Of a DNA stretch of 57,449 nucleotides, positions 1 through 57,449 are shown in pieces. Below the pieces are notes generated by a model. That model did not search any database. It saw only the letters and a program-made list of their open reading frames with translations, and was not told the DNA's origin. Origin of the DNA: Bacteroidaceae bacterium (lineage in GTDB: Bacteria; Bacteroidota; Bacteroidia; Bacteroidales; Bacteroidaceae). A program made the translations under genes and the position numbers. The stretch spans positions 1 through 57,449 of the forward strand of contig JAFVSR010000072.1 of the NCBI GenBank assembly GCA_017503645.1, in the 5' to 3' direction. How positions within the stretch are numbered: position 1 is the stretch's first letter; each line of letters opens with the position of its first letter.

Positions 1-1986
1 AAAAAGAACGTAGCGTATATCCACCGATATGTTGCGGCAGATGGAGGGGTCGAACTCAATGTCGCTCATTGTGGAGCGCCAGGTGCGGTCGAAGTTTATT
101 CCCACAAGTTCACCCTTGCCGTTTATTACAGGCGAGCCCGAGTTTCCGCCCGATGTGTGGTTCGATGCAAGGAAGCATACAGGTACCGTGGGGCGGCCGT
201 TCTTCTCTATGCTCCAACGGCCGTAGTCCTTGTTCCTGTATATGTCGCGCAATGCCTGCGGTATATCGTAGTCGTAAATCTCGGGGTTCTCCTTCGCTAT
301 CACTCCGTCGAGTGTCGACAGGTGTGTGTGATACTCGCCGTCGGCATTCTCGTAGCCGCAGATGGTGCCGTATGCCACGCGCAGTGTAAAGTTTGCATCG
401 GGGTAGAAGGCTCTCTCTTTGTCCCACTCGCGCAATGCCTGCATATATGTGGTGTACCACTTTTCAATGGCGGGCACATTGCTTATATTGCGGTAGGCAT
501 ATGCTATGTTTTGCTTTACTATTTCGTCGAAAATTCCCTCGAAGGCAATCATAGGGTCGGCAAGCAGTTCGTCGTTGTTCAGTGTAGCCTCGCCCAATAT
601 CTTTGTATTGTTGTAGAGGCTGTCTATATACTCCTGTATGCCGCCGCGGCTGTTTATTTCATCGGTCAATACCTGTGGTATGTTCTCTTTGGGCATTCGT
701 GCCATAAACTCGGTGAGCATCCTGCGGGCTATGGTGCGGTCAATCTCCTTGTTGTAGTCTTTGAGCAGTTTGCGGCGGTAGGCAAGCTGCTCTTCGGCTG
801 TTGCCGATGTGGCCTGTCGCAGTTTGCGTGCGATGCCGTATGCCTCTATGGCACCCACCGATTCATTGAAGAGCTCGCGCACAAAGTAGCCTTTTGTGTT
901 GCTTGCGTATGCAGCGCGCATAGAGTCGAGCAGTGAGGCATATTGCGGCTTGCCGGCAGCCCAGGCGGCAAAGCGGGCCTCGTAGCGCTGCTTTTTATCT
1001 ATTGTACCCAGGCGTTCCAGCCCCAGGCTCTCGCCCTGCCATTTTTTCCAGCTGTTGGCTATGTTTGCGTGCTTGGCGGCATATGCTATGCGCACGGCAA
1101 CATCCTTGCTTTGCGCCTCAGCGATGGTTTCAAGGCGCAGTGTGCGCAGTGCTATCTTCATTGGGTTCGATACGTTGGCAACATACTCCACGGCATCGGA
1201 TATCACATACTCCTGTGTGTTGCCGGGGAAGCCGTATATCATAGTGAAATCGCCCTCCTGCACTCCATCGGTGGATATCTTGAAATGGCGTTTGGGGCGG
1301 TAGGGGACATTCTCCTTGCTGTAGTCGGCAGGTTGGTTGTCGCCGCCTGCATATACGCGGAAGATTGAAAAATCGCCCGTGTGGCGAGGCCATATCCAGT
1401 TGTCGGTGTCGCCGCCGAACTTGCCGATAGACGAGGGTGGTGCACCCACAAGGCGCACATCGCGGTAGGTCTGATAAACGTACATTACAAATTGGTTGCC
1501 GTAGTAGAGGCTCTCTATCGATGCGCGGTAGCCCTCGCCCTTTGTGGCCTCGGCTATTATATCCTCACGTTTTTCGCCTGCTGCAAGGCGCTCGGTTACA
1601 TCCTCCATACCCACGAGCAGGCTCACGGTGAGCCCGGGAACGGGTAGCTCCTCGGCCATAGATTGTGCCCAGTAGCCATTGGTGAGGTAGTCGTGCTCCA
1701 CCGACGACAGCTTCTGTATGGAGCTATAGCCGCAGTGGTGGTTGGTGAGCAGCAATCCCTGCTCCGACACGAACTCGCCTGTGCAACCACCGCCGAACTG
1801 CACAACGGCATCCTTCAACGATGGTTTGTCGGTCGAGTAGATGTCATCGGCTTTTAATTTGAAACCCATCTTGCGCATATCCTTGATGCGCTCCTTGATG
1901 TGATTGGGCAGCCACATACCTTCGTCGGCGAATGTGGTGGCAATGGCAAAGCAGGCCATTGCGCATAGCAAGAGTCTTTTAATCAT
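1..1986 (-). CDS. S46 family dipeptidyl-peptidase, DPP11-like (3' end cut by window)
   Basis: Exported serine dipeptidyl-peptidase that removes dipeptides from oligopeptides in the periplasm. Residues 1-20 are a signal peptide (MIKRLLLCAMACFAIATTFA). The chymotrypsin-fold triad region is visible: TNHHCGY (His83/His84), FGGDTDNW, and SGGNSGSPV with Ser616 as nucleophile. Arg634 lies 18 residues after Ser616, in the position that is Arg in DPP11 (Asp/Glu-specific) and Gly in DPP7, so acidic P1 specificity is inferred. 662 codons are present; family members are about 710-720 aa, so roughly 50 C-terminal residues lie beyond base 1. It is the last visible gene of a minus-strand operon, 20 nt after the phosphoesterase gene. 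Confidence 0.93.
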   Translation of the reverse strand, partial: MIKRLLLCAMACFAIATTFADEGMWLPNHIKERIKDMRKMGFKLKADDIYSTDKPSLKDAVVQFGGGCTGEFVSEQGLLLTNHHCGYSSIQKLSSVEHDYLTNGYWAQSMAEELPVPGLTVSLLVGMEDVTERLAAGEKREDIIAEATKGEGYRASIESLYYGNQFVMYVYQTYRDVRLVGAPPSSIGKFGGDTDNWIWPRHTGDFSIFRVYAGGDNQPADYSKENVPYRPKRHFKISTDGVQEGDFTMIYGFPGNTQEYVISDAVEYVANVSNPMKIALRTLRLETIAEAQSKDVAVRIAYAAKHANIANSWKKWQGESLGLERLGTIDKKQRYEARFAAWAAGKPQYASLLDSMRAAYASNTKGYFVRELFNESVGAIEAYGIARKLRQATSATAEEQLAYRRKLLKDYNKEIDRTIARRMLTEFMARMPKENIPQVLTDEINSRGGIQEYIDSLYNNTKILGEATLNNDELLADPMIAFEGIFDEIVKQNIAYAYRNISNVPAIEKWYTTYMQALREWDKERAFYPDANFTLRVAYGTICGYENADGEYHTHLSTLDGVIAKENPEIYDYDIPQALRDIYRNKDYGRWSIEKNGRPTVPVCFLASNHTSGGNSGSPVINGKGELVGINFDRTWRSTMSDIEFDPSICRNISVDIRYVLF

Positions 1987-2006
1987 AATGTGTATAGCGT
2001 GTTTGT

Positions 2007-2495
2007 TTATGCAAGTTCAATTACCTCAACGTCTTTGATGCTGCCGTTGTCTATGGTGAATTTGACGAGTGTGCGCACCTGTTGCCACCCCTGCTTGCCT
2101 GCCGCCCCGGGGTTTATGTGCAGGCAGCCAATGAGCTTGTCGTACATCACTTTGAGGATATGCGAGTGCCCCGAAATGAATAGCTGTGGCCGTTCCTTGT
2201 ATATTGCGTTGCGTATAGATGCGTCGTAGTGCCCGGGGTAGCCGCCTATGTGTTTCATAATCACGTTGCACCCCTCTATGCTGAACCTTGCCACTTCGGA
2301 GAAACGGAAACGCACCTCGGGACCGTCGATGTTACCGCACACAGCCCTCACGGGGCGGTGTGCCTCCAGCTGCTCTATTATGCGCATTGAGCCTATATCG
2401 CCGGCGTGCCATATCTCGTCGCAATCGTTGAAATGGGTGAGATAGCGGTCGTCCCACCAACTGTGGGTGTCGCTCAACAGCCCTATTCTTTTCAT
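2007..2495 (-). CDS. YfcE/MJ0936-family metallophosphoesterase
   Basis: Small (162 aa) calcineurin-like phosphoesterase of the YfcE type, expected to hydrolyse phosphodiesters with a di-metal centre in the cytoplasm; the physiological substrate is not known. Metal-binding motifs appear in order: LLSDTHS near the N-terminus, WHAGDIGS, CGNIDG, and SGHSHI followed by INPGAAGKQ. The start chosen is the ATG overlapping the stop of the upstream kinase-like gene in an ATGA arrangement; an in-frame extension further upstream would overlap that gene by about 300 nt and has no homology. The tight coupling suggests co-translation. Confidence 0.9.
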   Translation of the reverse strand: MKRIGLLSDTHSWWDDRYLTHFNDCDEIWHAGDIGSMRIIEQLEAHRPVRAVCGNIDGPEVRFRFSEVARFSIEGCNVIMKHIGGYPGHYDASIRNAIYKERPQLFISGHSHILKVMYDKLIGCLHINPGAAGKQGWQQVRTLVKFTIDNGSIKDVEVIELA

Positions 2496-3115
2496 AGCCC
2501 GAAACGTGCGCGTATGAGATTGCAGATGTATTCGGCAGTGCCGTCGATACCCAAAATGGATGAATTTATGCAAAGGTCGTACGATGCAGCCTCGCCCCAA
2601 CGTGTGGCGGCATAATAGTCGTGGTATGAGCGGCGCTTCTTGTCGCCCTTCTCCATTAGTTCGCGTGCCTCCTCTTCGCCGGTTCTCTCCTTGCGTGCAA
2701 TGCGGCGTATGCGGTCGTCGCTGTCGGCGGTAATGAATATGCTCAACATATTGGGCTGGTCGCGCAGCACATATTCGGCGCAACGGCCTATGATGATGCA
2801 ACTTTCACGTCGGGCAATGTTTCTTATGGCCTCGCTCTGTATCTGAAAAAGCTGGTCGCTCTCCATACAACTGCCGCCGCCTGTGAGGAAATTGGACAGC
2901 GAGCCGTGTATGCTGAAGAGGCCGCTGAGGAAACTGTCCGACTCTCTTTCGTCGGCGCTTGCGAATACGCTGGCATCGAGCCCGCTCTCAATGGCTGCAG
3001 CCTCCAACAATTTTTTGTCATATATTGGCAACAGCAGTTTTTCTCCTATCTTCTCGGCAATTTTTTTGCCTCCACTGCCCAATTGGCGGCCTATGGTAAT
3101 TACAATATTTTTCAT
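2492..3115 (-). CDS. cytidylate kinase-like family protein
   Basis: 207-aa P-loop protein of the cytidylate-kinase-like family (Cytidylate_kin2). The N-terminus ITIGRQLGSGGKKIAEKIG contains the glycine-rich nucleotide-binding loop, and later Arg-rich stretches (RIRRIARKERTG, KGDKKRRSYHDYY) look like the phosphate-contacting lid region. It differs from canonical Cmk, so CMP as substrate is uncertain. It lies 21 nt downstream of the MATE gene and overlaps the phosphoesterase start by 4 nt, so it belongs to the same minus-strand operon. Confidence 0.85.
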   Translation of the reverse strand: MKNIVITIGRQLGSGGKKIAEKIGEKLLLPIYDKKLLEAAAIESGLDASVFASADERESDSFLSGLFSIHGSLSNFLTGGGSCMESDQLFQIQSEAIRNIARRESCIIIGRCAEYVLRDQPNMLSIFITADSDDRIRRIARKERTGEEEARELMEKGDKKRRSYHDYYAATRWGEAASYDLCINSSILGIDGTAEYICNLIRARFGL

Positions 3116-3136
3116 ATTATGTGTTATTGGTTCTCT

Positions 3137-4507
3137 TTATATAAGTTTCTTTTTGCTCCAATTGTTGAATTGCACTTTAAGCATCACTATAGTGAGTACT
3201 GCTGCCACAAAATCGGATATGGGCATACTGTACCACACACCATCCTCGCCATAGAAGAGCGGCAGGGCAAGCAGCAGGGGTATGAGGAAAAGCATCTGTC
3301 TTGTGAGTGAGAGGAATATAGACTTTTTTACCATACCTATGCTCTGGAAAAAGTTGGTTGTCACCATCTGGAAACCAATGAGCGGCATCACAAGCGACAT
3401 TATGCGCATAGCCTTTGCCGAGCTTGCTATGAGGGCTGCATCGGTGGTGAATGCGCGTGCTATAATCTCGGGCATAAACTCGTTGAGTATGAAACCTATT
3501 ATCATCACCGCACTTGCGCATATGCAGGTGAGTTTGAAGGTTTCGGTCACTCGCTTGTACTGCTTTGCACCATAGTTGTAGCCCACTATGGGCTGCATAC
3601 CCTGTGTGAGGCCCAGCACTATCATCACAAAGATGAACGCCACGCGGTTCGATATTCCGTATGCGGCAATTGATATATCGCCGTCGGCGCTGTATGTGCG
3701 CAATCCCTTGTTCACTATTATTACCACAAGGCAGGCCGCCGCGTTAATGAAGAATGGCGACATACCTATACTCAAAATGGCCTTTACAATATCTTTTTTC
3801 AGTTTGTAGATGCCGCGTTGCAGGTGCAGCAACTCGTTGGGGTTGCTAAGCAGGCGTATCTGCCACATAAGGGTGGTGCACTGTGCTATGATAGTGGCAA
3901 GGGCGGCGCCTCTTATTCCCCAATCGAACAAATAGATGAACGTGGGGGCAAGGATGATGTTCGCAATAACAGTTATTATGGTGGCTATCATAGCCTGGCG
4001 CGGGTGCCCCGATGCACGCAATGCGGCGTTTATACCAAAATACAAGTGGGTGACTATGTTACCAAGCAGAATTACCTCCATAAAACTGCGGGCGTATGGC
4101 AGGGTGGCCTCGCTTGCACCAAAGAAAAAGAGCACCTCGTCGAGGAAGAACAACGAAATGCACGCAAACAGCGTTCCCACAATGAAATTGAGCGTTACAA
4201 TGTTGCCCAAAATGAGTTTTGCCGAATTGTAGTCTCTCTGCCCCAATTTTACCGACAGCTGTGTGGCGCCACCCAGGCCCACCATAGCGCCAAAGGCTGC
4301 CGACAGGTTCATAAACGGGAATGTGGTGGCAAGGCCCGAAATGGCCAATGCACCCACACCCTGCCCAATGAATATGCTGTCTATCATATTGTAGAGCGAT
4401 GCGGCTGTTTGCGCTATAATTGCGGGAATTGCATATTGTGTGAGCAGTTTGCTCACCTTTTCGGTTCCAAGCTCGGTGGGAACTTTTTTCTTTGTTGCCT
4501 CGTTCAT
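3137..4507 (-). CDS. MATE family efflux transporter (MepA-like)
   Basis: 456-aa inner-membrane multidrug/cation antiporter with about 12 predicted membrane segments in two homologous halves. The N-terminal half carries YNMIDSIFIGQGVG and FGAMVGLGGATQLSVKLGQ, typical of MATE helices 1-2; the second half has VGYNYGAKQYKRV, the equivalent loop. Length matches the family (about 440-460 aa). It is first in an operon with the kinase-like, phosphoesterase and S46 genes. A -7 box (TATCTTTG) sits 25 nt upstream of the ATG at the edge of an 84-bp repeat array. The drug or metabolite exported cannot be told from sequence. Confidence 0.92.
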   Translation of the reverse strand: MNEATKKKVPTELGTEKVSKLLTQYAIPAIIAQTAASLYNMIDSIFIGQGVGALAISGLATTFPFMNLSAAFGAMVGLGGATQLSVKLGQRDYNSAKLILGNIVTLNFIVGTLFACISLFFLDEVLFFFGASEATLPYARSFMEVILLGNIVTHLYFGINAALRASGHPRQAMIATIITVIANIILAPTFIYLFDWGIRGAALATIIAQCTTLMWQIRLLSNPNELLHLQRGIYKLKKDIVKAILSIGMSPFFINAAACLVVIIVNKGLRTYSADGDISIAAYGISNRVAFIFVMIVLGLTQGMQPIVGYNYGAKQYKRVTETFKLTCICASAVMIIGFILNEFMPEIIARAFTTDAALIASSAKAMRIMSLVMPLIGFQMVTTNFFQSIGMVKKSIFLSLTRQMLFLIPLLLALPLFYGEDGVWYSMPISDFVAAVLTIVMLKVQFNNWSKKKLI

Positions 4508-4532
4508 AAATGTGTTAAAATATATATCTTTG

Positions 4533-4540
4533 CAAAGATA
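4533..4540 (-). promoter_or_regulatory. -7 box of the MATE operon promoter
   Basis: TATCTTTG on the minus strand, 25 nt before the MATE ATG, matching the Bacteroidetes TAnnTTTG -7 consensus. It lies within a 16-nt palindrome, TATCTTTGCAAAGATA (4525-4540). No clear -33 TTTG is seen at the usual 19-21 nt spacing, because that stretch is repeat sequence. Confidence 0.55.
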
Positions 4541-4541
4541 G

Positions 4542-4793
4542 AAACAAGCGAGCGGAAAATGCGAAGTTCACTTCGGCATTTTACACAGCGAGCGCAGTCT
4601 ATCTTCGCGGTTTATCGCAAAGTACAAACAAGCGAGCGGAAAATGCGAAGTTTACTTCGGCATTTTACACGGCGAGCGCAGTCTATCTTCGCGGTTTATC
4701 GCAAAGTACAAACAAGCGAGCGGAAAATGCGAAGTTCACTTCGGCATTTTACACGGCGAGCGCAGTCTATCTTCGCGATTCATCGCAAAGATA
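4542..4793. repeat. three tandem copies of an 84-bp repeat
   Basis: Units at 4542-4625, 4626-4709 and 4710-4793, each exactly 84 bp and nearly identical (a few substitutions). Each contains a near-palindrome of 27 nt, AAAATGCGAAGT-TC-ACTTCGGCATTTT, a GCGAGCG/CGAGCGC pair around it, and TATCTTCGCGG. The sequence GCAAAGATA borders the array on both sides (4532-4540 and 4785-4793), while the internal junctions read GCAAAGTAC. Eighty-four is a multiple of three and the plus-strand frame is open through all units into mnmA, but nothing suggests it is translated. The region separates the divergent MATE and mnmA genes. The class of repeat is unknown to me; a dispersed intergenic repeat is most likely. 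Confidence 0.9.
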
Positions 4794-4846
4794 AAAAACT
4801 TGTTTTAATATTTTTGATATTTTTTACAAGTAAAATTAAATATTTT

Positions 4847-5929
4847 ATGAATAACAGCTCAAAAAGTGTGCTTGTGGGAATGAGTGGCGGCATAGACAGC
4901 ACTGCGGTGTGCAGTATGCTGCTTGCTGCGGGGTATCGTGTGTGCGGCCTCACACTCGTTACCTGCGATGCCTCGTTGAAGGCCGCAACCGATGCGGCTT
5001 TGCTTGCTGCCAAATTGGGAATAGAGCATCACGTTGCCGACATACGCGATGAGTTCCGTCGTGCGGTGGTGCAGCCCTTTATAGATGCCTATTTGCAGGG
5101 CCTCACCCCCAACCCTTGCGTGAATTGTAATCCTGCAATAAAGTTCAAGGTGCTCGAGGAGTGGGCCGACCGCCTGGGCTGCACATATATAGCCACGGGG
5201 CACTATGTGAAGCTGAAAACCATCGATGAGAAGGTCTATATTTGCGCAGGCAGCGACCACCGCAAAGACCAGAGCTATTTCCTGTGGCGTCTGACGCAGC
5301 AGCAGTTGCGCCGCGTGATATTCCCGTTGGGCAATTGGGAAAAGCCCTCGGTGCTTGCCTATCTTAAAGAGCAGGGCCTTGAGAAGGCTGCCGAGGATGG
5401 CGAGAGTATGGAGGTCTGTTTTATACCGGGCGATTACCGCGATTTTCTGCGTGCCAATGTGCCCGACATTGATGCAACCTATGGTGGCGGAGCCTTTGTA
5501 GATAACTGTGGCCGTGTGATAGGGCGCCACGCGGGTTTCCCATTCTACACGATAGGGCAGCGCAAGGGGTTAGGCATAGCACTTGGTTATCCCGCCTATG
5601 TGATAAAGATAAATGCTGCCAAAAATACCGTGATGTTGGGAACCGAGGAGCAGTTGCAAACGACATATATGCTCATAGAGGAGCCTTCGTGGGTAGGTGC
5701 CGTGCCCGCCGATAATCTGCAAGTGCGTGTGCGTTACCGTGGTTGCCCCGTGCCTTGCGAGCCCCCGCATAAGGTGGCTGAGGGGCTGTGGTTGCTGCAT
5801 CTGCTGGAAAACGTGTCGGCCGTTACGCCTGGGCAGTCGGCGGTCTTTTATAACGATAATATGATAGTCGGAGGTGCTTTCATTGCATCGCAGCGTGGTA
5901 TAAACCAATGGATTAAAAATGATGAATGA
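4847..5929 (+). CDS. mnmA: tRNA-specific 2-thiouridylase MnmA
   Basis: 360-aa PP-loop ATPase that puts sulfur on U34 of tRNA-Lys, -Glu and -Gln. The ATP-binding PP-loop is VGMSGGIDST (residues 10-19). The two catalytic cysteines are visible: Cys91 in TPNPCVNCN and Cys191 in MEVCFIP. The C-terminal beta-barrel begins around FYTIGQRKGLG. The ATG at 4847 was chosen because it begins the family N-terminus; the frame is open for over 340 codons upstream, but that stretch runs through the 84-bp repeats and antisense to the MATE gene. The stop overlaps the start of xseA by 11 nt. Confidence 0.95.
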   Translation: MNNSSKSVLVGMSGGIDSTAVCSMLLAAGYRVCGLTLVTCDASLKAATDAALLAAKLGIEHHVADIRDEFRRAVVQPFIDAYLQGLTPNPCVNCNPAIKFKVLEEWADRLGCTYIATGHYVKLKTIDEKVYICAGSDHRKDQSYFLWRLTQQQLRRVIFPLGNWEKPSVLAYLKEQGLEKAAEDGESMEVCFIPGDYRDFLRANVPDIDATYGGGAFVDNCGRVIGRHAGFPFYTIGQRKGLGIALGYPAYVIKINAAKNTVMLGTEEQLQTTYMLIEEPSWVGAVPADNLQVRVRYRGCPVPCEPPHKVAEGLWLLHLLENVSAVTPGQSAVFYNDNMIVGGAFIASQRGINQWIKNDE

Positions 5930-7100
5930 GGAACCGTTAAGCCTGTTTGCCCTTAATAGTCTTGTGCGCGGCACGTTGGCGCAGAGCTTCCCTACGGCCT
6001 GTTGGGTGGTGGGCGAGTTGAGCGAGGTGCGCGAAGCGGCAGCAGGGCATTGTTATATAGAACTTGTGGAGCGCGATGAGGCTGCCAACGAACCCGTGGC
6101 CAGGGCGCGTGGAACCATTTGGGCGCGCATATACTCCTTGCTCAAGCCATATTTCCTTGAGCAGACGGGTACTCCCTTTTCCGTGGGGCTCAAAGTGATG
6201 CTTAAGGTTTCCGTAGTTTTTCACGAACTCTATGGCTACTCGCTCGATGTGTGCGATATTGAGCCCTCCTTCACCATTGGTGAGGCGGCAAGGCTGCGCA
6301 AGGCTGTTCTCGACCGCCTTGCACGTGAGGGTGTTCTCGAACTCAACAAGGAGCTCCCCTTTCCTTTATTACCACAGCGAGTAGCTGTTATATCCTCTTC
6401 GTATGCCGCGGGTTACGGCGATTTTTGCGACCAACTTGTGCACAACCCCTATGGTTTTGTCTTTTATCCCGCACTTTTCCCTGCTCCTATGCAGGGGAGC
6501 AAGGTGGAGCAGGGGATTATAGCGGCCTTAGACAAGATTGCTCAAAATATCGATTTGTGGGATTTGGTAGTTATTATTCGCGGTGGCGGTGCCACAAGCG
6601 ACCTCTCCTGCTTCGATACCTACGACCTTGCCAATAATTGTGCCCAGTTCCCCCTGCCTGTGGTCACAGGCATAGGTCATAGGCGCGATGTGTCGGTGCT
6701 CGATGCCGTGGCCCATACAAGTGTAAAGACACCCACTGCTGCTGCCGAACTTCTTATACACGCAATGGCAGAGCAGGCAGCTGCCATAGATGATGCCGGC
6801 AGGGCGATAGTTACTACCGTGCGCGATGCGCTGGGTGCACAAAAGATGCGGTTGAACACCTTGTTGCAGCGTTTACCAGTGTTCACGGCGCTATATTTTC
6901 AAAAGCAGGAACATAAACTCGCTTTGTATAAGCAGGCGTTAGATGCCGCATCGCCCTCGCGCGTGCTTGCAATGGGGTATAGTATCACCCGTGTGAACGG
7001 CAAGGCGGTGCGTTCGCTTGCCGATGTGCCTGCGGGCACCCGTGTAGAAACTACCGTTGAGGGTGGCAGTTTCACAAGTGTTGTAGATGACAATAAATAA
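5919..7100 (+). CDS. xseA: exodeoxyribonuclease VII large subunit
   Basis: 393-aa catalytic subunit of exonuclease VII, which degrades single-stranded DNA from both ends. An N-terminal OB-fold (about residues 1-100) is followed by the Exonuc_VII_L domain, with VIRGGGATSDLSCFD, VVTGIGHRRDVSVLD and SVKTPTAAAE as hallmark motifs. It is somewhat shorter than the E. coli enzyme (456 aa), with a reduced coiled-coil region. Two adjacent ATG codons (5919 and 5922) overlap the mnmA stop; either is possible. The small subunit gene follows directly. Confidence 0.94.
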   Translation: MMNEEPLSLFALNSLVRGTLAQSFPTACWVVGELSEVREAAAGHCYIELVERDEAANEPVARARGTIWARIYSLLKPYFLEQTGTPFSVGLKVMLKVSVVFHELYGYSLDVCDIEPSFTIGEAARLRKAVLDRLAREGVLELNKELPFPLLPQRVAVISSSYAAGYGDFCDQLVHNPYGFVFYPALFPAPMQGSKVEQGIIAALDKIAQNIDLWDLVVIIRGGGATSDLSCFDTYDLANNCAQFPLPVVTGIGHRRDVSVLDAVAHTSVKTPTAAAELLIHAMAEQAAAIDDAGRAIVTTVRDALGAQKMRLNTLLQRLPVFTALYFQKQEHKLALYKQALDAASPSRVLAMGYSITRVNGKAVRSLADVPAGTRVETTVEGGSFTSVVDDNK

Positions 7101-7110
7101 AAATGAATAT

Positions 7111-7317
7111 ATGGAAAACAATAATATGACATATGCGCAGGCAATGGAGCGCCTCGAGGTTATAATGAACGATGTTCAGGGTGGTAAAATGGATATAGAC
7201 CGCCTTGCCGATGTGCTGAAAGAGGCCGATGAAATCATTAAATTTTGCAAAGACAAGCTATACAAAGTAGATGAGGAGGTGAAGGCTGTTTTGCAGAATA
7301 TGTCTGATATTGAATAA
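7111..7317 (+). CDS. xseB: exodeoxyribonuclease VII small subunit
   Basis: 68-aa XseB, the small helical subunit that binds the coiled coil of XseA. The family signature TYAQAMERLEVIMNDVQGG and the LADVLKEADEIIKFCKDKL helix are clear. The start at 7111 (MENNNMTYAQ) was preferred over an in-frame ATG at 7087, which lies inside xseA and adds non-homologous residues. It ends the mnmA-xseA-xseB cluster, and a terminator hairpin follows at 7340. Confidence 0.9.
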   Translation: MENNNMTYAQAMERLEVIMNDVQGGKMDIDRLADVLKEADEIIKFCKDKLYKVDEEVKAVLQNMSDIE

Positions 7318-7339
7318 GCGGACTTTTAGTCAGCCCCCT

Positions 7340-7388
7340 ATTGCAATGTAGGTTTTACTGCGCAACCTCCTTGTGCATTGCAATTTTA
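7340..7388 (+). terminator. hairpin terminator after xseB
   Basis: Inverted repeat ATTGCAATG (7340-7348) / CATTGCAAT (7376-7384) with an inner AGGTT/AACCT stem, followed by TTTT. It closes the mnmA-xseA-xseB transcript. The rest of 7318-7569 holds only the ilvE promoter region. Confidence 0.65.
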
Positions 7389-7483
7389 ATAAAGAGGTCG
7401 CATAATGACTTTCCTAAAGATTGTTAATTTGCGGTGTGGAAACTTTTTTGCATAAAATAAAACGGTTTCTTGGTATTTATGTT

Positions 7484-7491
7484 TATCTTTG
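7484..7491 (+). promoter_or_regulatory. -7 box of the ilvE operon promoter
   Basis: TATCTTTG followed by C, an exact match to the Bacteroidetes TAnnTTTG -7 element, 79 nt before the ilvE ATG. A TTTCTTGG stretch is the nearest -33-like sequence but is not a good match. Confidence 0.6.
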
Positions 7492-7569
7492 CAAGACTGC
7501 AGGATGGGCTGCGATTATGTGCCGTTTTGCACAATGACAATATTGATAAAAGATATAAAATAACAAAAT

Positions 7570-8592
7570 ATGAAAGAACTTGATTGGTCAAACATTGGCT
7601 TCGGGTATAGAAAAACCGATTATAATGTTCGTTGTTACTATCGCAACGGTGCTTGGGGCGAAATAGAGGTTTGCTCCGATGAATATATTAATATGCATAT
7701 GGCTGCCACCTGTCTGCACTATGGTCAGGAGGCTTTTGAGGGCCTCAAGGCATTTCGTGGCAAGGACGGCAAGGTTCGCATATTCCGCTTGGAGGCTAAT
7801 GCCGAGCGTTTGCAGAACACTTGCGATGGCATTCTTATGCCGCAGGTGAGCGTGGAGATGTTCCGTGAAATGGTTACCAAGGTGGTGGAACTTAACAAGG
7901 ATTATATTCCGCCCTATGAGAGTGGCGCGTCACTATATATTCGTCCTTTGCTCATAGGCACAAGTGCTCAAGTGGGTGTTCACCCCGCTTCAGAGTACCT
8001 GTTTGTTATATTCGTTACTCCCGTGGGCCCGTACTTCAAGGGTGGTTTCTCTACAAATCCCTATGTGATTATTCGCGAGTACGACCGTTCGGCTCCTCTT
8101 GGAACCGGCAAGTACAAGGTGGGCGGTAACTATGCTGCCAGCCTGCGTGCCAACCAGTTGGCACACGAGAAGGGTTACTCTTGCGAGTTCTACTTAGATG
8201 CAAAGGAGAAAAAATATATCGATGAGTGCGGCGCAGCCAATTTCATCGGTATTAAGAACAATACTTACGTTACACCGCTCTCTACATCTATCCTGCCCTC
8301 TATCACCAATCGCAGCCTGCAGCAGATAGCCAAGGATATGGGTATGACCATCGAGGTGCGCCCCATCCCCGAGGAGGAGCTCTCTACATTTGAGGAGGCA
8401 GGTGCTTGCGGCACAGCAGCGGTTATTTCGCCCATCGAGCGCATAGATGACCTTGAAACAGGCAAGTCCTATGTGTTTGCCAAGGATGGCAAGCCCGGGC
8501 CTGAGTGCACAAAACTCTATGAACACCTGCGTGCAATACAGTATGGCGACGAGCCCGACAAGTATGGCTGGGTAACGGTGTTGGATATCTAA
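7570..8592 (+). CDS. ilvE: branched-chain amino-acid aminotransferase
   Basis: 340-aa fold-type IV PLP aminotransferase that interconverts Leu, Ile and Val with their 2-oxo acids in the cytoplasm. It is of the longer eukaryote-like BCAT type. The PLP lysine is Lys183 in KYKVGGNYAASLRANQLA; LHYGQEAFEGLKAFRG and the C-terminal ACGTAAVISPI, which contacts the phosphate, are also present. It begins a co-directional run of five genes (ilvE, DUF975, trmB, Dabb, mrp) with short gaps, preceded by a good -7 box. Confidence 0.95.
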   Translation: MKELDWSNIGFGYRKTDYNVRCYYRNGAWGEIEVCSDEYINMHMAATCLHYGQEAFEGLKAFRGKDGKVRIFRLEANAERLQNTCDGILMPQVSVEMFREMVTKVVELNKDYIPPYESGASLYIRPLLIGTSAQVGVHPASEYLFVIFVTPVGPYFKGGFSTNPYVIIREYDRSAPLGTGKYKVGGNYAASLRANQLAHEKGYSCEFYLDAKEKKYIDECGAANFIGIKNNTYVTPLSTSILPSITNRSLQQIAKDMGMTIEVRPIPEEELSTFEEAGACGTAAVISPIERIDDLETGKSYVFAKDGKPGPECTKLYEHLRAIQYGDEPDKYGWVTVLDI

Positions 8593-8607
8593 TATAATTT
8601 ATAAAAT

Positions 8608-9219
8608 ATGAAATCTTCAGCTGCTTACAGGGATGCTGCCTGGAATTCGCTGAGCGGCAATTGGGGCTCGGCGGTTGTTTTTACATTGGTTTACTTTGTT
8701 ATTGCTTGCATAGCAGGGGTGATAGATGGTGCACTAGCATTAGGCAGTTCGGTGCTAGCCGCTCTGCTCACGGCACCGGTTACCTATTCGTACAATATAA
8801 TGTTCCTCGATAACCAACGTAGCGGCAAGACATTCGACGTGCAGGCGTTGTTCGAAGGCTACAACGACTATCTGCGCATTACAGGTACATACCTGCTTAT
8901 GTGCGTGTATATATTCTTGTGGACACTGTTGCTTGTTGTTCCGGGTATTATTAAGTCTATATCCTATTCGCAGACACTATATGTCCTGCGCGATGAGCCC
9001 TCGCTCACTTACAATGGGGCGATAGAGCGCAGTATGGCTATGATGGAGGGGCACAAGATGGATTACTTCCTGTTGATACTCTCGTTCATTGGCTGGTATA
9101 TTTTGGGAATTATATCGCTTGGTATCGGTTTCCTTTGGATAAATCCGTATGTGTCAAGAACTATGGCCATCTACTATGAGGATTTGAAGAGCGAATACGA
9201 AAACAAAACTATTGCATAA
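8608..9219 (+). CDS. DUF975 family membrane protein
   Basis: 203-aa integral membrane protein with about five or six hydrophobic segments. The DUF975 pattern is visible: an N-terminal helix ([14 protein letters not shown]), then [14 protein letters not shown], and the C-terminal [19 protein letters not shown] and [10 protein letters not shown]. Function is unknown. It lies 15 nt after ilvE and 8 nt before trmB, so it is probably co-transcribed, though no pathway link is evident. Confidence 0.85.
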
Positions 9220-9227
9220 CAGGTTCT

Positions 9228-9986
9228 ATGGGTAAAGGAAAACTGAAGAAATTTGCCGATATGGCGCAATATCCCAATGTGATAGAGCACCACTTTTCCG
9301 TGCACGATGCACGCCCTTTTGAAATGAAGGGGCATTGGGGTAGGGATTTTTTCAAGAACGACAATCCCATTGTGCTGGAACTTGGTTGCGGCCGTGGCGA
9401 ATATACCGTGGCCCTTGCCCGCCGTTTCCCCGACAAAAACTTCATTGGTGTGGATATAAAGGGGGCGCGTATGTGGACCGGTGCCACCGACGCCCTTAAC
9501 AACAACCTCACCAACGTGGGCTTTCTGCGCACGACAATAGAAATCATAGACCACTTTTTTGCAGCCGGCGAGGTGAGTGAGATATGGCTCACATTCCCCG
9601 ACCCCCAGATGAAGAAATATACCAAGCGTCTTACATCGTCGCTCTTCTTGCAGCGCTACAGCAATATTCTTGCCCCCGATGCAGTGGTGCACCTTAAGAC
9701 CGACAGCAACTTTATGTTCACCTATACAAAATATGTGACCGAGGTGAACGCCCTGCCGGTGAAAGAGTGCATAGACGATGTGTATGCACAGGAGAACGTG
9801 AGCGATATACTTTCAATCCGCACCTACTACGAATCGCAGTGGCTTGAGCGTGGGCTCACAATTAAATATATATCATTCGGGCTTGCGGGGAAAACCTCTT
9901 TTGTGGAGCCCGATGTGGAGATAGAATTAGATGAATACCGCAGCTACAACCGCAGCAAGCGCAGTAGCCTGCAAACAAGTAAATAA
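9228..9986 (+). CDS. trmB: tRNA (guanine-N7-)-methyltransferase TrmB
   Basis: 252-aa Rossmann methyltransferase that makes m7G46 in tRNA using S-adenosylmethionine. The SAM-binding motif is [22 protein letters not shown] follows; the TrmB signature [13 protein letters not shown] is intact. The ATG at 9228 lies 8 nt after the previous stop. Length is at the upper end of the family, with a basic Ser-rich tail. The gene sits in the middle of the ilvE-mrp run. Confidence 0.94.
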
Positions 9987-9991
9987 CAATT

Positions 9992-10294
9992 ATGCTTAAA
10001 CATATAGTAATGTGGCGCTTTGTAGAGGGCGCGGGTGGCAAAAGCCGTGTACAGCACGCACAGTATATGAAGGAGCACCTTGAGGCGCTCGTGGGCGTGG
10101 TGCCCGAAATAATATCTATGGAGGTTGGCGTGAACAACAACCCATCGGAGAGTGCATACGATACTGTGCTCATATCAACATTTGAGGATGCAGAGGCCCT
10201 GAACCGCTACAAGGTGCATCCCGCACACAAGGCTGTGGCGGCCTATTGCAAGGAGGTATGCGAGTTGCGTGCCGATGTGGATTACGAAATTTGA
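9992..10294 (+). CDS. Dabb (stress-responsive A/B barrel) family protein
   Basis: 100-aa protein of the Dabb ferredoxin-like family. Characteristic features are the N-terminal MLKHIVMWRF strand, the middle SAYDTVLISTFEDAEAL and YKVHPAHKAVAAYC near the end. Such proteins form dimeric alpha/beta barrels; the bacterial role is undefined. It starts 5 nt after trmB and ends 6 nt before mrp, consistent with an operon. Confidence 0.85.
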   Translation: MLKHIVMWRFVEGAGGKSRVQHAQYMKEHLEALVGVVPEIISMEVGVNNNPSESAYDTVLISTFEDAEALNRYKVHPAHKAVAAYCKEVCELRADVDYEI

Positions 10295-10300
10295 AACCCT

Positions 10301-11407
10301 ATGGCATTATATCCTAAACTTATACTTGATGCGCTAACCAAAGTGCGCTACCCGGGTAACGGGAAAAATCTTGTGGAGGCCGATATGGTCGATGACAACA
10401 TACGCATTGATGGCAACAAGGTCTCCTTTTCGCTTATATTCGACAAACCAACCGACCCATTCATACGCTCTGTGGTAAAATCGGCCGAAACGGCTATCCT
10501 CACTTATGTGGGCAAGGATGTGGATATTGTGGGTAATATATCGGTGGTTTCGCGCCAGGCAGCGCGCCCCGAGGTGGGCAAGTTCCTGCCGCAGGTGAAG
10601 AATGTGATAGCAATATCGTCGGGCAAAGGCGGCGTGGGTAAATCCACCGTGTCGGCCAACCTGGCAATAGCGCTTGCACGTTTGGGCTACAAGGTGGGCC
10701 TGCTTGATGCAGATATCTTCGGTCCCTCGATACCTAAAATGTTCAGCGTGGAGGATGCGCGCCCCTACAGCGAGAACATAGGCGGCCGCGACCTCATACA
10801 ACCCATTGAAAAATATGGTGTGAAGATATTGTCTATCGGCTTTTTTGTGGACCCCGACCAGGCAATCCTGTGGCGTGGCTCAATGGCAAGCAATGCGCTC
10901 AAGCAGCTTATTGCCGATGCCAACTGGGGAGAACTTGACTATTTCCTCATCGACCTGCCCCCGGGCACAAGCGATATACACCTTACAATAGTGCAAAGCC
11001 TTGCCATAACAGGTGCGGTGGTTGTGACAACCCCGCAAGAGGTCTCTTTGGCGGCAGCCATAAAGGGTGTGAATATGTTTGTGAACGAAAAGGTGGGCGT
11101 GCCTATTTTGGGTGTGGTTGAGAATATGGCTTGGTTTACTCCTGCCGAACTTCCCGGTAATAAGTATTATATATTTGGCAAGGAGGGCGGCAAACGTATG
11201 GCCGAGGCTTTCAATATCCCGTTGATAGGACAAATTCCTCTTGTGCAGAGCATTTGCGAAAGCGGCGATGCGGGCATCCCCATTGCGATGAGGCAGGAAA
11301 CTCCCGACGGGCAGGCCTTTATGCAGGTGGCTGCGGCGTTGGTGGCCAATGTTGACAGGCGCAACAGTGAACTTCCCGAAACAAAGATTGTGGGAACACA
11401 TAAATAA
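10301..11407 (+). CDS. Mrp/NBP35-family iron-sulfur cluster carrier ATPase
   Basis: 368-aa P-loop ATPase of the Mrp/ApbC family, which carries Fe-S clusters to apoproteins. An N-terminal FSCA (MIP18-like) domain covers about residues 1-90, then the deviant Walker [12 protein letters not shown] (residues 106-116) and [11 protein letters not shown]. The C-terminal region reads [17 protein letters not shown]; the CxxC that holds the bridging cluster in E. coli Mrp is not there. The gene ends in a 46-bp perfect palindrome that contains its stop codon. Confidence 0.9.
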
Positions 11408-11448
11408 CCAAAAAACGAGCAACCGCGGTTGCTCGTTTTTTGGTTATT
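11403..11448. terminator. 46-bp perfect palindrome, bidirectional terminator
   Basis: A loop-less perfect inverted repeat centred on CCGCGG between 11425 and 11426; each arm contains AACCAAAAAACGAGC or its complement. It gives a GC-rich stem with T-tracts on both strands, and serves the convergent mrp (stop 11405-11407) and Imm17-like (stop 11447-11449) genes; it contains the mrp stop and the first two bases of the other. Confidence 0.85.
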
Positions 11449-11665
11449 ATATGCTTTTTATCCGGTAATAAAAATAGACTGCCGCTGTTATAAAGAGCAG
11501 GCCGGCTATGCCATACAGGATGCGACTTTTGGTACGCCCCATTCGTTTTACCACAAATTCGGCATTACGGGCGGTGAAGAACCAATCCCAGTTCAGTATT
11601 GCCGCAAGAAGGGCCGTAACGCCTGCAATGACAAATATTGTCTGTATTATGTGGTGCAGTATCAT
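11447..11665 (-). CDS. Imm17-like small membrane protein
   Basis: 72-aa protein with two hydrophobic segments (about residues 5-25 and 48-66) around a central FTARNAEFVVKRMGRTKSR. From memory of the family, this resembles Imm17 immunity-type proteins of Bacteroidetes. No toxin gene lies nearby; it is last in an lpxK-punA-thiL-Imm17 run on the minus strand, 3 nt after the thiL-like gene. A housekeeping membrane role is as likely as immunity. Confidence 0.7.
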   Translation of the reverse strand: MILHHIIQTIFVIAGVTALLAAILNWDWFFTARNAEFVVKRMGRTKSRILYGIAGLLFITAAVYFYYRIKSI

Positions 11666-11668
11666 CGC

Positions 11669-12706
11669 TTATTTGCTGTTCTGCACCCAGCCTTGCGCCT
11701 TCAGTTCCATCTCCACGCCGTCGCGGGTGATGAGTGCAAGCCCCATATCCTTGTTTACCACGTAGCCTATAACGTGCACATTCTTTATGGCTGCTACCTT
11801 TTCGTTGTCGGCAATAGGCACGGTGAAGAGCAACTCGTGGTCATCGCCACCGTTAAGCGCGCAGGTGATGACATTGAGGTTCAGCTCCTCGGCCATAATG
11901 GCTGTTTGGTAGTCTATTGGTATGCGCTCCTCGTAGATACGACAGCCGGTGCCGCTCTGCTTGCATATATGCATAAGTTCCGACGAAAGGCCGTCGGCAA
12001 CGCTTATCATAGATGTGGGGCGAATGTTCTCCTCGCGCAGCTTCTCTATTATCTCCTTGCGTGCCTCGGGCTTCAGCTGGCGCTCCAATATGTACTCCTT
12101 GCCCGAAAAGTCGGGTTGAATTTCGTAACCTTCGGTGGCTATTTTTTCGCGCTCCAGCAGTTGCAGGCCCATATATGCCGCGCCTAAGTTGCCGGTTACA
12201 CAAATGAGGTCGGTCTCTTTTGCGCCACTGCGTTTTACACTTGCCCCTTTGGGCACGGTGCCTGTTACGGCTGTGCTTATGGCAAAACCGGTGAGCGAAG
12301 CGGTTATTTCTGTTCCTGCAATATCCACGTTGTGATTCTTGCAGGCGAGTTTTACCCCTTCAAAGAAATCCTCGGTATCCTCAATGCATAGCTTCTTGCT
12401 TATGGCAAGCGAAATTGTCAGCTGCTTGGGGGTGCCGTTCATTGCATAAATGCCGGAAAACGTTGCCATAGCGGCTTTGTATCCAAGGTGCTCCAATGGG
12501 AAGTAGGTGAGGTCGAAGTGTATGCCCTCCATAAACAGTTTTGTTGCAAGCAGTGTCTCTTCGCCCTCGTTGAATTGGAGTACGGCGGCATCATCGCCCA
12601 CTCCAAGCAGCGTTTCCTTGTTGGAGGGGGCTATGCCTTGTGTCAGGTGTTCTATTAGGCCGAATTTGCCAAGTTGGGCAATTTCGGTTCGTTTGTTTGT
12701 GTTCAT
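11669..12706 (-). CDS. ThiL-like (thiamine-monophosphate kinase family) protein with altered active site
   Basis: 345-aa AIR-synthase/PurM-fold protein that aligns end to end with ThiL, which phosphorylates thiamine phosphate to the diphosphate. GVGDDAAVL near the N-terminus and DLICVTGNLGAAYMGLQ are kept. Conserved Mg/ATP aspartates are changed: the STD position is ATK (Lys56), NxSD is TFSG (Gly85), GGDTT is GTEIT (Glu133), and DxSDGL is SVADGL (Ser235). GGEDYEL has become GGDDHEL. The frame is intact and surrounding residues are well conserved, so this is not simple decay. It could be a diverged enzyme with another substrate, or a pseudoenzyme. It lies between punA and the Imm17-like gene. 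Confidence 0.85.
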   Translation of the reverse strand: MNTNKRTEIAQLGKFGLIEHLTQGIAPSNKETLLGVGDDAAVLQFNEGEETLLATKLFMEGIHFDLTYFPLEHLGYKAAMATFSGIYAMNGTPKQLTISLAISKKLCIEDTEDFFEGVKLACKNHNVDIAGTEITASLTGFAISTAVTGTVPKGASVKRSGAKETDLICVTGNLGAAYMGLQLLEREKIATEGYEIQPDFSGKEYILERQLKPEARKEIIEKLREENIRPTSMISVADGLSSELMHICKQSGTGCRIYEERIPIDYQTAIMAEELNLNVITCALNGGDDHELLFTVPIADNEKVAAIKNVHVIGYVVNKDMGLALITRDGVEMELKAQGWVQNSK

Positions 12707-12713
12707 AGCGGGC

Positions 12714-13523
12714 TTATGCTCTGTTTACAATCTCGCGGAAGATGGTTGTCATTCGGGGCTGTGCCTCGTCGGCGGCCTTCTGCACCTCCTCGTGGCTCAC
12801 CTCCACAATCTTACCCTCAACGCCCAGGTCGGTGATTACCGATATGCCGAATACTCTTATTCCGCAGTGGCGTGCAACGATAACCTCGGGTACGGTTGAC
12901 ATACCTACTGCATCGCCGCCCATACGGTGGAACATACGGTACTCCGACGGTGTCTCGAATGTGGGGCCCTGTGTGCCAAGATACACACCCTCGACTACGC
13001 GGATGCCTTTCTCCTTGGCTATCTCTTTGGCCATTGCAATCAGCTCGCTGCTATATGCCTGGCTCATATCGGGGAAACGGTCGCCATAGGGGATGTTCTT
13101 GCCGCGCAATGGATGCTCGGGGAACATATTTATGTGGTCGGTGATAATCATAAGGTCGCCGATGATGAAGTCGGGGCTCATACCGCCTGCCGCGTTGGAT
13201 ACAAAGAGAGTTTTTATTCCAAGTTCACGCATCACGCGCACGGGGAAGGTTACCTCTTTCATAGAATAGCCCTCGTAAAAGTGGAAACGGCCCTGCATAG
13301 CCATAATCTCCTTGTTGCCAAGTTTTCCGAAGATGAGTTTGCCAGAGTGTCCTTCAACGGTTGAAAGGGGGAAGTTGGGGATATCCTCGTACTTGATCTC
13401 ATACTTGTCGGTAATCTCGTTTACGAGGCTGCCGAGGCCTGTGCCCAGAATTATGGCAGTTTCGGGCGCTGTAGTCATTTTCGATTTCAAAAACTCAGCT
13501 GTTTCTTGAATTTTCTGTAACAT
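12714..13523 (-). CDS. punA: purine-nucleoside phosphorylase
   Basis: 269-aa trimeric-type PNP that cleaves purine ribonucleosides with phosphate to base and ribose-1-phosphate. Motifs: ILGTGLGSL (phosphate loop), VEGHSGKL, GRFHFYEGYS, VSNAAGGMSPDF, and GPTFETPSEYRM near the purine site, then GMSTVPE. The start chosen gives the expected N-terminal helix and overlaps the 3' end of lpxK by 29 nt; a downstream Met at residue 16 would remove the overlap but also the helix. Confidence 0.94.
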   Translation of the reverse strand: MLQKIQETAEFLKSKMTTAPETAIILGTGLGSLVNEITDKYEIKYEDIPNFPLSTVEGHSGKLIFGKLGNKEIMAMQGRFHFYEGYSMKEVTFPVRVMRELGIKTLFVSNAAGGMSPDFIIGDLMIITDHINMFPEHPLRGKNIPYGDRFPDMSQAYSSELIAMAKEIAKEKGIRVVEGVYLGTQGPTFETPSEYRMFHRMGGDAVGMSTVPEVIVARHCGIRVFGISVITDLGVEGKIVEVSHEEVQKAADEAQPRMTTIFREIVNRA

Positions 13524-14571
13524 AGTCTAATATTTTTTGGTTAAACTCATTTTCCTTGTTATCAATAATTTTTACCTCTATGGGTATTGCATAGATGTTC
13601 TCCTTTATCTCCTGTGAGATACCGGCCGTGCGGCGCAGGCGGGTGGCATCCTTTTCGGTTGTCAGTATCATTTTTTTACCACTTAACTTGTTGTATGCGG
13701 CAGCAATGGCATCGATGTCGCTGTTGCTGAAGTTGTGGTGGTCGGCATACTGCAGAAGGGTTACTTTGGCGCCGCGTTTCTCAATCTCTTTTTTAAGCGG
13801 TGCGGGGTTGGCTATGCCGGCAAGCAGCAATATGTTGTCGCCTTTTTGAATATCCCTTGCCACAGGTTGCGCTGTTTCAAAAAGCGGGTATATGCTACCA
13901 TATTCCACTTTTGAAAAGAACACGGGAACGCCCTCTTTTGTTTTGAGGTTTTTGCGGCACAGTTCCATCTGCTCTTTTGTGATGTGGGCAGGGCATTTGG
14001 TAACTATCACAACATCGGCACGGCGGGTGCCGCTGTCGCTCTCGCGCAGGCGGCCGAACGGCAGGGTGCAGTCGCTCCACACGGGGCGGTTGAAATCTAC
14101 CAATAATATATATAACCCGGCCTTTATGTGGCGGTGCTGGTAGGCATCGTCGAGCAGTATCACCGATGGCGCATCGTCGCCTGCAAGCAGGTTGGTTGCT
14201 CCGGTAACGCGTTTCTCGCACACGGCCACCGTTATGTCGGGGAATTTCTCCTTTATCTGGAACGGCTCGTCGCCAATCATAGGCATAGTGGTGTGCTCGT
14301 CGGCTTTTATATATCCACGGGTTTTCCGTCCATATCCGCGGCTGAGCACAGCAACCCTCCAGCGCTCCTTGAGCAGGCGTATAAGGTATTCTGTGTGAGG
14401 AGTTTTGCCTGTGCCTCCCACCGTGATGTTGCCAATGCATATTATGGGCGTGTCGAAGGAGCGGCTGCCGAGCCTCCCGCTGTCGAATGCGCGGTTGCGT
14501 GCCTCCATTATCCAACGATAGGGATTGAGTGTGTCGGCAATGATTCTTAATATACCTTTCTCCTTAAGCAT
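13495..14571 (-). CDS. lpxK: tetraacyldisaccharide 4'-kinase LpxK
   Basis: 358-aa inner-membrane kinase that adds the 4' phosphate to the lipid A precursor. The N-terminal amphipathic segment (RIIADTLNPYRWIMEARN) precedes the P-loop GNITVGGTGKTPH; VILLDDAYQHRHI carries the catalytic acidic residues; ILTTEKDATRL is at the C-terminus. Length fits the family. It starts the minus-strand lpxK-punA-thiL-Imm17 group. Confidence 0.94.
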   Translation of the reverse strand: MLKEKGILRIIADTLNPYRWIMEARNRAFDSGRLGSRSFDTPIICIGNITVGGTGKTPHTEYLIRLLKERWRVAVLSRGYGRKTRGYIKADEHTTMPMIGDEPFQIKEKFPDITVAVCEKRVTGATNLLAGDDAPSVILLDDAYQHRHIKAGLYILLVDFNRPVWSDCTLPFGRLRESDSGTRRADVVIVTKCPAHITKEQMELCRKNLKTKEGVPVFFSKVEYGSIYPLFETAQPVARDIQKGDNILLLAGIANPAPLKKEIEKRGAKVTLLQYADHHNFSNSDIDAIAAAYNKLSGKKMILTTEKDATRLRRTAGISQEIKENIYAIPIEVKIIDNKENEFNQKILDYVTENSRNS

Positions 14572-14790
14572 CGGGCAATTGATTTTCTTAATGCAAAAAT
14601 AACCAAATAATCGATAATGGGAATACTTTAATTCCTTTTTCTCCGTTTATTACTATGTAAAAATGTTAAAAAAGAACTATTGGGCAGCTTTTTTGCATTT
14701 TGGGCAAAAGGTTTTTTCATAAAAGTTTATGTATTCGAAAAAAAAACTTACTTTTGCCGTGAAATAGAGTGCAGGTTATAAAAATTTTTG

Positions 14791-14798
14791 TATCTTGC
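14791..14798 (+). promoter_or_regulatory. candidate promoter of tRNA-Ser and possibly the exb operon
   Basis: TATCTTGC, 38 nt upstream of the tRNA 5' end, is a near match to the -7 box. A second, better match (TACTTTTG) lies at 14749-14756. The rest of 14572-14828 is AT-rich with no ORF or repeat that I can support. Confidence 0.4.
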
Positions 14799-14828
14799 AC
14801 GCCGAATAGCGGGTTGTTGCCTGTAAAG

Positions 14829-14916
14829 GGAAAGGTGCTCGAGTGGCTGAAGAGGCACGCCTGGAAAGCGTGTATACGTCAAAAGCGTATCGGGGGTTCG
14901 AATCCCCCTCTTTCCG
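14829..14916 (+). tRNA. tRNA-Ser (GGA)
   Basis: 88-nt class II tRNA. The acceptor stem GGAAAGG pairs with TCTTTCC, with G as discriminator base, as in serine tRNAs. The anticodon stem CACGC/GCGTG holds loop CTGGAAA with anticodon GGA at 14863-14865. The long variable arm includes TATACGTC...GCGTATC, and the T-arm GGGGGTTCGAATCCCCC is perfect. The full CCA is not encoded. exbB begins 50 nt downstream with no clear promoter or terminator between. Confidence 0.96.
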
Positions 14917-14966
14917 CAACTGAGATAATATTAACTTAAAATATAAATTTTTAAAAATTACACACA

Positions 14967-15794
14967 ATGAAAAAGCTTTTTGCAATTGTTGCAATGTTGG
15001 GTATGTTCACATTCGGTACCCAAATGGTTTATGCACAGGACGAAGCTGCTCCTGTTGCTACAGAGGTAAGTGATTCAACTGCTACTGATTCAACAGCTGT
15101 TGCCGAGGAGGTTGCTCCCGTAGAAGAGGCTCCCGCCGTTGTTGAGGAGGCTGAGCAGGAGGGTTTCCACAAAATCTTGAAGACAAAGTTCATCGAGGGT
15201 GATGCTGCATTTATGGCATTGGTTGCCATCGCTATGGTTATCGGTCTTGCATTCTGCATTGAGCGTATCATCTATTTGAGCCTTGCTCAGGTAAACACAA
15301 AGAAACTTATGGAGTCTATCGCTGCTGCTTTGGAGGCTAAGGACGTGGAGAAGGCTAAGGATATCTGCCGCAACACAGCAGGTCCCGTTGCCGCTATCTG
15401 CTACCAGGGCTTGATGCGCATCGACGAGGGCTTGGACACTGTTGAGCGTTCGGTTGTTTCTTACGGTAGCGTTCAGAGCGGTCTTTTGGAGAATGGTTGC
15501 TCTTGGATTACACTTTTGATTGCTATGGCTCCTTCACTCGGATTCTTGGGTACTGTGATTGGTATGGTTATGGCGTTCGACGAAATCCAGCGTGCAGGTG
15601 ATATCTCTCCGACTATCGTTGCCGGCGGTATGAAGGTGGCCTTGATTACCACTATCTATGGTATCATCGTAGCTCTTATCCTTCAGGTATTCTACAACTA
15701 CATCCTTGGTAAGATTGAGGCTATCACAGCCGATATGGAGGATTCTTCTATCGTGCTCCTCGACCTTCTTACAAAGTACAACCTTAAAAAGTAA
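14967..15794 (+). CDS. exbB: MotA/TolQ/ExbB proton-channel family protein
   Basis: 275-aa inner-membrane proton-channel subunit of a TonB/Tol-type energy-transduction complex. A signal-like N-terminus (MKKLFAIVAMLGMFTFGTQMVYA) is followed by an Ala/Glu/Thr-rich linker to about residue 65, then three membrane segments: ALVAIAMVIGLAFCIERI, TLLIAMAPSLGFLGTVIGMV and ALITTIYGIIVALILQVF. The Ser/Thr/Gly-lined pore motif GFLGTVIGMVMAF matches ExbB/TolQ. It is followed by an extra membrane protein and two ExbD genes, an arrangement that would power outer-membrane TonB-dependent transporters. Confidence 0.92.
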   Translation: MKKLFAIVAMLGMFTFGTQMVYAQDEAAPVATEVSDSTATDSTAVAEEVAPVEEAPAVVEEAEQEGFHKILKTKFIEGDAAFMALVAIAMVIGLAFCIERIIYLSLAQVNTKKLMESIAAALEAKDVEKAKDICRNTAGPVAAICYQGLMRIDEGLDTVERSVVSYGSVQSGLLENGCSWITLLIAMAPSLGFLGTVIGMVMAFDEIQRAGDISPTIVAGGMKVALITTIYGIIVALILQVFYNYILGKIEAITADMEDSSIVLLDLLTKYNLKK

Positions 15795-15823
15795 TTTCAA
15801 ACAGCTCTAAATACTATTAAATT

Positions 15824-16318
15824 ATGAAAGCTGAATTATCAAGTAAAATTTCATCTTACATATTCTATATCCTTATGGCAGTAACAGCCTTTGTGCTTGT
15901 TATGTTCTATTGCGTGGGATATGACAATATGTCAAGTGTAACGGGCGGTGCCTTTGTTACCGATCCCGAGTACACCGACCTATTGATGTATTGGATATAT
16001 GTATTGATGGTGGTTGGCATTGTGCTGGTTGTCGTATTCGGTTTCGCACAGTTCGTTGCCAGCATTAAGACCGATCCCAAGGGTGCGGTAAAGAGCATTG
16101 GCTCTATTGCCGCTATGGTAGCGCTGTTTGTGGCTGCTTATGCGGTTTCTTCAGACGCTCCCATTCTCATCAATAATACATTGTTCGAGGATAAAGGTAC
16201 ATTGGTGCTTGCTGACGTTTGCATCTATGTGCAGTATGTACTCTTCTCTGTATGTTTGGTTGCTGCTATTCTCAGCCTCTTAGGCGTATTCAAAGGATTT
16301 AACAAAATTAAAGCGTAA
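15824..16318 (+). CDS. four-helix membrane protein of the exb operon, function unknown
   Basis: 164-aa protein with about four hydrophobic segments (residues 12-30, 48-72, 90-108 and 128-155) and few charged residues apart from IKTDPKGAVKSIG in the cytoplasmic-looking loop. I do not recognise a named family. Its position between exbB (29 nt upstream) and exbD (5 nt downstream) suggests an accessory membrane subunit of the same energising complex; that is inference from location only. Confidence 0.75.
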   Translation: MKAELSSKISSYIFYILMAVTAFVLVMFYCVGYDNMSSVTGGAFVTDPEYTDLLMYWIYVLMVVGIVLVVVFGFAQFVASIKTDPKGAVKSIGSIAAMVALFVAAYAVSSDAPILINNTLFEDKGTLVLADVCIYVQYVLFSVCLVAAILSLLGVFKGFNKIKA

Positions 16319-16323
16319 TAAAA

Positions 16324-16920
16324 ATGGGTAAAAGAAAAGTTCCGGGAATTAACGCCAGCTCAACGGCCGACATCTCGTTCATCTTGCTCATATTCTTCTT
16401 GGTAACCACTTCGATGGATACCGACCGCGGTTTGCAGGTACGCTTGCCTCAGCCACCCGATGAAACACAGTTGCAGGATCCTCCTAAGATTCGCAAACGT
16501 AACAGCTTGGTGGTGAATGTAAATATGAATAACGAGATTCTTATCACCCAAGGTGAGAAGGTTCCCTATGTTATTCCTGTTACAGAGCTTCGCGCATTGG
16601 CAAAGGAGTTTATCGCTAACCCCGAAAACCGCCCCGACTATCCCGAGAAGCACGCAGAGAAACTGCCCGATCCCTTCGGAGTGCAGATGGTTACAAGCAA
16701 GCACGTAATATCGTTGCAGACCGACCGTGCCACAAACTACGATACCTATTTCCAGGTGGAGAACGAGTTGTACGGTGCCTACAATGAATTGCGCGACGAG
16801 TTGGCAAGAAAGACTTTCGGTCGTCCCTTTGATGAGTGTAACGAAGACCAGCAATTCGCTTGTCGTATGTACTATAAAACAATGATATCGGAGGCAGAAC
16901 CCCGTACATATAACCAGTAA
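16324..16920 (+). CDS. ExbD/TolR-family biopolymer transport protein (first copy)
   Basis: 198-aa single-span protein. The N-terminal helix TADISFILLIFFLVTTSMDT carries the conserved membrane aspartate (D of ADISF) that takes part in proton flow. The periplasmic domain follows, with VNVNMNNEILI. It is longer than typical ExbD (about 140 aa) because of an insertion around ENRPDYPEKHAEKLPDPF. It lies between the unknown membrane protein and a second ExbD. Confidence 0.92.
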   Translation: MGKRKVPGINASSTADISFILLIFFLVTTSMDTDRGLQVRLPQPPDETQLQDPPKIRKRNSLVVNVNMNNEILITQGEKVPYVIPVTELRALAKEFIANPENRPDYPEKHAEKLPDPFGVQMVTSKHVISLQTDRATNYDTYFQVENELYGAYNELRDELARKTFGRPFDECNEDQQFACRMYYKTMISEAEPRTYNQ

Positions 16921-16925
16921 TAGCT

Positions 16926-17387
16926 ATGAGTAAGTTCGGAAAAAAGGAAAAGGCAGAAATGCCTGAGTTGAACACCTCGTCATTGCCCGACTTGATCTTC
17001 TCTATCCTATTCTTCTTTATGATTGTAACATCAATGCGTGAAGTGGAGTTGAAGGTGGAGTTTAAGATTCCTCAGGGTACCGAGTTGGAGAAACTCGAAC
17101 GCAAGTCTTTGGTATCAAACATATACATAGGTAAGCCTACTCGCGATTACCGTGCAAAGCTCGGTGTTTCGAGCCGCATTCAGTTGAACGACAAGTTTGC
17201 CGATGTATCGCATATTCGCGAGTATATCCAGGATGAGCGTGAGGGTTTGGCCGAGCGTGACAAACCTTTTATGAAGGTTTCTATCAAAGCCGACGTTAAT
17301 ACCCAAATGGGTATTCTCACCGACGTGAAGATGGAGTTGCGTAAGGCGTGGGCGCTTGCTATAGTTTATTCTTCTACACAGCGCTAA
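16926..17387 (+). CDS. ExbD/TolR-family biopolymer transport protein (second copy)
   Basis: 153-aa single-span ExbD paralogue. The helix LPDLIFSILFFFMIVTSMRE holds the conserved aspartate (LPDLIF); the periplasmic domain ends KVSIKADVNTQMGILTDVKM. It is 5 nt after the first ExbD gene. Two different ExbD subunits in one operon suggests a heteromeric complex or alternative pairs. A strong terminator follows. Confidence 0.92.
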   Translation: MSKFGKKEKAEMPELNTSSLPDLIFSILFFFMIVTSMREVELKVEFKIPQGTELEKLERKSLVSNIYIGKPTRDYRAKLGVSSRIQLNDKFADVSHIREYIQDEREGLAERDKPFMKVSIKADVNTQMGILTDVKMELRKAWALAIVYSSTQR

Positions 17388-17424
17388 AAGTGATTTAAAC
17401 CCTTCGGGGGTACATAGATAAAAT

Positions 17425-17457
17425 AGTTCGGCAGCCCGCGGGCTGCCGAACTGTTTT
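17425..17457 (+). terminator. terminator of the exb operon
   Basis: Perfect 28-nt palindrome (17425-17452; arms AGTTCGGCAGCCCG and its complement), followed by GTTTTTAT. A short TTTAAACCCTTCGGGGG hairpin lies just before it. Confidence 0.85.
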
Positions 17458-17502
17458 TATTGTTGAAACAGACAGGAAAGGGGATAAGGCTTGCTATGGC
17501 TT

Positions 17503-17997
17503 TTACCCTCTTTTCAAGTATGTGACAAAGCGGTAATCGTGGCTGTGCTTTTCGTCGGCCGTGTAGTCCACCTGCTCAATAACCTCCCACTCCTTTTTGT
17601 CAAACGCGGGGAAGAAGGCGTCGGCCTCGGCAGGGGTGTCTTTCACCTCGGTGAGGCACAGGATATCGGCAATGGGCAGCGCGCTCCTGTATAGCTGCTC
17701 ACCGCCTATTATGTAAACAATCTCCTCGTCTATGCAGTTGGCAAGTGCCTCCTCCAACGATGTGAAGTGTTCGGCTCCGGCAAACTCGCTCTCCTTGCGC
17801 GAGAGTACAATGTTGCGACGGTTGGGCAGTGCTCCCTTGGGCAGGGAGCGGAAGGTGTTGCTGCCCATAATTATTGTGTGCCCCGTGGTGAGCTCCTTGA
17901 AGCGCTTGAGGTCGTTAGGCAACCAATAGATAAGTTTGTTGTTTATGCCTATGGCGTTGTTCTGCGCCACTGCGGCAATGAGTGCAACCTTGTACAT
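17503..17997 (-). CDS. folA: dihydrofolate reductase
   Basis: 164-aa NADPH-dependent DHFR that regenerates tetrahydrofolate. Motifs: VALIAAVAQNNAIGINNKL, WLPNDLKRFKELT (catalytic acidic residue and folate helix), IIMGSNTFRSLP and YIIGGEQLYRSAL. It lies 38 nt downstream of thyA on the same strand, so it is probably co-transcribed and functionally paired: ThyA makes dihydrofolate and FolA reduces it. Confidence 0.95.
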   Translation of the reverse strand: MYKVALIAAVAQNNAIGINNKLIYWLPNDLKRFKELTTGHTIIMGSNTFRSLPKGALPNRRNIVLSRKESEFAGAEHFTSLEEALANCIDEEIVYIIGGEQLYRSALPIADILCLTEVKDTPAEADAFFPAFDKKEWEVIEQVDYTADEKHSHDYRFVTYLKRG

Positions 17998-18035
17998 CGT
18001 TTTTTGGTTTTAGTTGTTTGTAATACTCCTATCCC

Positions 18036-18830
18036 TTATACCGAAACTTCGGCCTTTATGTGGGGGTGCGGGTCGTACTCCTCCAATGAGAAATCCTCGA
18101 ATTTGAACCCGAAAATATCCTTTACATCGGGGTTTATTGCCATACGGGGCAGTTTGCGTGGCTCACGTGTGAGCTGTAGCTTGGCCTGCTCTATGTGGTT
18201 CAGATACAGGTGCGCATCGCCCAGCGTGTGTACAAAGTCGCCGGGTTTAAGCCCCGTTACCTGCGCCATCATAAGCAACAGCAACGAGTATGATGCAATG
18301 TTGAAGGGTACACCCAGGAAGCAGTCGGCACTGCGCTGATATAGCTGCAGGCTCAAACGGCCGTCGGCAACGTAGAACTGGAACATTGCGTGGCAGGGTG
18401 GCAGGTTCATATTCTTTATGTCGGCCACATTCCAGGCGTTCACAATTATACGGCGCGAATCGGGGTTGTTCTTCAATGTGTTAACAACCTCGGTTATTTG
18501 GTCTATGTGCTCGCCGTCATACCCGGGCCACGACCTCCATTGATAGCCGTAAATATGTCCTAAATCACCCTTTTCATCGGCCCATTCGTTCCATATTCTC
18601 ACGCCGTTGTCTTGCAAGTATTTTACGTTTGTGTCGCCGTTTAGGAACCACAGCAGTTCGTGGATGATGGATTTCAAGTGTAACTTTTTTGTGGTGAGGC
18701 AGGGGAAGCCCTCTTCGAGGTTAAAACGCATCTGGTGTCCGAAAACGCTTATTGTGCCGGTGCCTGTGCGGTCCTCTTTTTTTGTACCCTCGGTAAGTAT
18801 TCTGTTGAGCAGGTCTAAATATTGTTTCAT
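18036..18830 (-). CDS. thyA: thymidylate synthase ThyA
   Basis: 264-aa ThyA that methylates dUMP with methylene-tetrahydrofolate. The catalytic cysteine is in [12 protein letters not shown]; the phosphate loop is EDRTGTGT near the N-terminus; [14 protein letters not shown] and the [14 protein letters not shown] tail are intact. The start at 18830 (MKQYLDLL) gives exactly the canonical length; an in-frame ATG 9 nt upstream is less likely. A TATCTTCG box lies 23 nt upstream. Confidence 0.95.
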
Positions 18831-19158
18831 TATTTCCAATGTTTCTTTTGTGCGAAGATAATGAATATTTTTAGAATTTTCTGTGGTCGATAGAATAAAT
18901 GCTATAAAGCGGCGTTACTCCCGCCGGCGAGAATGAAGATGATGACGCTCTCTTTGAACTAAAAATACCCTGCAAGGGTAAGTGGGAATATATGGAATAT
19001 GGCGCGTGGCAAGGATTGCAAACGGCATAAAAGTCGCTCGCAATTTTTGTACTCGATTTTTATCTCTTTAGTGAGGCTTGGTTGCGTTTTCTTGTGTTTT
19101 CTTGTGTACCAAAATAAATTTTTCCCATCCGCTTGCACTACTTTCGCTCGTTTGTTAC
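18831..19158. other. intergenic region between divergent thyA and the methyltransferase gene
   Basis: It holds a minus-strand -7-like box TATCTTCG at 18853-18860 for thyA, a small CGGCG/CGCCG hairpin (about 18909-18926), a TACCCT/AGGGTA hairpin near 18966-18981, and a short direct repeat of GTTTTCTTGT near 19086. No ORF in it is credible. Confidence 0.5.
18853..18860 (-). promoter_or_regulatory. candidate thyA -7 box (TATCTTCG variant)
   Basis: Minus strand reads TATCTTCGCAC, differing from the usual TATCTTTGC at one base. The same TATCTTCGCAC occurs before the DUF4831 gene at 53877-53884, which supports its being a functional variant. Confidence 0.45.
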
Positions 19159-19166
19159 TATATTTG
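19159..19166 (+). promoter_or_regulatory. -7 box of the RsmF-like gene promoter
   Basis: TATATTTG followed by C matches TAnnTTTG. A TTG at 19133-19135, about 23 nt upstream, could serve as the -33 element. The ATG lies 45 nt downstream. Confidence 0.55.
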
Positions 19167-19210
19167 CATTTAAGTGCGCATATATACCCCTATGGGGTAT
19201 TGCTCAGGCT

Positions 19211-20572
19211 ATGAATATGAAATTAAGCGAGAATTTTGAATCACGCACGCGTGCCCTTTTCGGTGATGAACGTTACGAGCGTTTTGCATCGGCACTCGAC
19301 GAGGAGCCGGTAGTGAGCGTGCGCCTCAACAACCGCAAGCCATTTGCAAAACTTGGCGGCGAGCCTGTTCCCTGGGCTCCCGAAGGGTGCTATCTCCCTT
19401 CCCGTCCTGCCTTTACAGCCGACCCGCTCTTTCACGCGGGCTGCTACTATGTGCAGGAGGCATCGTCTATGTTCCTGGGAGAGGTGGTGCGCCGGTTTGT
19501 AAGCGGGCCTTTGCGCGCGCTTGACCTATGTGCTGCGCCGGGTGGTAAAACCACACACCTGTTGCAGTGCCTGCCTGCGGGCAGCCTGCTCGTTTCGAAC
19601 GAGCCTATGCCTTTGCGTGCTCAGGTGCTTGCCGAGAATGTAATCAAATGGGGAGCAAGTGCGGCTGTTGTCACCAAGAACGAGCCTGCCGATTTTGCCT
19701 CGTTCAAGAATTTTTTCGATTTGGTGGTGGTAGATGCTCCCTGTTCGGGCGAGGGTATGTTCCGCAAGGACTCCTTTGCGGTGGAGCAGTGGAGCGAGGC
19801 TGTTGTAAAGCAGTGCACCGTTCGCCAACGCGAGATATTATCCGATATCTGGGGCTGTTTGCGCCCGGGAGGGTTGCTTGTCTATAGTACTTGTACTTTC
19901 AATGCAAGCGAGGACGAGGAGTGCGTGCAGTGGATTGTAGATGAACTTGGTGCGGAACCTATGGCTCTGCAAACCGATGCCGCTTGGGGCATAACAGGCT
20001 CGCTCACCGATGCCGCCCTGCCGGTATATCGCTTTATCCCCGGCTTTACCCGCGGCGAGGGTTTTTTCCTATCTGTTCTGCGCAAGGAGGGCGATGCTCC
20101 CGTTGCACAGCCGCGCCCCGCTAAAATGCAGCCGGTGGCAGCTAAAATGAGAAGCGAGGTGGCAGGTTGGTTAAAAACTCCTGCCGATTTCGACATAGTT
20201 ATGCAGGGCGACACCATTACTGCCCTGCCGCGTGAACATTCGGCAGCGATAATCGCTTTGCAGCAGAAATTGCGCGTACTGCACGCCGGTGTGCCTCTTG
20301 CTGCGGTAAAGAACAATAAGCTGCTGCCGCTGCATCAGTTGGCAATGAGCGAAGCGCTGGAGCGTAACGCTTTCCGTTGCGTAGATGTGGAGCGCGAACA
20401 GGCTTTGGCCTACCTGCATCGCGAGGCTCTTGCCTTCCCCGATGCCCCCGCAGGCCATCTGCTTTTGATATACGATGAAGCCCCCATCGGTTTTGTGAAG
20501 AATGTGGGTAACAGAGCCAACAACCTCTATCCCGCAGAGTGGAGAATAAGAAAGAATCCAATGGAATTATAA
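19211..20572 (+). CDS. RsmB/RsmF-family (NOL1/NOP2/Sun) rRNA/tRNA m5C methyltransferase
   Basis: 453-aa SAM-dependent RNA cytosine-C5 methyltransferase. The SAM site is LDLCAAPGGKTTHLLQ; the two cysteines of the mechanism are in VDAPCSGEGMFRKD and YSTCTFNASEDEE. The C-terminal region (from about residue 320) resembles the RsmF/YebU RNA-binding extension, with GFVKNVGNRANNLYPAEWRI at the end. Target, rRNA or tRNA, cannot be assigned. Start 19211 was chosen over an upstream in-frame ATG at 19133 because that one lies upstream of the -7 box. Confidence 0.9.
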   Translation: MNMKLSENFESRTRALFGDERYERFASALDEEPVVSVRLNNRKPFAKLGGEPVPWAPEGCYLPSRPAFTADPLFHAGCYYVQEASSMFLGEVVRRFVSGPLRALDLCAAPGGKTTHLLQCLPAGSLLVSNEPMPLRAQVLAENVIKWGASAAVVTKNEPADFASFKNFFDLVVVDAPCSGEGMFRKDSFAVEQWSEAVVKQCTVRQREILSDIWGCLRPGGLLVYSTCTFNASEDEECVQWIVDELGAEPMALQTDAAWGITGSLTDAALPVYRFIPGFTRGEGFFLSVLRKEGDAPVAQPRPAKMQPVAAKMRSEVAGWLKTPADFDIVMQGDTITALPREHSAAIIALQQKLRVLHAGVPLAAVKNNKLLPLHQLAMSEALERNAFRCVDVEREQALAYLHREALAFPDAPAGHLLLIYDEAPIGFVKNVGNRANNLYPAEWRIRKNPMEL

Positions 20573-20592
20573 TAAATAAAAATAAAATAGCT

Positions 20593-22641
20593 ATGAAAAA
20601 ATTATTATTGTCACTCTTTTTGGGAGTAGTTGCGCAGCTTGCTTTTGCGCAGATGTTCAACCCCGTTACCATCGAGCAGAAATTCGAGGCCGACGGTGCA
20701 AATGGTAAAATAGTGTTTAACGCCACAATAGAGGATGGCTGGCATCTCTATTCTACCAATATTGCCGAGGGCGGCCCTACGGCGGCAACCATCACATTCG
20801 AAAAACTCGAAGGTGCCGAGCTTGTGGGTGTTCTCACACCATCCGAGGGGGCCATTGATGTTATGGACCCTGTGTTTGGTATGCAGGTCTCTTATTTTGA
20901 GGGCGAAGCCTCATTTACACAGAAGGTTAAATTCACCGGTGGTGCATACACCCTTCAGGGCTATCTGGAGTATGGTGCCTGCAACGATGAAAATTGCACA
21001 CCTCCCACAGCCTTTGAGTTCAACATCACAGGCACAGCCGAGGTGGCAGCCCCTGCTGCAAAGCCTGCCGCCGTTGTAAAGGAGAAGCCTGCATCGGTGC
21101 CTGCGGCCAAAATAGAGCCCTTGCCTGTTGCCAAAGAGGAAAAGCCAGCCGAGGTAATAGAGGCTGCCGAGCTTGTGCCCGCTACAGTGGTTTCGGATAA
21201 CGGCTTTTCGCAGTTGTGGACACCTGTAATAGATAAGTTGGATGCTTTCCAGAATAGCGGTAGCACAGCTACACGTTCTTTGTGGATTACCTTCCTGCTT
21301 GGTTTCGGTGGTGGTTTCCTTGCCCTGCTCACTCCTTGTGTGTGGCCTATCATTCCTATGACCGTGAGCTTCTTCCTCAAACGCTCAAAGAGCCGCAAAA
21401 AGGCTATCAGCGAGGCTGTGTTCTACGGTATTTCTATCGTTGTAATCTACCTTATTTTGGGCTTGGCTGTTACAATATTCTTTGGCGCAAGTGCTCTTAA
21501 TGCTCTTTCGACCAACGCGGTGTTCAATATATTCTTCTGTGCGCTGTTGTTGCTCTTCGGTGCATCGTTCCTCGGTGGCTTTGAGCTCACATTGCCCTCG
21601 TCGTGGACAAACAAGGTAGATGAGAAGGCAAGCAACACCACAGGTTTGTTGAGTATTTTCCTTATGGCATTTACTCTCACACTTGTATCGTTCTCTTGCA
21701 CCGGCCCCATCATCGGTTTCCTGCTTGTTGAGGTATCTACAACAGGCTCACTCTTTGGCCCTGCCGTGGGTATGCTCGGTTTTGCTCTTGCATTGGCATT
21801 ACCCTTCACGCTGTTTGCTCTCTTCCCCACATTGCTTAAGCAGGCTCCCCGCTCGGGTGGTTGGATGAACACCATCAAGGTGGTTCTCGGTTTTGTGGAG
21901 ATTGCATTTGCCCTTAAGTTCTTCTCAGTGGCCGACCTTGCATACGGCTGGCGTCTGCTCGACCGCGAAACATTCTTGGCTATCTGGATTGTGCTGTTTG
22001 CACTCCTTGGCCTCTATCTGTTGAATATCATACGTTTCCCCCACGACGATGCCGATGAGAAACAGACCTCTGTTCCCAAATTCTTCATCGCGCTCATTTC
22101 GTTGGCATTTGCAGTGTATATGATACCCGGATTGTGGGGCGCTCCCTGCAAGGCTATCAGTGCATTTGCTCCTCCTATGTGGACACAGGATTTCAATATG
22201 TATGACAACGAGGTACACCCCGCCAGCGACGACTACGAGGAGGGTATGGCTATGGCACGCCGTTTGGGCAAGCCTGCAATGCTCGATTTCACCGGCTATG
22301 GCTGCGTGAACTGCCGTAATATGGAGTCATCGGTTTGGACCAACGACCGCGTGGCCGACATCTTGCGCGACGATTATGTGCTCATTTCGCTCTTTGTCGA
22401 TGACAAGACACCCCTTCCCACACCCATTGAGGTGGAAGAGCAGGGTGTAAAACGCAAACTGCGCACGGTGGGTGATAAGTGGAGCTATCTGCAGCGCTAT
22501 AAGTTCGGTGCCAATGCGCAGCCCTTCTATGTGCCCGTGGATAACGATGGCAACCCTCTTGCAGGCTCATACTCGTTTGACCTCGATGTAGATTCATACA
22601 TCAAGTTCTTGAACCAGGGATTGGATAACTATAAGAAATAA
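20593..22641 (+). CDS. dsbD: thiol:disulfide interchange protein DsbD
   Basis: 682-aa inner-membrane electron carrier that moves reducing power from cytoplasmic thioredoxin to the periplasm. Order of parts: signal peptide (residues 1-19); N-terminal DsbD-alpha domain with the CNDENCTPP cysteine pair; an Ala/Pro/Glu-rich linker; the transmembrane domain with one redox Cys in LLTPCVWPIIPM and the other in SFSCTGPIIGF; and a C-terminal thioredoxin domain with GYGCVNCRNME. All three cysteine pairs are intact. The ATG at 20593 follows the previous gene by 20 nt; an earlier in-frame ATG at 20539 lies within it. Confidence 0.93.
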   Translation: MKKLLLSLFLGVVAQLAFAQMFNPVTIEQKFEADGANGKIVFNATIEDGWHLYSTNIAEGGPTAATITFEKLEGAELVGVLTPSEGAIDVMDPVFGMQVSYFEGEASFTQKVKFTGGAYTLQGYLEYGACNDENCTPPTAFEFNITGTAEVAAPAAKPAAVVKEKPASVPAAKIEPLPVAKEEKPAEVIEAAELVPATVVSDNGFSQLWTPVIDKLDAFQNSGSTATRSLWITFLLGFGGGFLALLTPCVWPIIPMTVSFFLKRSKSRKKAISEAVFYGISIVVIYLILGLAVTIFFGASALNALSTNAVFNIFFCALLLLFGASFLGGFELTLPSSWTNKVDEKASNTTGLLSIFLMAFTLTLVSFSCTGPIIGFLLVEVSTTGSLFGPAVGMLGFALALALPFTLFALFPTLLKQAPRSGGWMNTIKVVLGFVEIAFALKFFSVADLAYGWRLLDRETFLAIWIVLFALLGLYLLNIIRFPHDDADEKQTSVPKFFIALISLAFAVYMIPGLWGAPCKAISAFAPPMWTQDFNMYDNEVHPASDDYEEGMAMARRLGKPAMLDFTGYGCVNCRNMESSVWTNDRVADILRDDYVLISLFVDDKTPLPTPIEVEEQGVKRKLRTVGDKWSYLQRYKFGANAQPFYVPVDNDGNPLAGSYSFDLDVDSYIKFLNQGLDNYKK

Positions 22642-22688
22642 GAAACTATATAATTTGCCTTGTTGCAGCATTATGCAGCTAACCTACT

Positions 22689-24197
22689 ATGAACGAAACA
22701 TCACTTTTAAGGTCTGTGTTAAACCACAGAGTAAAGAAAATTGAGAAGTATGCCACTGAGGCAGAGCAGATTCAGCGCGACGTACTTAAAAGATTGGTGT
22801 CTGTGGCAGCAAACACCGAGTGGGGTGTTAAACATAACTATGCATCCTGCACAAGTTATGAGAAATTTGCAGCTGCGGTTGATGTGCAAAACTATGAGAC
22901 ACTCAAAGGCTATATCGACCGTATGCGTCACGGCGAGAAAGATGTGCTGTGGAAGGGGCGCTGCAAGTGGTATGCGAAATCGTCGGGTACCACAAACGAC
23001 AAGAGCAAATTCATTCCCGTAACCCCCGCAGGCTTGCAGAATGCTCATTACAAGGGTGGTATGGACGTTGTTGCCCTCTACCTGGCCAATAACCCGCAGA
23101 GCCGTATGTTCAAGGGGCGTGGTCTTATATTGGGTGGCAGTCACGCCCCCAACTACAACCTGCCCGGCAGCCTTGTGGGCGACCTCAGCGCCATCCTCAT
23201 AGAAAACTGCAACCCGCTGGTGAATATGGTGCGCGTGCCCGACAAATCCATAGCCCTGCTGAGCGACTTCGAAGAGAAGATGGAGAAGATTGCCCGTGCC
23301 ACCTGCACCAAGAATGTGACCAATCTTTCGGGTGTTCCCTCCTGGATGATGGCTGTGCTCAAACATATGCTAGAAATCACAGGAAAGAACAGTGTGGAGG
23401 AGGTGTGGCCCAATCTCGAGGTATTCTTCCACGGTGGCGTGGCCTTCACACCCTATCGCGAGCAGTACCTGCAGCTCATACGCAAGCCCGATATGAAGTA
23501 TATGGAAACATATAATGCCAGCGAGGGTTTCTTCGGCATTCAGAACGACCCTGCCGATTCTGCAATGATGCTTATGATAGACTATGATGTGTTCTACGAG
23601 TTCATTCCGTTCGAGGATATCGACTCGCCCAACCCCCGCGTGCTTCCATTGTGGGAGGTTGAGGTTGGCAAGAACTATGCAATGCTCATAAGTACATCCT
23701 GCGGCTTGTGGCGTTATATGATAGGCGATACCGTGCGCTTTATGAGCAAAGACCCCTATAAAATTGTTATATCAGGGCGCACCAAGCACTTTATAAATGC
23801 CTTTGGCGAGGAACTTATAGTGGATAATGCCGAAAAGGGCCTTAAGAAGGCTTGCGAGGAGACCGGTGCACAGGTGTCGGAATATACCGCAGCCCCTGTG
23901 TTTATGGATGCCAATGCGCAGTGCCGCCACCAGTGGCTCATAGAGTTCTCCAAAGAGCCCGATTCTCTGGAGCGCTTTGCCGAGATACTCGACACCACAC
24001 TGCAGCAGATAAACTCCGACTACGAGGCTAAGCGCTACAAGAACATAACCCTGCAACCTCTGGAGATTGTGGTGGCGCGCAAGAACCTCTTCAACGATTG
24101 GCTCAAGAGCAAAGGCAAGTTGGGTGGTCAGCACAAGGTCCCCCGCCTGAGCAACAGCCGCCAATATATTGAGGAAATGATGTTGTTTAATGAATAA
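22689..24197 (+). CDS. GH3 auxin-responsive promoter family protein
   Basis: 502-aa acyl-adenylate-forming enzyme of the GH3 family. In plants GH3 proteins conjugate amino acids to auxin or jasmonate; the bacterial substrate is not known. Hallmarks: WYAKSSGTTNDKSKFIPVT (ATP-binding P-loop analogue), YNASEGFFGIQND, LISTSCGLWRYMIGDTVRF and GRTKHFINAFGEEL. Length is usual for bacterial members. It starts 47 nt after dsbD and overlaps the following lipoprotein gene by 8 nt. Confidence 0.9.
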   Translation: MNETSLLRSVLNHRVKKIEKYATEAEQIQRDVLKRLVSVAANTEWGVKHNYASCTSYEKFAAAVDVQNYETLKGYIDRMRHGEKDVLWKGRCKWYAKSSGTTNDKSKFIPVTPAGLQNAHYKGGMDVVALYLANNPQSRMFKGRGLILGGSHAPNYNLPGSLVGDLSAILIENCNPLVNMVRVPDKSIALLSDFEEKMEKIARATCTKNVTNLSGVPSWMMAVLKHMLEITGKNSVEEVWPNLEVFFHGGVAFTPYREQYLQLIRKPDMKYMETYNASEGFFGIQNDPADSAMMLMIDYDVFYEFIPFEDIDSPNPRVLPLWEVEVGKNYAMLISTSCGLWRYMIGDTVRFMSKDPYKIVISGRTKHFINAFGEELIVDNAEKGLKKACEETGAQVSEYTAAPVFMDANAQCRHQWLIEFSKEPDSLERFAEILDTTLQQINSDYEAKRYKNITLQPLEIVVARKNLFNDWLKSKGKLGGQHKVPRLSNSRQYIEEMMLFNE

Positions 24198-26121
24198 TTT
24201 TATGTCGCTTAAAGAGATACTTTTATCATTGCTTGTGGTGGCGCTGTTAGCTGCTTGTGCAAGTATGGGAACACCCGACGGCGGCCCCTTTGACGAGGAC
24301 CCGCCGGTGTTTGTAAGTGGTGTCCCATCGCTCAATGCAACGGGTGTGACCGATGGCAAGGTGGTTATAAACTTCAACGAGAACATAAGGCTTGAGAATG
24401 CTTTTGAGAAGGTGGTTATATCGCCTCCGCAAATTGAGCAGCCGCAAATAAAATACAGCGGTAAGCACATCACGGTGCAGCTGTACGACTCATTGCTGCC
24501 AAATACCACGTACTCCATAGATTTCAACGATGCAATTGTGGACAACAACGAGGGCAACCCGCTGGAGAACTTTGCCTATGTCTTTTCCACCGGTGATGCG
24601 GTAGATACTCTGGCTGTGTCGGGTACTGTGCTCAATGCCGAGGATCTCGAGCCTATCAAAGGCATTATGGTGGGCCTCCACTCCTCTATGAGCGATACCG
24701 CATTTACCAAAAAACCTTTTGATCGTGTGTCGCGCACCGACAGCCGCGGTCGCTTCTCCATCAAGGGGCTTGCTCCGGGCAAGTACCGTGTATATGCTCT
24801 GGCCGATGCCAATGGCAACTATTTTTACGACCAAAAGAGCGAGGCAGTGGCATTTATGGATACCGAGGTGTCGCCATCGGCTGTTCGCGCAATGCGTGCC
24901 GACACCATTTGGCGCGACAGCATCACGGTAGATACGGTGCGTATGGTGGAATATACACGCAACCTGCCCGATGACATTGTGTTGCGTGCCTTCAAAGAAC
25001 CCTTCTACACACAGTATCTTGTGAAATATCCACGCGAGGAGCATAGCAATTTCACGCTATATTTTGCTGCGCCCAACAGTGAACTGCCGCGTATCGAAGG
25101 GCTTAATTTCAACGCGACGGATGCTTATGTCTTGGAGCCCAATGCCACAATGGATACCTTGCGCTATTGGCTCAAGGATACAACCATATATTACAAGGAT
25201 ACACTGCAAGTAGCAGTAACCTATAATATACTCGACTCTCTGCAACTGCCTGTGCCGCGTACCGACACTCTTTATATAACATCGAAACGCAGCAGAGAGG
25301 CCGTCATAAAGGCCGAGGCCGAGAGGTATGAAAAGGCAAAAAAGCGCTTCTTGAAAAAGGTGAGCAAGCTCCCCGATTACGACGAGAATAATCCGCCCGA
25401 ATATATCCCGCCCACAAAGGTGTTGCCCATCTCCACAACAGCCAACTCGCAGATGGATTTCAATAAGGAGGTGGAGTTCCTCTTCAGCGAGCCTCTTGCA
25501 AGCTGCGATGCATCGATGATACATCTTGCATCTGTGGTCGATTCCACCCTCACACCCATTCCTTTCGTGTTTGAGCAGAACAGCAAGAACATACGTGCAT
25601 ACAACCTATATGCCGAGTGGCGCCCGGGCGAAAAATATATGCTCACAATAGACTCAGCTGCCTTCAAGGGATTGTATGGCGGTGTATCTGAACGCTTCGA
25701 ACAGGAGATGACCTATCGCAAGCTCGACGATTACGCAGTGCTCTATCTCACAATACCTCACACGGGCAACGATGCCGTGGTGCAGCTTGTGCAGGGCGAG
25801 AAGATTACTGCTACCACGCGCACCGATGGCGATAAATGTGCCTTCTATTTCATAAAGCCGGGTAAATATTCGTTGCGCCTTTTTATGGACAGAAACGGAA
25901 ACGGTAAATGGGATACAGGCTCATACGAGGATAAACTGCAACCCGAGGAGGTCTATTACTATCCCCGTATGCTCGACCTGCGTGCTCTTTTTGAATATGA
26001 GCAGACCGATTGGGACATAAAGGCTCCGCTTAACACCCAAAAGCCTTTGGAGATAACCAAGCAGAAGCCCGAGAAGGAGAGAAAGAAGATGAACCGCAAT
26101 GCTACGCGAAAATTCAAGTAA
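24190..26121 (+). CDS. Big_5 (Ig-like) domain lipoprotein
   Basis: 643-aa envelope lipoprotein. The signal is LSLLVVALLAACASMG with the lipobox cysteine in LAAC. The Big_5 Ig-like domain follows (about residues 35-140: PDGGPFDEDPPVF, VVINFNENIRL, TTYSIDFNDAIVDNNEGN), then a carboxypeptidase-regulatory-like beta-sandwich (GRFSIKGLAPGKYRVYALAD). The C-terminal tail is Lys/Arg-rich. Two starts are possible, 24190 (used; overlaps GH3 by 8 nt) and 24202. Anchoring in the outer membrane is inferred; its partner is unknown. Confidence 0.88.
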   Translation: MNNFMSLKEILLSLLVVALLAACASMGTPDGGPFDEDPPVFVSGVPSLNATGVTDGKVVINFNENIRLENAFEKVVISPPQIEQPQIKYSGKHITVQLYDSLLPNTTYSIDFNDAIVDNNEGNPLENFAYVFSTGDAVDTLAVSGTVLNAEDLEPIKGIMVGLHSSMSDTAFTKKPFDRVSRTDSRGRFSIKGLAPGKYRVYALADANGNYFYDQKSEAVAFMDTEVSPSAVRAMRADTIWRDSITVDTVRMVEYTRNLPDDIVLRAFKEPFYTQYLVKYPREEHSNFTLYFAAPNSELPRIEGLNFNATDAYVLEPNATMDTLRYWLKDTTIYYKDTLQVAVTYNILDSLQLPVPRTDTLYITSKRSREAVIKAEAERYEKAKKRFLKKVSKLPDYDENNPPEYIPPTKVLPISTTANSQMDFNKEVEFLFSEPLASCDASMIHLASVVDSTLTPIPFVFEQNSKNIRAYNLYAEWRPGEKYMLTIDSAAFKGLYGGVSERFEQEMTYRKLDDYAVLYLTIPHTGNDAVVQLVQGEKITATTRTDGDKCAFYFIKPGKYSLRLFMDRNGNGKWDTGSYEDKLQPEEVYYYPRMLDLRALFEYEQTDWDIKAPLNTQKPLEITKQKPEKERKKMNRNATRKFK

Positions 26122-26125
26122 ACCA

Positions 26126-26944
26126 ATGAAAAACAGATTATTTTTATTGCTTGTTGTGGTTCTGCTTGCCGTGCCCGCCGCAGCTATCAAGATAAAGGCA
26201 AAGCCATCATATAAGGCGGGTGAGACACTGGAGTGTGTATTCTATTTCAACTGGAAATTTGTGTGGGTGAAGGCCGGAGGTGCCAAGCTCATCATACGCG
26301 ATACCATATATAATGGACAGAAGGCGCAGTATATGTCGCTCCTGAGCAGCACTAACGAGAAGGCCGATGCCTTCTTCAGGATGCGCGACACGCTCACAAC
26401 GATATATTTGCCAGGCAAGGAGGTGCGTCCTTTGTACTATCGTAAGTTCTCGGAGCAAGGGCGGCGCAAGTATCTGAACGAGGTGCATTACAACTATCTG
26501 CCATCGGGCAAGGTGGCTGTGTCGCAGCACTATGCCCGCACCGACCGCACCCCTGTCTATCGCACCGATACCTGTGATGCAGGTGTGTTCGATATGATGA
26601 GTATGCTTGCCTATGCCCGTAATTTCGATTTCTCCTCCATCAAACCCGGGCAGCGTATATCCTATCCCATAGCCACAGGGCGCAGGGTAGAGGAGCAGCG
26701 CCTCATATACCGTGGCAAGGAGAAGGTAAAGGCCAACGACGGCCTCACATACAACTGCCTTAAGATATCACTTGTGGAGCTCGATGATAAGGACAAGGAG
26801 AAAACCATTGTGAATTTCTTTGTCACCGACGACGAGAATCATCTGCCCATATTGCTCGACCTTGCATTGAACTTTGGCACGGCTAAGGCCCGCTTGTCGA
26901 AGAAAACAGGGCTTATGTACCCGCTTATACCATCAAGGGAATAG
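26126..26944 (+). CDS. DUF3108 domain exported protein
   Basis: 272-aa periplasmic protein with a signal peptide (MKNRLFLLLVVVLLAVPAAA). The DUF3108 pattern begins at KPSYKAGETLECVFYFNWKF and includes SSTNEKADAFFRMRDTLTT, FDMMSMLAYARNFDF and ENHLPILLDLALNFG. Function unknown; such proteins are usual next to envelope genes. It begins 4 nt after the Big_5 lipoprotein gene, so the two are probably co-expressed. The start at 26126 gives a proper signal peptide; an upstream in-frame ATG lies in the preceding gene. Confidence 0.88.
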   Translation: MKNRLFLLLVVVLLAVPAAAIKIKAKPSYKAGETLECVFYFNWKFVWVKAGGAKLIIRDTIYNGQKAQYMSLLSSTNEKADAFFRMRDTLTTIYLPGKEVRPLYYRKFSEQGRRKYLNEVHYNYLPSGKVAVSQHYARTDRTPVYRTDTCDAGVFDMMSMLAYARNFDFSSIKPGQRISYPIATGRRVEEQRLIYRGKEKVKANDGLTYNCLKISLVELDDKDKEKTIVNFFVTDDENHLPILLDLALNFGTAKARLSKKTGLMYPLIPSRE

Positions 26945-26947
26945 CAA

Positions 26948-26996
26948 TAACATCAAAAAAGGAGCACTTCAGTGAAGTGCTCCTTTTTTGATGTTA
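26948..26996. terminator. bidirectional terminator between DUF3108 gene and thrA
   Basis: 49-nt inverted repeat with a one-base centre; arms carry AAAAAAGGAGCACTTCA and its complement, giving T-tracts on both strands. It sits between convergent genes. Confidence 0.85.
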
Positions 26997-27003
26997 ATCT
27001 ATA

Positions 27004-29439
27004 TTAAATGTTTGCTATTCGCATAATGTCGGCAAACACTCCGGCAGCGGTAACGCCCGCACCTGCACCATAGCCCTTTATAATCATAGGGTCCTTGTAG
27101 CGCTCGGTATTGAGCATTATTATGTTGTTGCTGCCCTCGAGGTTGTAGAATGGGTGTTTCTCATCCACCTTGCAAAGCGACACCGAGCCTTTGCCGTTCT
27201 CGAATTTTGCAATGAAACGCCAATGCATATTCTCGGCTTCAAGCTGCTTGCGCTCCTCCTCGAACTTCTCGTTTAGTTCGGGCAATCTTTGCCAGAAGTT
27301 GTCGAGGCTGCCTTCGAACAACTCGTTAGGTATAAACAGGTTGGCTTCAACCTCCTCCTGTTCTATCACATAGCCTGCCTCGCGTGCAAGGATGACCAAC
27401 TTGCGTATCACATCCTTTCCGCAGAGGTCGATGCGGGGGTCGGGCTCGCTGTACCCGTTCTCCTTGGCAAGGCGCACCGCCTCGCTCATAGGTACATCCT
27501 TGCTCAATACGTTGAAAATAAAGTTCAATGTGCCGCTGAGCACAGCCTCTATCTTCAATATCTTGTCGCCGCTGTTTATGAGGTCGTTCATTGTGTTTAT
27601 CACAGGCAAGCCTGCACCCACATTGGTCTCAAACAGATATTTGATATTGCGCTGGCGTGCAATGTGTTTGAGGTTGCTGTATGTGGCGTAGTCGCTCGAT
27701 GCGGCAATCTTATTGGCTGCCACCACCGATATGTTATGCGATAGAAGGTCGGCATAGATAGATGCAACCTCGCCGTTGGCGGTGCAATCCACAAACACCG
27801 AGTTAAAGATATTCATATCAATTATTTCGTCGCGCAACTTGCATATGCTGCTCTCCTTGCTTGCGGCAAGCGCCTCGCGATAGTTGTCGAGGCAAAGCCC
27901 GTCGCGGTCGAAAATGGCGTGACGGCTGTTGGCAATACCCACCACATTGAGCATAAGCCCGTGCTCTTTTTTAAGAGTCTCCTGCTGCGATGCTATCTGC
28001 TCTATGAGGCTGCCACCCACGGTACCTATGCCGCAGATGAAGAGGTTGAGTACCTTGTACTCCGACAGGAAGAACGAGTCGTGTATCACATTTAGCGTTT
28101 TGCGCAGCTGTTCGGCTTTAACCACAAACGAAATGTTTGTCTCCTGAGCGCCCTGTGCGCAGGCAACCACATTTATACCGTTGCGGCCCAGTGTCTGGAA
28201 CAGTTTGCCAATTATACCCGGCGTGTGGCGCATATTCTCGCCCACAATGGCCACGGTAGAGAGCTCGCTCTGCGCGGTTACAGCCTCCATAAGGCCCATT
28301 GCAATCTCCTTCTTGAACTCCTCGTTGAGTACATCGCAAGCCTTTTGCGCATCTATGTGGCGCAATCCAAGCGAAGTGCTGTTTTCCGACGATGCCTGTG
28401 CCACAAAGAACACGCTCACATCGGCATTGGCAAGGGCGCTGAATATTCGCTGGTTCACACCCACAACGCCCACCATACCGAGTCCTTGCACGGTGAGCAG
28501 GTCGGTGTCGCTGATGCTTGATATACCTTTTATTATGCGCTCTTTGTCGCCACACTCGGCGCTTATTATTGTGCCGGCTCCCTCGGGGTTGTATGTGTTA
28601 AGTACCTTTATGGGGATGTTGGCTTTGAATACGGGGTAGATGGTAGGGGGGTAAACCACCTTTGCACCGAAGTTACATAGCTCGGTGGCCTCCACATAAC
28701 TCAAACGGTCTATTGTGTATGCTGTGTTTATCACGCGCGGGTCGGCTGTCATAAATCCATCCACATCGGTCCATATCTGTAGCATATTGGCTTTGAGGGC
28801 CGCTGCAAGAATGGCCGCAGTGTAGTCCGAGCCTCCACGTCCCAGATTGGTGGTCTCGCCACTATCCTTGTCCGACGATATGAAGCCCGGGGCCACTGTT
28901 ATGCGGTTATTGTTGACCGAGAAATATTCGTGAATGAGCTTGTCGGTAGCCTCGTCGGCAAGTATGTATTTGTTGTGCTTGGTTTCGGTCTTTATATATT
29001 TGCGCGAGTTGAAACGCACGGCACCATCTATGAGTGCGGTGACAATGCGGCTCGACAGCCTCTCGCCGTAGCTCACAATGGTGGCTTCGGTCTTTGGGGT
29101 TGTGTTGTTGATGAGCGAAAGGCCCAAATAGATGTTCTGCAGCTGGTTGAGCAGGGTATCTACCTCCTGCAATAGAGCGTTGCGCTTCTGCTCGTCGGTG
29201 ATAACTGCATATATGAGGTCGTGATGTCTTGCCACAAGCTCCTGAAACTCCTCGTTAAAGGCCTCGTCGCCGGCAACTGCCATTTTCGAAATCTTTATAA
29301 GCTTGTCCGTTACACCACCCAGAGCCGATACCACAACAATTACCGGCTCTGTTTTTGCAGCATTCTCTACAATGCTTTTAAGATTAAGAATACTATTTAC
29401 GGAACCAACAGATGTTCCGCCAAATTTCATTACTTTCAT
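27004..29439 (-). CDS. thrA: bifunctional aspartate kinase / homoserine dehydrogenase I
   Basis: 811-aa fusion that catalyses the first and third steps from aspartate to homoserine. The aspartokinase domain (about 1-290) starts MKVMKFGGTSVGSV; tandem ACT domains (about 300-455) likely sense threonine; the dehydrogenase domain (about 460-811) starts NLFICGIGTVGGSLIEQI and includes VDCTANGEVASIYADLL and NKIAASSDY. It feeds both threonine and methionine synthesis (metA is 5.3 kb away). It is preceded by a leader with a short ORF and a terminator-like hairpin (29445-29519). No thrB or thrC follows in the window. Confidence 0.95.
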   Translation of the reverse strand: MKVMKFGGTSVGSVNSILNLKSIVENAAKTEPVIVVVSALGGVTDKLIKISKMAVAGDEAFNEEFQELVARHHDLIYAVITDEQKRNALLQEVDTLLNQLQNIYLGLSLINNTTPKTEATIVSYGERLSSRIVTALIDGAVRFNSRKYIKTETKHNKYILADEATDKLIHEYFSVNNNRITVAPGFISSDKDSGETTNLGRGGSDYTAAILAAALKANMLQIWTDVDGFMTADPRVINTAYTIDRLSYVEATELCNFGAKVVYPPTIYPVFKANIPIKVLNTYNPEGAGTIISAECGDKERIIKGISSISDTDLLTVQGLGMVGVVGVNQRIFSALANADVSVFFVAQASSENSTSLGLRHIDAQKACDVLNEEFKKEIAMGLMEAVTAQSELSTVAIVGENMRHTPGIIGKLFQTLGRNGINVVACAQGAQETNISFVVKAEQLRKTLNVIHDSFFLSEYKVLNLFICGIGTVGGSLIEQIASQQETLKKEHGLMLNVVGIANSRHAIFDRDGLCLDNYREALAASKESSICKLRDEIIDMNIFNSVFVDCTANGEVASIYADLLSHNISVVAANKIAASSDYATYSNLKHIARQRNIKYLFETNVGAGLPVINTMNDLINSGDKILKIEAVLSGTLNFIFNVLSKDVPMSEAVRLAKENGYSEPDPRIDLCGKDVIRKLVILAREAGYVIEQEEVEANLFIPNELFEGSLDNFWQRLPELNEKFEEERKQLEAENMHWRFIAKFENGKGSVSLCKVDEKHPFYNLEGSNNIIMLNTERYKDPMIIKGYGAGAGVTAAGVFADIMRIANI

Positions 29440-29444
29440 TTTTC

Positions 29445-29519
29445 TTAGCTTCTAATAAAGAAAACAGCACTCCCTGTGGGCTCTCGTAGCCCTTCCACGG
29501 AAAGCTGTTCACCGTGCAT
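29445..29519 (-). CDS. 24-codon candidate leader ORF of thrA
   Basis: ATG at 29519, stop TAA at 29445-29447, ending 5 nt before the thrA ATG. The peptide starts MHGEQLSVEGLREPTG and ends with SAVFFIRS. It is not a run of regulatory Thr/Ile codons (one Thr, one Ile). It overlaps a stable hairpin (29463-29509). It may be a true leader peptide or may simply be the open frame of a structured RNA leader. Confidence 0.4.
   Translation of the reverse strand: MHGEQLSVEGLREPTGSAVFFIRS
29463..29509 (-). promoter_or_regulatory. attenuator-like hairpin in the thrA leader
   Basis: On the minus strand AACAGCTTTCC (29509-29499) pairs with GGGAGTGCTGTT (29474-29463) with one bulge, enclosing a second hairpin GGGCT-ACGAG-AGCCC; it is followed by TTCTTTATT. 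A competing CTTTCC/GGAAGG pairing and an upstream GTGCA/TGCAC hairpin (29514-29528) are also possible. This is the layout of a transcription attenuator; the signal sensed is not shown by the sequence. Confidence 0.6.
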
Positions 29520-29556
29520 TTTGTGCACTCTGTTTCTAATCCTGTGAATATTAGTG

Positions 29557-29564
29557 CAAAAATA
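29557..29564 (-). promoter_or_regulatory. -7 box of the thrA promoter
   Basis: TATTTTTG followed by C on the minus strand, with a TTG at 29585-29587, 20 nt upstream, as -33. Transcription would start near 29550, giving a leader of about 110 nt before thrA. Confidence 0.6.
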
Positions 29565-29664
29565 TGAACTTTGCACAAATTAGGCAAGCGTTTAACGGCT
29601 TTACGTTAGATTTTTACGCAGATATTCACTAATTTCGCAGTGTAAATGGCAAAACATAAGACAA

Positions 29665-31032
29665 ATGGCAAAGGATAAGACGATATTTCTCTGCAACGAT
29701 TGTGGTTACGAGTCGCCCAAATGGGCAGGCAAGTGCCCTGCCTGCGGGGCTTGGAACAGTTTTGTGGAGAAGGTTGTGCGTGGCGGTGCCCCTTCGCGTG
29801 CATCGGCGGCAGTGATGGATAATGTTCCCTCGCGCCCTGTTCTTATAGACGATGTGGACAGCGACGAACTGCCACGTATTGATATGGGTGATGCCGAGCT
29901 CAACCGCGTGCTTGGCGGCGGACTTGTTCCCGGTTCTCTGGTTTTGCTTGGCGGTGAACCCGGCATAGGCAAATCCACGCTTGTTTTGCAAACCATATTG
30001 GGCTTGCCGCAACGTCGTGTGCTCTATGTGTCGGGCGAGGAGAGCGCGCAACAGATAAAACTGCGTGCCGACCGTATTACCCACACCCGTGGCAATTGCC
30101 ACATAGTGTGCGAGACCGTGCTCGAAACCATCTTCACGCATATTAAAAACGTGAACCCCGAGCTGTTGGTTATCGACTCCATACAAACGATGTGCACCGA
30201 GGCCGTCGATTCCTCGCCGGGCAGTATGGCACAGGTGCGCGAGTGTACCGCGCTTCTGCTCAAATATGCCAAAGAGAATAACGTACCCGTGATTCTCATA
30301 GGTCACATAACAAAAGACGGTGCCATTGCCGGTCCCAAAATATTGGAACACATAGTGGATGTTGTTATCCAGTTCGAGGGCGACCAGCACTATCTATACC
30401 GCGTTCTGCGCTCCATAAAGAACCGCTTCGGCAGCACGGCCGAGCTTGGTATATACGAAATGCGCCGCGAGGGCTTGCGCCAGGTGAGCAACCCGTCGGA
30501 ACTGCTGTTGAGTGAAAGACACAAGGGTATGAGCGGCATAGCCATTGCGTCGGCAATAGAGGGTGTGAGCCCCTTCCTCATAGAGGCGCAGGCACTTGTA
30601 AGCACGGCTGCATATGGTACCCCGCAGCGCTCTGCCACGGGGTTCGATATACGCCGTATGAATATGTTACTTGCGGTGCTCGAAAAGCGCGTGGGTTTCA
30701 AACTCGCGCAAAAGGATGTCTATTTGAACATTGCGGGTGGCCTGCGTGTAAACGACCCTGCCATAGACCTTTCGGTCATAAGTGCCATTCTCTCAAGCAA
30801 TATGGATGTGGAGATAGAGCCCGCCGTGTGTATGTCGGGTGAGGTAGGCCTCTCGGGCGAGATACGCCCTGTGAACCGTATAGAACAACGCATAGCCGAG
30901 GCTGCCAAGCTCGGTTTCAAGCAGATAATTGTTCCAAAATCGAATATAAAGGGGCTCGACCTTTCGCGTTTTGCCATTGAGGTGTCGCCTGTGAGCAAGG
31001 TAGAGGAGGCGTTCCGCCTGCTGTTCGGTTAA
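29665..31032 (+). CDS. radA: DNA repair protein RadA
   Basis: 455-aa RecA-like ATPase that drives branch migration in recombination. The N-terminal four-cysteine zinc finger (FLCNDCGYESPKWAGKCPAC) is followed by Walker A LGGEPGIGKST, the RadA-specific KNRFG motif (SIKNRFGSTAELG) and a C-terminal Lon-like domain (GGLRVNDPAIDLSV). Length is canonical. The promoter probably lies in 29600-29660, between divergent thrA and radA. Confidence 0.95.
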   Translation: MAKDKTIFLCNDCGYESPKWAGKCPACGAWNSFVEKVVRGGAPSRASAAVMDNVPSRPVLIDDVDSDELPRIDMGDAELNRVLGGGLVPGSLVLLGGEPGIGKSTLVLQTILGLPQRRVLYVSGEESAQQIKLRADRITHTRGNCHIVCETVLETIFTHIKNVNPELLVIDSIQTMCTEAVDSSPGSMAQVRECTALLLKYAKENNVPVILIGHITKDGAIAGPKILEHIVDVVIQFEGDQHYLYRVLRSIKNRFGSTAELGIYEMRREGLRQVSNPSELLLSERHKGMSGIAIASAIEGVSPFLIEAQALVSTAAYGTPQRSATGFDIRRMNMLLAVLEKRVGFKLAQKDVYLNIAGGLRVNDPAIDLSVISAILSSNMDVEIEPAVCMSGEVGLSGEIRPVNRIEQRIAEAAKLGFKQIIVPKSNIKGLDLSRFAIEVSPVSKVEEAFRLLFG

Positions 31033-31052
31033 TATAGATAAATTAAGGTGAA

Positions 31053-32654
31053 ATGATACACGAATTTCAGGTACGCGCTTTGCCGCACCAAGCAGTGAAT
31101 GAACAGGCGTTGAAACGCTTTGTAGCCGATGAAAAGGGGTGGGATATACGCACCATAAATGCCGTGCGCGTGTTGCGCCGCAGTATCGATGCGCGCCAAC
31201 GTACAATATACATAAATCTTTCGCTGCGCGTTTTCGTGAACGAGCAACCCACCACCGAAGAGTATGTGAGCCGCGAGTATGGCAATGTGGAGGGTTGTAC
31301 ACCCGTTATAGTGGTGGGTGCGGGCCCTGCGGGCCTTTTTGCAGCCCTCAAACTCATTGAAAACGGCCTGCGTCCCATTGTGGTGGAGCGCGGGCGCGAT
31401 GTGCGCACACGCAAAGTCGATTTGGCAGGTATATCGCGCACCCATAAGGTCAACCCCGAATCGAACTACTGTTTTGGCGAGGGTGGTGCAGGTGCCTATT
31501 CCGACGGCAAGCTCTACACGCGCAGCAAAAAGCGCGGCAGCATAGAGGGTGTTTTGAATATCTTCTGCCAACACGGGGCAAGCCCCACAATTCTGGCCGA
31601 TGCCCACCCTCATATAGGTACCGACAAACTACCCCGCGTGATAGAGAATATGCGCCTCACAATATTGCGTTGTGGCGGTGAGGTCCATTTCGAAACCCGT
31701 ATGGAGGGGTTGTTGATAAAGAACGGTGCCGTGCAGGGTATTGCTACCAACAGGGGCGACCTCCTTGCGCAAGCCGTTATTCTTGCCACGGGCCATTCGG
31801 CCAAGGATGTATATCGCCACTTGCATAGCAATGGCATTGCGCTGGAAAGCAAGGGCTTTGCCGTTGGCGTGCGTTTGGAACACCCTTCGGCACTTATCGA
31901 CAGCATCCAATATCACAATCCTAAAGGCCGCGGCAAGTATCTGCCCGCTGCCGAGTACAGTTTCACCGCGCAGGCCGACGGCCGTGGCGTTTACAGTTTT
32001 TGTATGTGCCCGGGTGGTGTCATCATCCCCTCGGCATCGGCTGAGAAGGAGTTGCTTGTGAACGGAATGTCGCCATCGCACCGCGGTGGCGCGTGGAGCA
32101 ATTCGGGTATGGTGGTGCAGGTGAACCCCGAAGATGTCCTCCTGCCCGAAATGCAGATAGATGTCGAAGATGTTACTCCCGTTCCCGATGATTCACCCCT
32201 GCGTGTGATGAATTTCCAGGAGCGCCTCGAAAGACTATGCTGGACAATGGGTAATTACAAACAGACAGCCCCTGCGCAACGTATGGCCGATTTTGTGCAT
32301 AACAAACTCAGTTACGACCTGCCCCGCAGCTCCTATGCTCCCGGGCTTATATCCTCGCCTATGCACTTTTGGTTGCCCAAGTTCATATCGTCGCGCCTGC
32401 AACGCGGTTTCGAGCAGTTTGGCCGTATGTCGCGCGGTTTCCTCACAAACGAGGCGGTGATGATAGGTGTGGAGACACGCACCTCGTCGCCTGTGCGCAT
32501 AGTGCGCGATGCCGATAGCCTGCAACACGTTGGTATTGAGGGGCTCTTCCCTTGTGGCGAAGGTGCAGGCTATGCAGGTGGCATAGTGTCGGCTGCTGTC
32601 GATGGCGAGCGTTGTGCTCTGTCGGCAGGGGAGTATGTGAATAGGATAAAATGA
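31053..32654 (+). CDS. uncharacterised NAD(P)/FAD-dependent dehydrogenase (COG2509-type)
   Basis: 533-aa flavoprotein. A small N-terminal domain (1-85) precedes the FAD dinucleotide fold VIVVGAGPAGLFAALKL (about residues 88-104); FGEGGAGAYSDGKLYTR is the hallmark of this group, and GLFPCGEGAGYAGGIVSAA closes the FAD site. The substrate is unknown. It lies 20 nt downstream of radA and meets the GH20 gene tail to tail with a 6-nt gap and no obvious terminator. Confidence 0.88.
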   Translation: MIHEFQVRALPHQAVNEQALKRFVADEKGWDIRTINAVRVLRRSIDARQRTIYINLSLRVFVNEQPTTEEYVSREYGNVEGCTPVIVVGAGPAGLFAALKLIENGLRPIVVERGRDVRTRKVDLAGISRTHKVNPESNYCFGEGGAGAYSDGKLYTRSKKRGSIEGVLNIFCQHGASPTILADAHPHIGTDKLPRVIENMRLTILRCGGEVHFETRMEGLLIKNGAVQGIATNRGDLLAQAVILATGHSAKDVYRHLHSNGIALESKGFAVGVRLEHPSALIDSIQYHNPKGRGKYLPAAEYSFTAQADGRGVYSFCMCPGGVIIPSASAEKELLVNGMSPSHRGGAWSNSGMVVQVNPEDVLLPEMQIDVEDVTPVPDDSPLRVMNFQERLERLCWTMGNYKQTAPAQRMADFVHNKLSYDLPRSSYAPGLISSPMHFWLPKFISSRLQRGFEQFGRMSRGFLTNEAVMIGVETRTSSPVRIVRDADSLQHVGIEGLFPCGEGAGYAGGIVSAAVDGERCALSAGEYVNRIK

Positions 32655-32660
32655 TACTTG

Positions 32661-34706
32661 CTATTTTACCACAATCTCGTCGGTGAACATAAAGCCGCCC
32701 TGCTTGCCGCGTATGGCGCGGTAACGTATGTAGCGTGCTTTTGTCTCTCCTTCCCACCCGTATGATTTGAAACTCAAAGTGTCGTCGCGCACCACGTTGT
32801 GGCCTATGGTTGCAAGGGTGTGGAATGTGCTGCTGTCGGCCGATGCCGAAATCTCCACCTCGGCAGGCAGGTAGATGCCGGGTTCGCATAGTTGCATAAA
32901 GTCGGCAGCAATGCTCTTTATCTCTTTTTCCTCTTCGAGGTCTATGCACACATCAATACCGCCACGCCCTATGAAGCCTTGCCAACGCTTGTCACTGTTG
33001 TTCCAACCGCCGTGTATGCCGTCGGTGAGCGCGCTGTCGCCACCGGCTGTGTAGGTGGGGTAGTAGGGTGAGCCTGTGGCGTATGCCACCCTCTTCCCTT
33101 TTGCCAGGTGATTGTTAGGGGCAAGCGACAGCGGACGGTTGCCATATTCGCAGCTCAAGTCAAAAGCGTTGTAACCATTCTTGCGCAACTGCTTCACGGC
33201 GTTGAGTGCCCTTGTACGGAACTGCTCGTAGTTGCGTTTATCCTGCGGGCTCCATCCAATCTCGGCTATCGCGAGTATGCGGGGGTATATCATATGCTCG
33301 TTCAGCTGCTCTGTGGGTATATATTCGGCCCATACATTGCCCTGAATGCCATATATGAGTGCCGCCTCGTCGGGTGTAAGGCTGTCGGGCACGGGGTTAT
33401 ATGAATATACCTTTTCAATGGGCAGGTAGCCCCCAAATGCCACGGGCTGCGTGTGGGGTGCATCCTGATAGCTGTCTAAGTAGCAGAACTCCCCGGGTGT
33501 CATTATGGCCTTGTGTCCTGCGCGCACCGCTTTTATTCCGCCATCGGTGCCGCGCCACGACATTACGGTGGCATTGGGTGCAAGCCCTCCTTCGAGAATC
33601 TCGTCCCATCCTATGATACTGCGCCCCTTGCTGTTAACGAAACGCTCCATACGCTCTATAAGATAGCTTTGCAGCTCGTTCACATTGGCAAGCCCCTCTT
33701 CCTTCATACGGCTTTTGCATAGCGGGCAGGTGGGCCACGATGCCTTTGCGGCCTCGTCACCGCCTATGTGTATGTATTTGCTTGGGAACAGCTCCATTAT
33801 CTCCGTGAGCACATTTTCAAGGAATGTATATACCTCCTCATTGCCCACACAAAAGTCGGCCTGCTTGTATGGTTCGTGTGTGCAGGATAGCTGCGGGTAG
33901 GCAGTGAGCACCTCCTCGGAGTGTGCCGGCATCTCAATCTCGGGGATTACCGTGATATATCGGTCGGCGGCATATTGCACTATTTCGCGTATATCCTCCT
34001 GTGTGTAGTAGCCGCCGTGTGCATCGGGTGCTCCCTCCTCGCGGTACAGCCTGTCGCCATACCACCAATCCTTCCACAGTTCTTGGCTGCGCCACGCGGC
34101 AAACTGCGTGAGTCGCGGGTATTGCTTTATCTCCACGCGCCACCCCGCTGCATCGGTCAGATGCATATGCAGGCGGTTCATCTTGTAACGGGCAATGGCA
34201 TCGATTTGCTTTTTCACATAATCTTTGCCAAAAAAGTGGCGCGACACATCGAGCATAAGCCCGCGATACTCAAATCGTGGTTGGTCTGTAATTGTGCCAC
34301 AAGGTATGTAATTTGCCGCATTGTATAGTTGTGCTATGGTTTGTACGGCATAAAAGAGGCCTGCGCCGCTTGTGCCCTCGGCTGTTATATGCTTGGGTGT
34401 GGTGGTTATGCGGTATCCCTCGGGCGATGTTATGCCTGCAACGCTGTCGCACAGCAGCAGGGTAATGCTCTTGCCCGCATTGTTGTTGGCTGTTATACCC
34501 ACGTCGGAAAGTGCCTGCAGCAGTCTTATGCTATCCTCCACGGGTGCATTTATCTCTATCTTTATCCCGCCGTCGAATGTGAATTTGCCACTTGCCTTTT
34601 CAATGTGCATAGGTGTGGGGAGCACGTTCTCTTCTGTCGCCCGGCTGTTGTCGCCGCACGAAAGCAGCAACAGGGTTGCTGCTGCAAAAATTATCTTTTT
34701 TATCAT
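32661..34706 (-). CDS. GH20 beta-N-acetylhexosaminidase lipoprotein
   Basis: 681-aa exported glycoside hydrolase that removes terminal GlcNAc/GalNAc from glycans. The signal MIKKIIFAAATLLLLSC has a lipobox cysteine. Order: GH20b N-terminal domain, then the GH20 barrel with the catalytic pair Asp317-Glu318 in HIGGDEAAK (substrate-assisted mechanism) and GWDEILEGGLAP, then a C-terminal F5/8-type-C-like sandwich (GGWNNSDKRWQGF to the end). Likely surface- or periplasm-facing, degrading host glycans or recycled glycans. It lies 10 nt after metA; the in-frame ATG at 34730 would overlap metA. Confidence 0.93.
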   Translation of the reverse strand: MIKKIIFAAATLLLLSCGDNSRATEENVLPTPMHIEKASGKFTFDGGIKIEINAPVEDSIRLLQALSDVGITANNNAGKSITLLLCDSVAGITSPEGYRITTTPKHITAEGTSGAGLFYAVQTIAQLYNAANYIPCGTITDQPRFEYRGLMLDVSRHFFGKDYVKKQIDAIARYKMNRLHMHLTDAAGWRVEIKQYPRLTQFAAWRSQELWKDWWYGDRLYREEGAPDAHGGYYTQEDIREIVQYAADRYITVIPEIEMPAHSEEVLTAYPQLSCTHEPYKQADFCVGNEEVYTFLENVLTEIMELFPSKYIHIGGDEAAKASWPTCPLCKSRMKEEGLANVNELQSYLIERMERFVNSKGRSIIGWDEILEGGLAPNATVMSWRGTDGGIKAVRAGHKAIMTPGEFCYLDSYQDAPHTQPVAFGGYLPIEKVYSYNPVPDSLTPDEAALIYGIQGNVWAEYIPTEQLNEHMIYPRILAIAEIGWSPQDKRNYEQFRTRALNAVKQLRKNGYNAFDLSCEYGNRPLSLAPNNHLAKGKRVAYATGSPYYPTYTAGGDSALTDGIHGGWNNSDKRWQGFIGRGGIDVCIDLEEEKEIKSIAADFMQLCEPGIYLPAEVEISASADSSTFHTLATIGHNVVRDDTLSFKSYGWEGETKARYIRYRAIRGKQGGFMFTDEIVVK

Positions 34707-34716
34707 AAGGGCGCTG

Positions 34717-35595
34717 TTATTTTTTGGCATAATAGCTGAGCCAGTTGTTGAACAGCTTGTGTGCGGTGCCCTGCCAGAAGTTCATTGGCGGCTGCGAAGG
34801 GTCGTCGTTCAGGTAGTAGTTTGTGGGTATGTTTATAGGCAGGCCGCGGTGAACATCGCGCTTGTGTTCGCTGTCGAGCGTGTACAGGGCATACTCGGAA
34901 TGTCCTGTAATGAAGAAATTCCTTGTTCCCCTTTCCTGCATTATATATACGCCCGATTCTTCCGATTCCGATAGCAGTTCGAGCCTCTCCTCGGCAACCA
35001 CATCCTCGCGCATTATGTTTGTGTGGCGGCTGTGCGGCACATATATTATGTGGTCGAAGTCCTTTACCAGCGGGTGGTTGTGGTTGTTGAGTGTGTGAGC
35101 GAACACACCGAACATCTTGCTGGGTAGCAGATACTTCTGTATGCCGAATTTTCTGTATAGTCCGGCCTGTGCGGCCCAGCAGATGAAAAGGGTGGATGTT
35201 ACATTGCTCTTTGCCCATTCAAAAATCTCGCAAAGTTCGGGCCAGTAGGTAACCTCTTCAAAGGCTATCTTCTCTATGGGTGCACCTGTTATGATGAGCC
35301 CGTCGAACTTGCTGCCACGCAGTTCGCTAAATCCCTTGTAGAAACGCTGCATATGTTCGGGTGTGGCGTGCTTGGGAGTGTGGGTGTCCAGTTTCATAAG
35401 CACAAGCTCCACCTCCTCCTTGCTGGTCGATAGTACGCGTATGAAATCGGCCTCTGTGGTCTCTTTCATAGGCATAAGGTTGAGCAGAACTATTTTCAAG
35501 GTCTTCTCGGTGGTGGTTGTCAGCACCTCTATTTCGCAGCCTTCGTCAATGACGGCTTGCAGCGCAGGTAGTCCTGTCGGTACTTTTATGGGCAT
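34717..35595 (-). CDS. metA: homoserine O-acyltransferase MetA (predicted acetyl-CoA-using)
   Basis: 292-aa enzyme that activates homoserine for methionine synthesis. The catalytic cysteine is Cys139 in TLFICWAAQAG, and the His/Glu pair is in TGHSEYALYTL. The acyl-CoA-selecting position (Gly111 in the E. coli succinyltransferase, Glu in the Bacillus and Thermotoga acetyltransferases) is Glu108 in TGAPIEKIAFEEV. Acetyl-CoA is therefore the predicted donor, despite the usual name homoserine O-succinyltransferase. Homoserine is supplied by ThrA, also in this window. Confidence 0.93.
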   Translation of the reverse strand: MPIKVPTGLPALQAVIDEGCEIEVLTTTTEKTLKIVLLNLMPMKETTEADFIRVLSTSKEEVELVLMKLDTHTPKHATPEHMQRFYKGFSELRGSKFDGLIITGAPIEKIAFEEVTYWPELCEIFEWAKSNVTSTLFICWAAQAGLYRKFGIQKYLLPSKMFGVFAHTLNNHNHPLVKDFDHIIYVPHSRHTNIMREDVVAEERLELLSESEESGVYIMQERGTRNFFITGHSEYALYTLDSEHKRDVHRGLPINIPTNYYLNDDPSQPPMNFWQGTAHKLFNNWLSYYAKK

Positions 35596-35646
35596 AGCTT
35601 AATGGTTGTGTATGTGGTAGTTATAAGTTTTTCGTTGTGTGGTTTG

Positions 35647-37674
35647 TCACCAAATATCGAGGCGATTTTCTTTGGGTACAAAGAGCGGGTCCTTTTCGGT
35701 GATGCCGAATGCCGTGTACCAATCGTCGATATGTGGCAGCGTGCCGTTTACACGCCAGCGTGTGAGCGAGTGGGGGTCGGTCTTTGTGAGGTTGCGTATC
35801 TCCTCGTCGCGTATGTTGCCTGCCCATACGTTTGAGTATGAGAGGTAGAAACGCTGTTCGGGTGTGAAACCATCCTTTACGGGCAAGGGGTTGTTCTTGG
35901 TTGCGTTCTTAAATGCCTGCATAGCAATCTTCAAGCCGCCGTGGTCGGCAATATTCTCGCCCACCGTGAGCTCGCCGTTGGCATTGAGTCCGGGGAGTAC
36001 CTCAATATTGTTGAAGAAATCTATTATCACTTTGGTGCGCTCGGTAAAGCTCTTTGCATCCTCCTCGCTCCACCAGTTGGCAAAATTGCCCTCTTTGTTG
36101 AACTGGCGGCCCTGGTCGTCGAACCCGTGTGTCATTTCGTGCCCTATTACCACGCCAATGGCACCGTAGTTAAAGGCGTCGTCGCCCTTCATATCAAAGA
36201 ACGGGTATTGCAGAATGGCTGCGGGGAAGCATATTTCGTTTGTCACGGGGCTGTAGTATGCATTCACGGTTTGCGGCGAAATCTGCCACTCGCTCTTGTC
36301 AACAGGTTTTTTGAAATTACGTTCAACGTGGTCGTCCCAGTTGAATATGGCAATGTCGCGGCACACCTCGCTGTAGCTCTTTTTTGAGTCTATGGTTAGC
36401 TTGCTGTAGTCCTGCCACTTGTCGGGGTATCCTATCTTCACGGTGAATGCATCGAGCTTTTCGTGTGCGGCGGCCTTGGTGCTGTCGCTCATCCAGCTTT
36501 GTGCATCGATGCGTTCGCCCAACGCTGTCTGCAGGTTCTTTACAAGTGCCACCATACGCTCTTTGGCTTCGGGTGGGAAGTATTTTGCAACGTACAGCTG
36601 GCCGATAATCTCGCTCAACGAACCGTCTGTGGCCGAAAGGGCGCGTTTCCAGCGTGCCTGCTGCGCCTGTCTGCCACTCATAGTGCGGCCATAGAAGTCG
36701 AAGGCAAGTTCCCCGATTTCGTCGCTCAATTCATTGGCGGTGGAGCTTATTATGCGCCACTGGATGTATGCAATGATGTCGCTCATTGGTGCGTTGTTTA
36801 TAATGTCGCTCACCTCGGCAATGGGTGCGGGTTGTGCTACGTTTATCTCCTCGATATCCTTGAGGCCGAGCGGTGCAAAGAAACTGTCCCAGTCTATTGC
36901 GGGGAACTGCTCCTTGAGCTCTGCGTAGCTCATAAGGTGGTAGCTGTTGAGCGGGTTACGTCTTTCCACGCGGCTGAGCGACTTGGCTGCAATGCGTGTC
37001 TCTATGCTCATTACTGCATTCATATTGGCTGTGGCCTGCTCCTCGCTGAAACCTTGCAGGCGGAACATATTTACCACATACTCCTTGAACTTGTTGCGTA
37101 TGTTTGTGGTGGCCTCGTCGGTGTCGCTGTAGTAGCTTTTTTCGGGTAGCGACAGCCCTGCTTGTGCCACGGTGAGCAGGTTTTTGTTACTGTCCATAAT
37201 GTCGCTTCCTATGCCTGTGGCAAAGAAACCGCCTATTCCGCGGCGATAATTCCTGGCCACGAGTGGCAGTATCTCGGCATGGTCGGTTAATGCCGCGGCC
37301 TCCTGCAACAGCGGTAATATGGGGCTGTTACCCAGTTCGTTGCGGCGTGTACTGTCCATTGCAAGATTGTACAGGTCGCCCACCTTCTGCCCGTTTGAGC
37401 CCGGTGCGTTCTCCTGTGCGGCAATCTCGAGAACAAGTTCTTTCAACTGCTCTCTGCTCTTCTCGCGCAGGGCATCGAACTGCGTGTAGCGTGCATATTC
37501 GTCGGTAAGCGGGTTCTTGCGGCTCCACCCGCCTGTGGCATATTCGTAAAAATCGGTTCCCGGGCACTTGGTAGTGTCCATATTGGTAAAATCAATCATC
37601 GACTCCATCTTCTTTTCCGTTGTGCAGGCAGCTATGCCCACAAGCATTGCTGCCCAAATAAATATTCTCTTCAT
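35647..37674 (-). CDS. pepO: M13-family (neprilysin-like, PepO) zinc metallopeptidase lipoprotein
   Basis: 675-aa exported oligopeptidase. The signal MKRIFIWAAMLVGIAACTT has a lipobox Cys17. The M13 N-terminal domain contains the YATGGWSRKNPL motif typical of the family. Zinc ligands are visible: His512 and His516 in GHEMTHGFDDQGRQF with Glu513 catalytic, and Glu573 in GENIADHGGLKIA with Asp577. The C-terminal CxxW-like box is absent, as is usual for bacterial PepO. It lies between metA and the ABC-F gene, all on minus. Confidence 0.92.
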   Translation of the reverse strand: MKRIFIWAAMLVGIAACTTEKKMESMIDFTNMDTTKCPGTDFYEYATGGWSRKNPLTDEYARYTQFDALREKSREQLKELVLEIAAQENAPGSNGQKVGDLYNLAMDSTRRNELGNSPILPLLQEAAALTDHAEILPLVARNYRRGIGGFFATGIGSDIMDSNKNLLTVAQAGLSLPEKSYYSDTDEATTNIRNKFKEYVVNMFRLQGFSEEQATANMNAVMSIETRIAAKSLSRVERRNPLNSYHLMSYAELKEQFPAIDWDSFFAPLGLKDIEEINVAQPAPIAEVSDIINNAPMSDIIAYIQWRIISSTANELSDEIGELAFDFYGRTMSGRQAQQARWKRALSATDGSLSEIIGQLYVAKYFPPEAKERMVALVKNLQTALGERIDAQSWMSDSTKAAAHEKLDAFTVKIGYPDKWQDYSKLTIDSKKSYSEVCRDIAIFNWDDHVERNFKKPVDKSEWQISPQTVNAYYSPVTNEICFPAAILQYPFFDMKGDDAFNYGAIGVVIGHEMTHGFDDQGRQFNKEGNFANWWSEEDAKSFTERTKVIIDFFNNIEVLPGLNANGELTVGENIADHGGLKIAMQAFKNATKNNPLPVKDGFTPEQRFYLSYSNVWAGNIRDEEIRNLTKTDPHSLTRWRVNGTLPHIDDWYTAFGITEKDPLFVPKENRLDIW

Positions 37675-37712
37675 TTCCTATATATAAATGATATTTCTCT
37701 CTCTCTGGTTTG

Positions 37713-39641
<1,929 letters not shown>

Positions 39642-39671
39642 ATTTATTTATATTTGCAATGTTTAATAGTG

Positions 39672-39679
39672 CGAAGTTA
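39672..39679 (-). promoter_or_regulatory. possible promoter box of the ABC-F gene
   Basis: TAACTTCG followed by CAC, resembling the TATCTTCGCAC variant before thyA and the DUF4831 gene, 30 nt upstream of the ATG. Confidence 0.3.
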
Positions 39680-39783
39680 TACTATTGGCGCGATAAAAAC
39701 AAGGTTGCACCCCCTAATTTAGGGCTGTAAAAAGGCGGTTTCATAAAAATTTTGCAAAAAAGTTGAAAAAAGTTCCTTAAAAA

Positions 39784-39816
39784 TTTGGAGGGAATAATAA
39801 AATGGTTTTATATTTG
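39784..39816 (+). promoter_or_regulatory. fur/rubrerythrin promoter (-33 TTTG and -7 TATATTTG)
   Basis: TTTG (39784-39787), a 21-nt spacer and TATATTTG (39809-39816) fit the Bacteroidetes promoter closely; this is the best complete promoter in the window. Transcription should begin near 39823, which excludes the in-frame ATG at 39819 as a start. The 39700-39780 stretch upstream is AT-rich with no other feature. Confidence 0.65.
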
Positions 39817-39863
39817 CAATGATTTCAGAAATGAACTACGAAATAAAACCAAAAAGAGAGAAG

Positions 39864-40283
39864 ATGATAGCACGTTCCGAACTTAAAAAAGAGCTGATAA
39901 ATGCGGGAATCCGCCCGTCGGTGCAGCGCTTGGCAATTTACGAATATGTAAAGAGCCACCACACACACCCCACAGCCGACGTGGTTTACGATGCACTGCG
40001 CGATGTGCTTGGCTCACTCTCGCTCACTACGGTCTATAACACATTGAAACTATTTGTCGATGCAGGCCTTGTGCAGTTGCTCACAATAGACGACACTTTC
40101 CGCTGCTTCGATGGCGACACATCGAGCCACGCACACTTTCGTTGTGATTCGTGTGGCAGAATAGTGGATTTGAAGATAAAAAGCGATTTTCTTGCAATGG
40201 TCGATGGGCTCGGTGGTTTTGAAATTAAAGAAGCACAGTTATATTTGAAAGGCATTTGCCCCATATGTAAACGAAAAAATTGA
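39864..40283 (+). CDS. Fur-family transcriptional repressor (PerR-like)
   Basis: 139-aa metal-dependent repressor. The winged helix covers RPSVQRLAIYEYV to LSLTTVYNTLKLF; metal ligands are in HAHFRCDSCGRIVDL; two CxxC pairs (CDSC, CPIC) form the structural zinc site. Its position 46 nt upstream of rubrerythrin suggests a PerR-type peroxide sensor. Start 39864 (MIARSELKK) gives the family N-terminal length and has AGAGAGAAG upstream; 39831 is possible, and 39819 is excluded by the promoter. Confidence 0.88.
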   Translation: MIARSELKKELINAGIRPSVQRLAIYEYVKSHHTHPTADVVYDALRDVLGSLSLTTVYNTLKLFVDAGLVQLLTIDDTFRCFDGDTSSHAHFRCDSCGRIVDLKIKSDFLAMVDGLGGFEIKEAQLYLKGICPICKRKN

Positions 40284-40329
40284 GATAATATAAAATAAAG
40301 GATAATAACAATTTAAAAATTAAAGGATT

Positions 40330-40878
40330 ATGAAAAAGTTTATTTGTTCAGTATGTGGTTATATTCACGAAGGAGATTCAGCACCCGAGCGTTGCCCAAT
40401 GTGTAAAGTACCTTCGGAGAGATTCAACGAGCTTGTTGAGAATGGTAAGTTGGAGTTTGTTCAGGAGCACGTTGTAGGTGTGGCAAAAGGTTGCGACAGC
40501 GAGATGATTAAAGACCTCAACGACCACTTTATGGGTGAGTGCACCGAGGTGGGTATGTATCTTGCAATGAGCCGCCAGGCCGACCGCGAGGGCTATCCCG
40601 AAATTGCCGAAGCATTCAAGCGTTATGCTTGGGAAGAGGCTGAGCACGCTGCAAAATTTGCCGAGCTCCTTGGCGATGTTGTTTGGGATACAAAGACTAA
40701 CCTCGACAAACGTATGAACGCAGAGTCGGGTGCTTGTGCCGACAAGTTCCGCATTGCAAAACGTGCAAAGGAGCTTAACCTCGATGCTATCCACGATACA
40801 GTACACGAGATGGCTAAGGATGAGGCTCGTCACGGCAAGGGCTTCGAGGGCCTCTATCACCGCTACTTTGGAAAGTAA
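40330..40878 (+). CDS. rubrerythrin with N-terminal rubredoxin domain (reverse rubrerythrin type)
   Basis: 182-aa peroxide-detoxifying protein. The rubredoxin-like centre comes first ([13 protein letters not shown] and [11 protein letters not shown], residues 4-30), followed by the ferritin-like di-iron domain with [33 protein letters not shown] and [13 protein letters not shown] supplying Glu/His ligands. This domain order is the reverse of classic rubrerythrin. It probably reduces hydrogen peroxide in this anaerobe and is probably controlled by the adjacent repressor. Confidence 0.92.
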
Positions 40879-40903
40879 TAATAGATTGATAGTAAATTAA
40901 AGG

Positions 40904-40939
40904 AATCAGGGAGAATTTCCGCGGAAATTCTCCCTGATT
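40904..40939. terminator. perfect palindromic terminator after rubrerythrin
   Basis: 36-nt perfect palindrome centred on CCGCGG (arms AATCAGGGAGAATTTCCG and its complement), followed on plus by ATATTTTATTTT. It may also serve the convergent minus-strand gene ending at 40991. Confidence 0.8.
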
Positions 40940-40990
40940 ATATTTTATTTTATATTGGTGGGGAATACATTTTGTGTATATTCCTTTTCC

Positions 40991-41302
40991 CTATTCGTAA
41001 ACAATCTCCAATCTGTCGCTTACGTGGAACTCCTTCTTCCAACTATCCCAAGATGTATATACAATATGCAGCCCGCGATAGTAGGCCGATAGTGTGATGC
41101 TTTCAAAATCCTCCCATTCGGGCTCGCCATATTCGCTCGATGCTCCGCTTAGTAACAAACAATGTGTTATGTAGTCGAGTTCGTAGAACCCGCCGCCACG
41201 GCAGGCTTCGCCCGGTTTAAGCAATTCACAATGCCTGCTAACCATTCCCAAACGCAGCCTTCCCTCCTTGGTTACGATGAATTTCGGTTGTTTCCTATCC
41301 AA
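40991..41302 (-). CDS. hypothetical protein downstream of ribH
   Basis: 103-aa soluble protein that I do not recognise. It starts MDRKQPKFIVTKEGRLRLGM and has a Glu/Tyr/Trp-rich C-terminal half (YGEPEWEDFESITLSAYYRG, YTSWDSWKKEF) that suggests a small beta-rich fold. It lies 6 nt after ribH on the same strand, so it is co-transcribed. No catalytic motif is visible; codon use matches its neighbours. Confidence 0.75.
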   Translation of the reverse strand: MDRKQPKFIVTKEGRLRLGMVSRHCELLKPGEACRGGGFYELDYITHCLLLSGASSEYGEPEWEDFESITLSAYYRGLHIVYTSWDSWKKEFHVSDRLEIVYE

Positions 41303-41308
41303 ATCTTT

Positions 41309-41791
41309 TTATTTGAATTGGGCCATCATTTGCAATGCGGTAACGGCACACTCGTCGCCTTTGTTGCCCAGGCGGCCACCGCTGCGCTCCTGTGCCTGCA
41401 ACAGGTTGTTTGTGGTTATGAGACCGAATATCACGGGTACATCGTACTCAACATTCAGTTTGGACAACCCTGCGGTAACTCCCTCGCAAATGTAGTCGAA
41501 ATGCGGGGTGTCGCCTCTTATTACGCAGCCAATGGCTATAACGCTGTCATATCTTCCGCTCTTTACCATTTGCGCCGCTCCGAATATCAGTTCGAAACTG
41601 CCGGGCACGCTGCGCAGGTCTATGTCATCCTTGTTCACTCCATTGGCAACAAGAGTCTGCACTGCGCCGTCGCGCAATGCGTATGTTATTTCGTTGTTCC
41701 ACTCGGCATATACTATGCCCACTTTTCTTCCTTTTCCGTCTGCCACTTTGCTTGCATCGTAGGCAGAGAGATTATGCATTTCTGTAGCCAT
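41309..41791 (-). CDS. ribH: 6,7-dimethyl-8-ribityllumazine synthase
   Basis: 160-aa lumazine synthase, the penultimate step of riboflavin synthesis. Motifs: VYAEWNNEIT (substrate tryptophan region), VPGSFELIFGAAQM, GCVIRGDTPHFDYI with the catalytic histidine, and SKLNVEYDVPVIFGLIT. No other rib gene is in the window. The ATG directly abuts the 3' arm of a repeat-built hairpin (41791-41918), which could affect translation. Confidence 0.95.
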   Translation of the reverse strand: MATEMHNLSAYDASKVADGKGRKVGIVYAEWNNEITYALRDGAVQTLVANGVNKDDIDLRSVPGSFELIFGAAQMVKSGRYDSVIAIGCVIRGDTPHFDYICEGVTAGLSKLNVEYDVPVIFGLITTNNLLQAQERSGGRLGNKGDECAVTALQMMAQFK

Positions 41792-41846
41792 AAAATTGTT
41801 TTATAAAGTAATCTACTGCGTTGTGCGTGTTTTTGTTCTCGGTCAT
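41772..41846 (-). CDS. 24-aa candidate upstream ORF overlapping the ribH start
   Basis: ATG at 41846, peptide beginning MTENKNTHNAVDYF and ending KQFYGYRNA, stop at 41772-41774, so it ends inside ribH in another frame. The second repeat copy encodes the same 14-residue start (ATG at 42002, 28 codons, stop at 41916). Translation is unproven; it may merely reflect the repeat sequence. Confidence 0.3.
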   Translation of the reverse strand: MTENKNTHNAVDYFIKQFYGYRNA

Positions 41847-41918
41847 TTAGGCTCAACTAAACTCCCTCGCCCAAAATTCACGCCGGCCTTGTATCTGCAC
41901 TTTATAAAAGCAATTTTA
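41791..41918. repeat. ribH-leader repeat, copy A, with inverted arms
   Basis: Left arm TAAAATTGTTTTATAAAG (41791-41808) pairs with right arm CTTTATAAAAGCAATTTTA (41900-41918) with one bulge. The enclosed 88-nt core (41809-41896) matches copy B at all but one base, while the arms do not match copy B. On the minus strand this is the ribH 5' leader, and the last arm ends at the ribH ATG. Confidence 0.85.
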
Positions 41919-41948
41919 TAGGAGTGCATTAGGTCGTGCTGTTGCCTT

Positions 41949-42071
41949 AAATTGATTAAAAAAGTAATCTACTGCGTTGTGCGTGTTTTTGTTCTCGGTC
42001 ATTTAGGCTCAACTAAACTCCCTTGCCCAAAATTCACGCCGGCCTTGTATCTCCTCTTTTTTAATCAATTT
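41949..42071. repeat. ribH-leader repeat, copy B, with inverted arms
   Basis: Left arm AAATTGATTAAAAAAG (41949-41964) and right arm CTTTTTTAATCAATTT (42056-42071) are perfectly complementary. The core (41965-42052) is the same as in copy A except C to T at 42025. The offset between copies is 156 bp. Confidence 0.85.
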
Positions 42072-42106
42072 TATTTTTAGAGATTCCGGCCTTCTTGCCG
42101 CATTAT

Positions 42107-42160
42107 ATATTAAAAAAGTAATCTACTGCGTTGTTGCTTGCTTCTCTCGTCGGTCATTTA
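42107..42160. repeat. ribH-leader repeat, diverged partial copy C
   Basis: TTAAAAAAGTAATCTACTGCGTTGT begins like copies A and B (given here in two parts: TTAAAAAAGTAATC and TACTGCGTTGT), then diverges to TGCTTGCTTCTCTCG and ends CGGTCATTTA, which again matches. No right arm pairs with it. Fragments of the core (CCGGCCTT) also occur at 42087-42094. Confidence 0.6.
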
Positions 42161-42165
42161 TTACT

Positions 42166-42202
42166 AAAAAAGCAGCCTACGACTTGTCGCAGGCTGCTTT
42201 TT
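42166..42202. terminator. terminator between TPR gene and ribH leader
   Basis: Stem AAAAAGCAGCCT (42166-42177) / AGGCTGCTTTTT (42191-42202) with an inner CGAC/GTCG, giving T-tracts on either strand. It ends the minus-strand TPR transcript, so ribH needs its own promoter within the repeat region. Confidence 0.8.
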
Positions 42203-42220
42203 GTATTGGCTCAACCTACA

Positions 42221-42889
42221 TTATTTAACGCGGTTGATGTATTTGTCGATGTCGGTGGCAAAAGACGATGTGCTGTAGTCGTTCTTAATCTGCTCATACA
42301 GCTTCAAAGCCTTGCTTGCGTTGCCCTGCTGCTCGTATATGTTGCCTGCCTGCAACAGATAGAAGGGGCTGAGGCTGTTGTTGTCGGCCATTTCGGCAGC
42401 CTCTACAAAATATTTGGCAGCGGCATCGGCATCGCCTGTCTGTGCATAGCAGCTGCCAAGTGTACCCATTGCAGCTGGTGCCACAATCTGGTCATCGGCA
42501 TCGAATGCCTCCAACTCGTCGATAGCCTCTTCGTAACGGCCAAGCTGTGCCAACGCCATACCTGCATATGCGTGTGCAAGGTTGCCCGCAGCCGTGCTGC
42601 CATACTCGTCGGCAATCTGCAGGAAACCGAGGTTTACGCCGTCGCCGTCGATGGCCTTCTCAAAATCCTGTGCTGCAAAAAGGCTCTCTGCAATATACAT
42701 AGCCTCGGCTGCCTCTTTCTCCTGGGGCTCTGCTACGTATGTATTATATGCCATACTGCCAACCATAATTATTACTACGGCTGCTATGGCTGCAATAATG
42801 ATGTTTTTGTATTTAAGGATTAACGCCTCTGATTTTGACAATACCTCATCTGCTGCGATGGGTGCGTCTGAATGTGTTTTGTTGCTCAT
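42221..42889 (-). CDS. membrane-anchored tetratricopeptide repeat protein
   Basis: 222-aa protein with a cytoplasmic N-terminus (MSNKTHSDAPIAADEVLSKS), one membrane helix (IIIAAIAAVVIIMVGSMAY, about residues 32-50) and a periplasmic TPR region (LAHAYAGMALAQLGRYEEAI, YAQTGDADAAAKYFVEAAEM, AGNIYEQQGNASKALKLYEQ). The layout resembles YfgM-like periplasmic chaperone partners. The start at 42889 was chosen because the upstream in-frame ATG lies ahead of the -7 box. Function is inferred only at the level of a scaffold. Confidence 0.85.
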   Translation of the reverse strand: MSNKTHSDAPIAADEVLSKSEALILKYKNIIIAAIAAVVIIMVGSMAYNTYVAEPQEKEAAEAMYIAESLFAAQDFEKAIDGDGVNLGFLQIADEYGSTAAGNLAHAYAGMALAQLGRYEEAIDELEAFDADDQIVAPAAMGTLGSCYAQTGDADAAAKYFVEAAEMADNNSLSPFYLLQAGNIYEQQGNASKALKLYEQIKNDYSTSSFATDIDKYINRVK

Positions 42890-42930
42890 AATTATAATGT
42901 TTCTTTTGTTATTATCGCGCAAAATATGCG

Positions 42931-42938
42931 CAAAAATA
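42931..42938 (-). promoter_or_regulatory. -7 box of the TPR gene promoter
   Basis: TATTTTTG followed by C on the minus strand, 42 nt before the ATG at 42889. Confidence 0.5.
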
Positions 42939-43013
42939 ATCAATTTATGTTTAGCTTAAAAATTATAACTGCTTTTTTTGCAAATTAGTGAGTTAATCTT
43001 CTGTTTTTATGCT

Positions 43014-43021
43014 TATCTTTG
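43014..43021 (+). promoter_or_regulatory. -7 box of the recF promoter
   Basis: TATCTTTG, an exact TAnnTTTG match, 30 nt before the recF ATG at 43051. It excludes the in-frame upstream ATG at 43009. Confidence 0.6.
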
Positions 43022-43050
43022 AGCATAATATCAATTACGTTGGAAAACAG

Positions 43051-44157
43051 ATGTTAGTTAAAAATATATCCATACTCAACTACAGGAACCTACCCGATGT
43101 GAGCATAGCGCTCTCGCCCAAGATTAACTGCTTCATAGGCAGCAACGGTATGGGCAAGACTAATCTGCTCGATGCCATATATTACCTCTCCTTTTGCAAG
43201 AGTGCCGTTACGGTGAGTGACAGCTCCAACATCTTGCACGATGCCCCTTTCTTTATGTTGCAGGGGGCCTATTGCAGCGACAGCGGCATTGACGAGGAGG
43301 TCTCCTGCGGTCTCAAGCGTGGTGAGAAAAAGCAGTTCAAACGCAACAAAAAGAGCTACGACCGCCTGGCCGACCACATTGGCTCCCTGCCGCTTGTGAT
43401 GATATCCCCTGCCGACAACGAACTTATTGCAGGTGGCAGCGAGGAGCGCCGCCGCTTTATGGATATGGTAATTTCGCAGTACGACAAGGAGTATCTTAAT
43501 TCTCTCATACGTTACAACCGCGCCCTTGCGCAGCGCAATGTGCTGTTGCGTGGCGAGCGCGAGCCCGATGCCGAGATGCTCTCGCTTATTGAGGATATGA
43601 TGGTTGCCGAGGCGGTGAATATATATAACGGGCGTGTGGCTTTTGTAAACGAGCTTGTGCCTATCTTCTCCGAGTTTCACAATGCCATAACGGGTGGCAA
43701 GGAGAGTGTGAGCCTTGCTTTCCGCAGCCATATGAACGAGGGTGATTTGTCGGCCCTGTTGCGTGCATCGCGTGCCGATGACCGCCGCGTGGGGCACACC
43801 ACAAAGGGGTGCCATCGCGACGACCTTGTGATGCAGCTTGGCGGTTATGCTATTAAAAAGGAGGGCTCGCAAGGGCAAAACAAGAGTTTCCTTGTTGCTC
43901 TTAAACTGGCTCAGTTCCATTTCCTCCACCGCAAGGGTGGCGAGATGCCATTGCTGCTGCTCGATGATATTTTCGACAAACTCGATTCCCGCCGTGTGGA
44001 ACAGATTGTGAACCTTGTGTCGGGCGACAAGTTCGGCCAGATTTTCATTACCGATGTCAATCGCGAACACATCGATAATATCCTGGAGCGTATAGAGGGT
44101 GAGTATAAACTTTTTGAGGTTGTTGCAGGCGAGGTGCAACAGATAAAGGAGCGATGA
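43051..44157 (+). CDS. recF: DNA replication/repair protein RecF
   Basis: 368-aa SMC-like ATPase that loads RecA at gapped DNA. Walker A is CFIGSNGMGKTNLLDAIYYL near residue 30; the signature is KEGSQGQNKSFLVALKLAQ; Walker B is LLLLDDIFDKLDSRR. The start at 43051 begins MLVKNISILNYRN, the family N-terminus. The stop overlaps the DUF721 start (ATGA). Confidence 0.94.
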   Translation: MLVKNISILNYRNLPDVSIALSPKINCFIGSNGMGKTNLLDAIYYLSFCKSAVTVSDSSNILHDAPFFMLQGAYCSDSGIDEEVSCGLKRGEKKQFKRNKKSYDRLADHIGSLPLVMISPADNELIAGGSEERRRFMDMVISQYDKEYLNSLIRYNRALAQRNVLLRGEREPDAEMLSLIEDMMVAEAVNIYNGRVAFVNELVPIFSEFHNAITGGKESVSLAFRSHMNEGDLSALLRASRADDRRVGHTTKGCHRDDLVMQLGGYAIKKEGSQGQNKSFLVALKLAQFHFLHRKGGEMPLLLLDDIFDKLDSRRVEQIVNLVSGDKFGQIFITDVNREHIDNILERIEGEYKLFEVVAGEVQQIKER

Positions 44158-44444
44158 AAAGGGGAGAAACCAAGCCTATAGCCGCCCTTGTGCGTGCGAT
44201 GTTGCGCGAAGAGGGGCTCGAAACACCGCTTAATGAGCATCGTCTTATAAATGCCTGGGGCGAGGTGCTTGGCGGTGCTGTAAATTCATATACCAAGGAT
44301 TTGTACATACGCAACCAGGTGCTCTATGTAACGCTCACATCGTCGGTTCTGCGGCACGAGCTCTTTATGAACCGCAAGGAACTTGTGCGCAAACTCAATG
44401 AGCACGTGCGTGCAGTGGTCATTACCGATATAAATTTCCGTTAA
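44154..44444 (+). CDS. DUF721 (DciA-like) protein
   Basis: 96-aa protein with the DUF721 pattern: INAWGEVLGGAVNSYTKDLY, then NQVLYVTLTSSVLRHELFMN, which resembles the KH-like domain of DciA. Some DUF721 proteins help load the replicative helicase; whether this one does is not shown. It overlaps recF by 4 nt, a common Bacteroidetes arrangement. Confidence 0.85.
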   Translation: MKRGETKPIAALVRAMLREEGLETPLNEHRLINAWGEVLGGAVNSYTKDLYIRNQVLYVTLTSSVLRHELFMNRKELVRKLNEHVRAVVITDINFR

Positions 44445-44478
44445 TACTCCTGTTTTTGCCATTTAAGTGAACTTATTT

Positions 44479-44500
44479 ACCGCGTAGCGGTTTTCTTTTT
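44479..44500 (+). terminator. possible terminator after DUF721 gene
   Basis: Short stem ACCGC-GTA-GCGGT followed by TTTCTTTTT. The stem is only five base pairs, so efficiency is doubtful. Confidence 0.4.
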
Positions 44501-44511
44501 AAGAAAAAAGC

Positions 44512-44519
44512 TAAATTTG
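44512..44519 (+). promoter_or_regulatory. -7 box of the nucleoside permease promoter
   Basis: TAAATTTG followed by C, 37 nt before the ATG at 44556. Confidence 0.5.
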
Positions 44520-44555
44520 CGGTTGGTTAAGAACAAAATCTAAAATTTATATATT

Positions 44556-45812
44556 ATGCAAGGATTTGAAACGAAAGTGAGGCTCGTAGTTCTGAGCTTC
44601 TTGCAATTTGCAGTTTGGGGTGCCTACCTCACATCTATGGGCCGCTATCTTGGCGATGCCGGCTTGGGTACATACATCGGTTGGTTCTATGCCGTTCAGG
44701 GTATTGTATCTATCTTTATGCCTGCCATCATTGGTATTGTAGCCGACAGGTGGGTGCCTGCGCAGCGTCTGCTTGCCTTCTGCCACGCTATGGCAGCCGT
44801 GTTTATGATTCTCACTGGTTATATGGGCCTCTCAAAGGGTGCCGATGTGGCGTTTAACGACCTCTTCTGGTTCTACACAATGAGTGTGGCATTCTATATG
44901 CCCACATTGGCATTGTCAAACTCTGTATCGTACACCGTGCTCGACAAGGCCAAACTCGACACCGTAAAGGCCTTCCCTCCCATCCGCGTGTTCGGTACCA
45001 TCGGTTTCATCGTATCTATGTGGATTGTCGATATCACCGGTTTCCAGGGTAACTATAACCAATTCTTTGCATCGGCAGTGTGGGGCCTGTTGCTTGCCGC
45101 ATATTGCTTTACATTACCCTCTTGCCCCGTTAACAAGGGTGGTGACAAGAAATCAATTGCTTCGGCGCTTGGCCTCGATGCTTTCAAGCTCTTCGGGCAA
45201 AAGCGTATGGCTATATTCTTCATATTCTCGATGCTGCTTGGCGGTGCGTTGCAAATTTCCAACGGCTATGCCAATGGATTTATAAGCGGTTATGGTGCCT
45301 TCCCGCAGTATGCCGGAACATTTGCCGTGGAGCACACCAACATCCTTATATCATTGTCGCAGATGTCCGAAACACTCTGCATTCTGCTCATTCCCTTCTT
45401 CCTCGGTCGTTTTGGCATAAAGAGGGTTATGTTGCTTGCTATGCTTGCGTGGGTATTGCGCTTTGGCTTCTTTGCCGTGGGCGATCCCGGTATGCCCGGG
45501 GTGCTCTTCTTTGTGGCATCTATGATAGTGTATGGTGTGGCATTTGACTTCTTTAATATATCGGGCTCGCTGTTTGTGGATAGAGAGGTGCCCGAAAGCC
45601 AGCGTTCAAGTGCGCAGGGCCTCTTTATGCTTATGACCAACGGTCTTGGAGCATCGGTGGGTGTGATTGCAGCACAGGAGGTTGTGAACCACTATACAAT
45701 GCAGGGTACCAACTTCGAGGGTTGGCCCACGGCGTGGTACATATTTGCCGGCTATGCACTTGTGGTTGCTCTTGTATTTGCTGTGGTGTTCAAAGAGAAA
45801 AAACAGGCATAG
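44556..45812 (+). CDS. NupG-like nucleoside permease (MFS)
   Basis: 418-aa transporter with about 12 membrane segments, of the nucleoside:H+ symporter group. Recognisable parts: FLQFAVWGAYLTSMGRYL at the N-terminus, ADRWVPAQRLLAFCHAMAA in loop 2-3, FPPIRVFGTIGFIVSMWIVD, and FDFFNISGSLFVDREVPESQ late in the protein. Bacterial members import purine and pyrimidine nucleosides; the exact substrate is not assigned. It heads a plus-strand run that continues to 49381 with gaps under 30 nt. Confidence 0.9.
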   Translation: MQGFETKVRLVVLSFLQFAVWGAYLTSMGRYLGDAGLGTYIGWFYAVQGIVSIFMPAIIGIVADRWVPAQRLLAFCHAMAAVFMILTGYMGLSKGADVAFNDLFWFYTMSVAFYMPTLALSNSVSYTVLDKAKLDTVKAFPPIRVFGTIGFIVSMWIVDITGFQGNYNQFFASAVWGLLLAAYCFTLPSCPVNKGGDKKSIASALGLDAFKLFGQKRMAIFFIFSMLLGGALQISNGYANGFISGYGAFPQYAGTFAVEHTNILISLSQMSETLCILLIPFFLGRFGIKRVMLLAMLAWVLRFGFFAVGDPGMPGVLFFVASMIVYGVAFDFFNISGSLFVDREVPESQRSSAQGLFMLMTNGLGASVGVIAAQEVVNHYTMQGTNFEGWPTAWYIFAGYALVVALVFAVVFKEKKQA

Positions 45813-45818
45813 GAATAT

Positions 45819-46385
45819 ATGGTTGAGCTGGTTATTGCCGATATAATGTCGAGAGCGGCCGACAACAGGGCATACGTGCTGCTGTTGCAGGAGCGTAACG
45901 GCTTGCGCAAGATTATGGTGGCTCTTGGTATGGCCGAGGCTCAGTCCATCATCTTCTCAATGCAGGGCGCGCATCCGCCGCGCCCGCTCACGCACCAGCT
46001 GTTCGGTTCGCTCACTGCTGCATTCGGCATAAAAATGCAATATGCTCTCATAAGCAGTATTGTAGATGGCACCTTTTGTTCTACAATCCTTTTTGAAAAG
46101 GATGATGAAGTGCACGAAATAGATGCCCGCACATCAGATGCCATAGCGCTTGCCCTGCGTGCCGGTGTTCCCATACTCATAACCGAGGAGCTGCTCAACC
46201 GCACTTGCGTACACGACGAACACAATGGGGCAATATCGATACCCATCCACGCCGTGAACGAGGCTGTGTTGCGCCAAGCGATGGACGAAGCTGTGCGTAA
46301 CGAAAATTACGAGCTTGCGAAGGCGCTTAAAGAGGAACTCGACTCCCGCCACGCAGCTACTGCCGAGCCCGAAACAGATAACTGA
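45819..46385 (+). CDS. bifunctional nuclease (DUF151) with UVR motif
   Basis: 188-aa protein. The BFN domain covers about residues 1-135 (RKIMVALGMAEAQSIIFSMQ, HEIDARTSDAIALALRAGVP), followed by a UvrB/UvrC-type helix pair (LRQAMDEAVRNENYELAKAL, about 148-175) and an acidic tail. BFN proteins have reported DNase/RNase activity; the UVR motif suggests protein-protein contact. It starts 6 nt after the permease gene. Confidence 0.88.
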   Translation: MVELVIADIMSRAADNRAYVLLLQERNGLRKIMVALGMAEAQSIIFSMQGAHPPRPLTHQLFGSLTAAFGIKMQYALISSIVDGTFCSTILFEKDDEVHEIDARTSDAIALALRAGVPILITEELLNRTCVHDEHNGAISIPIHAVNEAVLRQAMDEAVRNENYELAKALKEELDSRHAATAEPETDN

Positions 46386-46410
46386 CAACCGACAAAATAA
46401 AGCACGATAT

Positions 46411-47112
46411 ATGGCACTATTCTATGTACCCGACATTGCCGACAGATGGGAACTGTCCGAGGAGGAAGCTGCCCACTGCCTGCGTGTGCTACGCCTTTCT
46501 GTGGGCGATGCGCTCGACATCACCGACGGCTGTGGCACGCTCTACAAGGTTGTTATATCTTCAATAGCAGGCAAACATTGCTATGTTGAGGCCCAGGAAA
46601 CCATTGCTATGCCCAAAAACTGGCGTGGCAACATACACATAGCCATTGCACCCACAAAGAATATGGACCGCATAGAGTGGCTTGCCGAGAAGGCCACCGA
46701 GATAGGTATTGATGCCATCACCTTCCTCAACTGCCGTTTCTCGGAACGTAAAGTGGTGAAAACCGAGCGCGTGGAGCGCATAGTTGTTTCGGCAATGAAG
46801 CAGTCGCTTAAATATAGCAAACCTGTTGTGGGCGAGATGGTCGATTTCAAGAAGTTCATATCCATTCCCCGCAGCGGTGCCAAATTCATCGCCCACTGCT
46901 ACGATAGCGAGCGCGTGCTGCTCAAGGATGTTTTGCGCGAGGGCGAGGATGCCACGGTGCTCATAGGTCCCGAAGGCGATTTCAGCCCCGAGGAGGTGGC
47001 GCTTGCCGTTGAAGCCGGTTACCGCCCCGTGAGTTTGGGCAGCTCGCGTTTGAGAACCGAAACTGCCGGCCTTGCTGCCTGCCACACATTTATACTGAAG
47101 AACGAAATTTAG
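46411..47112 (+). CDS. rsmE: 16S rRNA (uracil-1498-N3)-methyltransferase RsmE
   Basis: 233-aa SPOUT-fold enzyme that methylates U1498 of 16S rRNA. An N-terminal PUA-like domain (1-70) is followed by the knot region with IGPEGDFSPEEV and SLGSSRLRTETAGLAA, both diagnostic. Start 46411 (MALFYVPDI) was chosen; the frame is open upstream into the previous gene but without homology. Confidence 0.93.
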   Translation: MALFYVPDIADRWELSEEEAAHCLRVLRLSVGDALDITDGCGTLYKVVISSIAGKHCYVEAQETIAMPKNWRGNIHIAIAPTKNMDRIEWLAEKATEIGIDAITFLNCRFSERKVVKTERVERIVVSAMKQSLKYSKPVVGEMVDFKKFISIPRSGAKFIAHCYDSERVLLKDVLREGEDATVLIGPEGDFSPEEVALAVEAGYRPVSLGSSRLRTETAGLAACHTFILKNEI

Positions 47113-47127
47113 AGAGTATTACCCCGT

Positions 47128-47877
47128 ATGGCACGCTATTTCATATATCTATCGTACGACGGAGCGGCATACCACGGCAGGCAGGTGCAACCCAACGGTA
47201 TCACCGTTCAACAACAGCTTGAGGAGGCTCTTTCCACCCTTATGCGCCACCCTGTGCAGGTGGTGGGTGCAGGGCGCACCGATGCCGGCGTGAACGCGGC
47301 TCTTATGGTAGCACACGCCGATTTTCCCGCCGAGATAGATGTGCCTCATATGATTTACAAGCTGAACCGCCTGCTTCCGCCCGATATAGCCGTGAGTGAT
47401 ATACGTCGCGTGCGCGACGATGCTCACGCCCGTTTCGATGCTGTGGCGCGCAGATACAATTACAGGGTGATTACGGCAAAATCGCCGTTTGCACGCAGGT
47501 ATGCCTGCCGTGTGCAGCCCGATATTGATTTTGCGGCGATGAACGAGGCTGCGGCCCTGTTGTTGCAATATACCGATTTCACCTCGTTCAGCAAGCTGCA
47601 CACCGATGTAAAGACAAACAACTGCAAGGTCACTGCGGCCGCTTGGCATAGGGTGTCGCCCACAGAGTGGGTTTTTGAGATTGAGGCCGACCGCTTTTTG
47701 CGTAATATGGTGCGCGCCATTGTGGGCACTCTGCTTATGGTGGGGCGCCACAAACTGTCGCTCGACGGTTTCAGAGCGGTTATAGAGAACAAGGAGCGTA
47801 GCGCTGCGGGCGACTCGGCTATGGGCGAGGCCCTCTTCCTTGTCGATGTTAAATATCCAAGCGATATTTTCCTATGA
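47128..47877 (+). CDS. truA: tRNA pseudouridine(38-40) synthase TruA
   Basis: 249-aa TruA. The catalytic aspartate is Asp52 in [26 protein letters not shown] opens the first half, and RRYNYRVI and [19 protein letters not shown] mark the second. It lies 15 nt after rsmE and shares an ATGA overlap with the EamA gene. Confidence 0.95.
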
Positions 47878-48773
47878 TGTGGGCTCTGTTGGCTTTTGTG
47901 TCGGCGGCACTGCTTGGATGCTACGATTTTTTCAAGAAGATTTCATTGCGCGACAATTCGGTGGTGGGTGTCCTCTTCCTCAACACGCTCTTTTCGGCCA
48001 TTCTCTTTCTGCCGTTTATTCTGCTTTCCCGCGCGGGAATCATAACCACCGGCCCTCTGTATGTGCCGCAGGCGGGTGTTGAAACACATCTGTTGCTGCT
48101 GCTCAAGGCGGTAATTGTGCTCTCATCGTGGTTGTGCGGTTACATAGGTATAAAGCATCTGCCAATAACTATTGTTTCCCCCATACAATCAACCCGCCCC
48201 GTGTTAGTGTTGCTTGGTGCGCTGTTGCTTTTCGGCGAGCAGCTGAACGGCTATCAGTGGGTGGGTGTGCTGCTGGCCATTTTGTCGGTCTTTTTATTAA
48301 GCAGGAGTGGCAAGCGCGAGGGCATATCCTTTACCCGCAACCGTTGGGTGGTGTTTGTGGCACTTGCGGCGCTGTTCGGTGCAGTTAGTGCGTTGTACGA
48401 CAAATTCCTTATGCGCTCCCTGCAACCGGTGCTTGTGCAAAGCTGGTTCAACCTATATCAGTGCATGCTTATGGCGTTGCTGTTGGGTGTGCTCAATGCG
48501 TTGTCGCCTGCGCAGCGTGCGAAAAAACTTTCGTGGCGCTGGTCAATCCCTATGATTTCCATTTTCCTGGGTGCTGCCGATTTCTGTTATTTCACGGCAT
48601 TGGCGCAGGAGAGTGCTCTCATAGCGGTGGTGTCGATGATACGTCGTGGCAGTGTGGTGGTGGCCTTCCTTTTTGGCGCATTGCTGCTGCACGAAAAGAA
48701 TCTTAAACACAAAGCTGTTGACCTTGCATTGATACTTATTGGATTATTCTTCCTATATTTGGGCTCGAAATGA
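47874..48773 (+). CDS. EamA/DMT-family transporter
   Basis: 299-aa inner-membrane protein with about ten hydrophobic segments in two EamA halves. Typical stretches: [20 protein letters not shown] at the end of the first half, [17 protein letters not shown], and the closing [18 protein letters not shown]. The substrate is unknown (a metabolite or drug). It overlaps truA and the DUF3256 gene by 4 nt at either end. Confidence 0.88.
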
Positions 48774-49381
48774 AAAAACTATATATAATAGCGGCTCTTT
48801 TTTTGCTGGCAGCGGTCGATGTGGCCGCCCAGTCTATGCGCGAGGTGTTTGTAAATGCCCCCGACTCGGTGCTGCCTCTGCTCACCCGCATAAACCGCGA
48901 AGATTGCATTGACTTCCTCGATGCCGGTATGCGTGCTTCTGTAACCAACCGCCTCGATGGCAAGAGCGAACTTTTGTCGTTGACCGATAACTTCATAGAG
49001 TTGCGCAGCAGCGAGTGCTCCACCGTGCAGATGCGCCTGCTGCCACTTGCGGGCGATACCGTGGTTGCTGTGGTAAAGAGTGTTTGCGCCGAGGCCTGCG
49101 ACAGCCGCATATCGTTCTATAAAAGCAATTGGGAGCCTTGTGCGGTGTCGTTTGTGCGCCCGCCGATAGCCGATTTCTTTCAGTCGCCCGACTCGGCAGC
49201 ACGTTATATGCCCAAGTGTGATATCTATCTTGTGAAACTCACCTTGTCACCCACCGACGAAACGGTTGTGGCAGAATATACTATGCCTCAATATATGAAC
49301 GCAGAGGATAGGGCTGTGGTTGCTCCTTGTCTGCGCCCGCTTGTCTATCGTTGGAAGGGCGGCACCTTTGTGCGTGAATAG
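48770..49381 (+). CDS. DUF3256 family exported protein
   Basis: 203-aa periplasmic protein, signal peptide [20 protein letters not shown]. The DUF3256 pattern is AQSMREVFVNAPDSVLPLL, then DCIDFLDAGM, and a C-terminal CLRPLVYRWKGGTFV. Function unknown, restricted to Bacteroidetes as far as I know. Its stop abuts the stop of the convergent CapA-like gene with no base between. Confidence 0.85.
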   Translation: MKKLYIIAALFLLAAVDVAAQSMREVFVNAPDSVLPLLTRINREDCIDFLDAGMRASVTNRLDGKSELLSLTDNFIELRSSECSTVQMRLLPLAGDTVVAVVKSVCAEACDSRISFYKSNWEPCAVSFVRPPIADFFQSPDSAARYMPKCDIYLVKLTLSPTDETVVAEYTMPQYMNAEDRAVVAPCLRPLVYRWKGGTFVRE

Positions 49382-50467
49382 CTATTTGCAAGCCGGTTCA
49401 ATTTTGTACTCCTTTACAGCCCCTTTGTTGTGCCGTTTGAAAAGGGTGCGGGTATCCTCTATGAATTGCTGCATTTTTCTGCGCCCTGTAGCGCTGTGTA
49501 CCAGGGTTGTGTCGGCCGGCAGGATGGTGAAATTATTGTAGCCGTCTCTTTCGGGGCGCGCCACCCAGGTGAGGGCATATTCCAATGAGCCAAGCCAGCA
49601 TATGTCATAAATCTTAACCAACCCCATACGCACCAGCAGGCCGCCGTCGCGCCCGCGTGCATACATCCCCGATATAAGATTTCCCAACGAGTAGGTTACT
49701 GCACTGCGTTTGGCTGTGAGCGAGTCGCTGCGCATCTCCATTGGCTGTACAACGTGCGGGTGGTTGCCCATAATGTGGTCCACACCCTGTTCCAACAGCC
49801 AATCGGTAAGCTCCTTTATGTGGCGTGGCGGTGTGCTCACATATTCGTCGCCCCAGTGCATACAGGCTATAATGGCATCGGGTTTCATCAGCTTTGCATC
49901 TGCTACGTCCTTTGCTATCTGCTCTTTGTCTATGAAGTTTACTATCAATGGTGCGGGCACGGGTATTCCGTTTGTGCCGTATGTGTAGTTGAGCAGGGCT
50001 ATCTTCACTCCTTTTCTTTCAATGAGCAGTGGGTAGCGTTCCTTGCGGTCGGCACTGTCGCGGTACACACCGCAGTGTGCTATCCCCAAAGAGTCCATCA
50101 TATCCATTGTGTGCAATGCGCCGCGGCCTCCTCTGTCGAGGCAATGGTTGTTTGCAAAGAGCAGTACATCGAACCCTGCGCCCTTTGCGGCATATATGAA
50201 ACTGTCGGGGGCGCAGAATGAGGGGTAGCCGGCATATCTTTTATTGCCTATGGTGGTTTCAAGGTTGGCAATGGCAAGATGGGCGCTGCTCACCTCGTTC
50301 CTTATATAATTAAAGCAGGGGGAGTAGCTGTACAGCCCTTCGGGGGTGTGTGCAGCGTTCAACTGGCTTTGGTGCTGCATAAGGTCGCCGGCAAATAGAA
50401 TTTCTATGCGCGTAATAGGGTTGATGATATTCTGCGCCGCCACTATTGCAGCGGTGCAGAATATCAT
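49382..50467 (-). CDS. CapA (PGA_cap) family metallophosphatase-like protein
   Basis: 361 aa from the first ATG. The CapA/PgsA fold is marked by ILFAGDLMQHQSQLNAAH, AIANLETTIGNKRY, LLFANNHCLDRGG and ACMHWGDEYVSTPP. Relatives take part in poly-gamma-glutamate or capsule production, but no such cluster is present here. From the ATG the signal peptide is too short; a TTG at 50494 (reading LNIRKNILLMIFCTAAIVAA) would give a proper one and is a likely true start. It is downstream of folD on the same strand. Confidence 0.85.
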   Translation of the reverse strand: MIFCTAAIVAAQNIINPITRIEILFAGDLMQHQSQLNAAHTPEGLYSYSPCFNYIRNEVSSAHLAIANLETTIGNKRYAGYPSFCAPDSFIYAAKGAGFDVLLFANNHCLDRGGRGALHTMDMMDSLGIAHCGVYRDSADRKERYPLLIERKGVKIALLNYTYGTNGIPVPAPLIVNFIDKEQIAKDVADAKLMKPDAIIACMHWGDEYVSTPPRHIKELTDWLLEQGVDHIMGNHPHVVQPMEMRSDSLTAKRSAVTYSLGNLISGMYARGRDGGLLVRMGLVKIYDICWLGSLEYALTWVARPERDGYNNFTILPADTTLVHSATGRRKMQQFIEDTRTLFKRHNKGAVKEYKIEPACK

Positions 50468-50502
50468 CAGCAATATATTTTTCCTAATGTTCAAACTGTA
50501 AA

Positions 50503-51381
50503 TCAGTAAATTTGGTGTGTGGCGGCCAGCAGTGTGTTTTTCATAAGCGACACTATTGTCATAGGCCCTACACCGCCCGGAACGGGTGTGATAAACGAAC
50601 ATTTGGGTGCCACGTTCTCGAAATCGACATCGCCGCACAGGCGGAATCCCTGTTTACGGGTAGCATTGGGCACACGTGTGGTACCCACATCTATGATTAC
50701 AGCCCCCTCTTTAACCATATCGGCCTTTACAAAGTGCGGTTGTCCCAGGGCGGCTATTATGATATCGGCATTACGGCACTCACCGGCAATATCCTGTGTG
50801 TGGCTGTGGCACACGGTGACAGTGGCATCGCCGGGTATCTGCTTCTGCATCATAAGGCTTGCCATAGGCTTGCCCACAATGTTGCTGCGCCCAAGCACCA
50901 CACACTTTTTACCCTTTGTCTCTATGTTGTAGCGGCGTAGCAGCTCCATTATGCCGTTAGGTGTTGCCGACAGGAAGCAGGGCAGCCCTATGGCCAGGCG
51001 GCCCGCATTCACGGGGTGGAACCCGTCGACATCCTTGCGGTAGTCTATGGCCTCGGTTATCTTCTGCTCGTCGATGTGTTTTGGCAGGGGTAGTTGCACT
51101 ATGAAACCGTCGATGTCGCTGTCGTTGTTCAGCTCATCGACCTTTGCAAGCAACTGCTCCTCGGTAATGTCATCCTCATAGCGTATGAGGGTTGATGTGA
51201 AACCACACTCCTCGCAGGCGCGCACCTTGTTGGCAACGTATGTTTCGCTGCCGCCGTCGTGCCCCACAAGTATTGCTGCCAAATGGGGGCGTTTGCCACC
51301 CTGTGCAATTATCTTCTCTACCTCTGCGGCTATCTCCTTTTTTATGGTTGCCGCAATTGCTTTGCCGTCTATGAGTTCCAT
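50503..51381 (-). CDS. folD: bifunctional methylene-THF dehydrogenase / methenyl-THF cyclohydrolase FolD
   Basis: 292-aa folate one-carbon enzyme. Motifs: [16 protein letters not shown] with the catalytic lysine, [10 protein letters not shown], and [12 protein letters not shown]. The NADP-binding fold carries [17 protein letters not shown], and [19 protein letters not shown] is the C-terminal signature. It supplies formyl- and methylene-THF, linking with ThyA/FolA elsewhere in the window. It is 18 nt after ffh. Confidence 0.95.
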
Positions 51382-51399
51382 ATTATAGATTTACTGTTT

Positions 51400-52722
51400 T
51401 TACATTTTGAAACGCGACATAAGGTTGCCCATCTTGTTGCCGGCAACGTTTTTCATCACCTTGCGTATCTGCTCAAACTGTTTCATAAGGCGGTTCACCT
51501 CCTGAATGTTTGTGCCGCTGCCTCGGGCAATACGTTCGCGGCGCGATGCGTTTATCATATCGGGGTTGGCGCGCTCTTTAGGTGTCATAGAACGTATGAT
51601 TGCCTCCACGCTCTTGAAGGCGTTGTCGTCTATGTCCAAATCCTTTATGGCCTTGCCCACGCCGGGAATCATACCCATAAGCTCCTTTATGTTGCCCATC
51701 TTCTTTATCTGCTCAATCTGCCCCAGGAAATCGTTGAAATCGAACTGGTTGCGTGCGAGCTTGCGTTGCAGTTTCTTGGCCTCCTCCTCGTCGAACTGCT
51801 CTTGTGCGCGCTCCACGAGTGAAACAACGTCGCCCATACCGAGTATGCGGTCGGCCATACGGTTGGGGTGGAACTGGTCGATGGCCTCCATCTTCTCGCC
51901 TGTACCGATAAACTTGATGGGCTTGTCGACAACGGTGCGGATAGAGAGCGCAGCACCGCCGCGTGTGTCGCCGTCGAGCTTGGTGAGAATGACACCAGTG
52001 AAGTCCAGGCGGTCGTTGAACTCCTTGGCGGTGTTCACGGCATCCTGTCCGGTCATAGAATCCACCACAAAGAGTGTTTCGGTGGGGTTCACAGCCTCTT
52101 TTATGGCAGCTATCTCCTGCATCATAGCCTCGTCAATGGCCAAGCGGCCGGCGGTATCTATGATTACCAGGTTGTATCCCTTGTGCTTGGCCTCCTTTAT
52201 GGCGTTGAGAGCTATCTCCACCGGGTTCTTGTTCTCGGGCTCGCTATATACGGGTACCTCTATCTGCTCGCCTAATACCTTTAGCTGGTCGATGGCAGCG
52301 GGGCGATACACGTCGCAGGCAACCAGCAGAGGGTTGCGGTTTTTCTTTTTCTTCAGGAAATTGGCCAGCTTTGACGAGAAGGTGGTTTTACCCGAACCCT
52401 GCAAACCCGACATAAGAATGACAGCAGGGTGTCCTTCGTAGTTTATATCGGCAGTCTGCCCGCCCATAAGGGTGGTGAGCTCGTCGTGTACAATCTTTAT
52501 CATCAATTGGCTGGGACGAATGGATGTGAGCACATTCTGGCCAATGGCCTTGTTCTTCACCGTGTCGGTGAAGGTCTTGGCCACCTTGTAGTTTACGTCG
52601 GCATCGAGTAGTGCCTTGCGCACATCCTTCAGCGTTTCGGCCACGTTTACCTCGGTAATGCGGCCCTCTCCTTTCAGTATCTTAAATGAGCGTTCAAGGC
52701 GCTCGCTTAGGTTCTCAAACAT
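51400..52722 (-). CDS. ffh: signal recognition particle protein Ffh
   Basis: 440-aa SRP GTPase that delivers nascent membrane proteins to FtsY. N domain (1-90), G domain with MSGLQGSGKTTFSSKLANFL, DTAGRLAIDEAM, TKLDGDTRGGAALS and GTGEKMEAIDQF, and the M domain from about residue 300. Length is typical. It lies between the DUF4831 gene and folD on the minus strand. Confidence 0.96.
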   Translation of the reverse strand: MFENLSERLERSFKILKGEGRITEVNVAETLKDVRKALLDADVNYKVAKTFTDTVKNKAIGQNVLTSIRPSQLMIKIVHDELTTLMGGQTADINYEGHPAVILMSGLQGSGKTTFSSKLANFLKKKKNRNPLLVACDVYRPAAIDQLKVLGEQIEVPVYSEPENKNPVEIALNAIKEAKHKGYNLVIIDTAGRLAIDEAMMQEIAAIKEAVNPTETLFVVDSMTGQDAVNTAKEFNDRLDFTGVILTKLDGDTRGGAALSIRTVVDKPIKFIGTGEKMEAIDQFHPNRMADRILGMGDVVSLVERAQEQFDEEEAKKLQRKLARNQFDFNDFLGQIEQIKKMGNIKELMGMIPGVGKAIKDLDIDDNAFKSVEAIIRSMTPKERANPDMINASRRERIARGSGTNIQEVNRLMKQFEQIRKVMKNVAGNKMGNLMSRFKM

Positions 52723-52753
52723 TCTGTTTACGCTTTTTTATGTTGTTATTATT

Positions 52754-53806
52754 CTATTTCTCTATGCTTATTATGCTGCCCGTTGCTTTGTCGAACAGCA
52801 CCTTTGTTGTGGCGTTCTTGTTGAAGAGCGCCTTTGCGAGTATCTCTGTTGTTCCAAGCTGTGCTATGGGCACCTCGTCGTCGTAGAGCACCTTGCCGCT
52901 TGTGTATATCTTCAAGGCTGCTTTGCCGGGAACATTATAGCACACGCCCTCTCTCTTTATCTCTTTTTTCTTTGTCTCTTCGGGAGCGGGAACATACACG
53001 CTGTGCAGGTTGCGAAAATCGTAGTACACGGGTGCTCCTGCCAGGTTGGCGTTATCCACAAGCCCCAGTTTGCGCGAGAAACGGAACATCACCGCCTTGG
53101 TGGTGTCGCTCTGTGCATTTGGGGTGAAACGTACCGTCTGGCTCACGCGCACGGTGTCGGTCACTCCTATAAACAACTCCAACAGGGCTTTTTCCTGCTT
53201 GTCCAGTTCGTCGAGCACAAGCTGCATTGCCACGCCGTCTTTGGGCATATTGTCGGCCTGTCCGCGGGTGATGGATATCTTGCTCTCGCGTATGGCGTAT
53301 ATCTCTTTTGCAACCAGTTCGGCCATTTTGGCGGTGGAGCTGGCTTGCAGAATCTCTTCGGTCATATACTGGCGGGCATCGGTTCTTTCTGTGCCAAAAT
53401 GTTTTTTAGCTCTTTTCTCTAATGCCAGGGCGGGCTCTCGGTTTATGCTCTCTATGATGCCGTCGTCGGTAAGGTGTACATTGCTTGCCGAGCTGTTGTT
53501 CAGCTTTATGGTGTACATCTTGTCTGCATCGGGCTTACCGGCCAGCTGCACATCCACGTTCTCTATCTCCCAATATCTCTCCTCGCTCGATATTACATTG
53601 CTTATGCGCAGATAGCGGTCGGCATATCGGTGGAACTCACCGGGCTTGCTTGTGATGCACAGCGCATCTACCGTTATGTTTACGGTGGTGGCGGGCAGGT
53701 AATAGGTGACTCCCTCGGCTGTACCCGATAGGAAGGAACTTACATCTGTCTGTGCCACGGCGGGCACGGCTATCAATGACAAAAGCGCAAGAAATATCTT
53801 TTTCAT
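52754..53806 (-). CDS. DUF4831 family exported protein
   Basis: 350-aa periplasmic or surface protein, signal peptide MKKIFLALLSLIAVPAVA. DUF4831-like stretches: GVTYYLPATTVNITVDAL, RYADRYLRISNV, and later ITRGQADNMPKDG with LVLDELDKQEKALLELFIG. Function unknown, typical of Bacteroidetes. Start 53806 gives a clean signal peptide; the in-frame ATG at 53860 adds unrelated residues. It heads the DUF4831-ffh-folD-capA run. Confidence 0.85.
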   Translation of the reverse strand: MKKIFLALLSLIAVPAVAQTDVSSFLSGTAEGVTYYLPATTVNITVDALCITSKPGEFHRYADRYLRISNVISSEERYWEIENVDVQLAGKPDADKMYTIKLNNSSASNVHLTDDGIIESINREPALALEKRAKKHFGTERTDARQYMTEEILQASSTAKMAELVAKEIYAIRESKISITRGQADNMPKDGVAMQLVLDELDKQEKALLELFIGVTDTVRVSQTVRFTPNAQSDTTKAVMFRFSRKLGLVDNANLAGAPVYYDFRNLHSVYVPAPEETKKKEIKREGVCYNVPGKAALKIYTSGKVLYDDEVPIAQLGTTEILAKALFNKNATTKVLFDKATGSIISIEK

Positions 53807-53876
53807 ATATCTCTGTTTTATGAGGAAACGGCCTTGCTGTATGGTGGTGCAAGGGCACAATTCTTCTAATTTGGTG

Positions 53877-53884
53877 CGAAGATA
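53877..53884 (-). promoter_or_regulatory. candidate -7 box of the DUF4831 gene (TATCTTCG variant)
   Basis: Minus strand TATCTTCGCAC, identical to the box upstream of thyA. The 53885-54020 stretch beyond it is AT-rich and otherwise featureless. Confidence 0.45.
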
Positions 53885-54021
53885 GTAAATTGTTTTGAAT
53901 TAAATTATAAAATATAAGTTTACTTGTGCTTTGGCAGCTCCTCTTTTGCGTTTTATTAACCTACAGGCGAAAAAATGTAAGAAATTCGGGCTCTATTCTA
54001 TAATTTTTCAGAAGATTATAC

Positions 54022-54029
54022 TATTTTTG
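54022..54029 (+). promoter_or_regulatory. -7 box of the hpt promoter
   Basis: TATTTTTG, matching TAnnTTTG, 40 nt before the hpt ATG at 54069. Confidence 0.5.
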
Positions 54030-54068
54030 TAGAATCTTTACTAATGTGCAATAATAAGTGCTGTAATT

Positions 54069-54608
54069 ATGTCACGGATTAAAATTCACGATAAGGAATT
54101 TGAGGTATCGATTCCAAGAGAGGAGATTCTGAAGGAGGTAAAACGTGTGGCCGATGAGATAAACCGCGACTATGCGGGCAAATGTCCTATTCTGCTGGGT
54201 GTTCTCAACGGCTGTTTTATGTTTGCTGCCGACCTTATGAAAAACCTCAATATCGAGTGCGAGATTTCGTTTGTGAAGCTCTCTTCATATCAGGGAACAA
54301 CCACCACGGGCGTTATTCGCGAGGTACTTGGTCTCGCTGAGTCCATTGCCGGTCGCGATGTGATAGTTGTAGAGGATATTGTAGATACAGGCTACACTAT
54401 GCAGCGTATGATAGAGTCGCTTGGAACGCGCGAGCCCGCATCGGTGCAGATAGCATCACTTTTCCTTAAACCCGCGCGCCTGAAGGTACCCGTGGATGTG
54501 AAGTATAGCGCATTTACCATACCCGATAGGTTTATTGTGGGTTATGGTCTCGATTACGATGGCTTGGGCCGCAATCTGCCCGATGTTTACGATGTTGTAG
54601 AAGAATAA
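54069..54608 (+). CDS. hpt: hypoxanthine phosphoribosyltransferase
   Basis: 179-aa purine salvage enzyme making IMP/GMP from hypoxanthine/guanine and PRPP. The PRPP-binding motif is VIVVEDIVDTGYTM, and SFVKLSSYQGTTTTG is the flexible loop. It complements PunA, which releases the bases. It is followed 13 nt later by adk. Confidence 0.94.
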   Translation: MSRIKIHDKEFEVSIPREEILKEVKRVADEINRDYAGKCPILLGVLNGCFMFAADLMKNLNIECEISFVKLSSYQGTTTTGVIREVLGLAESIAGRDVIVVEDIVDTGYTMQRMIESLGTREPASVQIASLFLKPARLKVPVDVKYSAFTIPDRFIVGYGLDYDGLGRNLPDVYDVVEE

Positions 54609-54621
54609 AATAAATTAGGAT

Positions 54622-55194
54622 ATGCTTAATATTGTGATATTTGGTGCTCCCGGCAGCGGAAAGGGCACACAGAGCGAGAGAATAGTTGAAAAGTATGGCT
54701 TGGACCACATATCTACAGGCGACGTGTTGCGTGGCGAGATAAAAGCTGGCACCGAGCTTGGTAAAAAGGCACAGGCACTCATAGATAACGGGCAACTTAT
54801 TCCCGACGAACTTATGGTGAGCATATTGGCCGCAAAGCTCGATGGTTTTACACAGAGCAAGGGTGTGATTTTCGATGGTTTCCCCCGTACCATAGCTCAG
54901 GCCGAGGCTTTGAAGGTGATGCTTGCCGAGCGTGGACAGGAGGTTACTGCAATGATAGAACTCGATGTTCCCGAGGAGGAGTTGATGACACGCCTTCTGT
55001 TGCGTGGTCAGGCAAGTGGCCGTGCCGACGACAACGAGGAGACCATTAAAAAGCGCCTGGTGGTATATCACGACCAGACAGCTCCTTTGAAAGACTGGTA
55101 CAAGGCCGATGGTAAGCACTGCTACATCAACGGTCTTGGCGAGCTCGACCGCATATTTGCCGACATAGTGGCGGCTATCGATGCAAGAATTTAA
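54622..55194 (+). CDS. adk: adenylate kinase
   Basis: 190-aa Adk, ATP + AMP to 2 ADP. The P-loop is IFGAPGSGKGTQSERI; the NMP site is DHISTGDVLRGEI; FDGFPRTIAQAEAL and a short lid (RGQASGRADDNEETIKKRL) show the short-lid form without a zinc-binding insert. It is co-directional with hpt. Confidence 0.95.
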   Translation: MLNIVIFGAPGSGKGTQSERIVEKYGLDHISTGDVLRGEIKAGTELGKKAQALIDNGQLIPDELMVSILAAKLDGFTQSKGVIFDGFPRTIAQAEALKVMLAERGQEVTAMIELDVPEEELMTRLLLRGQASGRADDNEETIKKRLVVYHDQTAPLKDWYKADGKHCYINGLGELDRIFADIVAAIDARI

Positions 55195-55208
55195 TTGACA
55201 TTTATATA

Positions 55209-55248
55209 ACAAGGGGGTGGCACGGGTTTGCTGCGCCCCTTTGTTTTG
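55209..55248 (+). terminator. terminator after adk
   Basis: ACAAGGGG (55209-55216) pairs with CCCCTTTGT (55236-55244) around a 19-nt loop, followed by TTTG. Confidence 0.6.
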
Positions 55249-55335
55249 TATTACCCCATAGTGGTGCGGATGTAAACAAAACCGTGCCCGAAACTATTTT
55301 TTATATAAGAAACTCACCTGTAAAAGGTATAGAGT

Positions 55336-56493
55336 ATGGCTGAATCGAATTTTATAGATTATGTAAAGATTGTGTGTCGTTCGGGCCGTGGAGGCCGTGG
55401 TATGGCGCACCTGCATCGTGCAAAGTATATTCCCAACGGTGGCCCCGATGGAGGAGATGGCGGCAAAGGCGGCGACATCATTCTGCGTGGCAACCGCAAC
55501 TATTGGACATTGCTGCATCTTAAATATCAGCGCCACGTATTTGCCGGTAACGGGCAGAATGGCGGTATAAACAAGAGTACAGGCGCCGATGGCGAGAGCA
55601 AGATTATAGATGTGCCTTGTGGTACCGTGGCCTATAATGCCGAAACAGGCGAGTTTCTGTGTGACGTAATGGAGGATGGTCAGCTGGTTACTCTTCTCAA
55701 GGGCGGTCGTGGAGGTCTTGGCAATGTGCATTTTGCCACCCCCACACGTCAGGCACCGCGCTTTGCGCAGCCCGGTGAACCAATGCGCGAAATGACCGTT
55801 ACGCTTGAACTTAAACTGCTTGCCGACGTGGGCCTTGTGGGCTTCCCCAATGCGGGAAAATCAACTCTGTTGTCCTCGGTGTCGGCAGCAAAGCCCAAGA
55901 TTGCCAACTACCCCTTTACCACACTGGAGCCTAACCTGGGTATTGTCTCATATCGCGATAACAAGTCGTTTGTTATGGCCGATATCCCCGGCATCATCGA
56001 GGGTGCAAGCCAGGGTAGGGGGTTGGGCCTTCGTTTCTTGCGCCACATAGAGCGCAACTCCCTGCTGCTGTTTATGGTGCCTGCCGATACCGACGATATT
56101 AAGAGGGAGTACGAGGTGTTGCTCAACGAGCTTGCCACCTTCAACCCCGAGATGCTCGACAAGCAACGTGTGCTGGCTGTTACAAAGTGCGACCTCATAG
56201 ACGATGAGCTAAAGGAGTTGCTCACCCCCTCGTTGCCCGATGGCGTTCCCACGGTGTTTATATCGGCTGCCACAGGCGAGGGTATGCCACAACTGAAGGA
56301 TGTGCTTTGGGAAGCGCTTAACAGCGAAGAGAACCGTATGGCTGCCGTCAAACGCGATGAGCTTGTTCACCGCGACTACGATGCAAGTATGCTTGCAAAT
56401 GACTTTGCCGACTGGGAGAGCGATTTTGAGGATGACGATGCGGCAGACGATGACGACCTCAACTACGAGGAGTTTGATTTTGACGAAGAATAA
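55336..56493 (+). CDS. obg: GTPase Obg (CgtA)
   Basis: 385-aa ribosome-assembly/stress GTPase. The Gly-rich Obg fold spans residues 1-158 (GRGGRGMAHLHRAKY, GGDGGKGGDIILRGNRNYW), and the G domain has GFPNAGKSTLLSSVSAAKP, MADIPGIIEGASQGRGLG and TKCDLID. The C-terminus is an unusually acidic tail (from about residue 350: DFEDDDAADDDDL) instead of the OCT domain. It stands alone downstream of adk. Confidence 0.95.
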   Translation: MAESNFIDYVKIVCRSGRGGRGMAHLHRAKYIPNGGPDGGDGGKGGDIILRGNRNYWTLLHLKYQRHVFAGNGQNGGINKSTGADGESKIIDVPCGTVAYNAETGEFLCDVMEDGQLVTLLKGGRGGLGNVHFATPTRQAPRFAQPGEPMREMTVTLELKLLADVGLVGFPNAGKSTLLSSVSAAKPKIANYPFTTLEPNLGIVSYRDNKSFVMADIPGIIEGASQGRGLGLRFLRHIERNSLLLFMVPADTDDIKREYEVLLNELATFNPEMLDKQRVLAVTKCDLIDDELKELLTPSLPDGVPTVFISAATGEGMPQLKDVLWEALNSEENRMAAVKRDELVHRDYDASMLANDFADWESDFEDDDAADDDDLNYEEFDFDEE

Positions 56494-56520
56494 AAGAGGG
56501 TGGCTAAAACCCTATTTTTG

Positions 56521-56551
56521 AACAAGCAATCCCGCCGGGATTGCTTGTTTT
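56521..56551 (+). terminator. terminator after obg
   Basis: AACAAGCAATCCCG pairs with CGGGATTGCTTGTT around a single base, followed by TTTG. Confidence 0.75.
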
Positions 56552-56577
56552 GTAAAATGACTTTTCAGTTGTATTCT

Positions 56578-56663
56578 TTCGGTATGGGTTTATATAACGA
56601 TGTCTCGCTAATAATAGACAAAAACAGCCGCGTTTCGCAACGCAGCTGTTTAGGGATACCGAA
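56578..56663. other. nested inverted repeats downstream of obg
   Basis: Outer arms TTCGGTAT (56578-56585) / ATACCGAA (56656-56663) enclose a hairpin with AAACAGC/GCTGTTT and GCGTT/AACGC (56622-56651). It could be a second terminator or a structured RNA; no gene is seen in it. The stretch 56664-56836 holds nothing else that I can support except a second GTTTTGGGCAG. Confidence 0.45.
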
Positions 56664-56836
56664 CGCTTTCGGTGTCTTTAACTATTTAACTTAATATTAA
56701 CTCATCTTGCGATAAGTTATCTTGTAGCCTTTTGTTTTTACAGGGGCGTAGGCACGTGAACTGCCTCGTTTTGGGCAGCTATGCAACCTTCTGTGTGTTG
56801 CGATGAACAGCAAACCACGCCTCTTGATGAGGGGCT

Positions 56837-56886
56837 GTGTACCGTGTTTTGGGCAGACACGCGGGTCTGCCCCTACGGTTTACACG
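56837..56886. repeat. REP-like hairpin element
   Basis: Nested inverted repeat: GTGT...ACAC, ACCGT/ACGGT, then GGGCAGAC (56851-56858) and GTCTGCCC (56866-56873). The motif GTTTTGGGCAG also occurs at 56768-56778, suggesting a second, degraded copy. Such GGGGCAGACCCGC-type hairpins are common dispersed intergenic repeats in many bacteria. Confidence 0.6.
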
Positions 56887-56890
56887 CCTC

Positions 56891-57016
56891 GGTCAATTTG
56901 TGATTCCTGTGTTTGCCCCATTGATAGCACTCGCTTACCGCGCCCCGCGTGGCACAAACTACGTCTGTGCTGCACGCGACTATTCGCTGCTCGTGCTATC
57001 TATAGGTCAATTTGTG
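56891..57016. repeat. structured element flanked by 12-bp direct repeats
   Basis: GGTCAATTTGTG occurs at 56891-56902 and 57005-57016. Between them are 102 bp with nested inverted repeats: GATAGCAC (56923-56930) / GTGCTATC (56993-57000), and CGCGTG-GCACA (56946-56956) / TGTGC-CACGCG (56966-56978, with TG between). It has the form of a small non-autonomous mobile element with a target duplication, though no transposase is near. It ends right at the stop codon of the 56-aa gene. Confidence 0.6.
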
Positions 57017-57187
57017 TTACTTTGCCCAGAGGTTGCCCCACTCGCCACGGTGGGTGTTACCGAGCTGAACGCCTAGGTCCTTGGTGTTTACTGTTTTGTC
57101 GCCAAATGTTTGCATAGACGCTGCAATCATAGCATCGGTCATTACGCTTACCTCACTTGTGAGGGGTGATACATATGTCTTTTTCAT
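57017..57187 (-). CDS. 56-aa small protein of unknown function (MKKTYxxP type)
   Basis: A short intact frame beginning MKKTYVSPLTSEVSVMTDAM and ending HRGEWGNLWAK. The start MKK.Y..P followed by a run ending in MIAAS resembles the many small Bacteroidales proteins of unknown function that begin MKKxYxxP. There is no signal peptide or membrane helix of normal length. It lies 121 nt downstream of a gene encoding a secreted-type protein, both on the minus strand. Its stop abuts a repeat element. It is below usual ORF cut-offs, so easily missed. Confidence 0.6.
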   Translation of the reverse strand: MKKTYVSPLTSEVSVMTDAMIAASMQTFGDKTVNTKDLGVQLGNTHRGEWGNLWAK

Positions 57188-57239
57188 ATCGTTTAATAAT
57201 TTTAGTTTTATTCTTGTTTTTGGATTTCTACCCTTGCCT

Positions 57240-57262
57240 CGCTTTGTCTTTTCGACAAAGCG
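57240..57262. terminator. hairpin between the secreted-protein gene and the small gene
   Basis: CGCTTTGTC (57240-57248) / GACAAAGCG (57254-57262), loop TTTTC. There is no long T-tract on the minus strand, so read-through into the 56-aa gene is possible. Confidence 0.4.
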
Positions 57263-57308
57263 AAGCGAAGGAGAAATCTGTTATTGTCTGTTCACTTTAG
57301 CTCGTTAA

Positions 57309-57449
57309 TTACTTAACCACCTTGCGGCCGTTTACAATGTAGATACCGGGAGCTGTGATAGCCTTAACGCGGCGACCTGTGATGTCGTAGATAGCGCCAT
57401 CCTGTGCGCCCTCTGCTACTACACCCTCGATGCCTGTTGTACCGGCCCA
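57309..57449 (-). CDS. C-terminal end of a secreted protein with sorting-domain-like tail (5' part beyond window)
   Basis: 46 codons visible. The tail reads GAIYDITGRRVKAITAPG and then IYIVNGRKVVK, followed by TAA at 57309-57311. The pattern YDxxGRRV...PGIYIVNGRKVV is common at the C-termini of secreted and surface proteins in Prevotella-like Bacteroidales and resembles type IX secretion sorting tails. The body of the protein is outside the window, so its activity is unknown. Confidence 0.8.
   Translation of the reverse strand, partial: WAGTTGIEGVVAEGAQDGAIYDITGRRVKAITAPGIYIVNGRKVVK

Follow-up and report, generated by a model that had tools for sequence, protein, structure and literature searches.

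The ERIC sequence (enterobacterial repetitive intergenic consensus, also IRU or RU-1) entered the literature around 1990 as a repeat of enterobacteria; it is reported to have TA at its ends together with TA duplications, and a 2007 paper states that its transfer mechanism was not known (PMC2229807, PMC2759123). It is given as a 127-bp palindrome with a host range of Enterobacteriaceae and Vibrionaceae (PMC10969869). In Yersinia, ERIC is reported to affect the stability of upstream mRNA via RNase E in an orientation-dependent manner, and the same paper tabulates Correia/NEMIS, RUP and RU-2/YPAL, which are small, form long stem-loops and are non-autonomous like the element reported here (PMC2229807). 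REPs and REPINs resemble the element in being palindromic, extragenic and of high copy number; REPs measure 20-40 bp as against about 130 nt for the element, and CGTC-tagged repeats have been reported in Bacteroidetes (PMC3733652). The BrickBuilt MITE of Porphyromonas gingivalis, from the same order, is also intergenic with inverted-repeat ends but is described as built of tandem 23-nt repeats (PMC4596501). No report of ERIC-like elements in Bacteroidetes was found in the open-access literature.

The window, the whole stretch of 57,449 nucleotides that was analysed, holds two copies of the element (A and B) and part of a third (C) between ribH and an upstream gene, which we read from its sequence as encoding a TPR protein (Table 1). 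We consider it probable that A and B are tandem copies of a dispersed, non-autonomous Bacteroidales palindrome that is a distant relative of ERIC, and whose mobility and effect on RNA we infer. On the minus strand, the stop codon of the upstream gene is followed by the terminator-like hairpin (42202-42167), C, B, A and the ribH ATG. The original prediction had noted near-identical 88-nt cores, which were located at 41809-41896 and 41965-42052 with one mismatch; ungapped alignment of 41793-41908 with 41949-42064 gave 93% over 116 nt. It had also described arms that are unlike between A and B yet paired within each copy, and repeat analysis agreed: in B, arms 41949-41964 and 42056-42071 pair over 16 nt without a mismatch, and in A the arms pair at 83% over 18 nt, with an overlapping 13-nt stretch at 92%. 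Copy A was correctly placed as the ribH 5' leader on the minus strand, with a 3' arm that reaches the ribH ATG (ORF and fold). Copy C, the terminator-like hairpin and the likeness of the stretch beside B to the start of ribH had been overlooked. C lies a few bases away from that hairpin, and no match to it was obtained when the covariance model R1, described below, was run on the window.

Table 1. Features of the ribH upstream region, in positions of the window.
Feature	Positions	Strand	Evidence or remark
Copy A, ERIC-like hairpin	41790..41920	-	R1 98.8 bits; adjoins ribH start codon
Copy B, ERIC-like hairpin	41946..42075	-	R1 106.1 bits
Copy C, 3' half only (minus-strand sense)	42109..42160	-	direct repeats D2, D3; nhmmer E 3.8e-7
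Apex of A, GGGAGTTTA...TAAATGACC, tandem G.A motif as in ERIC	41841..41866	-	pattern match; predicted structures
Apex of B	41997..42022	-	pattern match
Spacer beside B, resembles first ribH codons	41930..41948	-	alignment vs shuffles
Terminator-like hairpin after putative TPR gene	42167..42202	-	inverted repeat I3, 17 nt, 94%
ribH (lumazine synthase), 160 aa	41309..41791	-	ORF; name from the original prediction
Upstream gene, 222 aa from its ATG	42221..42889	-	ORF

Minus-strand folding gave -45.1 kcal/mol for A (z -5.9) and -39.9 kcal/mol for B (z -6.6), and on either strand none of 200 shuffles folded equally well. No Rfam family reached its gathering score over 41300-42950, the best sub-threshold match being Thr_leader (28.6 bits of 55) on the terminator-like hairpin, and none did so on 20 further loci. 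An FMN riboswitch would also occupy the leader of a riboflavin gene; its absence, which had been predicted, was borne out by the lack of any gathering-score match in the region.

The structure was analysed in an alignment (A1) of 38 of the 43 non-redundant copies from the window's genus, five truncated or deleted copies being excluded, and R1 was built from these 38 copies and contains no ERIC. Of the 39 pairs in the consensus structure, 26 are altered on both sides in some copy. Double-change cells numbered 230 (shuffles: mean 80), and pairing fell from 91% to 41-47% once the partners were shifted by one base. Variability is greatest in helix 1, the outer arms. Covariation of the arms had been proposed from two copies; across the 38, each of the seven outer-helix pairs is changed on both sides somewhere, and the outer helix pairs in 79% of cells, where copies with non-pairing arms would have spoken against the proposal. 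Of all parts of the element, the apex varies least, and only one strand can form its tandem G.A pairs; this suggests a folded single strand, of RNA or DNA, as the form being read. The minus strand folds lower in 36 of the 38 copies. Wobble pairs single out no strand: across the 42 pairs that both strands are predicted to form, 52 were G.U and 42 A.C. The alignment shows the inner stem bordered by A and T tracts, and full-length matches measure 126-133 nt.

BLAST of the window's own genome with A and B gave one further copy, and a DNA search matched 25 of 44 genomes of the genus. R1 gave at least 46 matches in the own genome (78 candidates scored) and matched 34 of the 44 genomes of the genus, 15 of 201 in the family, nine of them from the window's genus, and 80 of 344 in the order Bacteroidales, in 60 of 195 genera, own genome included. 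Candidates scored were limited to 78 in the own-genome and genus run, 17 in the family run and 10 per genome in the order run, so the copy counts are lower bounds. The 17 own-genome copies that were read have a single near-identical core in common, which BLAST with A and B had overlooked. The element occurs in more than 10 gene neighbourhoods other than ribH, and orthologous sites were seen both with and without it. Several copies in the genus lie at orthologous intergenic sites, and some form tandem arrays about 125 nt apart; those at G126:C17, G130:C99 and G135:C33 consist of three pieces, and by eye their later copies are without a left arm matching the shared right arms. The original prediction had offered two options: the dispersed structured element was supported, by many loci and covarying arms, and the cis-regulatory RNA of ribH was not.

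Rigid apex patterns were rejected as a survey tool. The pattern GGGAGTTTA...TAAATGACC matched two of 121 family genomes, own included, and GGAGTTTA...TAAATGAC matched 11 of 395 phylum genomes, own included, in a sample where the family was represented by four genomes and the rest of the order by one; this second pattern is at chance level because its reversed control matched 12 genomes. Unlike under these patterns, the element is widespread by the covariance model. With a genus-type element, BLAST found one 25-nt match in phages (E 0.9) and none in plasmids, and with an order-type element none in either; a scan of IMG/VR with a 16-mer gave 11 stretches.

The apex, GGAG-stem-loop-stem-UGAC, is reminiscent of the ERIC primers. 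BLAST of the apex core returned 268 plasmid records, all from Enterobacterales genera, from which eight ERIC-bearing records were taken for a test with R1. Seven of the eight ERICs were matched over the full model and on the expected strand, with 20.1 to 50.3 bits; the eighth was matched at the apex only with 11.1 bits, the best other match being 11.6 bits. Run unfiltered on 94 kb of Pantoea and Vibrio plasmid DNA, R1 gave three matches above 12 bits, all ERIC-type repeats, and the fourth-best match scored 11.8 bits. When R1 was run in fast mode on a Pantoea plasmid and a 4.9-Mb E. coli record, no candidates were returned, though both hold ERICs and the plasmid holds a 50-bit match; either the filter is blind to ERICs or the matches are marginal at genome scale.

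The converse comparison used R2, a covariance model made from ERICs only (14 of 21 gammaproteobacterial loci), on 121 kb around 30 selected Bacteroidaceae loci. It gave 13 matches at E<=1, the best with 37.3 bits (E 2e-7), and all 13 lay on copies of the element: 11 previously called, one (L227) confirmed with R1 and one (L045) by the apex in its sequence. A and B scored 14.7 and 13.3 bits (E 0.10 and 0.25), ranking first and second in 27 kb without reaching significance, and L223 matched both models, with 60.4 bits for R1 and 37.3 bits for R2. The ERIC alignment is predicted to fold into an identical apex, with the same pairs around the tandem G.A. The consensus apex CAGGAGTTTACTTTTGTAAATGACTG, from 29 top-ranking order-wide copies, and the ERIC apex CAGGAGCTTACTTAAGTAAGTGACTG are one exchanged base pair apart outside the loop. 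Plain alignment of the genus consensus with the ERIC consensus scored 79 (500 shuffles: mean 60, sd 5.5, maximum 86), and the order-wide consensus, which derives from top-ranking R1 matches, scored 84 against a shuffle maximum of 77.5.

The element is thus named ERIC-like because length, apex, dispersal and cross-matching fit, while the TA duplication was unseen and the host range lies outside the one reported. Both are imperfect palindromes of similar length (about 127 nt for ERIC), dispersed, intergenic and present in many copies, with the GGAG-stem-loop-stem-UGAC apex and tandem G.A on the same strand. They differ in that the element belongs to another phylum, where it occurs across Bacteroidales, its outer arms vary from locus to locus, it usually adjoins a terminator-like hairpin, and the window copies are weak against the ERIC model. 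That the likeness is convergent, the apex of unrelated long hairpins being favoured by a common host factor or a physical constraint, appears rather unlikely to us: the weak pure-sequence similarity of the genus consensus, the weak R2 scores of A and B and the unseen TA duplication fit such convergence, whereas relatedness is favoured by each model matching the other group over its full length and on the same strand, by copies that both models recognise (L223 among them) and by the similar total length. One of the ERICs, at L287 on a Rahnella plasmid, is flanked by two ABC transporter genes that share their annotated strand.

Inverted termini are present in three further genomes of the order. 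Of 20 copies read there, 13 carry TAG[TA] at the 5' terminus, 18 carry it at the 3' terminus and 12 at both, so that the likeness to ERIC extends in part to the ends. Such termini were not evident in A and B. By eye, no TA target-site duplication was seen at seven sites of the own genome compared with sister genomes. The order-wide copies L325-L344 carry an extra upstream inverted terminus resembling the right end; in G794 the inner left arm is a possible second partner for this terminus, so that two exclusive hairpins could form.

The position relative to genes was determined for 30 of 41 copies, the remaining 11 being at contig ends. The 30 are not all independent, as 11 of them (in the own genome, G116 and G129) belong to a single subtype and are nearly identical. 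Directions refer to the strand that carries the G.A apex. On the 5' side, 24/30 copies had a strong hairpin (<= -12 kcal/mol) within 45 nt, and on the 3' side 0/30 did; of the control windows, 62 of 559 had one. In 25 of 29 cases the closest 3' gene was on the opposite strand, and in 17 of 29 it lay within 35 nt; 5' genes showed no preference of orientation (16 same, 13 opposite). With a simple ORF finder, the element end corresponding to the one at the ribH start codon lay at most 16 nt from a stop codon in 29 of 42 non-ribH loci. From these flank counts, the usual order in the sense of the abutting gene is the stop codon, then the long hairpin and then the terminator. A majority of the compared copies, though not every one, sits in the 3' regions of genes beside a stop codon or a terminator hairpin, and ribH is exceptional in that the element end which elsewhere adjoins a stop codon adjoins a start codon.

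These positions bear on the proposal that the element is a bidirectional intrinsic terminator, spread by recombination at A/T tracts with no transposition. By eye, a terminator-like hairpin takes the place of the element in the sister genome lacking it at each of the seven own-genome sites. At L206, L208, L209 and L212 the own genome has a strong small hairpin as well as the element, and at L203, L215 and L216 it has the element without a strong separate hairpin. Both junctions at L216 lie within A and T tracts. The sister hairpins, the three sites without a separate one, the L216 junctions and the tracts flanking the inner stem are all in keeping with a terminator; however, a separate strong hairpin beside 24 of 30 copies means that termination seems already served, and the order-wide inverted termini start with TAG on both sides in 12 of 20 copies, so we regard this proposal as unlikely. 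At L208, the G116 site resembles a deletion product, and at L215 the element is present in G129 as in the own genome.

ribH was matched in 43 of the 44 genomes of the genus, and 37 of the 43 leaders were examined. At L128, 49 nt of upstream sequence were covered, and the putative TPR gene was not found upstream in L097, L122, L123, L124 and L128. A recognisable element was present in five leaders, a stub in one, arms only in one, and none in 30. The window's subtype is found at ribH in the own genome (A and B), G129 (B), G133 (A) and G122, with core identities to copy A of the window of 100% for G129 B, 96.5% for G133 A and 75.6% for G122. The G157 leader holds a different subtype, interrupted near the apex by roughly 80 nt (L089, 2000-2205), the G146 leader holds arms without a core, and G116, with a RibH 98.75% identical, keeps a stub. 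In the 30 element-free leaders the gap from the upstream stop codon to ribH was 67-96 nt in 22 and 157-173 nt in three, and the upstream gene was not found in the remaining five. By eye, a hairpin and T tract lie between the putative TPR gene and ribH in most leaders examined.

A dedicated cis-regulatory RNA of ribH had been one of the options of the original prediction; in such a switch the hairpin would hide the start codon and open on a signal. The 3' arm of A does pair across the leader up to the AUG, and full copies are kept at ribH in the four genomes with the window's subtype; but with 30 of 37 leaders free of any trace, a stub in so close a sister as G116, the element in more than 10 other gene neighbourhoods, mostly with the corresponding end at a stop codon, and no Rfam family at threshold, such a riboregulator is very unlikely and was rejected on the element's spread among ribH leaders. 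What these leaders record is a repeat's history and not that of a conserved switch, and the position at ribH looks incidental.

The stretch beside B resembles the start of ribH (plus strand, CTGTTGCC in the spacer and CTGTAGCC at ribH), with one of 2000 shuffles scoring as high in the own genome, and by eye the likeness is clearer in G133 and G129. This resemblance suggests that A and B arose by tandem duplication, which seems to have included the first ribH codons, the arms then diverging in a compensated manner. The original argument, by which arms should stay alike after a plain duplication, fails here; duplication with compensated divergence fits better. Chance palindromes or an assembly artefact, for which one could cite the fragmented genomes and the 11 of 41 copies at contig ends, are refuted by orthologous sites in several genomes with compensatory changes and need hardly be entertained.

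Under the favoured reading of a dispersed palindrome related to ERIC, the element would spread as a MITE-like unit mobilised in trans and would be retained in 3' regions, where it is presumably least harmful. Its transcript would fold into a long hairpin, which may protect mRNA ends, lay them open or assist termination. An RNase E-type effect on mRNA is plausible here because the element adjoins stop codons, and by analogy it may plausibly act on mRNA as ERIC does in Yersinia. At ribH, it would have landed in the 5' leader in one group of species and then been duplicated along with the first ribH codons; the pairing of the last arm up to the start codon would be chance, and any effect on ribH a by-product.

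A related family in 60 sampled Bacteroidales genera makes the origin and spread of ERIC and the role of its apex testable, helped by many covarying variants and by recent expansions (as in the own genome, G116 and G794) beside comparable element-free sites. We tentatively extend the comparison to a single superfamily of mobile hairpins of about 130 nt in at least Gammaproteobacteria and Bacteroidales, a possibility somewhat short of an even bet, in which a conserved factor would read the near-invariant, strand-specific G.A apex, since the apex is fixed and the arms covary freely. If this holds, the factor could be a mobilising enzyme acting on the folded single strand or an RNA-binding host protein, ERIC would be no enterobacterial invention, and there would be a first handle on its movement. 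A caution also follows: a hairpin leader known from a single genome, such as that of ribH here, need not regulate the gene behind it.

One copy in the own genome (G000:C29:31278-31405, L121) is cut by the stretch CCCTAAGATGTCATTCCGATGGAGTGCAGCGACGAGGAATCTC, and a copy in G116 (L066) is cut alike; this stretch may be another dispersed repeat.
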